Below are positions 1-41,758 of a DNA stretch of 41,758 nucleotides, in pieces. Made by a program: the position numbers and the translations under genes. The first letter of the stretch is position 1. Every line of letters begins with the position of its first letter. The notes beneath the pieces were generated by a model that ran no database searches, was not told where the DNA came from, and saw nothing but the letters and a program-made list of their open reading frames with translations. The stretch is from a virus, in IMG/VR virus record IMGVR_UViG_3300032893_000125, positions 1 through 41,758 of that record; one strand, 5' to 3'.

Positions 1-341
1 TTAGCGAACGTCACTCGGCTGTTCGTAATCATATCTGACACACGGGCTTCACCGACGAGCAGGCAGCCCTCAGATGAGCTTTCGGCGTTACCTGTGTGGA
101 TTAGGACACCGGAATGACCAGGGACCCCAGTGATCTCAAATGTCTCAATCGGCCCGCTATGGAGCATGTGCTGCCCGCGGACACAGAGGTAGACACCGGG
201 AGGCACCTTAGGGAGCCAGTCGCCATCATCGCTTTGGTAACTATGCTCCAGAGTCACGCACGAGAAGCTGCCATCATCGCTAACAAGCTCCCCATAAACC
301 CCTGTGTCGTCAAATCTATTTCTTGTTAACGTCAAGTTCAT
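1..341 (-). CDS. DUF5675 family protein (3' end cut by window edge)
   Basis: The minus-strand frame is open from the ATG at 341 to the left edge with no stop, so the C-terminus is missing. The translation begins MNLTLTRNRFDDTGVYGEL and continues with SCVTLE, a PPGVYLC turn, GHSGVLIHTGN and GCLLVGEA. This order (opening LtR, G-x-L, C-x-TLE, P-x-G-x-Y, G-x-L-I-H-x-G-N, G-C-x-x-V-G) is what I know from DUF5675 proteins, common in phages next to lysis or tail genes and of unproven function. It overlaps the 3' end of the ClpP-like gene by 26 nt, implying translational coupling. Family call fairly sure; role unknown. Confidence 0.75.
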   Translation of the reverse strand, partial: MNLTLTRNRFDDTGVYGELVSDDGSFSCVTLEHSYQSDDGDWLPKVPPGVYLCVRGQHMLHSGPIETFEITGVPGHSGVLIHTGNAESSSEGCLLVGEARVSDMITNSRVTFA

Positions 342-978
342 CGTCAACTACCACTCTAGCAATTCCGTGCAAGTACTTTAGTTTAATAAGTTCAGGCGTC
401 GTCCATGTCTTTTCTTCGTCTCTGTACTTGTCATACTCCTTAAGCGTCATATGCATCGCTTTGGCGTTAGCGTCCCGAAAAGGCGCGTCGTCCTTCTCTA
501 TTTCATTTGCAAGCTCTCTTAAGAACGCCGGATTCAACTTATGCTCTTCAGTTGACCTAATCATGAAATAGAACTGAGCATGGAACATATAGTCAGCCCC
601 TAGCATTCCGAGTCTAACATCACACGCCTGAGAGAGAATATTAAAGGCCATCGACTGCGCGTGCCCGGTGACGACGCAAATGACTTTTTCACCAGAGGCC
701 GACTTTTCGGCTTTCAGCGCTTCTACTATCTTCTTTCCATACTCAACGATACCGCCATACGAGTCGATTAGTACCACCCTAGGGCCTGGCATGGAGGCGG
801 TCACTTCCAACTGCGCAATCGTCAAAATGGCGCCACTCTCTGTGATCTCGTCAATATGCGTGATTTTATCCGTCGTGATATCGACGTGCGCTTGAGGACT
901 AACGACGTGATAGCCATAAGCAACACTAGGGCACGTCAACACTGCGAAAATAAAAGCTATTTTTTGAAAACATCCCAT
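316..978 (-). CDS. Secreted ClpP/crotonase-fold serine protease-like protein
   Basis: 220 residues. The N-terminus (MGCFQKIAFIFAVLTCPSVAYG) is a typical cleavable signal peptide. The mature part looks like the Clp protease fold: VVLIDSYGG at 68-76 matches the ClpP oxyanion strand (S-x-GG), GHAQSMAF at 105-112 places a candidate nucleophile Ser109 in the G-x-x-x-SM context, and MFHAQ at 131-135 supplies a candidate His133. ClpP-like proteins with signal peptides occur in periplasmic families such as COG3904. It sits between the DUF5675 gene and a holin-like peptide, overlapping both, so a role at lysis or in processing an envelope or virion protein is possible. The catalytic Asp was not located. 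Fold call is moderate; protease activity is inferred. Confidence 0.65.
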   Translation of the reverse strand: MGCFQKIAFIFAVLTCPSVAYGYHVVSPQAHVDITTDKITHIDEITESGAILTIAQLEVTASMPGPRVVLIDSYGGIVEYGKKIVEALKAEKSASGEKVICVVTGHAQSMAFNILSQACDVRLGMLGADYMFHAQFYFMIRSTEEHKLNPAFLRELANEIEKDDAPFRDANAKAMHMTLKEYDKYRDEEKTWTTPELIKLKYLHGIARVVVDDELDVNKK

Positions 979-1133
979 AAGAAGGCCGCTATAGCCGCTA
1001 AAGCGCTCACAGAGGCGATAAAAGCGATGGCTCCTTGGACCATCATGACGTGTTTTTTCACTGGGCGAAGATCTTCTTTGATCTCTTTGATGTCTTCGAC
1101 AATTTTGTCAATCTTCTCTTCGATATGCCGCAT
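957..1133 (-). CDS. Small coiled-coil plus transmembrane protein, XhlA/holin-like
   Basis: A 58-residue gene, ATG at 1131-1133 and TAG at 957-959. The first ~25 residues (MRHIEEKIDKIVEDIKEIKE) form a charged heptad-like helix; residues ~31-52 (a run beginning MVQGAIAFIASVSALAAIAA) form one transmembrane helix, followed by a short basic tail. This layout is that of XhlA-type haemolysin/holin-accessory proteins and small phage membrane proteins. It overlaps the start of the ClpP-like gene by 22 nt and starts 4 nt after the stop of the upstream gene, so it is embedded in the operon. A lysis role is inferred from layout and position; no endolysin was recognised beside it. Confidence 0.7.
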   Translation of the reverse strand: MRHIEEKIDKIVEDIKEIKEDLRPVKKHVMMVQGAIAFIASVSALAAIAAFLWDVFKK

Positions 1134-1136
1134 ATA

Positions 1137-1502
1137 CTACACACTTTGTATATTAGCCTGCACGTTCATAGTGCCTGTACCAGAGCTATGCGTATACATA
1201 GCTCTAACCCAGCGGTAGCAGCAATTTGTTACTGTCAGAAGAGCGGCGCCTCCTGAAGTAATAGTTGCTGTCTGGTTAGGAATGGCTACCCAATTTGTCG
1301 GAGTCCATTGAGTGCCGGACACCAGGGCATTGTACCCTGACGGCGGAGCATCATTAGACGCCTGGAGAAAGAAGGTACCTCCGCACGAAGCGCTAAAGTA
1401 GGCATGAAAGCTGGCGTTAAACACCTGGCCCGTGTCGATAGTCGCCCCGGTGATATCACCAGTCACAGCTCCGTTTAAAACATTAAACTGATTATTTCTC
1501 AT
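1137..1502 (-). CDS. Small virion/fibre-associated protein, paralogue of the gene at 4512-4919
   Basis: 121 residues, beta-rich and Ser/Thr/Gly-rich with no signal or membrane segment. Its C-terminal segment (YRWVRAMYTHSSGTGTMNV) aligns by eye with the C-terminus of the 135-residue protein on the other side of the tail-fibre gene (PWIRAQYTNSASTGTLTAV), and both have an upstream WTPTNW/WTPLTF stretch. I take them as paralogues, probably small structural proteins of the tail or fibre complex. The ATG is at 1500-1502 with GGTGAT as the likely ribosome site, which overlaps a copy of the CACCGGGG motif on the plus strand. Function not known. Confidence 0.7.
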   Translation of the reverse strand: MRNNQFNVLNGAVTGDITGATIDTGQVFNASFHAYFSASCGGTFFLQASNDAPPSGYNALVSGTQWTPTNWVAIPNQTATITSGGAALLTVTNCCYRWVRAMYTHSSGTGTMNVQANIQSV

Positions 1503-1522
1503 GATATCACCGGGGCCAATCG

Positions 1523-1711
1523 TTAGCTGTTTTCTAGCTGAATCTGCACATAAGCAGGGTCAGTCGGTTGTGCAGGACTGAGATGCTGCACCGGTCCGAA
1601 GTTAGTAATATGCGGCACACAAGTATTTCCAGCCTGGTCTTTAAAAACCACAGGTCCAGTTCCATCAATACCCGAGGCCTGAAGAAGAGCGATCAAATCA
1701 TTTACAGTCAC
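1523..1711 (-). CDS. Small conserved phage protein, unknown function
   Basis: 62 residues, GTG start at 1709-1711 preceded by AAAGGA at good spacing. The sequence MTVNDLIALLQASGIDGTGPV looks like the small phage proteins that begin with a 'TVNELIxxLxxxxxdxxVxf' helix-strand unit and end in a short beta region. It lies between the long tail fibre and the small paralogue gene, so it probably belongs to the tail/late operon. No catalytic motif or membrane segment is visible. Confidence 0.65.
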   Translation of the reverse strand: MTVNDLIALLQASGIDGTGPVVFKDQAGNTCVPHITNFGPVQHLSPAQPTDPAYVQIQLENS

Positions 1712-1728
1712 GTTAGTTCCTTTCTGTT

Positions 1729-1744
1729 GTTGGAGTTATCCAAC
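1729..1744 (-). other. Short hairpin in the leader of the 62-residue gene
   Basis: In the 78-nt gap between the tail-fibre stop (1790) and the GTG at 1711 there is a perfect 6-bp stem GTTGGA/TCCAAC with a 4-nt loop. It has no T-tract and lies just upstream of the AAAGGA ribosome site, so it could shape translation initiation or mark an mRNA processing site. Nothing else was seen in the gap. Confidence 0.35.
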
Positions 1745-1789
1745 TCTGATCCACACGCTAGTGTAGATATTTGTGCTATTGATAGCCCT

Positions 1790-4510
1790 TTAGTTAATAG
1801 CATTACCGCCCCCGATGAAGGTCATTCGGAAAGTGCAGTTTAGTCCGCCAGGGAGCTGATTATTGATTTTGATGGTGCCCGCGCTATTGCTTGCTATTGA
1901 GACGCTAATCTTGTTCGCCGCGCCATCTGAGTTGGAATACTTGCCGCTGGGGTCGCTGACAACAGTTGTAGTCGCAGACATAACGGCGATGACAGCACCG
2001 TAGCCATTAGTGCTATCTCCAATAATCAGTAGCCCCTGCGGGTAAGTGGCGACCGTCGTAGAGGAGTCACTCGCACCGTTAGCGACTGACAGCGTGCTGG
2101 TTCCACAAACGAACTGCCCGAGATGCCCGCCGTTTCCAGCTACCTGAGTTGCGGAAGCCAAGACCCTGCCAGTGTTGTCCACGCTGAACTTGCTGGAACC
2201 TCCGACCTGTGCATCGACTAGTAAATGCGTTCCGCTTCCTATTGCGGTCTCAGTTCCGTTGATGAAGAGATCCGTGATAGCCGGTGTTAGCGTTCCAGTC
2301 CCAGTGAAGTTGTATGTTGGCTTTATTTCGAAAGCATGGGTTACGCTGGTAGTTGATGCCGCTGTGCTTGCGAATGTAGGGGTAACGGTAACACCAGTTA
2401 GAGCCCCGTTGCCGCTGCTGGTGTTATTGGTCTCATTCGCGATCTTCACCATCGCATTGGTAGTGAAGGTTCGGGATGCCCCAAGGATGACAGTCGTATT
2501 GTTGGCGTTTCCGTCGTACCCGTTCGATCCGACGTTATAGCCGGTCGCGTAGACACTCGTGAGGCCAGTGAGGGCACCTCCGTATGATATCTGCGCCTGA
2601 GTCGTCCCGTTTACCTTCAGATCAAGAAGGTTACCGGTAAATCCGCTCGCGGCATTTCCACCGATCAGAGTTCCGGCGGTGGACCAGGAGGTTCCAGCCG
2701 ATGCCCCAGAGGTGATCGCAGCAAGCTGGGGGAAGCTATTGGCATTAGTTCCGGCATATGGAGCGCCAGTTATGACGAGGCCGGGGGTGCTCGCTGTGCC
2801 TGCGTAAGAAAACGTGGCGGCCGATGCGATCGTGTTTGAATAGGACCAGGTTCCGGATGAAACCTGAGCGATACCGGATTGAGCAGATGAATCGCCTCCG
2901 GTTCCTCCCCGACTTGCCGCAAGTGATGCTTCTGATGAAAGAAGACCTGCACCGCTAGTGATGACCGGACCCGCAGTAGAAAGTGAACTAATTGTTGTTC
3001 CGCTCGAATTCACTTCCAATCGCGTAGTGCCGCTAACAGAGCGGAGCTTGATGTCATTTGAGTCAAGCGTCGCAAGCCCGGCATTGGCGTGAGAGGAGCC
3101 ATACAAAGACAGCGCGGGATCGGTGCCAACCGTAGTTCCACCAATCAGTTTCAGGTAGCTAGACTGCGCTGAGTTCAAAATCTGCGCAGCGGCGCTGCCC
3201 ATTGTCAGGTTGCCACTGATCGAGACATTGCCGGAGAGTGTGGGCGTAGTAATCGTGGGGGAAGAGGCGAACACCACGTTTCCGGTGCCCGTAGTACCAG
3301 ATACCGCAGTGCCTTGAATTTGCGCGACAGTCGTTGCAGTAGCACCGGGGCCGGTTCCTGTCACATCTCCGGTCAAAGAGGTGATAGCGATAGATGACCC
3401 AGAACTCCATGTCATCGCAGACGATCCGCCGCCAGCAGAAGTCAATACCTGCCCCGAGCTTCCCGCAGTAATAGGAAGATTGAAGTTGTAAGTCCCCGCC
3501 GCTGCTTGGGGAAGGATGGACACCGTACCGGACGAGCTGCCTGTCAGGTTTACGGAAGGCGCTTGAAAATTGCCTGCGTTATCGATTTGAGCCAGAACAT
3601 TAGTGCTCGTATCTTGGCACGACAGCAAAGCAGCAGGGCCGGTGACGTTGTTTCTGAGAATAAGAGTGCCCGCGTTAGGCTGCCCTACAATAGTGAGCTT
3701 GGGACCAGATGAATTGGCTATAATTCCCATGCCAACCGTGCCTTGCGCGTGCCACGTCGTAGCTACTGTGTTGGTATGAGGATTATCTAGAGTGAGAGTA
3801 CTATTCCCGTCGTTTGAAATAGTGAAATCCCAGTACGGAAATGTAGCCGATGACCCGCCAATCATCGAAAACACTTGACTTCCGCCGTCTTGTCCTACGG
3901 TTAGAACGCCACGCTGTGAGGGAATAGTGCCGCTCGTAGTGGGGAATACAACCAATCCAGATGTACCCCAACGATTGTTGGTAGGAATGAGCCAATGCAG
4001 ATCCCACTGACCAGCGGAGAAAGAAGCGCTAAGGAGAATCAAGCGTAGATAACTGCCGGCAGGCATCACGGCGAGGGTCGTTCCGCCATTCGCTTGCACC
4101 GTAATGTTGCCTGAGGCGTTGTTGTTCAGCTCATACACCCAGCCAGCAGCAAGAGTCGTAGCGTCAGGGAGAACACAGGTAGCGCTGCCGCTTCCGCTGC
4201 TAAACACTTGGACGGTAGTGGAAGTATTTGTGAGAGTAATAGTTCCGGTGGCTGCGTTTCCAGTCGTCCCGAGCGCAAAAACCTCAGCGAGCACTGGGCC
4301 ATTAAAGGTCTTAGCTCCCGCAATAGTCTGCGCCCCGGTGTTAATCATGCCGGGTACAGTGGCTGATGCACTTTGGGCGATTAGTTGTCCGGCAGAGATC
4401 GTTAAGGCATTAGCTGCCGGCGTACCTTCGCTGTCGAAAGTACCTATCGTGAGGCTCGAGCCCCCTCCTCCGCCAAGCACCGGGGGGACGTATCTGACGT
4501 AGAGCGCCAT
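1790..4510 (-). CDS. Long tail fibre protein
   Basis: 906 residues, strongly enriched in Gly, Ser, Thr and Ala with many short beta-strand repeats, as in trimeric phage fibres. The N-terminus has a glycine hinge (GGGGGSS, ~14-20), followed near residue 55 by VPGMINTGAQTIAGAKTF, a pattern typical of T4/lambda-like fibre shafts and their relatives. Repeated motifs of the LTGDVTG/ SGNVSISGNLTMGS type continue through the middle. The C-terminal ~100 residues (QVAGNGGHLGQFVCGTSTL onward) lack an obvious chaperone protease motif. It probably carries host recognition. It follows the 135-residue paralogue gene with a 1-nt gap. Fibre call is confident; receptor unknown. Confidence 0.85.
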   Translation of the reverse strand: MALYVRYVPPVLGGGGGSSLTIGTFDSEGTPAANALTISAGQLIAQSASATVPGMINTGAQTIAGAKTFNGPVLAEVFALGTTGNAATGTITLTNTSTTVQVFSSGSGSATCVLPDATTLAAGWVYELNNNASGNITVQANGGTTLAVMPAGSYLRLILLSASFSAGQWDLHWLIPTNNRWGTSGLVVFPTTSGTIPSQRGVLTVGQDGGSQVFSMIGGSSATFPYWDFTISNDGNSTLTLDNPHTNTVATTWHAQGTVGMGIIANSSGPKLTIVGQPNAGTLILRNNVTGPAALLSCQDTSTNVLAQIDNAGNFQAPSVNLTGSSSGTVSILPQAAAGTYNFNLPITAGSSGQVLTSAGGGSSAMTWSSGSSIAITSLTGDVTGTGPGATATTVAQIQGTAVSGTTGTGNVVFASSPTITTPTLSGNVSISGNLTMGSAAAQILNSAQSSYLKLIGGTTVGTDPALSLYGSSHANAGLATLDSNDIKLRSVSGTTRLEVNSSGTTISSLSTAGPVITSGAGLLSSEASLAASRGGTGGDSSAQSGIAQVSSGTWSYSNTIASAATFSYAGTASTPGLVITGAPYAGTNANSFPQLAAITSGASAGTSWSTAGTLIGGNAASGFTGNLLDLKVNGTTQAQISYGGALTGLTSVYATGYNVGSNGYDGNANNTTVILGASRTFTTNAMVKIANETNNTSSGNGALTGVTVTPTFASTAASTTSVTHAFEIKPTYNFTGTGTLTPAITDLFINGTETAIGSGTHLLVDAQVGGSSKFSVDNTGRVLASATQVAGNGGHLGQFVCGTSTLSVANGASDSSTTVATYPQGLLIIGDSTNGYGAVIAVMSATTTVVSDPSGKYSNSDGAANKISVSIASNSAGTIKINNQLPGGLNCTFRMTFIGGGNAIN

Positions 4511-4511
4511 G

Positions 4512-4919
4512 TTAGCTCACCGCCTTCGCAGTGATCACGGCTGTCAATGTCCCGGTGCTCGCAGAGTTCGTGTATTGCGCTCGAATCCAAGGCGCAGAGA
4601 GAAGTGCCAAATCAAGATAAATAGGAGAACCTACAGAAGTAGGAATGGACGTCGCAGTGACGTTAGCGCTCCCGTTCCAGTAGGTAAATGTCAAAGGCGT
4701 CCAAGTACCTGCATTTGTTACATTTCCATTGATATCGGCGGCGTAATTCGCGCTTACCTCAACTTGGAAGGTGCCGGTCGGAGAGCTTGTCCAATCAAAC
4801 TGAATGCCGACATCGTCTAGGTATTGAATATTCGTAACGGTGGATGTGATTGTAGCAGCGTCGTGCATGCTGGCGCCGCTAATAATCGTATACGCTAAGA
4901 TATTGTTCTTTTTGGACAT
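4512..4919 (-). CDS. Small virion/fibre-associated protein, paralogue of the gene at 1137-1502
   Basis: 135 residues, ATG at 4917-4919. The sequence alternates predicted strands and turns (FDWTSSPTGTFQVEVS, GTWTPLTFTYW, WIRAQYTNSASTGTL) and resembles small beta-sandwich phage proteins that decorate capsids or cap fibres. Its C-terminal third matches the 121-residue protein encoded at 1137-1502. The fibre gene follows immediately, so the two may assemble together. No catalytic motif seen; function inferred from context only. Confidence 0.7.
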   Translation of the reverse strand: MSKKNNILAYTIISGASMHDAATITSTVTNIQYLDDVGIQFDWTSSPTGTFQVEVSANYAADINGNVTNAGTWTPLTFTYWNGSANVTATSIPTSVGSPIYLDLALLSAPWIRAQYTNSASTGTLTAVITAKAVS

Positions 4920-4943
4920 TCTAGAAAGTCTCCCTCATGAGGT

Positions 4944-4990
4944 AAAGGCTTGTGGCCTTAGACCGGTATCTAAGTGTCAAATCGTCCATA
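4944..4990 (-). promoter_or_regulatory. Intergenic element D: AAGGC/GCCTT hairpin and TGGACGAT..GACA motif
   Basis: The 71-nt gap between the 948-residue protein gene and the 135-residue gene contains a 5-bp hairpin AAGGC-TTGTG-GCCTT (4945-4959). On the minus strand it also reads TGGACGATTTGACACTT (about 4972-4988). This string matches the motif seen in gaps at 10,777-10,801 (TGGATAATCGGACACTT), 17,249-17,275 and 29,977-30,000. The shared part includes a -35-like KGACA. It may be a late promoter or an mRNA processing signal; the sequence does not decide which. Confidence 0.4.
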
Positions 4991-7819
4991 TTACTTCTTA
5001 TTGGCACGGGAATTGCGCGCCTGGCTTGTCGTTTCATACTCACCAGGGAGTTTATCGAGCGCCGACACTGAGCGCTTGGGCTTAGAGGCAGGTTGAGTCG
5101 CTGTCTGCGGCTGTGCCATCTGGGGCGTGGGCTGAGCGGCCAGGACTGCTTGAGGGATGAGGCTTGAGTCAAGCGGCTGCCCCATGAAGCGAGAGAGGGC
5201 AATGCGCGTCTGATAAGGGATGATCGCGCCTTTAGCCTTGGCTTCAGTCATCTGATCAAAGAGTTTTTGCGTTGTGCGCGCATATAAGGCCGGATAAAGC
5301 GTTTTAAACGTTTGGACGTCCTGAGAGGTCAGCCGCCCCGTCTTAACGGCTCCTAGGACCGTTAAAGGCTTCTGAGCGATGTCTAACGCGCGGTTGTAGG
5401 CGGCTTGCTTGGCGGCTGGCACCGGGAGCTTGCCGTCGAGAGGTGCTTTAGGCGCTTGATTTGGGCGAATGGAGTTTAAATATGTGACATTATTAGCAAT
5501 TGTAGACGACAGACCGCCTGCGTGGTCAGGCATATAGTGTCCGAGATGCCCGCCTACGGCCATGAGCGGCTTTTGGTCAGTCTGAAGAGCGATTAAACGC
5601 TTATCGAGCTTCGCCCTGGCGTCTTCGCCGGGGGAAGTGAGGTGTGAGGGGAGTTCCTTTTCGCTTACGTCAAAGACATGGCCTACGGCGCGGTTTAGAG
5701 CGCTTTCGCCTTTTGCTACGGCCATCGCAAAATCGACGGCACTTTTTGCAGCTGAGGAGTTAACAGCTCGCCTTGACAATCCCTCGGTGATAGCAGGAAG
5801 CACTGAGCTGAAAAAAGGACCTAAGGCATGGCTGCCTACCAAAGCGCCAATTCCGCCGGCTCCAACCGCGTGCCCGACTCCTGAACCAATCCCAGCTCCT
5901 AGCGCCTGTCCCGCTACCTTAGCCGCTCCTTGCTTGTAGACATAATCCGCAAGCTTCGCCCCCGGTGTTTTTTCTCCTAAAGTGCTGCGAGTGACTGAAA
6001 GCGGTGTAGCTAGCTCTGGAGCCTCAGCTCCGACACTTCTATGAGCGTCGCCGATGATCTTTCTGTACCTATCAGAAGCATCAAGGAAGTTCTCAAGCAC
6101 TTGCTGTTTAATCTCGGCATTAGGCTTTCCGACTTGATTGAGGTAGGTATTGATCTTGGTGGAATCAATCACGCGTTCGCCGTTGACTTCCGTCATGAAC
6201 TTTTTCTGAAAGTCTTTAAGTGTAGGTAAATACTCAGAAAAACCTTTATTGATCTTCTGCTGAAGGTCTGCTGCCTTTCCCCATACTTCCCTATCCTCAA
6301 GCCCGGTGCGCAAGTCGTGAGCAAGGCTTTTGGTGTCTCTGACAAAGTCATAAGCTTCGTCAGTAGGTTTAACAAACTTGTCATACTTAGCGTAACTCTG
6401 AGCGACCTGCTTTAGGTCCTGAGTGGCGTCGAAAATTTCACCGGGTGTGGCACCAGGGCGTGTGACGGTATTGAGATAAGCGTTGTAGTCGTTCTCTAGC
6501 TTTGTGGCGAGCCTAGGCGGGTAGCTATATTGATCAGCCTTCATCTTCTCGATGTTCTTTTGGATCTTATCCGAGAAGCCTTGTACCTGCTCTGCGATCC
6601 CTTCGTGCATCTCAGGAACTGCGGCTTGAATCGCTTTTGACTTAATGCCATTGGGTCCATATACCTCGTCAGCTAAATTACTTGTAACTCCATGTAGTTG
6701 CGTAAGTTCATCAGTCATCGCCGCTGCAGCGTCGGGATTTTCTACATTGAACTTCCAGCGACCCTGGAAGTCTGACACTAACTGACCGACTTTACCTCCA
6801 ACCTGTGCTTTCCACAGATCGGGCACAGCTCCGAAAGCGCCGCTCAGTCCTCCGCCGATCACCGCCGCCATGCCGATGTTAGCAATCGCTGTTTGTACTG
6901 ATTGTTCAGGATTTTCCTTAATAGTTTTAGATACTTCATCCAAGCCTTGGAAGACAGCATTTTCAGCTGCACCACGGAGAGCAGCATTAGCGACTTTACC
7001 GGCCGGGCCTATAGCACCGACTGCCTCTCCGACCTTCCCAAGCGCGCCACCCACGCCTGTGCCTGCCACTGCACCGCCTACAAGACCGGCGGCTTCTGAT
7101 AGTCCATGCGTCCAAGGATTGGCTTCTTCGCGGCCTCGGATCTCTTCTGGCGTCGTAAGGCCGAGTTTAGTCTCAGCATAAGGCGCCAGAGGACCGACGA
7201 GTCCTTGCGCAGCACCTTCGGCTGCCGTCATGAGCTGCTGCCCCGGTGTCCCAAACTTATCTTCCTCTAGCTCAAAGCCTTCAGGGATTCCGTCGGTTTG
7301 CGCTGGAGCTTGATTAACAACTGTAGATTGGTTTTCAGGCGCTAATTCAAACCCTTCGGGAACACTTGATATTACACCGCCGTCGGCGTAGCCTACACGT
7401 CCGGCGCGCGCTTGAATTTTATTCTGCAAGGCCGCGATAGCTCTGTTAGCTTCGTTCTGAGTAATAAGACCAGAATCAAAACCCTTATTAATCAAAGAGA
7501 TAGCTTCCTGAGGTGTTGCAGACTCATTGATCCCGAGAGTCGTAGTGACTTTCTGCAGAACACCAGGGGCAGCAACGTCAGCGCCGATAGCACCAACCTC
7601 GTTGCCGAGCACCGCGCCTGCGCCTTCTGCTAAGCCTTTACCGATTGATGACCCAATTCCGCCCGCAATCAGGTCAACCGGTGACCCAATTGGAGTCGCT
7701 TGTCCTGAGTCATAGTCGGGATCGCCGGCCTTCGGCATAGGCGCATCTTCACCTGGGATGTGGGTGAAGGGCTGATCTTCGGCTAGTTCAAAGCCCTCTG
7801 GAATTCCATTATCTGCCAT
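4991..7819 (-). CDS. Large internal virion/ejection-type protein with three PEGFEL repeats
   Basis: About 942 residues. Starts are possible at 7837 or 7819; I prefer 7819 (MADNGIPEGFEL), because it places the PEGFEL motif at the very N-terminus and overlaps the upstream stop by 11 nt; neither has a clear ribosome site. The motif (I/V)PEGFEL recurs three times in the first ~190 residues. The middle (about 350-600) is alpha-helical and charged with coiled-coil character. It is preceded and followed by Gly/Ala-rich, membrane-like stretches (GALGKVGEAVGAIGPAGKVA; GQALGAGIGSGVGHAVGAGG), and the C-terminus is Gln/Ala/Pro-rich. Size, composition and position after two other low-complexity proteins fit a podovirus internal protein ejected with the DNA. 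No lytic transglycosylase motif was found. Confidence 0.65.
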   Translation of the reverse strand: MADNGIPEGFELAEDQPFTHIPGEDAPMPKAGDPDYDSGQATPIGSPVDLIAGGIGSSIGKGLAEGAGAVLGNEVGAIGADVAAPGVLQKVTTTLGINESATPQEAISLINKGFDSGLITQNEANRAIAALQNKIQARAGRVGYADGGVISSVPEGFELAPENQSTVVNQAPAQTDGIPEGFELEEDKFGTPGQQLMTAAEGAAQGLVGPLAPYAETKLGLTTPEEIRGREEANPWTHGLSEAAGLVGGAVAGTGVGGALGKVGEAVGAIGPAGKVANAALRGAAENAVFQGLDEVSKTIKENPEQSVQTAIANIGMAAVIGGGLSGAFGAVPDLWKAQVGGKVGQLVSDFQGRWKFNVENPDAAAAMTDELTQLHGVTSNLADEVYGPNGIKSKAIQAAVPEMHEGIAEQVQGFSDKIQKNIEKMKADQYSYPPRLATKLENDYNAYLNTVTRPGATPGEIFDATQDLKQVAQSYAKYDKFVKPTDEAYDFVRDTKSLAHDLRTGLEDREVWGKAADLQQKINKGFSEYLPTLKDFQKKFMTEVNGERVIDSTKINTYLNQVGKPNAEIKQQVLENFLDASDRYRKIIGDAHRSVGAEAPELATPLSVTRSTLGEKTPGAKLADYVYKQGAAKVAGQALGAGIGSGVGHAVGAGGIGALVGSHALGPFFSSVLPAITEGLSRRAVNSSAAKSAVDFAMAVAKGESALNRAVGHVFDVSEKELPSHLTSPGEDARAKLDKRLIALQTDQKPLMAVGGHLGHYMPDHAGGLSSTIANNVTYLNSIRPNQAPKAPLDGKLPVPAAKQAAYNRALDIAQKPLTVLGAVKTGRLTSQDVQTFKTLYPALYARTTQKLFDQMTEAKAKGAIIPYQTRIALSRFMGQPLDSSLIPQAVLAAQPTPQMAQPQTATQPASKPKRSVSALDKLPGEYETTSQARNSRANKK

Positions 7820-9557
7820 AAGGCACCGGAACGCCATTCTTTAGGATAAATCGCTTTCCTGTGCCTTTTTGAATAAGGATTTTTCCTTCGTGCGGATTGG
7901 AAGCCGCTGAAGCCTGTACCGGGGGGAGGCCTAGGTTCTTGTGCAGGACGTTCTGGTCGCTGCGGACAGAATCTTGAATAGCCTTAAGTCTAGACTGCAC
8001 GCGTACAGGGTTTAGAAAGGCAGTCGGATCTTCAGGTATGATATGATTGATGAATTCCTGCTCGCCTGCCTTGTAAACACCGCCGTGCGTGGCCTGACGG
8101 TAAGCGGCTGAGGCGTCTGCAGCAAGTGTCTTGCCTTCGTTCACAGTAGCGCGATCAAGCACTGTGCCGGCGTGTTTCTTCGCAAACTCCTGAAGCTTCT
8201 GCGCCTTCTCCTGAAACGTCTGCATCCCGGTGAGTCTGTCTCTGACTTCTTGTGGTGCTGGCACTTGCGCGACACCGACACCGGGGATGTAGCGGGCTTC
8301 CAAATCCTTAGCCATAGGCTCCATGCCGAGCATGCGATAGCCTTGGATCTGACCTGGGACATTGTCGCCGCCCATATGCTCCATAACGGAACGCCTAAGC
8401 GCCATTTGGCCTATTTCTTGCGCATGACTAGCCTGCATCTGGCCAATGATCATCTGCGCCTTGGCTTTAGCAATCGGTGACTGCGCTAGATCTGCCTGTT
8501 TAGCGATCTGATCAGTGATATTGCTCTCAAGCACCATGCGCGTGAACTGTGTGGCGTCGTGCATATTGCCGAATTGCTTAAACGCAGCGCCGAGAAGATT
8601 CTCGCGAGCGCCAAGATTCGCCTTCTGAGCTTCAATATCCCTATCAATCTGCTTATTTAGGAAGTCCATGGCCGGATTTGATTGCCCGGTGATACCTGAA
8701 CCAATACCGCCCAAGAACAGCCCGATCGCCGTCGCGACTTTACCGCCAGCACCCATTTCACCGAGGTAATGCTTAGGGTCGATCAGGTTATTCCTAATGT
8801 CATGCGTAACATCTTGATATTCTTTAGTAATCCAGTCAAGATTGTGTTGATTAGTCTTTTCAAGCTCGGCGCGTTGCTGAATTGCCTGATCGCGCTGCGC
8901 GGCTTGCTTCTGCCCAAGTTCACCGACAGCCTTAGCTTCAGCCGTGGCGCCAGCTCCGTATTGTTCCATTCCCTGCTGAAGGGCGTTCATGCCAGCAGCG
9001 TACGGATTCGCATTAGACGCATCAGGAGGCGCTGTATTAGGCGACTGGGCATCGGTTGAGGGGGGAGTAGCGGTCGGCGCTTGCGGCGCGTTCTCAGTGG
9101 CTCCTGCGATGTCTGAAGCGATTTGAGACTGGGGGATCTCATTGACGCCGACATCTGCAGGAGTTGGCGTAGCTTCGACTTGAGCCGGCACGAGCTGATT
9201 CTGTACAGGCGCCTCATCAGCCGCTGTCATAATGGACTTGTTATCCGCCACTTCTCCGCCATCCGCCATTTTCACCGGAGAGGCTTCGACAGGCTTGTCT
9301 TCCTTAGGTGCTTCCTGCTTAGAAGCCGAGAGCTTAGGATTGGCGTTACCCTCTTTCTTCTTGCGGAGCATTGCCAAGCCGCCACCTTCGGACATTTTCT
9401 TCTCTTTGGGCGCCATAGAGAGCTTGCGAAGGCCTTCGACGTGCTCAGGCGATAGCTCGCTATGAGACAAAACGATGCTATGCCCACGAGGATGCTGCAT
9501 GACGGTTGTACCGCCATCCTCGTACACCTTACGGAACTTCTTTAAGTCCATCTTCAT
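7809..9557 (-). CDS. Internal virion-type protein, Ala/Gln/Pro-rich
   Basis: 582 residues. It opens with a lysine-rich segment (MKMDLKKFRKVYEDGGTTVM) and a His-containing HPRGHSIVLSHSELSPEHVE stretch. A long disordered Pro/Ala/Gln region follows (about 60-190), then a helical coiled-coil region rich in Q, A and E (190-330), a hydrophobic Gly segment (AIGLFLGGIGSGITG) and a helical C-terminal half. MSEGGGL and MADGGEV copies of a recurring A-x-GG motif occur near residues 55 and 97. It is coupled (ATGA) to the upstream Gln/Ala-rich gene and overlaps the downstream giant gene, as in podovirus internal-protein operons. Function inferred from position and composition. Confidence 0.6.
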   Translation of the reverse strand: MKMDLKKFRKVYEDGGTTVMQHPRGHSIVLSHSELSPEHVEGLRKLSMAPKEKKMSEGGGLAMLRKKKEGNANPKLSASKQEAPKEDKPVEASPVKMADGGEVADNKSIMTAADEAPVQNQLVPAQVEATPTPADVGVNEIPQSQIASDIAGATENAPQAPTATPPSTDAQSPNTAPPDASNANPYAAGMNALQQGMEQYGAGATAEAKAVGELGQKQAAQRDQAIQQRAELEKTNQHNLDWITKEYQDVTHDIRNNLIDPKHYLGEMGAGGKVATAIGLFLGGIGSGITGQSNPAMDFLNKQIDRDIEAQKANLGARENLLGAAFKQFGNMHDATQFTRMVLESNITDQIAKQADLAQSPIAKAKAQMIIGQMQASHAQEIGQMALRRSVMEHMGGDNVPGQIQGYRMLGMEPMAKDLEARYIPGVGVAQVPAPQEVRDRLTGMQTFQEKAQKLQEFAKKHAGTVLDRATVNEGKTLAADASAAYRQATHGGVYKAGEQEFINHIIPEDPTAFLNPVRVQSRLKAIQDSVRSDQNVLHKNLGLPPVQASAASNPHEGKILIQKGTGKRFILKNGVPVPYGR

Positions 9558-10729
9558 TTGCGTTTCATTCCGCCATGTTGGGCCATAACTGCAGAGACAA
9601 ATGCATGTGCTTTGTCTACGACATCAGGAGAATTCATCACCGAGCGCTTAACAACGACTCCACCGGCGTCGAGCTTAGCTTTCACGGTGTCATTCTTAAG
9701 GCTATCACCTTTGACTTTGGCTTTACCGGGGATAGTCTTACCTGTCTCAGAGATACTCTTTTTGCCTGAGGCGACTTCTTTAGCCTGTTTAGGATCGAGA
9801 TATTTTTCACCGGGGGAAAGGAGGGCAGGGACTTTTCCACCTTGAGACATCGTGAGGTGCTTGCCCAGCATAGAGCGAGGACCGATCACTGGATTCGATC
9901 CAATCCCAGTGTCAGAGACTTTCCCGCCCGTAGCGCCTGCGAACATAGTAGACGCCGCTCCTCCACCGCCGATAGCGCCAGGACCTCCTGACGCAGCTCC
10001 ACCGCCTCCGCCAGCGAGGCTACTGAGACCACCAGAAAGGCCACTCAAAGCGCCGCCTATGAGTTGCCCTTGAAGCTTCTGGGTCTGCCCCGCCAAACCG
10101 GCATTGATCGTGTTGACACCCTGCTGCTGGGCTAAATTAGTCTGGTTAAGACCTTGCCCGGCGTTAAGTTGTTGTCCCTGTCCAGCTAAAGCATATTGAT
10201 TGAGACCGCTCAACGCGCCTTGCTGCATGCCAGCTTGCAAGCCAGCGATTCCGCCGAGTTGTCCTAAAGCATTTAAAGATTGATTAGCCTGAAGCGTCGC
10301 CGCCTGCCCCGCTGCATTCTGCTGAACGCCGGCACCGGCTTGGGCCGCCTGACGAGCGATCAAAGCAGGATTAGCTCCTGCGCCGCGCTGGCCAGCCATA
10401 AGCGCCGCTTGATTAGCGACGTTGGCACCAGTCGCTTGGGCGAGCATGGCCTGAGCGGGATTAGGACCGGTGCCATTTGCTACGCCTTGAAGCTGTCCAT
10501 ACACCGAAGAAAGGTTGCCGATGCCGTTTGCGCCATTGACGGCGTTAACAAAAGCCTGTTGCTGAGCAAGTGCGTTATTAACACCTTGATTTGCTTGATT
10601 AATTTGATTAGCGTTAGTGAGTTGAAGGACTGGCGCGAGGCCTGGCTGATAATTAACGCCTTGTCCGCCAGCCGGCCCACCATTACCGCCGAAGCCTAGC
10701 ACATTTCCGATTGTATCAAAAAAACCCAT
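9554..10729 (-). CDS. Internal virion-type protein, Ala/Gln/Gly-rich
   Basis: 391 residues, extremely rich in Ala, Gln, Gly and Asn (for example QANQGVNNALAQQQAFVNAV), with a Gly run (SLAGGGGGAASGGPGAIGGGG) near 240 and a basic C-terminus (GGMKRK). ATGGKVSD and MSQGGKVPALLSPGEKYL carry the recurring GGKV motif; the 'GGKVPALLSPGEKYL' type segment is common in phage minor virion proteins. It lies directly downstream of the nozzle-like gene and is translationally coupled to the 582-residue gene. I take it as the first of three internal or ejection proteins. No enzymatic motif is visible. Confidence 0.6.
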   Translation of the reverse strand: MGFFDTIGNVLGFGGNGGPAGGQGVNYQPGLAPVLQLTNANQINQANQGVNNALAQQQAFVNAVNGANGIGNLSSVYGQLQGVANGTGPNPAQAMLAQATGANVANQAALMAGQRGAGANPALIARQAAQAGAGVQQNAAGQAATLQANQSLNALGQLGGIAGLQAGMQQGALSGLNQYALAGQGQQLNAGQGLNQTNLAQQQGVNTINAGLAGQTQKLQGQLIGGALSGLSGGLSSLAGGGGGAASGGPGAIGGGGAASTMFAGATGGKVSDTGIGSNPVIGPRSMLGKHLTMSQGGKVPALLSPGEKYLDPKQAKEVASGKKSISETGKTIPGKAKVKGDSLKNDTVKAKLDAGGVVVKRSVMNSPDVVDKAHAFVSAVMAQHGGMKRK

Positions 10730-10769
10730 TGATTTTATTGGCCTTTTTACTGTAAATACACTATTATGC

Positions 10770-10801
10770 GGATAATAGGCTTCCCAAGTGTCCGATTATC
10801 C
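10770..10801 (-). promoter_or_regulatory. Intergenic hairpin A with shared GGCTTCCCA / GTCCGAT sequence
   Basis: A perfect 7-bp stem GGATAAT (10770-10776) / ATTATCC (10795-10801) lies over the stop of the nozzle-like gene and in the 66-nt leader of the 391-residue gene. The loop contains GGCTTCCCAAGTGTCCG. Closely related sequence occurs in gaps at 29,977 (GGCTCCTACTATGTCCGAT) and 17,251 (GGCTCCTACATTGTC). There is no T-tract, so it is not an obvious intrinsic terminator; promoter, processing site or attenuator are all possible. Confidence 0.45.
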
Positions 10802-13800
10802 AAAGCTCTTCGAAGCCGGCGACGGCCTGTAGCCCTTCTTAATGCCTACAATAGGCGTTAGACCAGAGAGTGTAAGACCAGCACCAGGGGCAACTCCGAA
10901 CGACGGATCGTAGATTTCTTGCGCCGTGATCTGAAATGCTTGACACCGCTGGAAGTTGTTGAACACCCGCGCCGTGAAAGGCTGTTCATTGCCACCATAG
11001 GGCGTTTCAGCTCCGTAGAAGCCTGGATAATCCCCGTAATTAGGGTTGTAGTTATCCGGTGCGATAACTACTTGCTGCTCAGGCGCTTGATTATAGTTAT
11101 AGCCGAGGCTTATGGCTAACTTGAACGGCGTAAGATAATTCCCTAGGAAAAGCATCCAATAAAGGCGCTCATAGCCTTGTAAACCAGCAAGATTAAGCCA
11201 ACCCGTCTGGAAGCTCATAAGCACAGGCACGGAGCCGTCAACGTAAATGCCCGGCGCTTCCTGATAAACCGCGCCTTGCGCATTTATGAACGTATGAAGG
11301 CCATTCCAAAGGGTACTCGACGCCGGCGCAGTGAGGGAATTGGCGATTGTACCTCCCACGATGAATGTGCCCCACTGGTCGTAGAAGTAATCATAGAAAA
11401 TCGTGTAACCAGAGCTGAGCGTAAAGCGCACATGGTTAGCGCCGGGAATATTGACGGCGCTTAGGACTGTGGCGTTTTGAGTATAAGTTGAAACTGGCGC
11501 GCCTATGAATCTCGTCGACAAATCTCTTCCCAAAAGCCAGATTTGATTCCCCGACTCTGACTGGAATTCAAACATGAGGCCATTAGGCGTGAACACGATA
11601 GAATTTTGATTTGAGCATCCGACAACTGACGTAATGAAAATAGGCTGGCTATACTGCGAGTTTGCCCCGGTGTTATCCGGTCCAGTTCCGTTGATATAGG
11701 AAATCGCGGTTTTCTTAAACAAAATCGCTTTATCGTCCATCGGGAAGCCGCAAGTGAGCTTACCGGTAGGGCCTTGGGCACCGGTGGAAGGGGCAACATA
11801 GGTCGTTAGTAGGTCTGAAAACTCAACAGGTGTCGCTTCAATCACCTGCTTTGAATTCCAAAGCAGGTTGCCGTCTTCGGCGTCGATCCCCCACATTCTG
11901 TCGTCAAAGAGAAATACACTAGAGAAAGCAGGAGGACCAATGTTCTCCACCACGCCACCGGTCGTATAAAGCAGGTTATTGCCTAAGATCGTAGCGTCGG
12001 CGTTGGTGTCTACAAAAGTGACATAATTCACTGTCATGTCGTTCTGTAACGGCGAAGAGATCGACGTAGTCTGATAATAATTCTGCTGATTCGTGCTCCA
12101 GCGGTATACGACAATATTCACCGGGGTGGTGGTTTTCGCAGTCAACCTAAGTGTCGGTATTTTAAGAGTAACGGTGTTTGTGCTAGTACCTGACCCACTC
12201 AAATCTACGCTGATAGGGATAGACGGAGCGGACCTAAAGACATTCCCTTGGTTGTCCGTCCATTCATAGGTCACTTGATACCAGTAGACATAGGCGCCCA
12301 GATGGCCCCCCGAGGAAGCCGTGGCTGAATTTTCTATATTGTCTGGCCAGAGATGGAAACTTTGCTCCACAACTTGCTGACCATCATACGCAGCTATGTA
12401 TCCTCCGGCCACGTTCAAGTTATTGCCTATCTCAACAGATGTTACCGAGGGCTCAAAATCAACCGTAACGACATTGACGCCGGTCTGACTGTAGATGCCG
12501 GCAACCTGAGTCCCGGCGCTTAAGTTTGTTCCTTTGTTGACAGCCGATATTAAATCTTTGAAAAGATAAGGAATATAGACAGAAGTACCAGAAACGACAG
12601 TGTTAGGAAGAGCAGTCGTAACATACCCACCTCCGTTTCCATACGCAAGCTTTGCCACGATCACCGGGGAGATATTGGTCGATAGACTGGCGTTAATCAG
12701 AAAATACGTCGGCTGGTAATTACCGTTATTTTGATAGGAGGAATTCGGAGCAAACGCATTTTGATAGGCGGCGAGAAAATAAACAACTCCGTTCATGATA
12801 AATGGCTTTGAGGCCAATCCTACTGACCACACTACTTCCTGCGGTGACCCCACTCCCCCTAAAATCGTTGAGGTGATTTTCTTTATGTGGTTAGTATTGA
12901 CGTTTGTATCATAAGTATAAGTCACCGGGAGTTCGTAATAGACAGTGACAGTGCTCGTTGATTGCCCCCCAACAGTGACAACAGAAGCCACGTTAGACAC
13001 GGCGGCCGAATTAATAACAAGATTAGGTGCTTGAATAGGAGTGCCAAGCGACGCGCTCATAGCCGCGACATAGATGTCATTAAAGCTTGAACTATTATTC
13101 GTGCAATAAGTCACCCATATATAAGGCACTGTATAATCGGCACAGAGATTGATCTGAGTGGCTGAAGTACTATTATCGATCGTTGAAGCAATACCGGGGG
13201 CAAGATTACTCGTCATCGCAGCGATCTTCACTGCACTTGCCGTAGACCATGCTACATAAAGAGTGTTATCTACAACCACACCGTCGAATGAAACATTAGT
13301 TGAAGGTTGGACGGAAGTCGCAAAAGTAGTGGACGCGCTTACAGATAAAGTACTAATATTTATAGCAATAAAGCTAAGGTTATAAGCGCTAGGATGAGTC
13401 GTGTATAGAACAATGAAGTATCCAGCCAGAAAGAAACACCGGGGGGTGCCGTAGGTCGCATTAGCATTTGGAAGAGCCGCAGGAGCAAGGACCGTCTGTC
13501 CGGTGTCAGAATCTATGACGACATATTTGTGCGCGGTAGAGGCACCTCCAGTCTCTGTATAGGCGATACAAAGCAGTCCGTTAGTCGATTGTGCGATATC
13601 CGCCTGACTTTGATTTAAAGCGTTTCTAATCGCCGGCAGAGTAGATAGACTCGTTGGGGTGAACGAAGAATTGATCATGCGCCAAGTTTGTGCTTTGCTA
13701 TCATAAGATTCAAACGCACTGGGGCCGATAGCTGTTAGGGCATTTTGGAAAGTGGTGGCGTAAGAAGCCGCAGCCGTCGGTGAAGGAAGCTGCGCATAAC

Positions 13801-13945
13801 CATTGCGCTTACTGAGACGACCTCCGGTGGTAAATACTGAATTCACCAGAGACAGGAACTTGCCGATAGGGATCTGCCAAGGATCTTGTTTAGTTTCAAG
13901 ACTTTGAGTAAATCTTATGTCTATCGGCTGTTTAATAAGCGCCAC
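10796..13945 (-). CDS. Large tail protein, nozzle / tail-tubular-B-like
   Basis: 1049 residues, GTG start at 13943-13945 coupled by TAGTG to the upstream stop. The N-terminus (IRFTQSLETKQDPWQIPIGKFLSLVNSVFTTGGRLSKRNGYAQLP) reads like the opening of phage tail nozzle proteins, where a strand pair is followed by a 'K-R-x-G' turn. The rest is predicted almost all beta, rich in Thr/Ser/Asn/Tyr, in propeller-like repeats such as VDNTLYVAWSTAS and NGVVYFLAAYQN. A segment DDRMWGIDAEDGNLLWNSKQ (about 680-700) resembles the stretches found in podovirus tail tubular protein B and P22 gp10-like proteins. It follows the adaptor and fibre-related genes, as expected for a nozzle. Moderately confident. Confidence 0.6.
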   Translation of the reverse strand: MALIKQPIDIRFTQSLETKQDPWQIPIGKFLSLVNSVFTTGGRLSKRNGYAQLPSPTAAASYATTFQNALTAIGPSAFESYDSKAQTWRMINSSFTPTSLSTLPAIRNALNQSQADIAQSTNGLLCIAYTETGGASTAHKYVVIDSDTGQTVLAPAALPNANATYGTPRCFFLAGYFIVLYTTHPSAYNLSFIAINISTLSVSASTTFATSVQPSTNVSFDGVVVDNTLYVAWSTASAVKIAAMTSNLAPGIASTIDNSTSATQINLCADYTVPYIWVTYCTNNSSSFNDIYVAAMSASLGTPIQAPNLVINSAAVSNVASVVTVGGQSTSTVTVYYELPVTYTYDTNVNTNHIKKITSTILGGVGSPQEVVWSVGLASKPFIMNGVVYFLAAYQNAFAPNSSYQNNGNYQPTYFLINASLSTNISPVIVAKLAYGNGGGYVTTALPNTVVSGTSVYIPYLFKDLISAVNKGTNLSAGTQVAGIYSQTGVNVVTVDFEPSVTSVEIGNNLNVAGGYIAAYDGQQVVEQSFHLWPDNIENSATASSGGHLGAYVYWYQVTYEWTDNQGNVFRSAPSIPISVDLSGSGTSTNTVTLKIPTLRLTAKTTTPVNIVVYRWSTNQQNYYQTTSISSPLQNDMTVNYVTFVDTNADATILGNNLLYTTGGVVENIGPPAFSSVFLFDDRMWGIDAEDGNLLWNSKQVIEATPVEFSDLLTTYVAPSTGAQGPTGKLTCGFPMDDKAILFKKTAISYINGTGPDNTGANSQYSQPIFITSVVGCSNQNSIVFTPNGLMFEFQSESGNQIWLLGRDLSTRFIGAPVSTYTQNATVLSAVNIPGANHVRFTLSSGYTIFYDYFYDQWGTFIVGGTIANSLTAPASSTLWNGLHTFINAQGAVYQEAPGIYVDGSVPVLMSFQTGWLNLAGLQGYERLYWMLFLGNYLTPFKLAISLGYNYNQAPEQQVVIAPDNYNPNYGDYPGFYGAETPYGGNEQPFTARVFNNFQRCQAFQITAQEIYDPSFGVAPGAGLTLSGLTPIVGIKKGYRPSPASKSFG

Positions 13946-15114
13946 TATCTTGGACCTATTGCGATGAAAGAAAAAGGATAAGTGAAGGGACTTCCGCCAG
14001 CCAGAGTGGTGACGCCCGCCGAACTAGTGGAGATGTTTGTCACGTTGGAGCCAGTATTAGACCCCAAACTATTGGACGGAGCTGCGCTAGCCGTAAAAGC
14101 CGGAGCGCTGGCGAAAGGAGTAGTGAAGGTAATAGTGAACTCACCAGGGCTTACGACTGAGACTGTCCAACCTTCGCCATAGCTCGTGCCGCTTCCTGGA
14201 TTATGAACGCCATCGCAATAGCCGCGCACGATGCACAGGCTACTTGAAGCATTAGTATTTGAAACAACTATATTTTTTCCGTTTTCTTGTACTGTGTTGC
14301 CGGGGAGATTAATACTTGGAGCAATTTGCGTGCCTGTAATCGTGTTATTGGCTATTTTAGCCGCAATGACGGCGTTGTTAGCGAGTTGTGTAGTATTTAT
14401 GCCTCCGGCTGCTACTTCCAGAGAAAAGCCGTTGATGTCCAGCGTGCTCCCCGCACCGGAGACCGAATCTGGATAGACGTAAGAAGTAGTACCATTAGTT
14501 GCCGTAGACCAAAAACCGTGATTATATCCAGGATAAGTGCTAGGAATTGTTAAAGTAATTTGAGATGATAGAGCCGAAGACGGCGTGAGAAAAACATAAT
14601 TGCCGCTCGGCGAAGGCGTAGAGCTGTTGTATCTCAGAATAATGCCGGCGTTGTCCATGAATGCTGGCGTAGGAGTAGAAGTAGCTTGCCATACATAAGC
14701 GCCGGTACTTGAGTTAAACGCCGCCGCACCGGAGAAAGGGAGATTAGTGATAGAACCGGCGCCGGCGTTGACGTTTCCATTATTCGTGATCGGCACGATA
14801 TTGCCCGCACTATCGTTCCAATAAAGCTCACCGCTGACTGAGTAAAGGCAGGATATGTCTGGAGAAGTAGAAGGGATCGAAGAACTCTGCGCGGACATTC
14901 GCGCTGTCCTTAAGCTGGTTGCGTTATTGCCGTTAAAAGAGAGGTCAGAGCTGATGTTAATCGCTGACGGAGTGATCGGAACGCCGGAGCCTGGGGCGTG
15001 AGTATGGGCGTCGATGATCGCTAGACATTGATCAATAAGTGTCGCCCAAGTGGGGCCTGTGTCGGTGCCCACGATAGGTACCGGGAGATTCATGTTTGGG
15101 CTATTAATAGGCAT
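13945..15114 (-). CDS. Fibre-like or tail-appendage structural protein
   Basis: 389 residues. The N-terminal ~65 residues (NLPVPIVGTDTGPTWATLIDQCLAIIDAHTHAPGSGVPITPSAINI) match a pattern I know from phage fibre anchoring regions: a short helix ending 'IDxHxHxxGxGxxI' followed by beta repeats. The middle is Ser/Thr/Asn-rich with LDINGFSLEVAAGGINTTQLANNAVIAAKIANNTITGTQIA, the 'QLANNAVTxxKIAxNTITxxQI' shaft repeat of fibres. The C-terminus (GEFTITFTTPFASAPAFTAS) resembles a fibre tip domain. It is coupled to the genes on both sides (TGATG and TAGTG). Likely a short fibre or tail-associated protein. Confidence 0.75.
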   Translation of the reverse strand: MPINSPNMNLPVPIVGTDTGPTWATLIDQCLAIIDAHTHAPGSGVPITPSAINISSDLSFNGNNATSLRTARMSAQSSSIPSTSPDISCLYSVSGELYWNDSAGNIVPITNNGNVNAGAGSITNLPFSGAAAFNSSTGAYVWQATSTPTPAFMDNAGIILRYNSSTPSPSGNYVFLTPSSALSSQITLTIPSTYPGYNHGFWSTATNGTTSYVYPDSVSGAGSTLDINGFSLEVAAGGINTTQLANNAVIAAKIANNTITGTQIAPSINLPGNTVQENGKNIVVSNTNASSSLCIVRGYCDGVHNPGSGTSYGEGWTVSVVSPGEFTITFTTPFASAPAFTASAAPSNSLGSNTGSNVTNISTSSAGVTTLAGGSPFTYPFSFIAIGPR

Positions 15115-15413
15115 CAGAACACGTACAGCGACACCGTCGCTGCTCCACTTGAGGTTAAAGTTAAAGTTAAATCATTGAAGGGCTGTGAGCGGTAGACTGT
15201 CACATTGGCGTTATTATCGACTAAGAACCAGCCCACGGGCGTCTGGCCTAGCTTATGGTTGATCGTGTTAGCTCCTGACGCCAGCACCACCCCAGTGAGC
15301 AGAGAGCCTCCCACGAGAGGCTCTGCGATCACCGGGTCAAGGAGCGCTTTCCAGCGTGTTTGCAGCTGGCTCAGAACCCGGTCGGCAGTCTGAATAAGTG
15401 GGAGCTGCGCCAT
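15114..15413 (-). CDS. Small tail/fibre-associated protein
   Basis: 99 residues from the ATG at 15411-15413, which overlaps the upstream TAA (TAATG); a TTG two codons earlier is less likely. The C-terminal half (ASGANTINHKLGQTPVGWFLVDNNANVTVYR) fits a recurrent small phage beta domain of the form 'NxxxHxLGRxPxGWxxVdxxaxxxV' ending in a strand (ATVSLYVF). Such proteins are usually encoded between the adaptor and fibre or nozzle genes, as here, and are probable structural components. The exact role is not known. Confidence 0.65.
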   Translation of the reverse strand: MAQLPLIQTADRVLSQLQTRWKALLDPVIAEPLVGGSLLTGVVLASGANTINHKLGQTPVGWFLVDNNANVTVYRSQPFNDLTLTLTSSGAATVSLYVF

Positions 15414-16456
15414 TACCAACCCGCCCCAGGCGTCCAGCCCGGCCCATTTACGCCTCCCAAACCGGCACTATACCGGCTGTCTTGGATTGTGTCCGGCCTT
15501 CCCGCGTCTCTATTTTTGGCGCCTGCCATGATGCGTTGACGGAGGGCTTCTTTGTCTGCGATCAATTTAGTTGTATCGCTTTCCTCTTTCGTAAGCGCCT
15601 TGATTGCAGCGTCTACGATCACGTATTCAATCCAACCTGAGATGCCTTGCGTCGTGATATCGGAGTCAGATAGCAGCATGTCCATCCTCGGGAAGTACCA
15701 AAGGCGAATATATTGCTGGCCACTAGGGATAGGAATGAAAGTGATATTCTGCCCAAGTAGGCGATATTGCATGTTAAATACGCCGTAGATCGTCGACTGC
15801 GTATTGGGATAAAAGTATTTATTGCGGTCAAGCGGCACGTATTTGGAGATGGTCACCCACCCAGTGGGAGAGGTCGCTGCAGCGAGATCAACGCCCCAAA
15901 GCTTATAGAAAGGCCTGGGCGTGAAAGTCTGGTTAGTGAATGAATTCGTGTAGGTAGTTACACCGTCGGGAAGGGGATATTGCTGGCTATTGCCGTTCGT
16001 AGTGAATTGTGCCGGCGCTTCGAGATAATAATCCTCGTAAACATCAATGAGTAAGTCGTAAAGCTCGAAGAGACTTTGATTTATGTTGGAATTCCATTCG
16101 GGAAGAGTAAGGAAGTTCGAATTGAGTCGGTCAGCGCGTTGTTGGGCCCTCGTCCTAAGCTCTCCTAGGCACATCTCGCCGGAGGTGGTGGGAACGACAG
16201 CCTGAGGAATAGTAGGAAGCCCATTACCACTGCTGTTTGTCGCGTAGACCTGATAATAATAAGGAGTTCCAATAGTTACGCTTGTATCTTTGTACTCTAG
16301 CGCCGTCGTAAGAGTAGCGACCGTCGTATAATTAATCTGGTCTGTACTGCGCTGAAGCACGTAGCCTGTCGCACCGGGGACAATCCCCCATTGGGCGAAG
16401 GCTACGCCGTTTCCCTGAGTTACCCAGAAGTTTTGAGGAATCGAAGGAACTGCCAT
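15413..16456 (-). CDS. Head-tail adaptor with N-terminal fibronectin type III domain
   Basis: 347 residues. Residues 1-90 have the Fn3 pattern: VPSIPQNFWVTQGNGVAFAQW, GATGYVLQRST, ALEYKDTSVTIGTPYYYQVYATNSSG, i.e. P-x-x-P start, W, Y-x-v-x-R and Y-x-Y-x-V-x-A. From about 95, GELRTRAQQRADRLNSNFLTLPEWNSNINQSLFELYDLLIDVYEDYY and the later WIEYVIVDAAIKALTKEESD match phage adaptor/connector proteins that sit under the portal. The ATG has AGGA at 6-nt spacing. It is preceded by a probable terminator hairpin and followed by fibre genes with TAATG coupling. The adaptor call rests on family resemblance; the Fn3 call is clear. Confidence 0.7.
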   Translation of the reverse strand: MAVPSIPQNFWVTQGNGVAFAQWGIVPGATGYVLQRSTDQINYTTVATLTTALEYKDTSVTIGTPYYYQVYATNSSGNGLPTIPQAVVPTTSGEMCLGELRTRAQQRADRLNSNFLTLPEWNSNINQSLFELYDLLIDVYEDYYLEAPAQFTTNGNSQQYPLPDGVTTYTNSFTNQTFTPRPFYKLWGVDLAAATSPTGWVTISKYVPLDRNKYFYPNTQSTIYGVFNMQYRLLGQNITFIPIPSGQQYIRLWYFPRMDMLLSDSDITTQGISGWIEYVIVDAAIKALTKEESDTTKLIADKEALRQRIMAGAKNRDAGRPDTIQDSRYSAGLGGVNGPGWTPGAGW

Positions 16457-16465
16457 TTTAGTCCT

Positions 16466-16508
16466 AAATAAAAGGGGCTAGGTCGAACTTATCGGACGCC
16501 TAGCCCCT
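16466..16508 (-). terminator. Probable intrinsic terminator upstream of the adaptor gene
   Basis: Perfect 10-bp inverted repeat AGGGGCTAGG (16473-16482) / CCTAGCCCCT (16499-16508). On the minus strand the second arm is followed by TTTTATTT, giving a GC-rich stem with a short U-tract. It sits between the 205-residue virion gene and the adaptor gene. An alternative stem pairs GCCCCT (16503-16508) with AGGGGC (16519-16524), so the two folds exclude each other, which could make termination partial. No promoter was identified in the same gap. Confidence 0.6.
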
Positions 16509-16546
16509 CGACCCCAAGAGGGGCAACTTGGTGAAACTAAAAGAAC

Positions 16547-17164
16547 TTATTGAACGCTTGAGTTATTGCACCAGATTTCAAGATAGATCGTGCTTCCGCC
16601 AGCCGGATCAGTCGCAACCGGCGTGGTCGTAGAGCTATTGGTCGGAGCGAGACACTGGAAATTGACGTATCCACCACTTCCGGCTTGAAACGGCTGATTC
16701 TGCATCATCGTCGAAGGCGTTCCAATTAGCTCAATGTTAGTGCAACCAGAAGTACCGAGTGCTTTCACCGTTCCGCTACCAGTACCAGCAGCGGCCGCTT
16801 TAAAGATCACACCAGGGGCGGCGGTGATACCTGAAGGCACGCCAGCCGTCACCCAGTTAGCCTGAGTGGACGTACCAAGCGTAACGATCTGATAGACAGT
16901 GCCCGTATTCAGCGACCCCATATTGACGGTGCCCCCGGTCACGGGAGAGCCGAAGGAGCCTCGGAGCGTAAGGAACTGGTAGTAGTTGTCGCTGAGCTGG
17001 ACTTGATAGGTACCAGCAGCGAGACGCGTAATAGACTTAATGCCCACGCCGTTTGCGATAGTGGGGGCGCCAGCGGTTCCTGCGATAGTTACTTGAGCGT
17101 CCAGTCGCACCGGGAGGAGGTGCATTCCGAACATTTTCTGAGAGGGGTAGTTCCTGTTAGCCAA
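16547..17164 (-). CDS. Probable virion structural protein
   Basis: About 205 residues if started at the TTG at 17162-17164, which has GAGGAT at good spacing. An upstream in-frame GTG at 17198-17200 would give 217 residues but has no ribosome site and lies inside a hairpin. The protein is Gly/Thr/Ala-rich and beta-predicted (for example AGTYQVQLSDNYYQFLTLRGSFGSPV, GTVYQIVTLG, and a C-terminal IYLEIWCNN). It resembles small phage structural or decoration proteins, but I recognise no named family. It lies at the start of the tail gene block, downstream of the surface-modification cassette. Confidence 0.6.
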   Translation of the reverse strand: MANRNYPSQKMFGMHLLPVRLDAQVTIAGTAGAPTIANGVGIKSITRLAAGTYQVQLSDNYYQFLTLRGSFGSPVTGGTVNMGSLNTGTVYQIVTLGTSTQANWVTAGVPSGITAAPGVIFKAAAAGTGSGTVKALGTSGCTNIELIGTPSTMMQNQPFQAGSGGYVNFQCLAPTNSSTTTPVATDPAGGSTIYLEIWCNNSSVQ

Positions 17165-17172
17165 TTTGATAT

Positions 17173-17217
17173 CCTCGGTTACAACCCCTCGGTATCTCAC
17201 CGTTAAACCGAGGGGTT
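17173..17217 (-). promoter_or_regulatory. Leader hairpin with alternative pairing to the ribosome binding site
   Basis: On the minus strand the arm at 17207-17217 (AACCCCTCGGT) pairs perfectly over 11 bp with 17183-17193 (ACCGAGGGGTT). The overlapping arm 17206-17213 (CCTCGGTT) can instead pair over 8 bp with AACCGAGG at 17173-17180, which contains the GAGG ribosome site of the TTG-started gene. The two pairings are mutually exclusive, the layout expected of a translational on/off leader. No U-tract follows. Confidence 0.45.
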
Positions 17218-17240
17218 TAGCCTAACGGGCCGGGGCCCGA

Positions 17241-17274
17241 GGACATCTCTGGCTCCTACATTGTCAGTATGTCC
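17241..17274 (-). promoter_or_regulatory. Intergenic hairpin C with shared GGCTCCTA sequence
   Basis: GGACAT (17241-17246) and ATGTCC (17269-17274) form a 6-bp stem around a loop that includes GGCTCCTACATTGTC. It overlaps the last codons of the GT-B-like glycosyltransferase and lies upstream of the virion protein gene. On the minus strand it reads TGGACATACTGACAATG, related to the elements in the gaps at 4,972, 10,777 and 29,977. A small GGGCC-GG-GGCCC palindrome lies next to it (17227-17238). Confidence 0.4.
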
Positions 17275-18245
17275 AGCCTAAGTTGATTTACCTTAGACAA
17301 TAGGAGGTTATCTTGAATATAACTCCAGGACTCAGCGTGGAGCTTTAAGCTATCAATTTCATTACGTATTACAGCTTTTACGAGATCTTTAAAGTTATTG
17401 GTATAGTTCAGGACACCGGGCTTTTGCCATTCGGGCCAGTCAGGCGCTATTGTCAGTCCTCCGGCCCACGTAGCCTCGAGCCACGCAATATTGGATTTAG
17501 CTTTATTAAATGGGTTGTTATCGAGCGGGACGAGCATCAAGTCGGGATAGGTTGTCTTAAGTGTGTGAAAATACTCAATAATATCTGAAAAGCCTTTAAT
17601 GTTAATGTTACGATGGCGTCGGATAGTGCGAAGTACCATCCAAAACGGATCGCCTAGGAAATACCATTCGGCAGTAGACTCATTTCTTGCGATGTGTTCG
17701 AGTGACATCATGACGCTAAGGAGATCTTCGTCATGCGTGCGCGATCCTCTCCAAAGAAGTCTTTTCGAGCAAGCACTTTTGCCGAAATCAATGACTGGAT
17801 GAGGAAAAAGATCGTCATCCCAAGCATTCGGAATTACTACGCATTTTCCGTTAATATTGGCTGCCCAAGCATCTGCGAGTGCTTGTGTGGACACTGAGAC
17901 GATGTCCGCAAGTTCCAAACACCTGAAAATTGAATTTTTGACCTCTGGAAGGCCATAAATGCTAATTGTAGGATTTGAATCGGGCATTTGAGTAAGAAGA
18001 TCGTCATAATCAATCCATACGCGCTTTCCAGCCCTTTTAGCTTTCTCTATGACTTTTACTTGTTCTTCACCGCCTGGGCGTTGGAAGAATAGAATATCAG
18101 CGTATTTTAGGACTGGCCAGTCGAGATCAGGCGCTGTGATAAGCTCGACTTTTCCTTGACGTTGCAGGCTTGTCAAAGGACCTGCTCCACGGTAGAAGGA
18201 GGTACCGTCGTTAACGTTGGGGAAATTGCAATAGACGCGTATCAT
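17256..18245 (-). CDS. GT-B-fold (GT4-like) glycosyltransferase
   Basis: 330 residues from the ATG at 18243-18245, which overlaps the upstream stop as ATGA; an in-frame upstream start would run into the dioxygenase gene. MIRVYCNFPNVNDGTSFYRGAGPL is a typical N-terminal strand and 'G-x-x-x-yR' substrate loop. ADILFFQRPGG and GKRVWIDYDDLL are the 'Q-R-x-x' and 'y-D-x-D-D' segments of the glycosyltransferases found in phages and O-antigen clusters. CVVIPNAWDDDLFP is the nucleotide-sugar acceptor-loop signature (v-I-p-N-g-x-D). A C-terminal half with LWRGSRTHDEDL and SNIAWLEATWAGGLTIAPDWPEW supports GT4. The donor sugar is unknown. It is the last gene of the modification cassette. Confidence 0.8.
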   Translation of the reverse strand: MIRVYCNFPNVNDGTSFYRGAGPLTSLQRQGKVELITAPDLDWPVLKYADILFFQRPGGEEQVKVIEKAKRAGKRVWIDYDDLLTQMPDSNPTISIYGLPEVKNSIFRCLELADIVSVSTQALADAWAANINGKCVVIPNAWDDDLFPHPVIDFGKSACSKRLLWRGSRTHDEDLLSVMMSLEHIARNESTAEWYFLGDPFWMVLRTIRRHRNINIKGFSDIIEYFHTLKTTYPDLMLVPLDNNPFNKAKSNIAWLEATWAGGLTIAPDWPEWQKPGVLNYTNNFKDLVKAVIRNEIDSLKLHAESWSYIQDNLLLSKVNQLRLDILTM

Positions 18246-19012
18246 ACCTTCACTCCCCCAGGCAGTACGAAGTACCAGCATCCCGGCGTGTGTTCAGCTC
18301 TCACCGGCATGTCTAAACGCTTCGATAACGCACTATAATGACATATGAGCGACTTTCGGAGCATCCCTGGCACCTTGGGCTCAGAGCCTCTATGCATAAG
18401 CCTGCCGTGCCAAATTAGGACATCTCCTCTCTTTGGGAGGTGGGTGACAATCTCGCCGCCTCGGCGTGCGAGTTCTTCCTCCATACACCGGGCGACTTCG
18501 TCTTGCGTTAGTCTAGGCCACGCTCCATTAGCCGCCATCTCAGGCGGATAATACGATAGAAGCTTGTCTCTCATGATAGCAGGCCACTTATGGGAGCCTG
18601 GGACGTATTGGAAAGGGCCTGAGTCGGGATGAATATCGTCAAGCGCCATCCACACAGCGGCGTATCCATCGCCAACGTGGGGAGGGTTGAGATAGGTGTC
18701 TTGATGGAAATTGCGCTCCGTAGACACCCACCCGGTGAGATTAAGGTGCATCCCCATATCCTCTCCGACTAGAGAGGATAGTGTGCGCATAAGAGGGGGA
18801 TAAAGGCCGATGTCTTTTAAGACAGGAACTTCCATATATGGAGTTGCTGACTCCCATCCACCTGGACGATTAAGCTGCTCTCGAACAGCACAATAGCGGT
18901 CAATGAGACCAGAAGGAAGAAAGCTGCGTAAAATTACTACCCCAGTGTCGTTCCAGTCTTCGCCTTCCGGCATCTCTTGACTGATGTCTGCGAAAGTAAA
19001 AGATTTATTCAT
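18242..19012 (-). CDS. PhyH-like Fe(II)/2-oxoglutarate dioxygenase
   Basis: 256 residues. FHQDTYLNPPH (102-112) supplies the facial-triad HxD (His103, Asp105) in the sequence context of phytanoyl-CoA dioxygenase (PF05721) proteins. YAAVWMALDDIHPDSGPFQYVPGSHKW (117-143) is the central W-x-A-L-d-d-...-G-p-f-x-x-x-P-G-S-H signature. GDVLIWHGRLMHRGSEPK (196-213) gives the distal His (His207), and the following MLRKSLICHY supplies the 2OG-binding Arg. The start has GGAGATG upstream. Members oxidise small molecules, sugars or amino-acid side chains; here the flanking glycosyltransferases suggest a sugar or glycan substrate, which is inference. Confidence 0.88.
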   Translation of the reverse strand: MNKSFTFADISQEMPEGEDWNDTGVVILRSFLPSGLIDRYCAVREQLNRPGGWESATPYMEVPVLKDIGLYPPLMRTLSSLVGEDMGMHLNLTGWVSTERNFHQDTYLNPPHVGDGYAAVWMALDDIHPDSGPFQYVPGSHKWPAIMRDKLLSYYPPEMAANGAWPRLTQDEVARCMEEELARRGGEIVTHLPKRGDVLIWHGRLMHRGSEPKVPGMLRKSLICHYSALSKRLDMPVRAEHTPGCWYFVLPGGVKV

Positions 19013-19015
19013 ATG

Positions 19016-19501
19016 TCATCTCCAATACTTCAAAACGATGGTTCTGATTAGCTTTTCTTGTTTCGTTCGGTCTTTAACAACGCGGACGGCGGCGTAGGCG
19101 GCGGCGTCGGCGGCGGCGGCGGCGTAGGCGGCGTAGGCGGCGGCGTCGGCGGCGGCGGCGGCGTAGGCGGCATAGGCGGCGGCGGCGGCGGCGTAGGCGG
19201 CGGCGTGGTCGGCGTCTTCATCGCCTTTACGTGCTGCTTCTATTGCTAGTCTTGGTCGTTTATCGTTAGGGTATTTAGCTTTAAAGATATGAAGTACACT
19301 TTCAGCGATATCTGCTGCAGCTAAAGCTATGTTTTCTTTAGGCATTAACCTAAAAGCGACCCAGAGTTTATCGCCCTGCGTTATACTTTTAAGTTCCATG
19401 AATTGTCGTTTCGTGAAAGTTCTATCTCCGTAGAACTTAACATAATTATCAAAACGGTCTTTGCAGGGTCTAAGTTTAGAAATCACTTTTTTGTTGATCA
19501 T
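19016..19501 (-). CDS. 'Putative immunity protein' family with Ala/Tyr/Asp repeats
   Basis: 161 residues. The N-terminus INKKVISKLRPCKDRFDNYVKFY and the middle LWVAFRLMPKENIALAAADIAESVLHIFKAKYPNDKRPRLAIEAARK match a family labelled 'putative immunity protein' in databases: LxPCxdr, a W-x-x-r-l/v-L-P-x-x-x-x-x-x-A-a-x-x-A-E-x-V-l-x-i-F-e-x-k-y-P-x-D-k-R-P-R-x-A-i-e-A signature, then a run of Ala with Tyr/Asp, then a short basic helix. Residues ~100-140 are almost wholly A, Y and D in a 13-residue period. The function of the family is not established. It is coupled by ATGA to the upstream glycosyltransferase and separated by 3 nt from the dioxygenase gene. Confidence 0.8.
   Translation of the reverse strand: MINKKVISKLRPCKDRFDNYVKFYGDRTFTKRQFMELKSITQGDKLWVAFRLMPKENIALAAADIAESVLHIFKAKYPNDKRPRLAIEAARKGDEDADHAAAYAAAAAAYAAYAAAAADAAAYAAYAAAAADAAAYAAVRVVKDRTKQEKLIRTIVLKYWR
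19078..19216. repeat. GGC-rich triplet microsatellite inside the immunity-like gene
   Basis: About 138 bp made almost only of GGC triplets interrupted by GTA and GTC, encoding the Ala/Tyr/Asp run on the minus strand. A longer unit of about 39 bp (13 codons) is visible, for example starting at 19094 and 19133. The tract is far more GC-rich than its surroundings and would be prone to slippage, so copy number may vary in 13-codon or smaller steps. Confidence 0.8.
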
Positions 19502-20232
19502 GATTTGTCTCCATAAAGTTTATAGTACTCATCGAAGTTGCCCAGAAATGTCCTATTGCAATGGGCTTCTTTCCAATCAGTATACACCTTAGGATGGGGA
19601 ATAGGGCAAGCTATTTCTTTAAAGTCAGCTAACCACGCGCAACGCATACCAGATTCTATCGCCTTGCGATAAGCGCAGGTCTCGATAGCGCCGTAATATT
19701 CAAATTCGGCATTAATACGCGGGAGCGCGAAAGAGGCGCGCCACATTGTCACCGAGAAGGCTTCAGAATGAGTAGGAAAGAACCTCACTTTATGACCAGC
19801 GATAGTCTCTTCCGTCCAATCTGTCTGCCCGCTCATTTCGTGAGGTGCCCAAAGGGATAGAGTAGCGATAGTAGGATCAGAGTTCATTACGTTGATCATA
19901 GCGGGAAGCCAGTTGGGAGTCACCGGCCAGCTGTCGGGGTCATACCATAAGATGTAATCAGCGGGGCCTGGCTTAATATGCCCGATAGCCCAATTCATAC
20001 CCTCTGTTCCGCCTAGATTCTTATAAGGCACAATAGGCCAGCACTCAGTACCTAGCATACGACTTATCGAGTCCAGACAATTGCGCCAAGTTTTAGGATC
20101 AACAGGCCAATGATGATCAACCAGCCAATGCTGATACCAATCTTCGTAAATTCCGCAAGTGCGTTTCATCTGCATAAGCGATGCCGCTATGATCGCAGGC
20201 TCCATATGGCAAAGACTAATGGCATATATCAT
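19498..20232 (-). CDS. GT-A-fold glycosyltransferase (family 2-like)
   Basis: 244 residues. The protein starts with a strand (MIYAISLCHMEPAIIAASL) and continues with a GT-A pattern: WLVDHHWPVDP, NLGGTEGMNWAIGHIKPGPADYILWYDPDSWP. The DPD at 98-100 is the metal-binding DxD equivalent, and N-L-G-G-T-E-G-M-N is the segment preceding it in family 2 enzymes. The C-terminal half holds FALPRINAEFEYYGAIETCAYRKAIESG, with the acidic 'E-x-x-D/E' acceptor-site region. ATGA overlaps with both neighbours tie it to the methyltransferase and the immunity-like gene. Donor and acceptor are unknown; a role in modifying cell-surface glycans or phage components is inferred. Confidence 0.75.
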   Translation of the reverse strand: MIYAISLCHMEPAIIAASLMQMKRTCGIYEDWYQHWLVDHHWPVDPKTWRNCLDSISRMLGTECWPIVPYKNLGGTEGMNWAIGHIKPGPADYILWYDPDSWPVTPNWLPAMINVMNSDPTIATLSLWAPHEMSGQTDWTEETIAGHKVRFFPTHSEAFSVTMWRASFALPRINAEFEYYGAIETCAYRKAIESGMRCAWLADFKEIACPIPHPKVYTDWKEAHCNRTFLGNFDEYYKLYGDKS

Positions 20233-20888
20233 GCCTTTTTCCTCGTAATCGCAATCACTTCGGCTCCATTGTCGAACAGTTCATAGCTTTCAATCTCAGG
20301 AATATTAGCTTTGAAGAATTTGAACATGTTTTCAATCGCTAGTTTATCCCACACATGAAAGTGTATGTTATTGCGCGACGCCATTGATGCCTCTACTTTA
20401 CGTTTAAGTTCTTCGCCAGTTACCCCCTCAAGCTCGGAATTCATGTACCAATCCACATAATGCTCTCTCAAACTCCTGTCAGGACCGCACAGCCAATCTT
20501 CAATAATATGCGTGAGTCTCGTCACCGGGCGATTGCGGTCGAAAGTATGAGTTTTTTCTGGAATAGCAGCATAAATGACGCCTCCGGGCTTGAGCACTCG
20601 CATCCAATTATAAAAAGCCTTGATCGGATTTTCCATATGTTCGAGCACATGATTTGCAATGACAAAATCTTGAGAGGCATCGTCAAACTTTTCGAGAGTT
20701 TCTGCGTTATCGATGATCTCAGGCTTAGCCACGACCTCGACTTCTGGATTTGCTTTAACGATCTCCTCGAAGGGAGCAAGATCTACGAATGTCACAATAA
20801 CGCCTTCCGGCACAGATAAAGGCGCGTTTAATCCTCCTATTTCAATGCCTTTTCCGCTAATATATTCTGCTGCAAGTTTTTTTCTCAT
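20229..20888 (-). CDS. Class I SAM-dependent methyltransferase
   Basis: 219 residues. GKGIEIGGLNAPL (12-24) is motif I (E-x-G-G), VTFVDLAP (32-39) carries the ribose-binding acidic residue, DFVIANHVLEHMENP (74-88) is the motif IV region of the methyltransferase type 11/23 families (a-x-h-v-l-e-H), and VLKPGGVIYAAIP (98-110) is motif V/VI. Such enzymes often methylate sugars or small molecules in nucleotide-sugar and O-antigen clusters. It is the first gene of the cassette that continues to 17,256 through overlapping starts and stops. The 105-nt gap upstream (20,889-20,993) shows only a weak CCAAT-A-ATTGG palindrome. Confidence 0.85.
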   Translation of the reverse strand: MRKKLAAEYISGKGIEIGGLNAPLSVPEGVIVTFVDLAPFEEIVKANPEVEVVAKPEIIDNAETLEKFDDASQDFVIANHVLEHMENPIKAFYNWMRVLKPGGVIYAAIPEKTHTFDRNRPVTRLTHIIEDWLCGPDRSLREHYVDWYMNSELEGVTGEELKRKVEASMASRNNIHFHVWDKLAIENMFKFFKANIPEIESYELFDNGAEVIAITRKKA

Positions 20889-20993
20889 ATCAGAGTCTCC
20901 AATAATTGGACAAGAAATTATGGGAATAGGAAGATTAGTTGAAGTTCCGGGGTTGGGAAGCTTGCGAAAGCAACCTAAGAAATCTTTGTTTTT

Positions 20994-21143
20994 TCAAGGG
21001 CCTACTCTATTCCCTACGCTATAAGGGAGGTCTCTCTTGCCACATCTTTTACAATAAAAACCTATGATTTTATCGAGTGGCCACCCATATTGGACGTTAT
21101 GCCCAAATATTTTACATAGAAATTGTTTCATTTTTACAATCAT
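20994..21143 (-). CDS. DUF1660-like mini zinc-ribbon protein
   Basis: 49 residues from the ATG at 21141-21143, chosen because AAGGTGG stands 6 nt upstream; longer in-frame starts lie inside the Mom-like gene without a ribosome site. The sequence MKQFLCKIFGHN ... FYCKRCGKRD shows the C-x-x-x-G-H ... C-x-x-C pattern of the short phage proteins classified as DUF1660. The first 32 nt overlap the 3' end of the Mom-like gene in another frame. Probably a zinc-binding peptide of unknown function. Confidence 0.65.
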   Translation of the reverse strand: MIVKMKQFLCKIFGHNVQYGWPLDKIIGFYCKRCGKRDLPYSVGNRVGP

Positions 21144-21693
21144 AATTAACCACCTTTTTGATAAATACAGTTTTAGGTCGTAAATTCTCTGTGTCCCAAA
21201 CTCGTTTCCCGCTCCAATTATCGGTTCCTTTCCCAGCAATACGTTTGCAGGTATACCCTTTAGTTTGTCCTGCTTTTACCCAACCTGCTCGGCGATAACA
21301 TTCCCCACTCCTTGGCAATTCTATAAGGGTTTCAAATGCGAGCACCTTATCGCCGTACTTGTCTTCCCAGTCTTTGACTATGGTTTTTTCAAACAATTCA
21401 ATTACTCTCGTTGTAAAATTTCTTATGGGATATTTACCATCTTTAGGTTCTACATGAAAAAAGATGTTGTTAACTATTTGATTTAAAATTGTTTTTGCTT
21501 CAATTCCTAACATATCATCCCTCCCAGGTAGAAACCTTGTCGCTGAGCCGCCTACGATATGTCCATAACAATGTCCATCGTGATAAACGGCATAGCAAAT
21601 ATTCCTGCCAACAAAACCTTTAGGCTGAGAATAGTGTCTTTTCATTTCCTCCAATAGTTGCGGCGATGTTCGTTTTACTACTATTAATTCCAT
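21112..21693 (-). CDS. Mom-like (GNAT-fold) DNA adenine modification protein
   Basis: 193 residues. MKRHYSQPKGFVGRNICYAVYHDGHCYGHIVGGSATRFLPGRDDM (18-62), RNFTTRVIELFEKTIVKDWEDKYGDKVLAFETLIE and GECYRRAGWVKAGQTKGYTCKR match the order of motifs I know from phage Mu Mom and the related DUF4338 proteins: HYs near the start, a strand with G-x-x-x-G, the 'tr-v-x-x-F-x-x-x-x-x-x-W' helix, an E-T-x-V/I-E strand, and 'G-x-x-Y-r-x-A-G-W-x-x-x-G-x-T-K-G'. Mu Mom converts adenine to N6-methylcarbamoyl adenine, protecting phage DNA from restriction. The assignment is by recalled pattern, so the exact modification is inferred. It lies just upstream of the surface-modification cassette. Confidence 0.65.
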   Translation of the reverse strand: MELIVVKRTSPQLLEEMKRHYSQPKGFVGRNICYAVYHDGHCYGHIVGGSATRFLPGRDDMLGIEAKTILNQIVNNIFFHVEPKDGKYPIRNFTTRVIELFEKTIVKDWEDKYGDKVLAFETLIELPRSGECYRRAGWVKAGQTKGYTCKRIAGKGTDNWSGKRVWDTENLRPKTVFIKKVVNYDCKNETISM

Positions 21694-21755
21694 TTAAATT
21701 ATCCATTACTTGTTGTCAAGGGATAGTTGCCAAATATAATTATTTGACGCATAAA

Positions 21756-22148
21756 TCACCACGCCAGGATGCAGATCGTCGGTACAATTCGAGTTATTAG
21801 GTCTGTTCTGACTTCTGCCGGATAATGTGGATCGGGATTCGCAGGCGCGTGAAACAGCCATTCCTGCGCTATAGACAAAGCAATCCATGACAGTCCGGCT
21901 ATCCACTTGCCCTTCGTTCCTCCAATCTTTTCGCCTAAAAGCGGGATCGCCAGAGACCAGCCGATATGAGCCATAGCATTGGTCGTCGCGCCGTCACCGT
22001 CGCCTAGGTTAGTAAACGGTCCTGGCCCGGTCACCGGTAGATAAGGACGGTAGCCGAACATCCCAAAAGACTGGAGCGGCGTAAGTCCTCCAGCATTCGC
22101 TGACGCGGAGAAGAGAGATAACAATACTGCGATTATTGTAGCCTTCAT
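21756..22148 (-). CDS. Secreted or membrane-associated protein with signal peptide, unknown
   Basis: 130 residues, ATG preceded by TAAGGAGG. The N-terminus MKATIIAVLLSLFSASANAGG has the charged start, hydrophobic core and ANA-G cleavage site of a signal peptide. The mature protein contains AHIGWSLAIPLLGEKIGG and a second hydrophobic segment (WIAGLSWIALSIAQEWLF). The recurrent 'AHxxWsxxlPllG...G..Gk..Ag..Wia.sl.qEwlfH' layout is known from uncharacterised small phage envelope proteins. Its 5' leader is the structured-RNA candidate region, so it may be the gene that element controls. Function unknown. Confidence 0.65.
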   Translation of the reverse strand: MKATIIAVLLSLFSASANAGGLTPLQSFGMFGYRPYLPVTGPGPFTNLGDGDGATTNAMAHIGWSLAIPLLGEKIGGTKGKWIAGLSWIALSIAQEWLFHAPANPDPHYPAEVRTDLITRIVPTICILAW

Positions 22149-22173
22149 AGCAAAAAATCCTCCTTAAAAATGT

Positions 22174-22366
22174 GGTACTGACGAGGAAGGCGGGACGATT
22201 GGCTCGTGAGGATAAAGGGAGGAAAGCGTCATCTTGTCGGCTCGCAGTTGTTATTCTCGGGGGTTGCCGACTCACGCTCGAAACCTCACGTCGCTCTTAT
22301 TGGTATCCCGCCTTCCCTGAGGGTCTTCGCCGTGTTTCAGGCTCGCCTCATTTTCCCGTCAGTACC
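22174..22366 (-). ncRNA. Candidate structured RNA with nested perfect stems
   Basis: The ~250-nt gap between the genes at 21756-22148 and 22400-22585 has no credible gene but holds five nested perfect pairings: P1 22174-22183/22357-22366 (GGTACTGACG, 10 bp), P2 22185-22195/22306-22316 (GGAAGGCGGGA, 11 bp), P3 22205-22211/22284-22290 (CGTGAGG, 7 bp), P3b 22225-22229/22274-22278 (AGCGT) and P4 22236-22241/22266-22271 (GTCGGC, 6 bp). A side hairpin P5, TGAGG/CCTCA (22318-22322/22346-22350), lies between the 3' arms of P2 and P1. The fold is a long rod with a side branch. The strand is not determined; minus is given because the neighbouring genes read that way, where it would be the leader of the signal-peptide gene or a separate RNA. 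I recognise no named RNA class. Confidence 0.6.
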
Positions 22367-22368
22367 TA

Positions 22369-22393
22369 GCACTCATATTATCACTATGAGTGC
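22369..22393 (-). other. 8-bp hairpin flanking the structured-RNA candidate
   Basis: GCACTCAT (22369-22376) and ATGAGTGC (22386-22393) form a perfect 8-bp stem with a 9-nt loop, 2 nt beyond the closing stem P1. It could be an extra domain of the RNA or, read on the minus strand, a barrier at the end of the upstream gene. There is no clear U-tract on either strand. Confidence 0.5.
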
Positions 22394-22399
22394 CGAAAG

Positions 22400-22585
22400 T
22401 CAATTCTGTTCTTTTCCAGCTTCGATATAAATCACTTCCGTGAGATACTCGCCTTCCGGTGTTTGCGTATACCAGCCTTCCTTGCTGTCCAAGATAGTGT
22501 GAGCCGCGTCCTTCCGAGAGAGGCCTTTCTCCGCCTGCAGCGCCTGAATCTTGTCTTCCATCTGCTCACCCATGCTCTTGTACAT
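22400..22585 (-). CDS. Small soluble protein, unknown
   Basis: 61 residues from the ATG at 22583-22585, chosen because AGGAGG stands 8 nt upstream; an earlier in-frame start lies within the promoter. The sequence MYKSMGEQMEDKIQALQAEKG opens with an acidic amphipathic helix and ends with a short beta region (GWYTQTPEGEYLTEVIYIEAG). It is the first gene after the TTGACT/GATACT promoter. I do not recognise a family. Confidence 0.65.
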   Translation of the reverse strand: MYKSMGEQMEDKIQALQAEKGLSRKDAAHTILDSKEGWYTQTPEGEYLTEVIYIEAGKEQN

Positions 22586-22605
22586 TTTCGTATCCTCCTG
22601 AAACC

Positions 22606-22634
22606 AGTATCGCAAACACCAGGGGTGGAGTCAA
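22606..22634 (-). promoter_or_regulatory. Sigma70-like promoter for the small-gene/accessory block
   Basis: On the minus strand TTGACT (22629-22634), a 17-nt spacer and GATACT (22606-22611) fit a host sigma70 promoter. It is followed by GGTTTCAGGAGG and the ATG at 22585. The promoter at 34594-34622 has the same -35, spacer length and following TTTCAGGAGG. Confidence 0.65.
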
Positions 22635-22645
22635 CAACTTTTTCG

Positions 22646-22924
22646 TCAGACTCCTTTCGCCTGCACTTTAACCGTCTGAAAGCTAATTTCCTTAATCAAT
22701 CCAGCCCCTTCCAAAGTCTCACGTCCCACGACCGCAGCCACCTTCTCAAGGCCCTCAAGCCGTGTCTGATGCACCTCAGACACGACCACCACGTAATGCA
22801 CCGTTGAGAAGGTGCCCTTCTCTTTACAGGCTGCCTTAATCTCGTCGACGCGTTTAGCCGCCGCCTTGATCTCAGCTTCTAGTTTAACCAGTTCCGCCAG
22901 CATCTCTTCCGTTACTTTAACCAT
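22646..22924 (-). CDS. Small coiled-coil protein, unknown
   Basis: 92 residues from the ATG at 22922-22924, which has GGAGG 5 nt upstream; the in-frame ATG four codons earlier has no ribosome site. Residues 1-38 (VTEEMLAELVKLEAEIKAAAKRVDEIKAA) are a charged coiled-coil helix, followed by a beta segment (TFSTVHYVVVVSEVHQTRLEG) and a C-terminal region with LIKEISFQTVKVQAKGV. No family recognised. It lies just downstream of the capsid terminator. Confidence 0.65.
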   Translation of the reverse strand: MVKVTEEMLAELVKLEAEIKAAAKRVDEIKAACKEKGTFSTVHYVVVVSEVHQTRLEGLEKVAAVVGRETLEGAGLIKEISFQTVKVQAKGV

Positions 22925-23051
22925 AAGGACCTCCATCCATTAAGTCATTGTAGTTTAAGGGAAACCGTCTGTACCCTTTTATGTCCTTCGCGTAGGTCAT
23001 TGCCAACTCGAAGTCATATGGATGATATTGAATCAGGTACACCGGGACGTC

Positions 23052-23099
23052 AAGAATAAAAATAAAAAAGGCGAGGGCTTTCGACCCTCGCCTAAAAAA
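23052..23099 (-). terminator. Intrinsic terminator after the major capsid gene
   Basis: Perfect 9-bp GC-rich stem AGGCGAGGG (23069-23077) / CCCTCGCCT (23085-23093) with a 7-nt loop. On the minus strand it is followed by TTTTTTATTTTTATT. A-runs on the other side make it potentially bidirectional. It ends the packaging/capsid transcript 16 nt past the capsid stop codon. The rest of the gap up to 22,936 shows nothing else but one CACCGGG copy at 23,040. Confidence 0.9.
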
Positions 23100-23114
23100 T
23101 CTAATGATTTTAGC

Positions 23115-24422
23115 TTACTGTGACAGAGTCACGTTCATATTCCAGCCCGGGGCCCTACAAATAAGGTTCCCGTAATAGCCAATACGAATCTCGAGCGCAT
23201 CCGCCGTTCCGACACGCAGGCCTTCGAGACCTTCCATGCCGTACGTGAGGATGTGCGGGATCTTACCGAGCGACTTCAGCTTCCACGTATTCATCGTGAG
23301 GAGGAAGCAGGTCGTCGGAGGACACGAACGGTCAGCAAGCACCGTGACGCGGCCGTAGGCGCTCTGGAAAGTGATACCTTCGAAAGCGACTTCGACTTCG
23401 TCGTGCTTAACCTGAACATACTGGACCTTGGCTCCGAGCGCGTTGACGAGAGCGGCATAGGACGCGAAGTCCATAATCGCCAAGTCAAATTTCGCACCTT
23501 CGCGAGCGCCGAAGGCAAGCGCATTGGTCATGCCTTCTTCGATCGTGTAGGAGCTAGCGTCGTAGCGGAGGCCGCCGAGACGGGTCGGATCAGCGGTTCG
23601 GTCAACACCCCAGAAGGTCGTAGCCGACACACCGGCCGCAACGCTCGGGATCCAGGCGCTAAAGCCCGTAAGAGCGTTGAAGGAGGTCGTCGAAGACGCA
23701 CCACCCGACGGGAGGTCACCGAGCACCGAAAGGTACGCAGAACCAGCTCCGATCGCCCACTTAGCGTCGAGCGAACCGGTCGAAGCCGTGCCGGTGATCA
23801 CACCGGTCGCCCGGTTGACCTGCGTAATGGTGACGTAATCGCTCGTAGGAGCGCCACCAGCCGAGCTAGAAGCGCAAATCGTCATGCCAACTTCGAAGTT
23901 GACAATCTGCTGCGCGTTAGCGAGCGGGAGCACCGTTCCACTGGCGACCGTGCCATTCTGCGTCGAGGCAGAGGTCGTGTTACCACGATTGGAGGTACCG
24001 TCGGCGAACAATTCAAATGCGATGTTGTTCGTGATCGAGCGGAAGCCGCCATCCATCTGGAGTTTCGCAGCGTCGACGAACGCACCGGCGTTGGTCTTCG
24101 TCTGCTCCATCAGGAGGTTCGTGATCGTGACGAGCTGGTAGTCAGAGATAACGTACACGAAGAACGACGCCAGAGAGGCAGCAGTCTGCTGGTTCTGAGC
24201 ATTGCTGAACGTGTGCGAACGTCCCTGCGGATTACCGTATTCGAGTGGGACCGGGATGTATTTACCGGCAAACCCGTCGGTAGACTCGTCTTTCGGAACA
24301 AGCGCGAAAGCAGGATTCTCTTTGTAGACTAGATCCTGCATGTATTCTTTGTCGTCTTTGTACAATTCTTTCAAAGACGCCAACTGGTTGGTACTATTGG
24401 CATAAACAGCTGAGGGACTCAT
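23115..24422 (-). CDS. Major capsid protein
   Basis: 435 residues, ATG with AAAGGA upstream. Composition and layout fit an HK97-fold capsid protein of the podovirus/P22-like kind: an N-terminal helical arm (ASLKELYKDDKEYMQDLVYKENPAF), a segment PVPLEYGNPQGRSHTFSNAQ, a long spine helix region (FVDAAKLQMDGGFRSITNNIAFELFADGT), a Thr/Ser/Gly-rich insertion (about 150-235), and a C-terminal domain with FDLAIMDFASYAALVNALGAKVQYVQ and a final beta strand. It sits directly downstream of the scaffold gene and is followed by a strong terminator, as usual for capsid genes. Codon use is regular and GC-rich compared with the accessory island. Confident. Confidence 0.88.
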   Translation of the reverse strand: MSPSAVYANSTNQLASLKELYKDDKEYMQDLVYKENPAFALVPKDESTDGFAGKYIPVPLEYGNPQGRSHTFSNAQNQQTAASLASFFVYVISDYQLVTITNLLMEQTKTNAGAFVDAAKLQMDGGFRSITNNIAFELFADGTSNRGNTTSASTQNGTVASGTVLPLANAQQIVNFEVGMTICASSSAGGAPTSDYVTITQVNRATGVITGTASTGSLDAKWAIGAGSAYLSVLGDLPSGGASSTTSFNALTGFSAWIPSVAAGVSATTFWGVDRTADPTRLGGLRYDASSYTIEEGMTNALAFGAREGAKFDLAIMDFASYAALVNALGAKVQYVQVKHDEVEVAFEGITFQSAYGRVTVLADRSCPPTTCFLLTMNTWKLKSLGKIPHILTYGMEGLEGLRVGTADALEIRIGYYGNLICRAPGWNMNVTLSQ

Positions 24423-24440
24423 ACTGTTCCTTTCTATACA

Positions 24441-24481
24441 CCGGTGCGAATGATTCCGTTTTCAGGAACCCTGTCGCATCG
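24441..24481 (-). other. Hairpin in the leader of the major capsid gene
   Basis: CCGGTGCGA (24441-24449) pairs with TCGCATCGG (24474-24482 region) over 9 positions with one G-U wobble, and inside it TTCC (24454-24457) pairs with GGAA (24465-24468). It lies about 20 nt upstream of the AAAGGA ribosome site. No U-tract follows, so mRNA stabilisation or processing of the capsid message is more likely than termination. The upstream half of the 125-nt gap also carries a TTGACT string without a good -10. Confidence 0.45.
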
Positions 24482-24547
24482 GCATTTGTTATTGGTTTAG
24501 GCTTATGATCTACTTTAAGAAGTCAAAACAAGTATTTATGACCTCTT

Positions 24548-25693
24548 TTAAGAGACCTTCTGCCCTTGAAATACGGCAATCGCACGCTCCCTAGCAGAGA
24601 GCTTCTTTCCACTAGTGGGGAGTGAATTGCTTAGAGTTTTAATCTGTCCAGGTTGCTGCTGGGACTGTCCTTGTGCAGGAGTGCCTTGCTCGGCGACCGG
24701 TGCTGGTGCTTTTGGTTGCAGACGCTTTTGGATCTTTTCCAGCTTAGAGAGTTTTTCGTGCTGTTCGACCCATTGCTGAACCAATTCGTCTTCAACTAAT
24801 CGGGCTGCCTCTTCGACCGTGAGAAGAGTGCCAGCTTCATACTGGCCTTCCAGCCCTTTTTCAAAGACTTCCTTAATAAGATTAGTCACTTCTCCGTGCT
24901 GCCCGGTAGCTTTAATCGTCGCAAATTCAGGGTCGGTATACACCAGGCGCCTGGCCTCCGCGTCGATAGCTTTGACGGCTTGCTCGTAGGATTGTGACTG
25001 ATTCTGTTCGTAAGCTTTGCGGGTTTCGTCCTGACTCGCTTCCAGTTTAGCAATCTTCTCCTCGAGCTTTCCGATATACGACGTGAGTCGATTATCGACA
25101 GGCTGATGGTTGAGGAGTCGATTTGCAAGTTCTTCGGCTGAAAGACCGAGTTCTTCGAAAACGCTCACCGGGTCGTTAAGCAGGCGATCCCTCGCGATGC
25201 TCGACGGCGGCTCAGTGGCGGGAGCGGCAGGGGTGCTGGCGCTCGCTTGAGGCGCTTTTGCTGCTTCGCGTTCGGCTTTAAAGGCCGCTCGCTCTGCGTT
25301 CAGCCGCTTCACTTCTGCACGTAGGGCTTGTTCCTTACGCGCCAGTGTAGCGTAATGCTGAGACAAAGGCGTCTCACTCTCTACTTTGGCGGGTTGACTA
25401 GTCGCGGCTGTCCCACCGGTGTCAGTTTGTCCAGTCGGAGCGGGGGTTTCGGGCGCCGGAAGGCTATTTTCGGCGTTAGCTTGGGCGGCCGCGTTAGCCT
25501 TAGCCAAAGCCACGTCAAACGCATCCTGAGGCTGCGGGGGCTGCTGATTGGCAGGCTGGGTGCTATCCTGTCTACCTCCCATAAACGCGTTAATAGCGCG
25601 TTCCCTAGAAGCTCTGGCGGCGTCTGAAGTACCGGCGGGTTTTTCGATGAAGGGAATAGAGGGCCCAGCTTTGGGCGTGACATTGAATGACAT
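24548..25693 (-). CDS. Head scaffolding protein
   Basis: 381 residues, hydrophilic and rich in Pro, Gln, Ala and Glu in the first 150 residues, with long charged coiled-coil segments in the middle (ATLARKEQALRAEVKRLNAERAAFKAEREAAK; KLEEKIAKLEASQDETRKAYEQNQSQSYEQAVKAIDAEARR). A basic C-terminus (KKLSARERAIAVFQGQKVS) may bind the coat. This profile and the position between portal and major capsid genes are standard for scaffolds. NPARERAI-like segments occur at both ends (residues ~27-34 RASRERAI and near the C-terminus SARERAI), a small internal repeat. Confident by synteny. Confidence 0.85.
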   Translation of the reverse strand: MSFNVTPKAGPSIPFIEKPAGTSDAARASRERAINAFMGGRQDSTQPANQQPPQPQDAFDVALAKANAAAQANAENSLPAPETPAPTGQTDTGGTAATSQPAKVESETPLSQHYATLARKEQALRAEVKRLNAERAAFKAEREAAKAPQASASTPAAPATEPPSSIARDRLLNDPVSVFEELGLSAEELANRLLNHQPVDNRLTSYIGKLEEKIAKLEASQDETRKAYEQNQSQSYEQAVKAIDAEARRLVYTDPEFATIKATGQHGEVTNLIKEVFEKGLEGQYEAGTLLTVEEAARLVEDELVQQWVEQHEKLSKLEKIQKRLQPKAPAPVAEQGTPAQGQSQQQPGQIKTLSNSLPTSGKKLSARERAIAVFQGQKVS

Positions 25694-25750
25694 AATCGTT
25701 CCTTGCGAGGTTATATAAAGTCTTTTAATTACTACTAGTTAGGCGATTAG

Positions 25751-25811
25751 CAGGACGCCCTCCTGTTATCTTGATGACCGGAGTAAACTGTGCGCAACTC
25801 CTCCGGTCATC
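25751..25811 (-). other. Tandem hairpins in the scaffold gene leader
   Basis: A perfect 11-bp stem GATGACCGGAG (25773-25783) / CTCCGGTCATC (25801-25811) has a 17-nt loop. A second 5-bp stem CAGGA (25751-25755) / TCCTG (25761-25765) follows on the minus strand. They fill much of the 136-nt gap between the gene at 25830 and the scaffold start at 25693. No T-tract follows, so RNA processing, stability control or an attenuated signal separating portal from scaffold/capsid expression is suggested. Confidence 0.55.
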
Positions 25812-25829
25812 CTCGTGCTAACGCTGTGA

Positions 25830-26318
25830 TTAATCAGGGAAAGCGTTTTTCCAAATCTTAGCCGCCCAGTGTCCGATCTTGGCTTTAAAGCCGTCCTGCA
25901 CCGGGGGGATGGAAGGCGTCGTAGCGACGATATTGATAGTGGGCGCCTTCGTCTGCTCGACGATCTGTTTCACACGATCGTCAGTATAACCATTTGGAAT
26001 TGCAGGATTATTTTTTACATCCCCTTCAGCCATAACGTTTTTAAGACGCATCTCCTCTCGCTCTTCTTTCGTGAACTTGAGGTCGTGAGACTGCTCCTCA
26101 ATCATCTTGATCGCAGTGGCGCGGCGAATAGCGAAAGCCTTCTGAGTGGCGATAGCACGAGCTTCGGCAAGTAGCGCCTGTTCTTTGCGCCAGGCCTTGA
26201 CTTCCTCAGATCCGCCTATGACAGTCACCGTGTAGGGAAGAACCTTCTTCGCCGGTGTGACGAAAGAATCAGGCGCTTCCGGGATGCTCCAGTTATTAGT
26301 CCAGCGATTGAAGGCCAT
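25830..26318 (-). CDS. Small protein after the portal gene, unknown
   Basis: 162 residues. The start ATG shares an A with the portal stop (TAATG), so translation is coupled. An N-terminal region (MAFNRWTNNWSIPEAPDSF) is followed by a basic/acidic helical stretch (KAWRKEQALLAEARAIATQKAFAIRRATAIKMIEEQS) and a C-terminal IPPVQDGFKAKIGHWAAKIWKNAFPD. No domain recognised. The position between portal and scaffold suggests a head-assembly accessory factor, by inference only. Confidence 0.65.
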   Translation of the reverse strand: MAFNRWTNNWSIPEAPDSFVTPAKKVLPYTVTVIGGSEEVKAWRKEQALLAEARAIATQKAFAIRRATAIKMIEEQSHDLKFTKEEREEMRLKNVMAEGDVKNNPAIPNGYTDDRVKQIVEQTKAPTINIVATTPSIPPVQDGFKAKIGHWAAKIWKNAFPD

Positions 26319-28246
26319 TACGCAGCTCCCATGTTAGCGTTAGGCACTAACGGTGATTGAGGTTGGGGCACCGGCTGAGCTTGGGGAGGGGCTTGCGTAG
26401 GCCCTTGCGCTCCTGGAGGTGGAGGTACCATTCCTGCCGATGCCTGGTTGATAAAGTCCAAAGTTTGGTCGTAAAAATCTCTTAACATTTGTGCCCGCTC
26501 TTCTTCTAACTTAGCGGGAACATAGAGATTATAATACTGAACGACCAGCTCTTTCGCGAGCGTTAGATCCATGAAGCCGTCGGGCCCGGTGTAGACGCCT
26601 TCTTCTACAATCTCATCGAGGTACTTGTAAATACGCTCTTCAGAGGCGTTAGCGAGCTTTTCCTGCTGCTGAAGGTCCGGATAATCAAGGAGCCTGCGTC
26701 CTTCGCGGATTGTAATCATGCCCGCTTGGATCATCTCCGTGACCTTCTGCATGCGCCCTGCAGGATCGCGGGGTAGCGAAGACATGTTAAAGCATTGAAT
26801 TACAAAGGGATCTTGGAGTAGCTTGGCGTTGGGTAGATCTATTGTTTTAGTTCCGTCCTTCCCAGGGTAAACCGTCTGATACTCCCCGGTGTCTTCGCAG
26901 ATGTCTTTGGCGCAATCGACGACGAGATATGCAGCATCCACAAAGAGATTGTCATACCTACGAGAAAGTGAATTAAACCGATCGCTAGCAATGTCATCAT
27001 AAACGCGTTGAGCTTCGCCCGAATTGAGTCCCGCCGGCTTCTCGCCCGACGCCTGCATGTTAGACACACCACATTGCTGGAAGCCGTACTGGATGAGGCG
27101 CTGCAGTTGTGCATAGAGTTCTTCCGGGACACAGGGGGCGACTTCGAAGATCGGCTTAGTGCCGATATAGGGCACTACGACTCCGATGTCGTTGTTAAAC
27201 GCTGCAGGATTGACTTTAGAGCCCGCTTCAACGAACACTCGGGGAACGCCCACAAGTTTAATGGCCCTCGAGATCGTGAACAGCAGGGAGTTAATCTCCA
27301 GTTGAGTTCCCATGAGCTGCTCAGCGATACCCTGTGCCCAGAACCCAAGTAGTCGGGGACTGTAGTGAAGGAAAACAAAGGGGAATTTGTCTTTGTCATA
27401 GTCTTCCTCAAAGATAATGCCGGAGGAGCAGGCGACGATATGTTTGCCGTCTTTAGCTCCTTTGCCAGAAGGGAGATGCCAGCCCTCGACGACAAGGACT
27501 AAGTCGGAAATGGACTTGGAAGAGTCGGCGGAGTTATCAATAGTGGCACGCTCAGCCAGCTCGATGTCTTTTTTGGCTGAAGCGGGGCTATCGTTAATGA
27601 GTACTCGTCGGTCTACCAACTTTAATTGGTATATCTGGCGCGGAGAGCGGTCGCCGTAAACGCCTTCGTTTGGATCAATGAGGAGTTCGGTAAGGAGTAA
27701 TCGATCAACGGCAACTTTATCATCAGCTCCGCGATAGATCTTGAGGACGCCGGTGCCTTCGACGAGCGCGTCTCGTAGGATGAGGGCCGCTTTATCGTAC
27801 ATCTTCGTTTGATAGAATTCGCCAAGTATGAAATTATTGAGTTTTTTCGCAAGATTACGTTCTTTGTAGTCTCCGTTGTCAGTGAGGAACACCGGGGCTG
27901 GGCGTGACTGAGAGATGCGAGAGACGAGGGTGTCGACAGCGCTTTGGATAATGTTGAAAGTCGGCCTGTCAGTCGGCAGGCCTGTCATCTGGTCCATCTT
28001 GCTCATGTTGGAGCCGATGAATGAAAATAATGACATGTTGCCATACAAGCGCGCATAGATAGCTGCTTGGCGATAACGATAGCCCTGGTTCGTGCGGAGG
28101 TAGTCGGCGGTGCCGAGAACCTCTGAACAGCGCTGGCTTGCATCTTTTGCTAGCCACCACTGATATTGCTTAGGAGAGCCAACTTTGTTGTTAGCCGAAG
28201 TCTTGAAGGTAATTGTCTTATTCGGCTGTACGTTTGTTACTTTCAC
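26318..28246 (-). CDS. Portal protein
   Basis: 642 residues, GTG start at 28244-28246 with GGTGA just upstream. The layout fits podovirus-type portals. An N-terminal helical region ends in YGNMSLFSFIGSNMSKMD; FNIIQSAVDTLVSRISQSRPAPVFLTDNGDYKERNLAKKLNNFILGEFYQTK (about 98-150) is the usual 'n-x-i-x-s-x-v-d-t-l-x-s-r-i-x-x-x-r-P' signature. A beta stem region and LLGFWAQGIAEQLMGTQLEINSLL follow, then a long alpha-helical C-terminus ending in a Pro/Gln-rich tail (GAQGPTQAPPQAQPVPQPQS). It lies between the terminase side and the scaffold/capsid pair. Confident. Confidence 0.9.
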   Translation of the reverse strand: MKVTNVQPNKTITFKTSANNKVGSPKQYQWWLAKDASQRCSEVLGTADYLRTNQGYRYRQAAIYARLYGNMSLFSFIGSNMSKMDQMTGLPTDRPTFNIIQSAVDTLVSRISQSRPAPVFLTDNGDYKERNLAKKLNNFILGEFYQTKMYDKAALILRDALVEGTGVLKIYRGADDKVAVDRLLLTELLIDPNEGVYGDRSPRQIYQLKLVDRRVLINDSPASAKKDIELAERATIDNSADSSKSISDLVLVVEGWHLPSGKGAKDGKHIVACSSGIIFEEDYDKDKFPFVFLHYSPRLLGFWAQGIAEQLMGTQLEINSLLFTISRAIKLVGVPRVFVEAGSKVNPAAFNNDIGVVVPYIGTKPIFEVAPCVPEELYAQLQRLIQYGFQQCGVSNMQASGEKPAGLNSGEAQRVYDDIASDRFNSLSRRYDNLFVDAAYLVVDCAKDICEDTGEYQTVYPGKDGTKTIDLPNAKLLQDPFVIQCFNMSSLPRDPAGRMQKVTEMIQAGMITIREGRRLLDYPDLQQQEKLANASEERIYKYLDEIVEEGVYTGPDGFMDLTLAKELVVQYYNLYVPAKLEEERAQMLRDFYDQTLDFINQASAGMVPPPPGAQGPTQAPPQAQPVPQPQSPLVPNANMGAA

Positions 28247-28260
28247 AGTTCACCGAGTGT

Positions 28261-28611
28261 TTACACATCCCCGGACCCGCCTGCGCTCCAGAGTAGCATC
28301 GCGAGGTCATCAGGCGCTTCGCCGGTGGGGGCTTCGGGTTGAGTGGGAATGCTTTGAGTGAGGGAAGCAGTAAGTCCTTCTTTAGCCCTCGTTGCACGGC
28401 TCTTGGCTTCGGCTAGGGCAAGCTCAAAGGGGTCCTTGCTGGTAGGGGTCTCGGAACCTGCCTTTCGTCGTTTATAGGGCGATTTAGGGGCCTCTGGGAG
28501 GAGCGTAAAGGTGATAGAGCCCACGGTCATCGTGTGAATGCCGCGCTTTCGGCAGAGAGTCACCAAACTGTCGAAGTCCTTAAGGCTCTTAATCTCCACG
28601 TTAGGCTCCAA
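28261..28611 (-). CDS. Small protein between structural genes, unknown
   Basis: 116 residues. The N-terminus MEPNVEIKSLKDFDSLVTLCRKRGIHTMTVGSITFTLLP combines a helix with a beta hairpin, followed by a basic Pro/Lys linker and an acidic, likely disordered C-terminal half (TQPEAPTGEAPDDLAMLLWSAGG). It overlaps the upstream structural gene by 11 nt and ends 14 nt before the portal start. The hydrophobic C-terminal peptide DDLAMLLWS could be a binding motif. No family recognised. Confidence 0.65.
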   Translation of the reverse strand: MEPNVEIKSLKDFDSLVTLCRKRGIHTMTVGSITFTLLPEAPKSPYKRRKAGSETPTSKDPFELALAEAKSRATRAKEGLTASLTQSIPTQPEAPTGEAPDDLAMLLWSAGGSGDV

Positions 28612-28933
28612 TGCGAGTGACGGTAATGAAGCCTTTGAACTGGTTTGGCCCGGCGTCGGAGGCCGTAGACGACGTCACGACCACACCAATCACGTCATTC
28701 ACTGCGCAATTAACGACGGCTGACGCGTTCAATTCGTTACCCGTGATGCCGCTACCGAGCGTCGCGAGCGTCGAGCTGTTATTTTTGAGTACGATCTGAA
28801 TACCGTTGAGAGTGTTAATATCTGTTAACTTTACAGCGACTCGATGAGTGCCGGCCGTCTGAATCGTGTAATTGAACGTGTCGAGCGTATTGAACAGATA
28901 CTCGTGGTTAAAGTTAGCGATTGTGGTAGCCAT
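28601..28933 (-). CDS. Small beta-rich virion-type protein
   Basis: 110 residues, ATG overlapping the upstream TAA (TAATG). The sequence is beta-predicted throughout (FNYTIQTAGTHRVAVKLTDI, GIQIVLKNNSSTLATLG, VIGVVVTSSTASD, GFITVTRIGA) and resembles small decoration or fibre-tip-like domains. Its position between the repeat protein and portal genes suggests a head decoration role. No catalytic residues seen; inference from fold pattern and synteny. Confidence 0.65.
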   Translation of the reverse strand: MATTIANFNHEYLFNTLDTFNYTIQTAGTHRVAVKLTDINTLNGIQIVLKNNSSTLATLGSGITGNELNASAVVNCAVNDVIGVVVTSSTASDAGPNQFKGFITVTRIGA

Positions 28934-29700
28934 TAGTCGTGCGTCCCTTCACCGCTGCCGATTTTCTTGAGGCCACGTTTACGAATCTTAGCGACGATAC
29001 TGTCATCTTCTTCATCTTCCTCAGCCGGGCCACCATGCTCATTGGAGCTGTCAGGTTGTCCCTCTAACTGGTCATTATCATAGACTTTTTTGCCGAGAGC
29101 GTTGTAGCTAAGGTCATCTTCGACGTTTCCGTGTTCAACGTCAGAGTCGTCGAGGTCATCTACACGGCCACCTGCTGCAAACCGTTTGCGGTGACGGAGA
29201 GAGTCATAAACCGACGTAGAACCAGCACGAAGCTCTTCGCCTTCTGGCATCTCTCTCACCATGCCGCCCTCGGCATAGCTGTTCGTGCGCTCCATGGAAT
29301 CAGCGGTGGGCCGCCCAGCGTCGCCACGAATCAGTTCGTCGTGAGCGTGACCACCGGGTACATAGCAGGAAGGCGTGCACAGGTGCGTCTCGCCTGAGTC
29401 AGCCGTAGGGCGCTCAGAGCCGGCTCTGACGAGACCGCCCTCGGCGTACTGCATAGAGTCAGCCGTAGGACGACCAGCATCCGCGCGGACAAGGCCCCCT
29501 TTCGAATATTGCATGGAATCGGCAGTAGGCTCACCGGCGTCGGCTTTGATAAGGCCGCCTTTGAATTTCTTGTTCTTGCGCTGGACACTATACGCAATTG
29601 CCAAGTTTTGAGCCCTGTTGGCTTTGCCGGGATTGGCTTTCATCTCCGTTTCCACATTCTGTTTAAAAGCGGCTTTGCTGGCGGATTGTTTCAGGGGCAT
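28933..29700 (-). CDS. Virion-associated-type protein with 20-residue tandem repeats
   Basis: 255 residues. A lysine-rich start (MPLKQSASKAAFKQNVETEMKA) resembles the conserved opening of small phage proteins that precede the portal ('sk-k-a-f-x-x-N-i-x-x-E-x-x-a-G-k-x-x-x-Q-a-x-a-I-a-y'). Residues 48-150 then carry repeats of exactly 20 residues of the type GGLVRADAGRPTADSMQYAE, with one copy interrupted by a Cys/His segment (CTPSCYVPGGHAHDE). The C-terminal part is acidic (DDLDDSDVEHGNVEDDLSY) and ends in a basic segment. It probably joins the virion or assembly machinery. The role of the repeats is unknown. Confidence 0.7.
   Translation of the reverse strand: MPLKQSASKAAFKQNVETEMKANPGKANRAQNLAIAYSVQRKNKKFKGGLIKADAGEPTADSMQYSKGGLVRADAGRPTADSMQYAEGGLVRAGSERPTADSGETHLCTPSCYVPGGHAHDELIRGDAGRPTADSMERTNSYAEGGMVREMPEGEELRAGSTSVYDSLRHRKRFAAGGRVDDLDDSDVEHGNVEDDLSYNALGKKVYDNDQLEGQPDSSNEHGGPAEEDEEDDSIVAKIRKRGLKKIGSGEGTHD
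29251..29559 (-). repeat. 60-bp coding repeats (20-residue units)
   Basis: Codons 48-150 of the gene at 28933-29700 contain units GGLIKADAGEPTADSMQYSK (48-67), GGLVRADAGRPTADSMQYAE (68-87), a shortened GGLVRAGSERPTADS (88-102) and DELIRGDAGRPTADSMERTN (121-140), then EGGMVRE. The DNA of the units has diverged at third positions, pointing to old duplication maintained at protein level. Confidence 0.85.
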
Positions 29701-29706
29701 GGGCGG

Positions 29707-29964
29707 TTATTCCTCAGTGTGAGGGGCTTCCTCGTGGGGTTGACTTTCCAGAATCTGGAACATGGCTTTGAATGCCTCGGATACCCCTTTGGCGTCGTCA
29801 GCCTGCAGCGCGCGGAGGAGGTCTTGCGCGCCGGCGAGCAGCCCAGAGTTGCTATTATCCTTATCTTCCGCAGCCTTAGATTCTGGATTATCAGGGGCTC
29901 TTACTTTGGTGGCGACGATCGCTCCAGAAATGGCGCGCGGTTTTAGGAAAGGTAACATAGACAT
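29707..29964 (-). CDS. Small protein downstream of terminase, unknown
   Basis: 85 residues. MSMLPFLKPRAISGAIVATKV is a hydrophobic/basic start, followed by an acidic, Asn/Ser-rich linker and an amphipathic helix (LLAGAQDLLRALQADDAKGVSEAFKAMFQILE) with an acidic end. The sequence shape 'aaqdLlrAl...D..gv..AlkamF' recurs in small phage proteins encoded between terminase and portal. The start codon lies inside hairpin B. Function not known. Confidence 0.65.
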   Translation of the reverse strand: MSMLPFLKPRAISGAIVATKVRAPDNPESKAAEDKDNSNSGLLAGAQDLLRALQADDAKGVSEAFKAMFQILESQPHEEAPHTEE

Positions 29965-30000
29965 AGGGGTATCCGAGGCTCCTACTATGTCCGATTGTCC
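29960..30000 (-). promoter_or_regulatory. Intergenic hairpin B with GGCTCCTA and GTCCGAT sequence
   Basis: GACATAG (29960-29966) and CTATGTC (29985-29991) form a perfect 7-bp stem; the loop holds GGCTCCTA and the 3' flank CGATTGTCC. On the minus strand it reads TGGACAATCGGACATAG, closely matching element A (TGGATAATCGGACACTT). The stem includes the start codon of the 85-residue gene, so it could limit its translation. The remaining ~55 nt up to the terminase stop are AT-rich without further structure. Confidence 0.45.
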
Positions 30001-30055
30001 AGCGATTATGTGAAATTACGTAAAAATTAAGAAGAATATATGTAAAAAAGCAGAA

Positions 30056-31498
30056 TTATTCCATCCCATTCATGCGTTTCTGCTGCTCTTCCAGTTCTCG
30101 GAAATGGGCTTGGGCTTCTTCAAACATGCGGTCTTGTTCGGCTTTAGCCCAGGCAGGAGAGCCGTATTTAGGTTTTTCTACCGGAGCTTCGTAGGAGAAA
30201 GCCGGACTCGCTTTGAAAGCATAGAGTACGGCGTCGATAATATCGCTATGTGGTTGTTTTTTAACGATAATTTTATTGGGGGTGCTTTTGTCCCAATCAA
30301 TTTGCACCAGATAAGAGTCTTTGGCGAAGCGGCTATCTGCTTTGGCCTTGAATGTCCCTAACCTTAGATGATCATTAAGGATTTCAACGTTGGTCTGCTT
30401 TTCAGTCTTTTCTGCGGCTTCTATTGGAAGTCCGTGACGACGCCGAATCTCTTCGGCCGCTTTCTTGCCTAGACCGCCTTCGTCCATAATCATCTTCGTG
30501 ATATCATATTCTTTTTGAAGAGCTTTAATCTGCTCAGCTAGGGCAGTAATGTCTTGCTTAGCGGTAACGACTTCTTTCACTAGGTACGTAGTAGCAGATT
30601 TTTCAGACCAGGCTAGAAGGGCCAAGGCGTCACAATCTTTATAGCCTACGTCGATACCAAGAATATAGACATATTTAGTTGGCTTAATGTCTGGTATCTG
30701 TGTGTAATCATTAACTTCTTTATTGTACCGCACCCATAGAGACTTAACATCAAGTACCCACTGATTACGCCACTCTCGGAGTAGAGTAGGATTGTTGTCT
30801 AGCCACTGACGCCTTTTTATGAGATCGGCGATAAAAGCGGCTGGATCTGGCATGAAAGGATTGTCTAGGATAGTCCATTCATGGTGAGAATAACCGTGCT
30901 TTTTCTCACGCGTGATCTCAAAGAAGAAGCCTTGCGGCACCGGGCCTGGCGTACCTGTTACAGCGAGCCAGCCGTCGGTGTAGTCGGAAATAGAAGGGGT
31001 TAGAACGTCGTCGATAAGGGACTGGAGATGGACGCCGAAGTCTTGGGCTTCATCTATGGCTACACCGGGAAATTTACGTCCTTTGATGCGCTTAATGAAA
31101 TTCTTGAGATCGGCGCCCATGAGCTTGAGTTTAGCGCCATTCGGATGAGTGATCGTAAGTTTTGAGTCTAAAAAAGTCAACCCTATCTCGTACTTATCGT
31201 TTAGCTCGTGCATTACCGGCCACATGATGTCGCGGGCTGATTCTTGTGTCAGAGCTAGATAGAGAGACTGGGACTTTGGGTGTTTCTCCATGGTCCTGAT
31301 GAAACGGAGACCAAGGCCTGTTGATTTACCCGCACGGCGAGAGCATTGGGCATCAATGTATCGAGAAGGATCTTCAATAAAAGCATTCTGATAGATCGCC
31401 CTAGAGTCAAGAACTAGAGGTTTAGCGACCTTCTTTTTGCGCTTACTGACCTCTACGGCGAGATCTGTATCTGTTAAAAGGCCAAACTTGTTACTCAT
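30056..31498 (-). CDS. terL: Terminase large subunit
   Basis: 480 residues from the ATG at 31496-31498 (MSNKFGLLTD), which overlaps the upstream TAA by 8 nt; an in-frame start 33 nt earlier lies inside the preceding gene. ATPase domain: QCSRRAGKST (51-60) is the terminase-type Walker A, FPGVAIDEAQDF (143-154) the Walker B with catalytic Glu, and AVTGTPGP (169-176) the coupling motif III. Nuclease domain of RNase H fold: YILGIDVGYKD with Asp283, MIMDE with Asp339 and SDIIDAVLY with Asp422 as the three metal-binding acidic residues. It packages DNA into the prohead through the portal. Confident. Confidence 0.93.
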   Translation of the reverse strand: MSNKFGLLTDTDLAVEVSKRKKKVAKPLVLDSRAIYQNAFIEDPSRYIDAQCSRRAGKSTGLGLRFIRTMEKHPKSQSLYLALTQESARDIMWPVMHELNDKYEIGLTFLDSKLTITHPNGAKLKLMGADLKNFIKRIKGRKFPGVAIDEAQDFGVHLQSLIDDVLTPSISDYTDGWLAVTGTPGPVPQGFFFEITREKKHGYSHHEWTILDNPFMPDPAAFIADLIKRRQWLDNNPTLLREWRNQWVLDVKSLWVRYNKEVNDYTQIPDIKPTKYVYILGIDVGYKDCDALALLAWSEKSATTYLVKEVVTAKQDITALAEQIKALQKEYDITKMIMDEGGLGKKAAEEIRRRHGLPIEAAEKTEKQTNVEILNDHLRLGTFKAKADSRFAKDSYLVQIDWDKSTPNKIIVKKQPHSDIIDAVLYAFKASPAFSYEAPVEKPKYGSPAWAKAEQDRMFEEAQAHFRELEEQQKRMNGME

Positions 31499-31865
31499 CA
31501 CTTTTCCCGAAGTCGACGGGCACTGGGACATAGTGACCAGAAAAATTGTCGGGCTTGCCTATAAGAGTAAGAAACGGATTAACGTTATATACTAGAGAAC
31601 GCATGTGTTCCTTAGCTCGTCGCCTAGCCTCAGGTCTCCAAGAATGCACTCGCTTAGTTTTCTGGGCTGCTAAAGCCCTAGGCATTTTGTGTTTGTATCG
31701 CGCTAATAGGTGAATAAACGCGTCTTGGTGCTCGGTGTAATGGTAATTGTATAAAAGGCGAAGTACTCTGACTTGGACTCTAGAAGACATAGAGCCCTTA
31801 GGTCTATTTTCCCGTTTTTCAATTCTTGTCTCGCGCCAATGTAACTTCCACTCCTCGCGCGTCAT
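31491..31865 (-). CDS. Basic protein before terminase, possible small terminase
   Basis: 124 residues, very basic (Arg/Lys/His) and helical: MTREEWKLHWRETRIEKRENRPKG, SSRVQVRVLRLLYNYHYTEHQDAFIHLLARYKHK, and KRVHSWRPEARRRAKEHMRSLVYNVNPF. It is coupled by ATGA to the upstream gene and its 3' end overlaps the terminase large subunit start. DNA binding is likely from charge and helix content. Either this or the acidic 103-residue gene upstream could be the small terminase subunit; no signature decides it. Confidence 0.65.
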   Translation of the reverse strand: MTREEWKLHWRETRIEKRENRPKGSMSSRVQVRVLRLLYNYHYTEHQDAFIHLLARYKHKMPRALAAQKTKRVHSWRPEARRRAKEHMRSLVYNVNPFLTLIGKPDNFSGHYVPVPVDFGKSDE

Positions 31866-32173
31866 TCTGTTTTCCTTCGCGCTAATTCGGCTTCTAGCTC
31901 TTCGTCAGAAGCGTCTTTTGTGGCGTCAAGCTGCTTTTTCTTCATGTCTTGAAGGATACCCATAAGGTCCTTCAAATTCATGACGGTCTCACGTTCTGGT
32001 ATCTGACCGCCTCTGACAGACAACAGAATAGTGTCCATGATGGACTGACACGCCGTGAGACCGTCACGAAGAAGAGCGTCTACTGAGGGTTCTTTAGACG
32101 CGACGAGAGTAGGATTTGTGTAGAACCCATTCTCATCTTTGAGGCCTTTCCCTGGGATACGTCGATCGCTCAT
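31862..32173 (-). CDS. Small helical protein, possible small terminase component
   Basis: 103 residues. ATG overlaps the upstream stop (ATGA). After a polar start (MSDRRIPGKGLKDENGFYTNPTLV) the protein is helical and mixed-charge (VDALLRDGLTACQSIMDTILLSV; ETVMNLKDLMGILQDMKKKQLDA; SDEELEAELARRK), consistent with an oligomerising small phage protein. Its place two genes before the large terminase makes a terminase small subunit possible, but no helix-turn-helix is evident. Confidence 0.6.
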   Translation of the reverse strand: MSDRRIPGKGLKDENGFYTNPTLVASKEPSVDALLRDGLTACQSIMDTILLSVRGGQIPERETVMNLKDLMGILQDMKKKQLDATKDASDEELEAELARRKTE

Positions 32174-32394
32174 TTTACCTGTTTGAGAGCAGGCTTAACC
32201 GTAGCAAACTTGCAGCCCTGGATATTGGCGAGTGGCACGATGAAGTGAACGCCCTTATAATGCACCTCAAGCCCTTCTGACGTCCAGAACATAGTCATAC
32301 CGGTGTACTTGTTCGTCGAGAGAGTCGCTTCGAGATTGCCCGTTTCAGGACAAAAGAAAGCCTGATGGAGTCTGGCGTAATCTACCTGCCTCAT
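32170..32394 (-). CDS. Small beta-rich phage protein, unknown
   Basis: 74 residues with a helical start (MRQVDYARLHQAFFCPETGN) and a beta-rich rest (MTMFWTSEGLEVHYKGVHFIVPLANIQGCKF). The 'h-Y-K-g-v-x-F-i-V-P-L-a-N-I' end is a shape seen in small uncharacterised phage proteins. It begins directly after the coiled-coil gene stop with no gap and is coupled to the next gene. Function unknown. Confidence 0.6.
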   Translation of the reverse strand: MRQVDYARLHQAFFCPETGNLEATLSTNKYTGMTMFWTSEGLEVHYKGVHFIVPLANIQGCKFATVKPALKQVK

Positions 32395-32643
32395 TTACGC
32401 CTCCGCCTTAGTTTCTGAAGAGGTAGCCGACGCCTTTTCAGCTTCAGCCTTAGCAGCCGCAACCTTCTGTTCGACTAACACCAGGTCGTTATATTCCTTT
32501 TGGAGAGAGTCAAGCGCCTCTCCAAACTGTCTAAGCTCGCGTTCTTTTTCAGCAATAGCACGCGTAACAACGCCTACTCGGAAAAGAAGATTGTTATAGT
32601 CGGTCTGGACGTCAGCAGAAGTTCGGGGTTTTTGTTCGGGCAT
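32395..32643 (-). CDS. Small coiled-coil protein, unknown
   Basis: 82 residues, nearly all one coiled-coil helix (VQTDYNNLLFRVGVVTRAIAEKERELRQFGEALDSLQKEYNDLVLVEQKVAAAKAEAEKA), ending in a Thr/Ser/Glu tail. Comparable short coiled-coil proteins are common in late phage operons, where they act as assembly factors or chaperones, but none is diagnostic. It lies between the GNAT-like gene and the 74-residue gene. Confidence 0.6.
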   Translation of the reverse strand: MPEQKPRTSADVQTDYNNLLFRVGVVTRAIAEKERELRQFGEALDSLQKEYNDLVLVEQKVAAAKAEAEKASATSSETKAEA

Positions 32644-32653
32644 AATTTTCCTT

Positions 32654-33076
32654 TCAGATTAATGGGTTAAAGATAGTTTTAGGATACAGTTTAGTTAAGA
32701 TGGCCTCGCCGGCTCGGGTGAGGTGCGTTGCGGCATAGGCTTCAGGAGGGAGGAGATCTTTAGAAAGGCCAATACCTCTCCACTCCTTCTTAACGTACGC
32801 CCAATCTATTACGGTAACACCTCCGGCCTGGCGATAAACGGCGTAGCCAGTGATAACTTCTGGGTCGTCTTTCAAGCAGGCGACTTTGACTATTACACCG
32901 GGGGACTGGAGGATACGTTCGATCACTTTGTGGTAGCCATCCATGAAGATAGCTTTTGGTATCTTGCGAAAGAAGGCATCTCCGCCATAGTATAGGCCTT
33001 TGAGCCACGTGTTGAAGACAAAGGCTACGTCTCCCTGTTCTACGTTGCGTATGGCTATAAGGTCTGATTTATTCAT
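32654..33076 (-). CDS. GNAT-family N-acetyltransferase-like protein
   Basis: 140 residues. The N-terminal IAIRNVEQGDVAFVFNTWLKGLYYGG and AIFMDGYHKVIERILQ match the small phage acetyltransferase-like proteins. VIVKVACLKDDPEVITGYAVYRQAGGVTVIDWAYVKKEWRGIGLSKDLL (61-109) gives two GNAT strands followed by motif A with R-G-I-G (100-103), the acetyl-CoA pyrophosphate loop. It overlaps the helix-turn-helix gene by ATGA. The role in phages is unknown; proposed targets include host proteins. Confidence 0.75.
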   Translation of the reverse strand: MNKSDLIAIRNVEQGDVAFVFNTWLKGLYYGGDAFFRKIPKAIFMDGYHKVIERILQSPGVIVKVACLKDDPEVITGYAVYRQAGGVTVIDWAYVKKEWRGIGLSKDLLPPEAYAATHLTRAGEAILTKLYPKTIFNPLI

Positions 33077-33522
33077 TTAAGCTTTGTCGTCATTTCGTTT
33101 GCAAGTTTTTGAATTATCTGATGAATTCTAGATCGCTTTGGAACCTTGACGCCTTTCTTCTTGAGCAGCTGAGGAATCTTGTAGACAGAAACACCCTCTG
33201 AATGATATTTCCAAATCGCCCGTTCGAGCGGAGAGGCGAAAGTGTAGTCATAAAGGAACTGCCCTGCCAGCCTGTAATACTCTTCTTTCGCCTGAAATGC
33301 TGTGGGATTGTGGGAAGACGGCGACGCGAAGTGAGAGCTTGCCCATGATTTGAGATTGCCGTCTTCCCGCTGCTCGATATCCTCAAAGCCTGCATTAGCT
33401 AGTCTTTCGTCCCATACTTTTTGCAGAGCTAGAAGATGCGAAGGACATAGGTTTTCGTGTACTTTAGTCTTTCCTGCGCAGTGCGAGCACTTAGGCGCGG
33501 GTTGTGGATTGGGTATCTGCAC
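33073..33522 (-). CDS. Zinc-finger plus helix-turn-helix-like protein
   Basis: 149 residues, GTG start at 33520-33522, which lies exactly on the plus-strand CACCGGGG copy. The N-terminus CSHCAGKTKVHENLC shows a possible C-x-x-C...C zinc site. The C-terminal ERAIWKYHSEGVSVYKIPQLLKKKGVKVPKRSRIHQIIQKL has the helix-turn-helix spacing of sigma-like or recombinase-type DNA-binding segments ('a-x-x-x-x-x-x-G-x-s-x-x-x-I-x-x-x-L-x-x-x-g'). It overlaps the upstream gene by 32 nt. Possible late-gene regulator or terminase accessory factor; inference. Confidence 0.6.
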   Translation of the reverse strand: MQIPNPQPAPKCSHCAGKTKVHENLCPSHLLALQKVWDERLANAGFEDIEQREDGNLKSWASSHFASPSSHNPTAFQAKEEYYRLAGQFLYDYTFASPLERAIWKYHSEGVSVYKIPQLLKKKGVKVPKRSRIHQIIQKLANEMTTKLK

Positions 33523-33895
33523 CGGGGGCCGCTCCTGTAATAGGGATGACGGTCGCTTCCGGTTTAGATTGCAACGATGCTTTTTGCGCTGCAGCTTCAG
33601 CAGCAGCCTTAGCCTGCTGCTCTTCTTTGAGCTGGGTCATCACGCCGTGCGCAATTTCTTTTGAAGCAGCAGCCAGACCACAAAGCCCGAAGTAGCGCTT
33701 CGGCTTATAGGCCGTAGTCTGGCCGGTATTAAGAACTATGGCCGCAAGCATGAAACGAACGCTTGCGTTATCGGGGAACTGATATACGTCAATAAGGTCT
33801 TTAGCCCATTTCTCGTATTCAGTCATGCCCCTCGGGAGGGGAGTCGGAATCCAGTGAAGAAAGTATTTTTTAAAAAATCGAATAACAGTGTTCAT
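33491..33895 (-). CDS. First gene of the late operon, unknown
   Basis: 134 residues, with the ATG at 33893-33895 only 6 nt downstream of a TACAGT -10 element, so the mRNA may be leaderless. MNTVIRFFKKYFLHWIPTPLPRG starts with an amphipathic aromatic/basic helix. The middle (EYEKWAKDLIDVYQFPDNASVRFMLAAIVLNTGQTTAYKPKRYFGL) is a compact helical domain, and the C-terminus is an Ala/Gln coiled-coil tail (EEQQAKAAAEAAAQKASLQS) plus a disordered end. Conserved in shape with small phage proteins of unknown function; no domain named. Confidence 0.65.
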   Translation of the reverse strand: MNTVIRFFKKYFLHWIPTPLPRGMTEYEKWAKDLIDVYQFPDNASVRFMLAAIVLNTGQTTAYKPKRYFGLCGLAAASKEIAHGVMTQLKEEQQAKAAAEAAAQKASLQSKPEATVIPITGAAPGADTQSTTRA

Positions 33896-33901
33896 AAAGA
33901 C

Positions 33902-33930
33902 ACTGTATCAAATTATACCCAAATTGTCAA
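33902..33930 (-). promoter_or_regulatory. Sigma70-like promoter driving the late operon
   Basis: On the minus strand TTGACA (33925-33930), a 17-nt spacer and TACAGT (33902-33907). A perfect TATAAT also occurs in the spacer (33912-33917) but has no -35 at proper distance. It lies directly after the terminator stem and its U-tract, and 6 nt before an ATG, with no ribosome site between, suggesting leaderless or very short-leader initiation. Confidence 0.7.
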
Positions 33931-33933
33931 GAC

Positions 33934-33983
33934 AAAAAGACGAGTAAAATCAATATTTCTATAAGTCTTTGATTTTACTCGTC
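33934..33983 (-). terminator. Intrinsic terminator between early and late regions
   Basis: Perfect 15-bp stem GACGAGTAAAATCAA (33939-33953) / TTGATTTTACTCGTC (33969-33983) with a 15-nt loop. On the minus strand it is followed by TTTTT. The stem includes the last codons and stop of the 78-residue gene. It is the longest perfect stem seen in the window and separates replication genes from packaging/structural genes. Confidence 0.9.
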
Positions 33984-34211
33984 TAATTCACCATACTCTT
34001 CGTCGATAACTGCGCGATTAGTAGCGTCAAATTGCACGGAGTCCATGTCGCCGGCTTCGATGAGACCAAAAGCAATAGTAACTTCTTCTTCTGGAATTCC
34101 AATAGAGAGAAGAAGATTTTCGGCCTCTGGTGCTGACATATCTGCTTCCCAGGCGGCGTACTCTAAAGCCTTAACGTTATACTTGCCACGATGATATGAT
34201 AGCGTTGTCAT
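33975..34211 (-). CDS. Small acidic protein, unknown
   Basis: 78 residues. ATGA overlap with the upstream gene. A basic start (MTTLSYHRGKYNVKALEYAAWEADM) is followed by an acidic rest (SAPEAENLLLSIGIPEEEVTIAFGLIEAGDMD) ending in EEYGELDE. A net-negative small early protein of this type could be an inhibitor or DNA mimic, but no family is recognised. Its stop codon lies inside the terminator stem. Confidence 0.65.
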   Translation of the reverse strand: MTTLSYHRGKYNVKALEYAAWEADMSAPEAENLLLSIGIPEEEVTIAFGLIEAGDMDSVQFDATNRAVIDEEYGELDE

Positions 34212-34411
34212 ATTGAACTCTTCCTTTTACGAAGTTTGAAGTCTATTTCAATCACATTTGTTGTGTCAACGATCTTAGGTCTGAATTTCTGTAAACGAGA
34301 GTCTGGACTAAAGCTTATCAAATAGTCTGCGTCCGAAGGATGAAAACCTAGAGCGATGAGATGACACCTCTTACAATTACAACCTGGTGTATATGCGTGC
34401 ATTGGACCCAT
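34208..34411 (-). CDS. Small CxCxxC zinc-type protein
   Basis: 67 residues if started at the ATG at 34409-34411 (AGCAAGG upstream); an in-frame TTG seven codons earlier (34432) has no ribosome site. MGPMHAYTPGCNCKRCHLIALG carries a C-x-C-x-x-C-H cluster near the N-terminus, like the short phage zinc proteins with 'H-G-t-x-x-G-Y-x-x-G-C-r-C-x-x-C'. The C-terminus is basic (KLRKRKSSI), suggesting nucleic acid binding. Coupled to the following acidic gene by ATGA. Confidence 0.6.
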   Translation of the reverse strand: MGPMHAYTPGCNCKRCHLIALGFHPSDADYLISFSPDSRLQKFRPKIVDTTNVIEIDFKLRKRKSSI

Positions 34412-34413
34412 TC

Positions 34414-34485
34414 TTATGGCCTTGCTAACCAAATAATCGTCGCTGCCAGCATTGAAAACTTAACAACATCATATACTCCGATCAT
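34414..34485 (-). CDS. Micro-ORF encoding a single transmembrane peptide
   Basis: 23 residues, ATG at 34483-34485 overlapping the stop of the 30-residue ORF as ATGA, stop TAA at 34414-34416. The peptide MIGVYDVVKFSMLAATIIWL is mostly one hydrophobic helix. There is no ribosome site of its own, so it would need coupling. Coding status uncertain. Confidence 0.35.
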   Translation of the reverse strand: MIGVYDVVKFSMLAATIIWLARP

Positions 34486-34574
34486 ACGAAGATCACCGTA
34501 AAACCTAGACTAATAAGCAAACGGTAACTTTCGACGCTAAGTTTGCGGACCCTAACCACTTTAGATACTTTCAT
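34482..34574 (-). CDS. Micro-ORF behind the early promoter
   Basis: 30 residues, ATG at 34572-34574 with a perfect AGGAGG ribosome site 7-8 nt upstream, itself just after the GATAGT -10. The peptide MKVSKVVRVRKLSVESYRLL ends in a hydrophobic segment (LISLGFTVIFV), i.e. a basic N-terminus and a short membrane-like tail. The strong initiation signals suggest it is translated. Confidence 0.5.
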   Translation of the reverse strand: MKVSKVVRVRKLSVESYRLLISLGFTVIFV

Positions 34575-34593
34575 GCTGTTGCCTCCTGAAAGT

Positions 34594-34622
34594 ACTATCT
34601 CAAAAATAACATGCTAAGTCAA
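34594..34622 (-). promoter_or_regulatory. Sigma70-like promoter downstream of the DNA polymerase
   Basis: On the minus strand TTGACT (34617-34622), 17-nt spacer, GATAGT (34594-34599), then TTTCAGGAGG and an ATG. It would drive the small genes between the polymerase and the terminator at 33,934. It matches the promoter at 22606-22634 in -35, spacing, -10 type and the TTTCAGGAGG that follows. Confidence 0.65.
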
Positions 34623-34632
34623 ACTTTTTATT

Positions 34633-36744
34633 CTACTTAAGATCCGCTAAGTTATAGGCAATCTTGGGCTCTGCTATTAAGGCTACTCCAGGTAGTTCGC
34701 AAGTGTTCTCCATGGCGTTCTTGAGCACGATAGACATAGCGTCACCCAATTCTTCGGGACCTTCGAGGACCAGCTCATCGTGCACCTGAAGTACGACTTT
34801 CACTTCTTTCCAGCGTTTATCGCTTTCAGAAAGACGCCTGCGTTCATTGCATACGGCAATAGCTGCCCTATTCATTATCGAAGCAGCCGTGCTTTGAATA
34901 GGACTGTTCATCGCCTGGTTCAAGATATTACGCTGATCGTATTCTAAGTCTTCGTGTTTCTTGTCTTTTGGAATGTTTAGCGCTTCTGGCAGACGCCTCG
35001 GGCGCCCATATAGGTTAGTTACTCTCCCTTCTTTCTTGACGATCTGGTGAGATAACAACATTCTATCTCGGACACCGGGGAAGCTGTGGAAGTAGTTTTG
35101 AATGATTTCACGCGCGTCGTCAGTTGTTTTACCTAGTGATGGCGCCATCTTAAAGGCTGTCGTGCCGTAGGCGGCGGCTAAGGCAAAAGTCTTGGAAGCA
35201 TTTCTAAGTTCTGGGTAGCGTTTGGCGAATGAGTTTTTGTCGTCTTTCTTCATAGAACAGCCTGAGATATTGAACACTTCGGCTCCTACGACTGAATAAA
35301 AGTCGTCGCCTGTTTTAAAACACTCTAATAAGCGTTTATCGCCGCTATAGGAGGCAAAGATGCGAGGCTCTAACTGAGAATAGTCAGCTCCTACAAAGAC
35401 CTTCTCTGGACGGGATACGATGCAGGCTTTGACGCGCTTGTCGTCTCTTGGTAGATTCTGGAAATTAGGCTCTTTGCTACTGTAACGACCGGAGGTGGTG
35501 CCGTGCTGAAGAAAGCTTGGACGAATAACATTGTAGTCAGTCATGCGTTCCTGGATGCCTATGACATAAGTGCCCAGAAGCTTGTCAGCTTTCTTATAGG
35601 CTAGTAGGCGCTCGGCCCATTTGTACCTCTTTGAATATTTTGTTAAGGATTCTTTACCGCACGACAGATACTTCCAATAGTCCTCGATTTTCTTCTCTCG
35701 GTGCTTTTTGCCCTTGGAGTCAGTATAAGCTTTGGCATATACTTCTCCTTTTCGCGCTTTGATCTCGGCGATAAAAGCTCGTTTATCGCTAGGGGCATAG
35801 GGGATCTTAATGTGAAGTTTTCTGCACATTTCGCGGCCTGCTTTAGTTAACACCCGAAATTCATTGCCTAATTTGTCGAACAGAAGCCAAGATAGCTGTT
35901 GAGTGGCGTTGATATTGAAATGGTTAGTCTCCCCAGTGCCTGGGTATTTCTCTCTCACATCTTCGTAGACCTCTGCTTCGATGAAAGCCTTAGCCTCCAT
36001 GCATTCCGTCTCAAGCGATCCCCTGAGCTGCTGTAACTTCACCGGGTCGACGCGCAGCCCCGTGGTATTTAGGTCATAGGTAGGACCCCGTAGAAGAGGC
36101 ATAGACTCATCGTCGTAAAAGAACTTGTCTAGCCCCTCCTCGAAGAGCTGCTCTACAAAGACGCCGAAGAGCTTCATCGTCAATATTGCGTCCTTAGCGC
36201 CGTATTTAGCGATCAGCTCCCAATCGCCTTTATAAAGCTCATAACACTCTTTCGTGAGCTGGCCTCCATTCCTAGTGACCGACTCTTTCATCTCAAGCTG
36301 TTCTTTTTTGGAATCTTCTCCGAAGAGAGAGACAGATAGCTCTTTTAGGCCGTTTCGGCGGTTCTCGTTTAGGAGGTGTCCGGCAATCATAGTGTCCGTA
36401 TGCAGAGAGTCTATTAGTTGCACGCCGAAGTTGTTAAAGGTCATAGCACAGTCAAAGGGGCCGTTATGCATTATGAGTTTTTTGGTTTTTAGGACTTCCA
36501 GAAACTCTTTGATACCGTCGACTGTCTCGATAAAAACGAGTTTCTGTTCTTGCACGTCCCAGTAAGCTGTCACAATGTAATAGCCAGTTTCGCAGTCTGT
36601 CGCAATACTCATTCCAATGATATGAGACTCTTTGTCTACACCGTTGGTCTCGGTATCGTAGGCGATGAATTCGACATCCCTGATTAGAGTTTGTAACTCT
36701 TTAAGCTGCTGGAGCGTCGTTATCGTGGCTAACTGCTCGCTCAT
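34633..36744 (-). CDS. Family A DNA polymerase with 3'-5' exonuclease
   Basis: 703 residues. Exonuclease domain: FIAYDTETNG (D30, E32), MHNGPFDCAM (D98) and KYGAKDAIL (Y181, D185) are Exo I-III with all acidic residues present. Polymerase domain: motif A VGADYSQLEPRI (about 451-462), motif B RNASKTFALAAAYG (R514, K518, Y526-G527), motif C QVHDE (653-657). The position equivalent to E. coli Phe762 is Leu522. No 5' nuclease domain is present, normal for phage enzymes. The ATG has an A/G-rich ribosome site and the first 44 nt overlap the PAPS-reductase-like gene in another frame. It replicates the phage genome with the primase-helicase. Confident. Confidence 0.95.
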   Translation of the reverse strand: MSEQLATITTLQQLKELQTLIRDVEFIAYDTETNGVDKESHIIGMSIATDCETGYYIVTAYWDVQEQKLVFIETVDGIKEFLEVLKTKKLIMHNGPFDCAMTFNNFGVQLIDSLHTDTMIAGHLLNENRRNGLKELSVSLFGEDSKKEQLEMKESVTRNGGQLTKECYELYKGDWELIAKYGAKDAILTMKLFGVFVEQLFEEGLDKFFYDDESMPLLRGPTYDLNTTGLRVDPVKLQQLRGSLETECMEAKAFIEAEVYEDVREKYPGTGETNHFNINATQQLSWLLFDKLGNEFRVLTKAGREMCRKLHIKIPYAPSDKRAFIAEIKARKGEVYAKAYTDSKGKKHREKKIEDYWKYLSCGKESLTKYSKRYKWAERLLAYKKADKLLGTYVIGIQERMTDYNVIRPSFLQHGTTSGRYSSKEPNFQNLPRDDKRVKACIVSRPEKVFVGADYSQLEPRIFASYSGDKRLLECFKTGDDFYSVVGAEVFNISGCSMKKDDKNSFAKRYPELRNASKTFALAAAYGTTAFKMAPSLGKTTDDAREIIQNYFHSFPGVRDRMLLSHQIVKKEGRVTNLYGRPRRLPEALNIPKDKKHEDLEYDQRNILNQAMNSPIQSTAASIMNRAAIAVCNERRRLSESDKRWKEVKVVLQVHDELVLEGPEELGDAMSIVLKNAMENTCELPGVALIAEPKIAYNLADLK

Positions 36745-37966
36745 TCTTCTTTTCTCCCCATTTCCTAGGCTTGCTCTTTGTTCTTACTTTTCCCTTTAAC
36801 GCCAAGTATTTACCATAGGCGTCTGACTTTGGCTGAGAAAAACCTAGGCCTTTACACCAATAATCGTTCCTCAGCAGCGTCTTGACTACGCGGCGCCAAG
36901 AGGGGGCAAAATGCAGATTTTCAACATTTTGGTCTACTTCGTCAGGAATGACGCTGTAGCCCCTTTTTGACCATCCCCCAAAAAAGCGTCTAATCCTCGC
37001 GGCATAATGCTCTGCCGACTTTCTGGGGAGACTTTTCAATAAGACTTTTGCGTACTGCTCCCATGTCATGTCTTCGGGCTTAGTAATCTTACCCTCTCCG
37101 GTAACATTCCCGTGCTCTCTGGCGTAAATAGAGTAAGAATTAGCTCCTATTACCCTATTTATGAGTTTAGCCCATGTATCCGCTTCGAGTACACTGTATA
37201 GCCACAACCCTCGGCGCTGTGTATCTCCGTATGGCTGGCAGAGACGCTGCTCTTTCAGCGGTACGCCGGCCATTTGCATCTTGTCATAAATGCAATTATG
37301 AGGTTTGTTCGGATATACTGAGTGATATTTCCAGATATCCGAGGCCTTCCAGTCGTAGATGGGGTAAGCATTGTAACTACTCTTCCCGATCCGCGTAGTC
37401 CATGACGTCCCGTCAATCGTTCCAGTCTTTTTGAACACCGCTACAGTCTTGTACCGATTCAGAGACTCGTCTGCGCGGATACCTACGATAGCACAGGAGG
37501 GCTCGTTGCCGCCGTACCATTCACCGAAGAGCGGTACGAATTCCTCGAATTCCATGCCCGGAACGTAAAAATCATACTGAGATAGGTCACTGGCGTACTT
37601 AGGCTTCGATCTGACCCAAATCGCCTTTTTTTCAGAGTCCCAACAGGTCCATTTGGGCTCATACACGGACGTGGCATTCCTTAGCGTAATCTCAGCACAT
37701 ACCCAGTGAAGGTCTATGTGATCTTTATACATTTCTACCAATTTTTCCAGATTACAAACAGTGTCCTTATACTGAGCTTCTAAGTCAATGATCAACACTC
37801 CTACTTTTCTGTTTCTTTTAATAGCCTCGTCCATAACTAGATGCAGAAGGACAGTACTATCTTTCCCTCCGGACAAAGATACGAAAGGATGAGGTACTTT
37901 ATCTAGTATTAAGTTAATGCGATTTCGAGCAGCTTGCAATACAGTGATGTCTAGCTTTCGAATCAT
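36701..37966 (-). CDS. PAPS-reductase-like protein of the IbrA/DUF3440 type
   Basis: 421 residues. FVSLSGGKDSTVLLHL (28-43) is the PP-loop SGGKDS motif of ATP pyrophosphatases/PAPS reductases. DLEAQYKDT, CWDSEKKAIWVRSKPKYAS, IVGIRADESLNRY, WTTRIGKSSYNAYPIYDWKASDIW and HNCIYDKMQMAGVPLKEQRLCQPYGDTQRRGLW follow the order I know from IbrA and DUF3440 proteins. The C-terminus (GYSVIPDEVD ... SWRRVVKTLLRNDYWCKGLGFSQPKS) is also typical. It follows the ParB-like gene by 11 nt, the IbrB-IbrA arrangement. Biochemical activity of this branch is not firmly known; sulfur transfer or nucleotide modification is inferred from the fold. Confidence 0.88.
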   Translation of the reverse strand: MIRKLDITVLQAARNRINLILDKVPHPFVSLSGGKDSTVLLHLVMDEAIKRNRKVGVLIIDLEAQYKDTVCNLEKLVEMYKDHIDLHWVCAEITLRNATSVYEPKWTCWDSEKKAIWVRSKPKYASDLSQYDFYVPGMEFEEFVPLFGEWYGGNEPSCAIVGIRADESLNRYKTVAVFKKTGTIDGTSWTTRIGKSSYNAYPIYDWKASDIWKYHSVYPNKPHNCIYDKMQMAGVPLKEQRLCQPYGDTQRRGLWLYSVLEADTWAKLINRVIGANSYSIYAREHGNVTGEGKITKPEDMTWEQYAKVLLKSLPRKSAEHYAARIRRFFGGWSKRGYSVIPDEVDQNVENLHFAPSWRRVVKTLLRNDYWCKGLGFSQPKSDAYGKYLALKGKVRTKSKPRKWGEKKNERAVSHDNDAPAA

Positions 37967-37977
37967 TCTGTGTCCTC

Positions 37978-39111
37978 TCAGAATAGATCAGAGTTGCGAT
38001 CACTCAGGGCTTCTTCCATGGTCACCGGGGGGAGACTGCGGCTTGTTAGCCACTTATTAAGGTATGACAACGCAAGCTCATTAGCCTCGGTCTGCTTTTC
38101 TGGAGGAAGACTGGAAAATCCCCCACGGTACGCAGAAGGCAGTCCTCTAGCGGCACAGGCGGCGGCTTGTCCTATCCACGCGATTCTATTCATAGAGCCA
38201 TTTGTCAAATTATGCTCACAGCTATTAGGCCACTCGCTAAACACTTTCTCTATTCCTTCCGCGAAGGCGGCTCTGTCTGACAGAAATACTCCATACTCCT
38301 GTTCGCAGTCCTCCTTGTCTCGGCCCTTAATACCCGGTGCGAAAAAACCCGCGCCGACTGCTTCCCATTTATCGAACGTATGAAAGATTCGCGTTGTATC
38401 TGAAGTGTTCTGCGTAATAGCAGAATAATCTGCCTCAAAATCCAATTCAGCGTCGTTAGAAGCAGTGTCGCTCTCCCACGCCAGGCTAAACTCAGCATCG
38501 CTGAATAGCCCCGATAGACCGCTGATCTGACACAGACGAAGAACCTCGTCTTCTTCCATCCCCAGTTCTTTACAGATTCTCGCTGTTTTCCAATTTCGAG
38601 CCTTAAGCTCTAGCACTATCTCCGACATAGCGTCGATGCTATGCGTACCTCTAGCTCTATTGTGCCGGATCGTAGAGGCCATGCGGTTACTCTTATTAAG
38701 CTGTCTGTCTCTCACAGTAGTCACAGGGACGTAGCCCATAAGGGTTTTGGAGACTGCCTCAGACTCCCGAGCCACCTTGCTTCTGTGAAACCCGTCCACG
38801 ATCTCCCTGTGCCCATCGGATATCCAAGTAACAATGGGCTGTGTATAGCCGTCTTCTACGATGGAAGTTTCGAGTAGCTTCAACTCTGTCGGAGCTACCG
38901 AGTTGGGGTTGTAGTCATTTTTCTTAACTGAGTCAATAGGCTCCCACAGCACTAAATCAATTGGATGATCTTTCATAGGCGAATGCGCATGAAGTAATGT
39001 TCTAATCTGATTAATAGTATTGATTTTGTCTTCTAAGGCCATAGCATCCAGTGACTGAAAAAGATCGGCACAGCTTTCTGTGATGTGCTTAGATAAGATA
39101 CTGCGTCGCAT
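37978..39111 (-). CDS. ParB-like nuclease-domain protein of the IbrB type
   Basis: 377 residues, ATG with GGAGG 6 nt upstream. WEPIDSVKKNDYNPNSVAPTELKLLETSIVEDGYTQPIVTW (56-96) and REIVDGFHRSKVA (102-114) are the ParB/sulfiredoxin-like core: N-x-N, S-I-x-x-x-G, and the D-G-f-H-R motif. MSEIVLELKARNWKTARICKELGMEEDEVLRLCQ (about 162-195) is a helix-turn-helix. The C-terminal ~170 residues (from SAIT) are less familiar. In IbrB/IbrA-type loci such a protein precedes a PAPS-reductase-like gene, as here. ATP/CTP binding or nicking by this domain is possible; which applies here is not known. Confidence 0.85.
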   Translation of the reverse strand: MRRSILSKHITESCADLFQSLDAMALEDKINTINQIRTLLHAHSPMKDHPIDLVLWEPIDSVKKNDYNPNSVAPTELKLLETSIVEDGYTQPIVTWISDGHREIVDGFHRSKVARESEAVSKTLMGYVPVTTVRDRQLNKSNRMASTIRHNRARGTHSIDAMSEIVLELKARNWKTARICKELGMEEDEVLRLCQISGLSGLFSDAEFSLAWESDTASNDAELDFEADYSAITQNTSDTTRIFHTFDKWEAVGAGFFAPGIKGRDKEDCEQEYGVFLSDRAAFAEGIEKVFSEWPNSCEHNLTNGSMNRIAWIGQAAACAARGLPSAYRGGFSSLPPEKQTEANELALSYLNKWLTSRSLPPVTMEEALSDRNSDLF

Positions 39112-39131
39112 ATCAGCCTCCTACAAAAATA

Positions 39132-40988
39132 TTAACCTAAAGAAGAGTTGCCGTCAATAACTGCTTCGTCTTGAAGCCAAGTAGTTGATTTATAAGGAAC
39201 TAAGTCAGTTTTCCTGTCAAGCTTTCTTAAATTGGTCGCCTTACTGTTGAAAAAGTCGAAAGCAGCCTCTTCCTTAGAGGTCAAAGGGCGCATCAGCTCC
39301 GTCTCGGGATCAAAAAGTAGGCGGTAGCACACGTCTTCCTGTATACTGTCCGCTCCCTTTCGTTTATGCCTGATCTTACAGAACTTATAGGCTGTCACAC
39401 CGGGGCAATCGGAGTCACTGTAGCAGCGTTTCAAGGGCTGCCATATCGTGATTAGATAATCACAATAGCTTTCAAAGTAGACGGTGCCGTAAGCTGCGTC
39501 TTTGCCTAGCTCTAAATCACCTGAGCCTGCTTTCTCCCTAGGCGCCTGGCTTTGCATCACGAGAAGGGTCTTGGTTTCTATTGCGAAAGCTTTCATGGCG
39601 TGGCATATGGCCATGAGGTCCTGTTTCTCTCCGTCCTTAGCTCCCGCCTTGCGCAGGGCTCCGATATGATCTATAACGACGCATCCTATCTTTCTCTTAT
39701 TTTCAGACTGCATACGGAGGATGTAGTCCTTGATCTCCGAAAAAGAGAGATGACGAAAGGAGCCATCTTCGTCATAGTTGCTTAAAACATGAACTTTATC
39801 GTGTAGATGAGTCTGATCGCCGCACATACGGGCCCACCGGTCGGCTATCTCGTTGTCCGTCTGTTCAAGCGGGATGAAGAGATGATCATAGTCGGGGTTA
39901 TTTTGGACAAACCCCATGAACATATTTAAGGCCATGGCCGTCTTGCCCACACCAGAGCCCGCCACAAGCCCTATGACGTGTCCAAGACGAAAGCCATGCT
40001 CTGTAGCGTCAATGTACTTGTGACAAGCGAACCTGACGCCTTTTAGGCCTTCTGTGCCCTTACTCAGAATCTCTCTGACAGTACGGGCGAGCGGCTTTGT
40101 TTCTTTATCACCCTCGATCTCGTAAGTCCAGATCTTATCAACTATATTAGTTGCGTAAGACACGCGGTGGGAAGGAGAACGTTCTAATGCCTTCTGGCAA
40201 TTAACTAAAACGGAGAGAGCTTCGTCGCGACTAAAGCCGTCGGCGAACATGAGATGACCCAATCGATAGTCGGCCGTGCTTCGGTCCTCGACGTTTCCAG
40301 ACCAAATGTCCTTGACTTCCTGGCACCGGGAGAGCAGGCGACCGAAGCGCGGAGGGATGTCGTCGTTGATTTTGACGGGGTCGCCAATCTTATAAGTCTT
40401 GTCAAAATGCTGTTGGCAATGTTGCGCGTCTTCAGGAGTGAGGGGAGGTAAGAGGAGGTCTAGTTGCTCGCAGGTATAGACCCTATCTTCAAAAGAGAGT
40501 TCTGCGCAAGGTTTAGGATTTCCCTTTTCTTTCACATTGTTAAAGCCAGGAGCCCGCATAAGCTGGTAGATCTGACTTACTGCCTCGTCGGCGTCGAAAT
40601 AGCGGCATAGACGCCTTTGGAGCTTAAGATAGCTCGTGGCGTCCAAGTCTGACACCTGCCAGTAGGCGTGTATGCCATTGCCTGAGTCTACGATTAGCGT
40701 CGGACGGAGCGCCTCAACTTCTTTAAGCTTCGACACAAACTGTAGCTTAGAAAGAGTGCCACGTTTAAGATCGTAATCAACAAAGACGTAACGAAAAAGA
40801 TCAATCTTAGAGCCATCGACAGTCTCTCCGGGATGGTAAACAGAGGGATAATTAGGTAAAAAGTAGATGTTATAATTTTTCTTATTTAATTCTAGCAACT
40901 TAGCGTCGTCAAATTCGCCTTCATAAACTCGTCTAATGTTTGGGTGTTCAGCTTGGAGCCATTGTGCGGCTATGCATCGATAAATCAA
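39132..40988 (-). CDS. Fused AEP-type primase and SF4 replicative helicase
   Basis: 618 residues, TTG start at 40986-40988 with AGGAG 6 nt upstream. N-terminal part resembles archaeo-eukaryotic (PrimPol) primases: FVDYDLKRG (69-77, metal-binding D-x-D), IVDSGNGIHAYWQV (99-112, the s-G-x-G-x-H nucleotide site) and MRAPGFNNVK (144-153, R-x-P-G-x-x-N-x-K). C-terminal part is a RecA-type DnaB-like helicase: LVAGSGVGKTAMALNMF (341-357, Walker A), CVVIDHIGAL (436-445, Walker B) and LLVMQSQAPRE (475-485, the Q-x-x-R-type arm). It would prime and unwind for the family A polymerase. Two CCCGATCGGG sites lie just upstream of the start. Confidence 0.88.
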   Translation of the reverse strand: MIYRCIAAQWLQAEHPNIRRVYEGEFDDAKLLELNKKNYNIYFLPNYPSVYHPGETVDGSKIDLFRYVFVDYDLKRGTLSKLQFVSKLKEVEALRPTLIVDSGNGIHAYWQVSDLDATSYLKLQRRLCRYFDADEAVSQIYQLMRAPGFNNVKEKGNPKPCAELSFEDRVYTCEQLDLLLPPLTPEDAQHCQQHFDKTYKIGDPVKINDDIPPRFGRLLSRCQEVKDIWSGNVEDRSTADYRLGHLMFADGFSRDEALSVLVNCQKALERSPSHRVSYATNIVDKIWTYEIEGDKETKPLARTVREILSKGTEGLKGVRFACHKYIDATEHGFRLGHVIGLVAGSGVGKTAMALNMFMGFVQNNPDYDHLFIPLEQTDNEIADRWARMCGDQTHLHDKVHVLSNYDEDGSFRHLSFSEIKDYILRMQSENKRKIGCVVIDHIGALRKAGAKDGEKQDLMAICHAMKAFAIETKTLLVMQSQAPREKAGSGDLELGKDAAYGTVYFESYCDYLITIWQPLKRCYSDSDCPGVTAYKFCKIRHKRKGADSIQEDVCYRLLFDPETELMRPLTSKEEAAFDFFNSKATNLRKLDRKTDLVPYKSTTWLQDEAVIDGNSSLG

Positions 40989-41004
40989 GGTAGCTCCTGT
41001 AAAA

Positions 41005-41067
41005 ATCCCGATCGGGATGTTTCACGTATCATGAATCATGATTTGTAATAAAACATCCCGATCGGGT
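41005..41067. promoter_or_regulatory. Pair of CCCGATCGGG operator-like palindromes, 50 bp apart
   Basis: ATCCCGATCGGGAT (41005-41018) is a perfect 14-bp palindrome, and a second copy ATCCCGATCGGGT lies at 41055-41067. With flanks they form an inverted pair (CCCGATCGGGATGTT and AACATCCCGATCGGG). Centres are exactly 50 bp apart, about five helical turns, so two bound dimers would face the same side. They fill the 120-nt gap before the primase-helicase. A clear -35/-10 pair was not identified between them, though an ATCATGA direct repeat lies there. Confidence 0.75.
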
Positions 41068-41108
41068 CGCGGGCGGACAGCGCAAAGAAAAAGCAGAAAA
41101 AGAGTTAA

Positions 41109-41645
41109 TCAACCAACCTTACGCCCGCCTCCAAGGAACGCCTGAGCTTTAGAGAGATTAGGACGCGCAGGTTGAGCAGGACGGCGGACAGGCTCGGACA
41201 CAAGGGTATCGTCGGTGCTGCTATCGTCATTCAAGTCCGTCTCTTCAGGTTCGCTAGCATCTGACGCATTGAAGTCGTCCGACGTAGAAGTTGCGACGCC
41301 CTCAACATCAATAGTGTTCGACTTATCAACTTCCACCTTGAACTTGAGCATGTCGTTGCCCTTATTCGACGGGACAGTGCCAGTGAACGTAGCGCGAGTC
41401 ATCGTGCCAGGCTTCACCTGAAGGAGCTGGCTGTCGAGGTTAGTCTTGCCCCAGACACCGGTATTGCCGTTCTTGGTCTTAAAGACATGGAGCTTAGAAG
41501 GACCGAACTTACCTTCCGTCATCTTAAAGCCCATATAATAGCCTTCCACGCTCTTCGGATTTTCCTTACCTGAGTGCTTGTCGCGACCTCCGATCTGGAT
41601 CGGGTCACCATCACACTCCAGAGTTGCCAAAGTTTCAAAGCCCAT
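41109..41645 (-). CDS. Probable single-stranded DNA-binding protein
   Basis: 178 residues. The N-terminal domain (about 1-118) is beta-predicted with the phage SSB-type pattern I recall: VEGYYMGFKMTEGKFGPSKLHVFKTKNGNTGVWGKTNLDSQLLQVKPGTMTRATFTGTV, i.e. 'G-y-y-x-G-x-k', 'G-p-S-k-l-H-v-F', 'G-v-W-G-k-t-x-L-d-x-q-l-x-x-v-x-P-G-t-m-x-r-x-x-f-x-G'. An acidic Ser/Asp/Glu tract follows (about 120-148) and then a basic Pro-rich end with KAQAFLGGGRKVG. Unlike cellular SSBs the acidic tract is internal rather than terminal. It lies two genes before the primase-helicase operators, fitting a replication role. Moderate confidence. Confidence 0.65.
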   Translation of the reverse strand: MGFETLATLECDGDPIQIGGRDKHSGKENPKSVEGYYMGFKMTEGKFGPSKLHVFKTKNGNTGVWGKTNLDSQLLQVKPGTMTRATFTGTVPSNKGNDMLKFKVEVDKSNTIDVEGVATSTSDDFNASDASEPEETDLNDDSSTDDTLVSEPVRRPAQPARPNLSKAQAFLGGGRKVG

Positions 41646-41662
41646 TTCTTCTTTTCCTTTCG

Positions 41663-41758
41663 TTAAGATGCCTTAGTCAAATTGATAGGATCCATGCCGT
41701 CAGCCTCAGTACCAGTCGGCTGGAATTCCTTAATAAAAACAAGTGTAAATCCTTCGGA
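41663..41758 (-). CDS. C-terminal end of an unknown gene (5' part beyond window)
   Basis: The minus-strand frame entering from the right edge stays open for 31 codons and stops at TAA (41663-41665), giving ...SEGFTLVFIKEFQPTGTEAD and GMDPINLTKAS. It ends 17 nt before the ssDNA-binding protein start, consistent with the same operon. Too short to assign. Confidence 0.55.
   Translation of the reverse strand, partial: SEGFTLVFIKEFQPTGTEADGMDPINLTKAS

Follow-up and report, generated by a model that had tools for sequence, protein, structure and literature searches.

A folded element of 193 nt in the accessory region behind the major capsid gene of virus record IMGVR_UViG_3300032893_000125 is, on balance, probably a structured 5' leader; it would head the mRNA of a late, accessory ('moron') transcription unit encoded by the minus strand. 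This reading makes the fewest assumptions, because the predicted transcription start matches the base of a helix and a Shine-Dalgarno sequence (SD) follows the end of that helix. It is also favoured because the strand agrees with the strength of the fold and with the direction of the genes. All clear genes of the window (the whole stretch of DNA analysed, 41,758 bases) are on the minus strand, including those for terminase, portal, major capsid protein, tail, DNA polymerase A and primase/helicase.

Position of the element between a predicted promoter and a ribosome-binding site

The intrinsic terminator after the capsid gene sets it apart from the accessory unit and lies about 670 nt from the promoter of the element (Table 1). 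Among the related phages compared, the region behind the capsid gene varies from one phage to the next. The earlier note on this DNA had placed the element in a gap devoid of credible genes and in front of a signal-peptide gene, and both descriptions hold. Searches of the gap against protein families gave no match at a convincing level, and a protein-coding reading was rejected on that ground. The first gene after the leader starts with an ATG at 22148 (minus strand) and codes for a protein with an apparent signal peptide. This gene and the other flanking gene (22400-22582) are both orphans for which no relatives were found.

A nearby gene called 'Mom-like' (21112-21693, minus strand) has only a sub-threshold Pfam match, to DruA (E 5e-4). 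Its relatives in six other viruses share 59-76% identity with it, and all six viruses lack the RNA element.

Table 1. Coordinates of the element, its surroundings and the leader motifs of capsid genes (window positions unless a locus is named)
Feature	Position	Strand	Remarks
Structured RNA	22174-22366	minus	193 nt: P1, side hairpin, rod P2-P5, 24-nt apical loop
P1	22366-22357 with 22183-22174	minus	10 bp
P1, 5' arm GGUACUGACG	22357-22366	minus	1-2 nt or less from predicted transcription start
P1, 3' arm CGUCAGUACC	22174-22183	minus	
P1a (side hairpin)	22318-22350	minus	
P2, perfect core	22316-22306 with 22195-22185	minus	11 perfect pairs
P2, full arms	22317-22305 with 22196-22184	minus	13 pairs including two G-U
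P3	22290-22284 with 22211-22205	minus	7 bp; 5' arm CGUGAGG
P4	22279-22274 with 22229-22224	minus	5 Watson-Crick pairs and one G-U
P5	22271-22266 with 22241-22236	minus	6 bp
P4 and P5, 5' arms together	22266-22279	minus	
UCCUCC	22218-22223	minus	unpaired internal loop; complementary to SD core GGAGGA
UUUUU tract	22166-22170	minus	3 nt after P1; weak terminator or linker
SD AAGGAGGA	22158-22165	minus	strong; of the 130-aa gene
130-aa orphan protein	21756-22148	minus	apparent signal peptide; first gene after leader; no relative found
Sigma70-like promoter	22375-22403	minus	TTGACT - 17 nt - TAATAT, TG before second hexamer (extended -10); consensus match only
Palindrome GCACTCATA-7-TATGAGTGC	22369-22393		9 bp; overlaps -10 box; operator-like
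Intrinsic terminator	23069-23093	minus	after major capsid gene
Major capsid gene	23115-24422	minus	
Capsid-leader motif, window copy	24439-24485	minus	directly upstream of capsid gene
Capsid-leader motif, other copies (among others)	L002 5933-5977; L029 9935-9979; L016 9935-9978; L030 9933-9977		
Second capsid-leader motif	L020 ~9864; L025 ~9878; L026 ~5587; L053 ~9883; L006 ~7621; L071 ~9062		

The sigma70-like promoter reported in the earlier note was retrieved by consensus (9/12 positions). There are two extended -10 promoters with a TTGAC box in 15 kb and five in all 41.8 kb. Comparable sites that lack the TG are frequent (18 vs 13 expected in 15 kb). From this predicted promoter, we infer transcription of the element; the predicted start is A22367 or G22366 (minus strand), at the base of P1. 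The 8-bp hairpin previously described as flanking the element exists as a palindrome of 9 bp. However, it is probably an operator acting at the DNA level, outside the RNA, because of its position, which is upstream of the predicted start and shares bases with the -10 box. It is unique in the window, with 0.03 occurrences expected by chance. We rejected the idea of an operator common to other viruses, as the exact matches found elsewhere are in unrelated contexts.

The stems listed in the earlier note, i.e. nested helices of 10, 11, 7, 5 and 6 bp and a side hairpin, are all present, P4 having 5-6 bp. P1, P1a and P2 form a three-way junction. In the predicted transcript, pair probabilities are near 1 for P1 and most of P2-P5 and slightly lower for P1a. 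P1 closes at 22174, 9 nt before the SD, and is followed by ACAUUUUU, then by the SD AAGGAGGA and the ATG. Thus, the element has on one side a promoter, recognized by consensus only, and on the other the ribosome-binding site of a gene that runs in the same direction. The accessibility of the SD varies with the length of coding sequence folded: it is 0.44-0.76 unpaired, or about 79% paired with the coding region. Pairing of the UCCUCC loop with the SD might possibly serve as a switch, but it is not significant; we set aside SD capture by this loop, given that a hexamer of this type turns up in 8% of shuffles and that, by rough geometry, the loop sits ~30 bp up the rod.

The pairing of the 5' and 3' ends exactly to each other, as in 6S or tmRNA-like molecules, could also be that of an independent small RNA that acts in trans on the host or the phage; it would measure ~195-200 nt and would either stop at the UUUUU tract or be excised by a nuclease. 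Such an RNA would have a promoter of its own and a U-tract 3 nt beyond P1. We nevertheless consider it rather unlikely: terminator prediction called none at this tract, which is short, the arms of P1 are much too distant from each other for an ordinary intrinsic terminator, the SD and the start codon come at once after the element, and Rfam gives no match. An mRNA leader fits better, as the element begins where transcription is predicted to start and ends 9 nt short of the SD.

Chance, strand and the mobile-element reading

The earlier note considered the complementarity to exceed chance in a gap this short, and shuffling bears this out. When the gap was put through 3,000 dinucleotide shuffles, one shuffle gave a nested pair of 10 and 11 bp and nine gave a helix of at least 11 bp. 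The rarity holds for the gap and not for the whole window: of 60 shuffles of the entire 41.8 kb, 15 contained nested pairs of 9+9 bp or more. The z score of folding of the 261-nt region is -5.17 on the minus strand (0/200 shuffles as good) vs -2.73 on the plus strand, and that of the 193-nt core is -4.3 vs -2.6. The background was established with 416 sampled 200-nt windows on both strands (mean -0.39, sd 1.35). The fold is confirmed as real and unlikely to be due to chance. The RNA strand looks to be the minus strand, where the fold is better and where every clear gene is found.

It is unlikely that the fold has arisen by chance, devoid of RNA function, in a fast-changing accessory region. 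That reading gains from the nil conservation in homologue searches, from the choice of the element after the fact in a 41.8-kb window and from other windows of the scan, some of which reach z scores of -4 to -6. In contrast, nested helices at a frequency of ~1 in 3,000 for this gap and the coincidence of the ends with the promoter start and the SD argue against a chance fold.

The earlier note had also raised a decayed mobile element. The terminal inverted repeats of such an element are present: the ends harbour imperfect inverted repeats (15 nt at 87%), which would make the outer stems those of a relic of a small, MITE-like element. Its G+C content of 57% vs 50% for the window and its orphan surroundings point the same way. 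However, the junctions (AGTGCTA / ACATTTT) show no direct duplication of a target site, and neither the window nor its relatives contain another copy. In addition, transposon ends would have no need of the side hairpin and the four nested helices inside, and the ends match the promoter and the SD too neatly; we therefore hold a relic of this kind to be very unlikely.

The strongest fold of the window scan lies elsewhere, directly upstream of the primase/helicase gene (40990-41090, minus strand; z -6.4 in the scan and -3.95 in another run). It is a near-perfect palindromic hairpin of ~19 bp, CCCGATCGGGATGTTT...AAACATCCCGATCGGG, followed by TTTTT, and may be a terminator or a replication/segregation site.

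Homologue searches and the leaders of capsid genes

The absence of a recognizable class in the earlier note agrees with our Rfam 15 scan of the whole window. No family reached its gathering threshold, including 6S, pRNA, riboswitches, group I/II introns, HEARO, GOLLD and ROOL. Permissive thresholds gave only two chance matches, with bits far under threshold. The element is absent by blastn from 78 fetched loci with related capsid genes, and blastn searches of phage, plasmid and E. coli collections found no relative either. A one-sequence covariance model, a method weak for diverged relatives, found none in 88 related phage records. Patterns back-translated in two frames for IMG/VR and in one for GTDB, which by our own estimate are dependable only for close copies (about >=90% identity), gave no match, and searches via the flanking genes yielded no closer phage. 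Neither a reverse transcriptase gene, as for a retron ncRNA, nor a TnpB-like nuclease, as for a TnpB/Cas12f guide RNA, was found near the element in this record, which may be a fragment. The nested stems found after the capsid gene in locus L024 were rejected as a relative: they are inside a coding sequence, and shuffled versions fold just as well.

The earlier note had proposed a candidate new class of structured RNA, and the covariance-model search that it suggested gave no homologue in the 88 related phage records. Such a class, i.e. phage RNAs of ~193 nt with a three-way junction and one helix for both ends, with a regulatory role or an action beyond their own mRNA, is unsupported, as the searches yielded no homologues in which covariation could be seen; we judge it improbable.

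The same phage group has a small conserved RNA motif directly upstream of the capsid gene, common to about 20 related phages. It is laid out as a P1 helix of its own, a short internal loop, P2, an internal loop and a P3 hairpin, and the second internal loop has CAU or CAG on its 5' side and an invariant AU on its 3' side. Its helices show clear compensatory changes: the covariation score of 14 sequences is 0.61, vs 0.24 for shuffles and <=0.14 for slid partners. The outer helix is kept in 14/14 sequences despite differing letters. It has 4.6 pairs on average vs 1.6 when the arms of different phages are combined, a favourable figure because each sequence had been trimmed to that helix. A model of the motif matched 19 loci, in each case immediately before the capsid start, and had no other match at E <=1; many of these sequences also built the model, so the matches are not independent, but their positions are still informative, and 14 of the 19 rows are distinct. 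Rfam has no match to the motif in the window or in eight loci. The motif is a candidate autoregulatory operator and a stronger candidate for a new RNA family than the element described here. This result indicates that, given a conserved RNA, comparison among these phages is able to reveal it; the motif also makes the control of capsid synthesis in the group directly testable.

Phages lacking this motif have a second recurrent one in the capsid leader, in which GUGAGUC, a short hairpin and CAGUAA are set inside an outer stem (11 matches, two of which look unrelated, and none in shuffles). A link between the element and capsid-leader 'type B' through a shared heptamer, GUGAGUC, was rejected; the element gives no match with R2, the model of capsid-leader type A.

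Other structures were observed in related loci. After the capsid terminator of L002 (7274-7486), a long hairpin between an AAGGA SD-like site and the ATG would join the two, as known for T4 genes 38 and 25 (PMC3014915). In L011 (5194-5416), a very stable hairpin (gap z -12.4, terminator included) has a GGAGG ribosome-binding site in its 3' arm and precedes a gene product starting with MKNLIVA; this looks like translational masking. The match of the capsid gene is stretched by ~500-650 bases in many relatives (L022, L033, L039, L041, L047, L055-L058 and others), suggesting introns or inteins. Small GIY-YIG-like or HNH-like genes often come after the capsid gene in related phages.

Putative roles of the element as a leader and known RNA systems

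As a leader, the nascent RNA would fold and bury its own 5' end in helix P1, which could protect the mRNA from 5'-end-dependent decay. P1 would also isolate the ribosome-binding site, and expression would be steady for the signal-peptide gene and for the moron genes that follow. This protective and insulating mechanism is proposed by analogy with known leader biology in T4 and P22 (PMC3014915, PMC8835761). A regulated variant, with a protein or a metabolite binding the junction or the large loop, is conceivable. Other folded leaders are found in the same phage group, namely the capsid-gene motif with its covariation and the hairpins of L002 and L011. If the element is a leader, it illustrates clearly, though in a single case, how accessory genes inserted behind a capsid gene arrive with a promoter, an operator and a folded mRNA start of their own. 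Few studies have dealt with long phage leaders (PMC8835761). The significance of the element would rise with homologues showing compensatory changes.

The resemblance to 6S RNA or phi29-type packaging RNA evoked in the earlier note is one of shape only (a rod, paired ends and internal loops), and the element matches neither family in Rfam. The put RNA of phage HK022 is likewise structured and stands right at the beginning of its transcript; it is about 70 nt long and has two stem-loops that bind RNA polymerase (PMC9378689). A put-like nascent RNA would modify RNA polymerase and cause terminator read-through for the operon behind. The element would be suitably placed, ahead of a co-directional gene run, like putL just downstream of PL (PMC9378689). 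However, put is much shorter than the 193-nt element with its three-way junction, and no terminator was found directly behind the latter; we do not assign it to the put RNAs and regard this mode of action as quite improbable.

The leader reading has closer parallels among phage mRNAs. Those of T4 genes 32, 43, 38 and 25 are controlled by leader structures (PMC3014915), and in T4 the fold of the leader sets translation or stability. The T4 elements are much smaller, and protein ligands are known for genes 32 and 43. The ORFan gene pid of phage P22 has its own promoter and a 174-nt 5' UTR (PMC8835761). The pid leader is tied to a processed mRNA species rather than to a defined fold (PMC8835761). 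Like pid, the 130-aa gene is an accessory orphan in a tailed phage, with a predicted promoter of its own and a long leader, here of about 218 nt.
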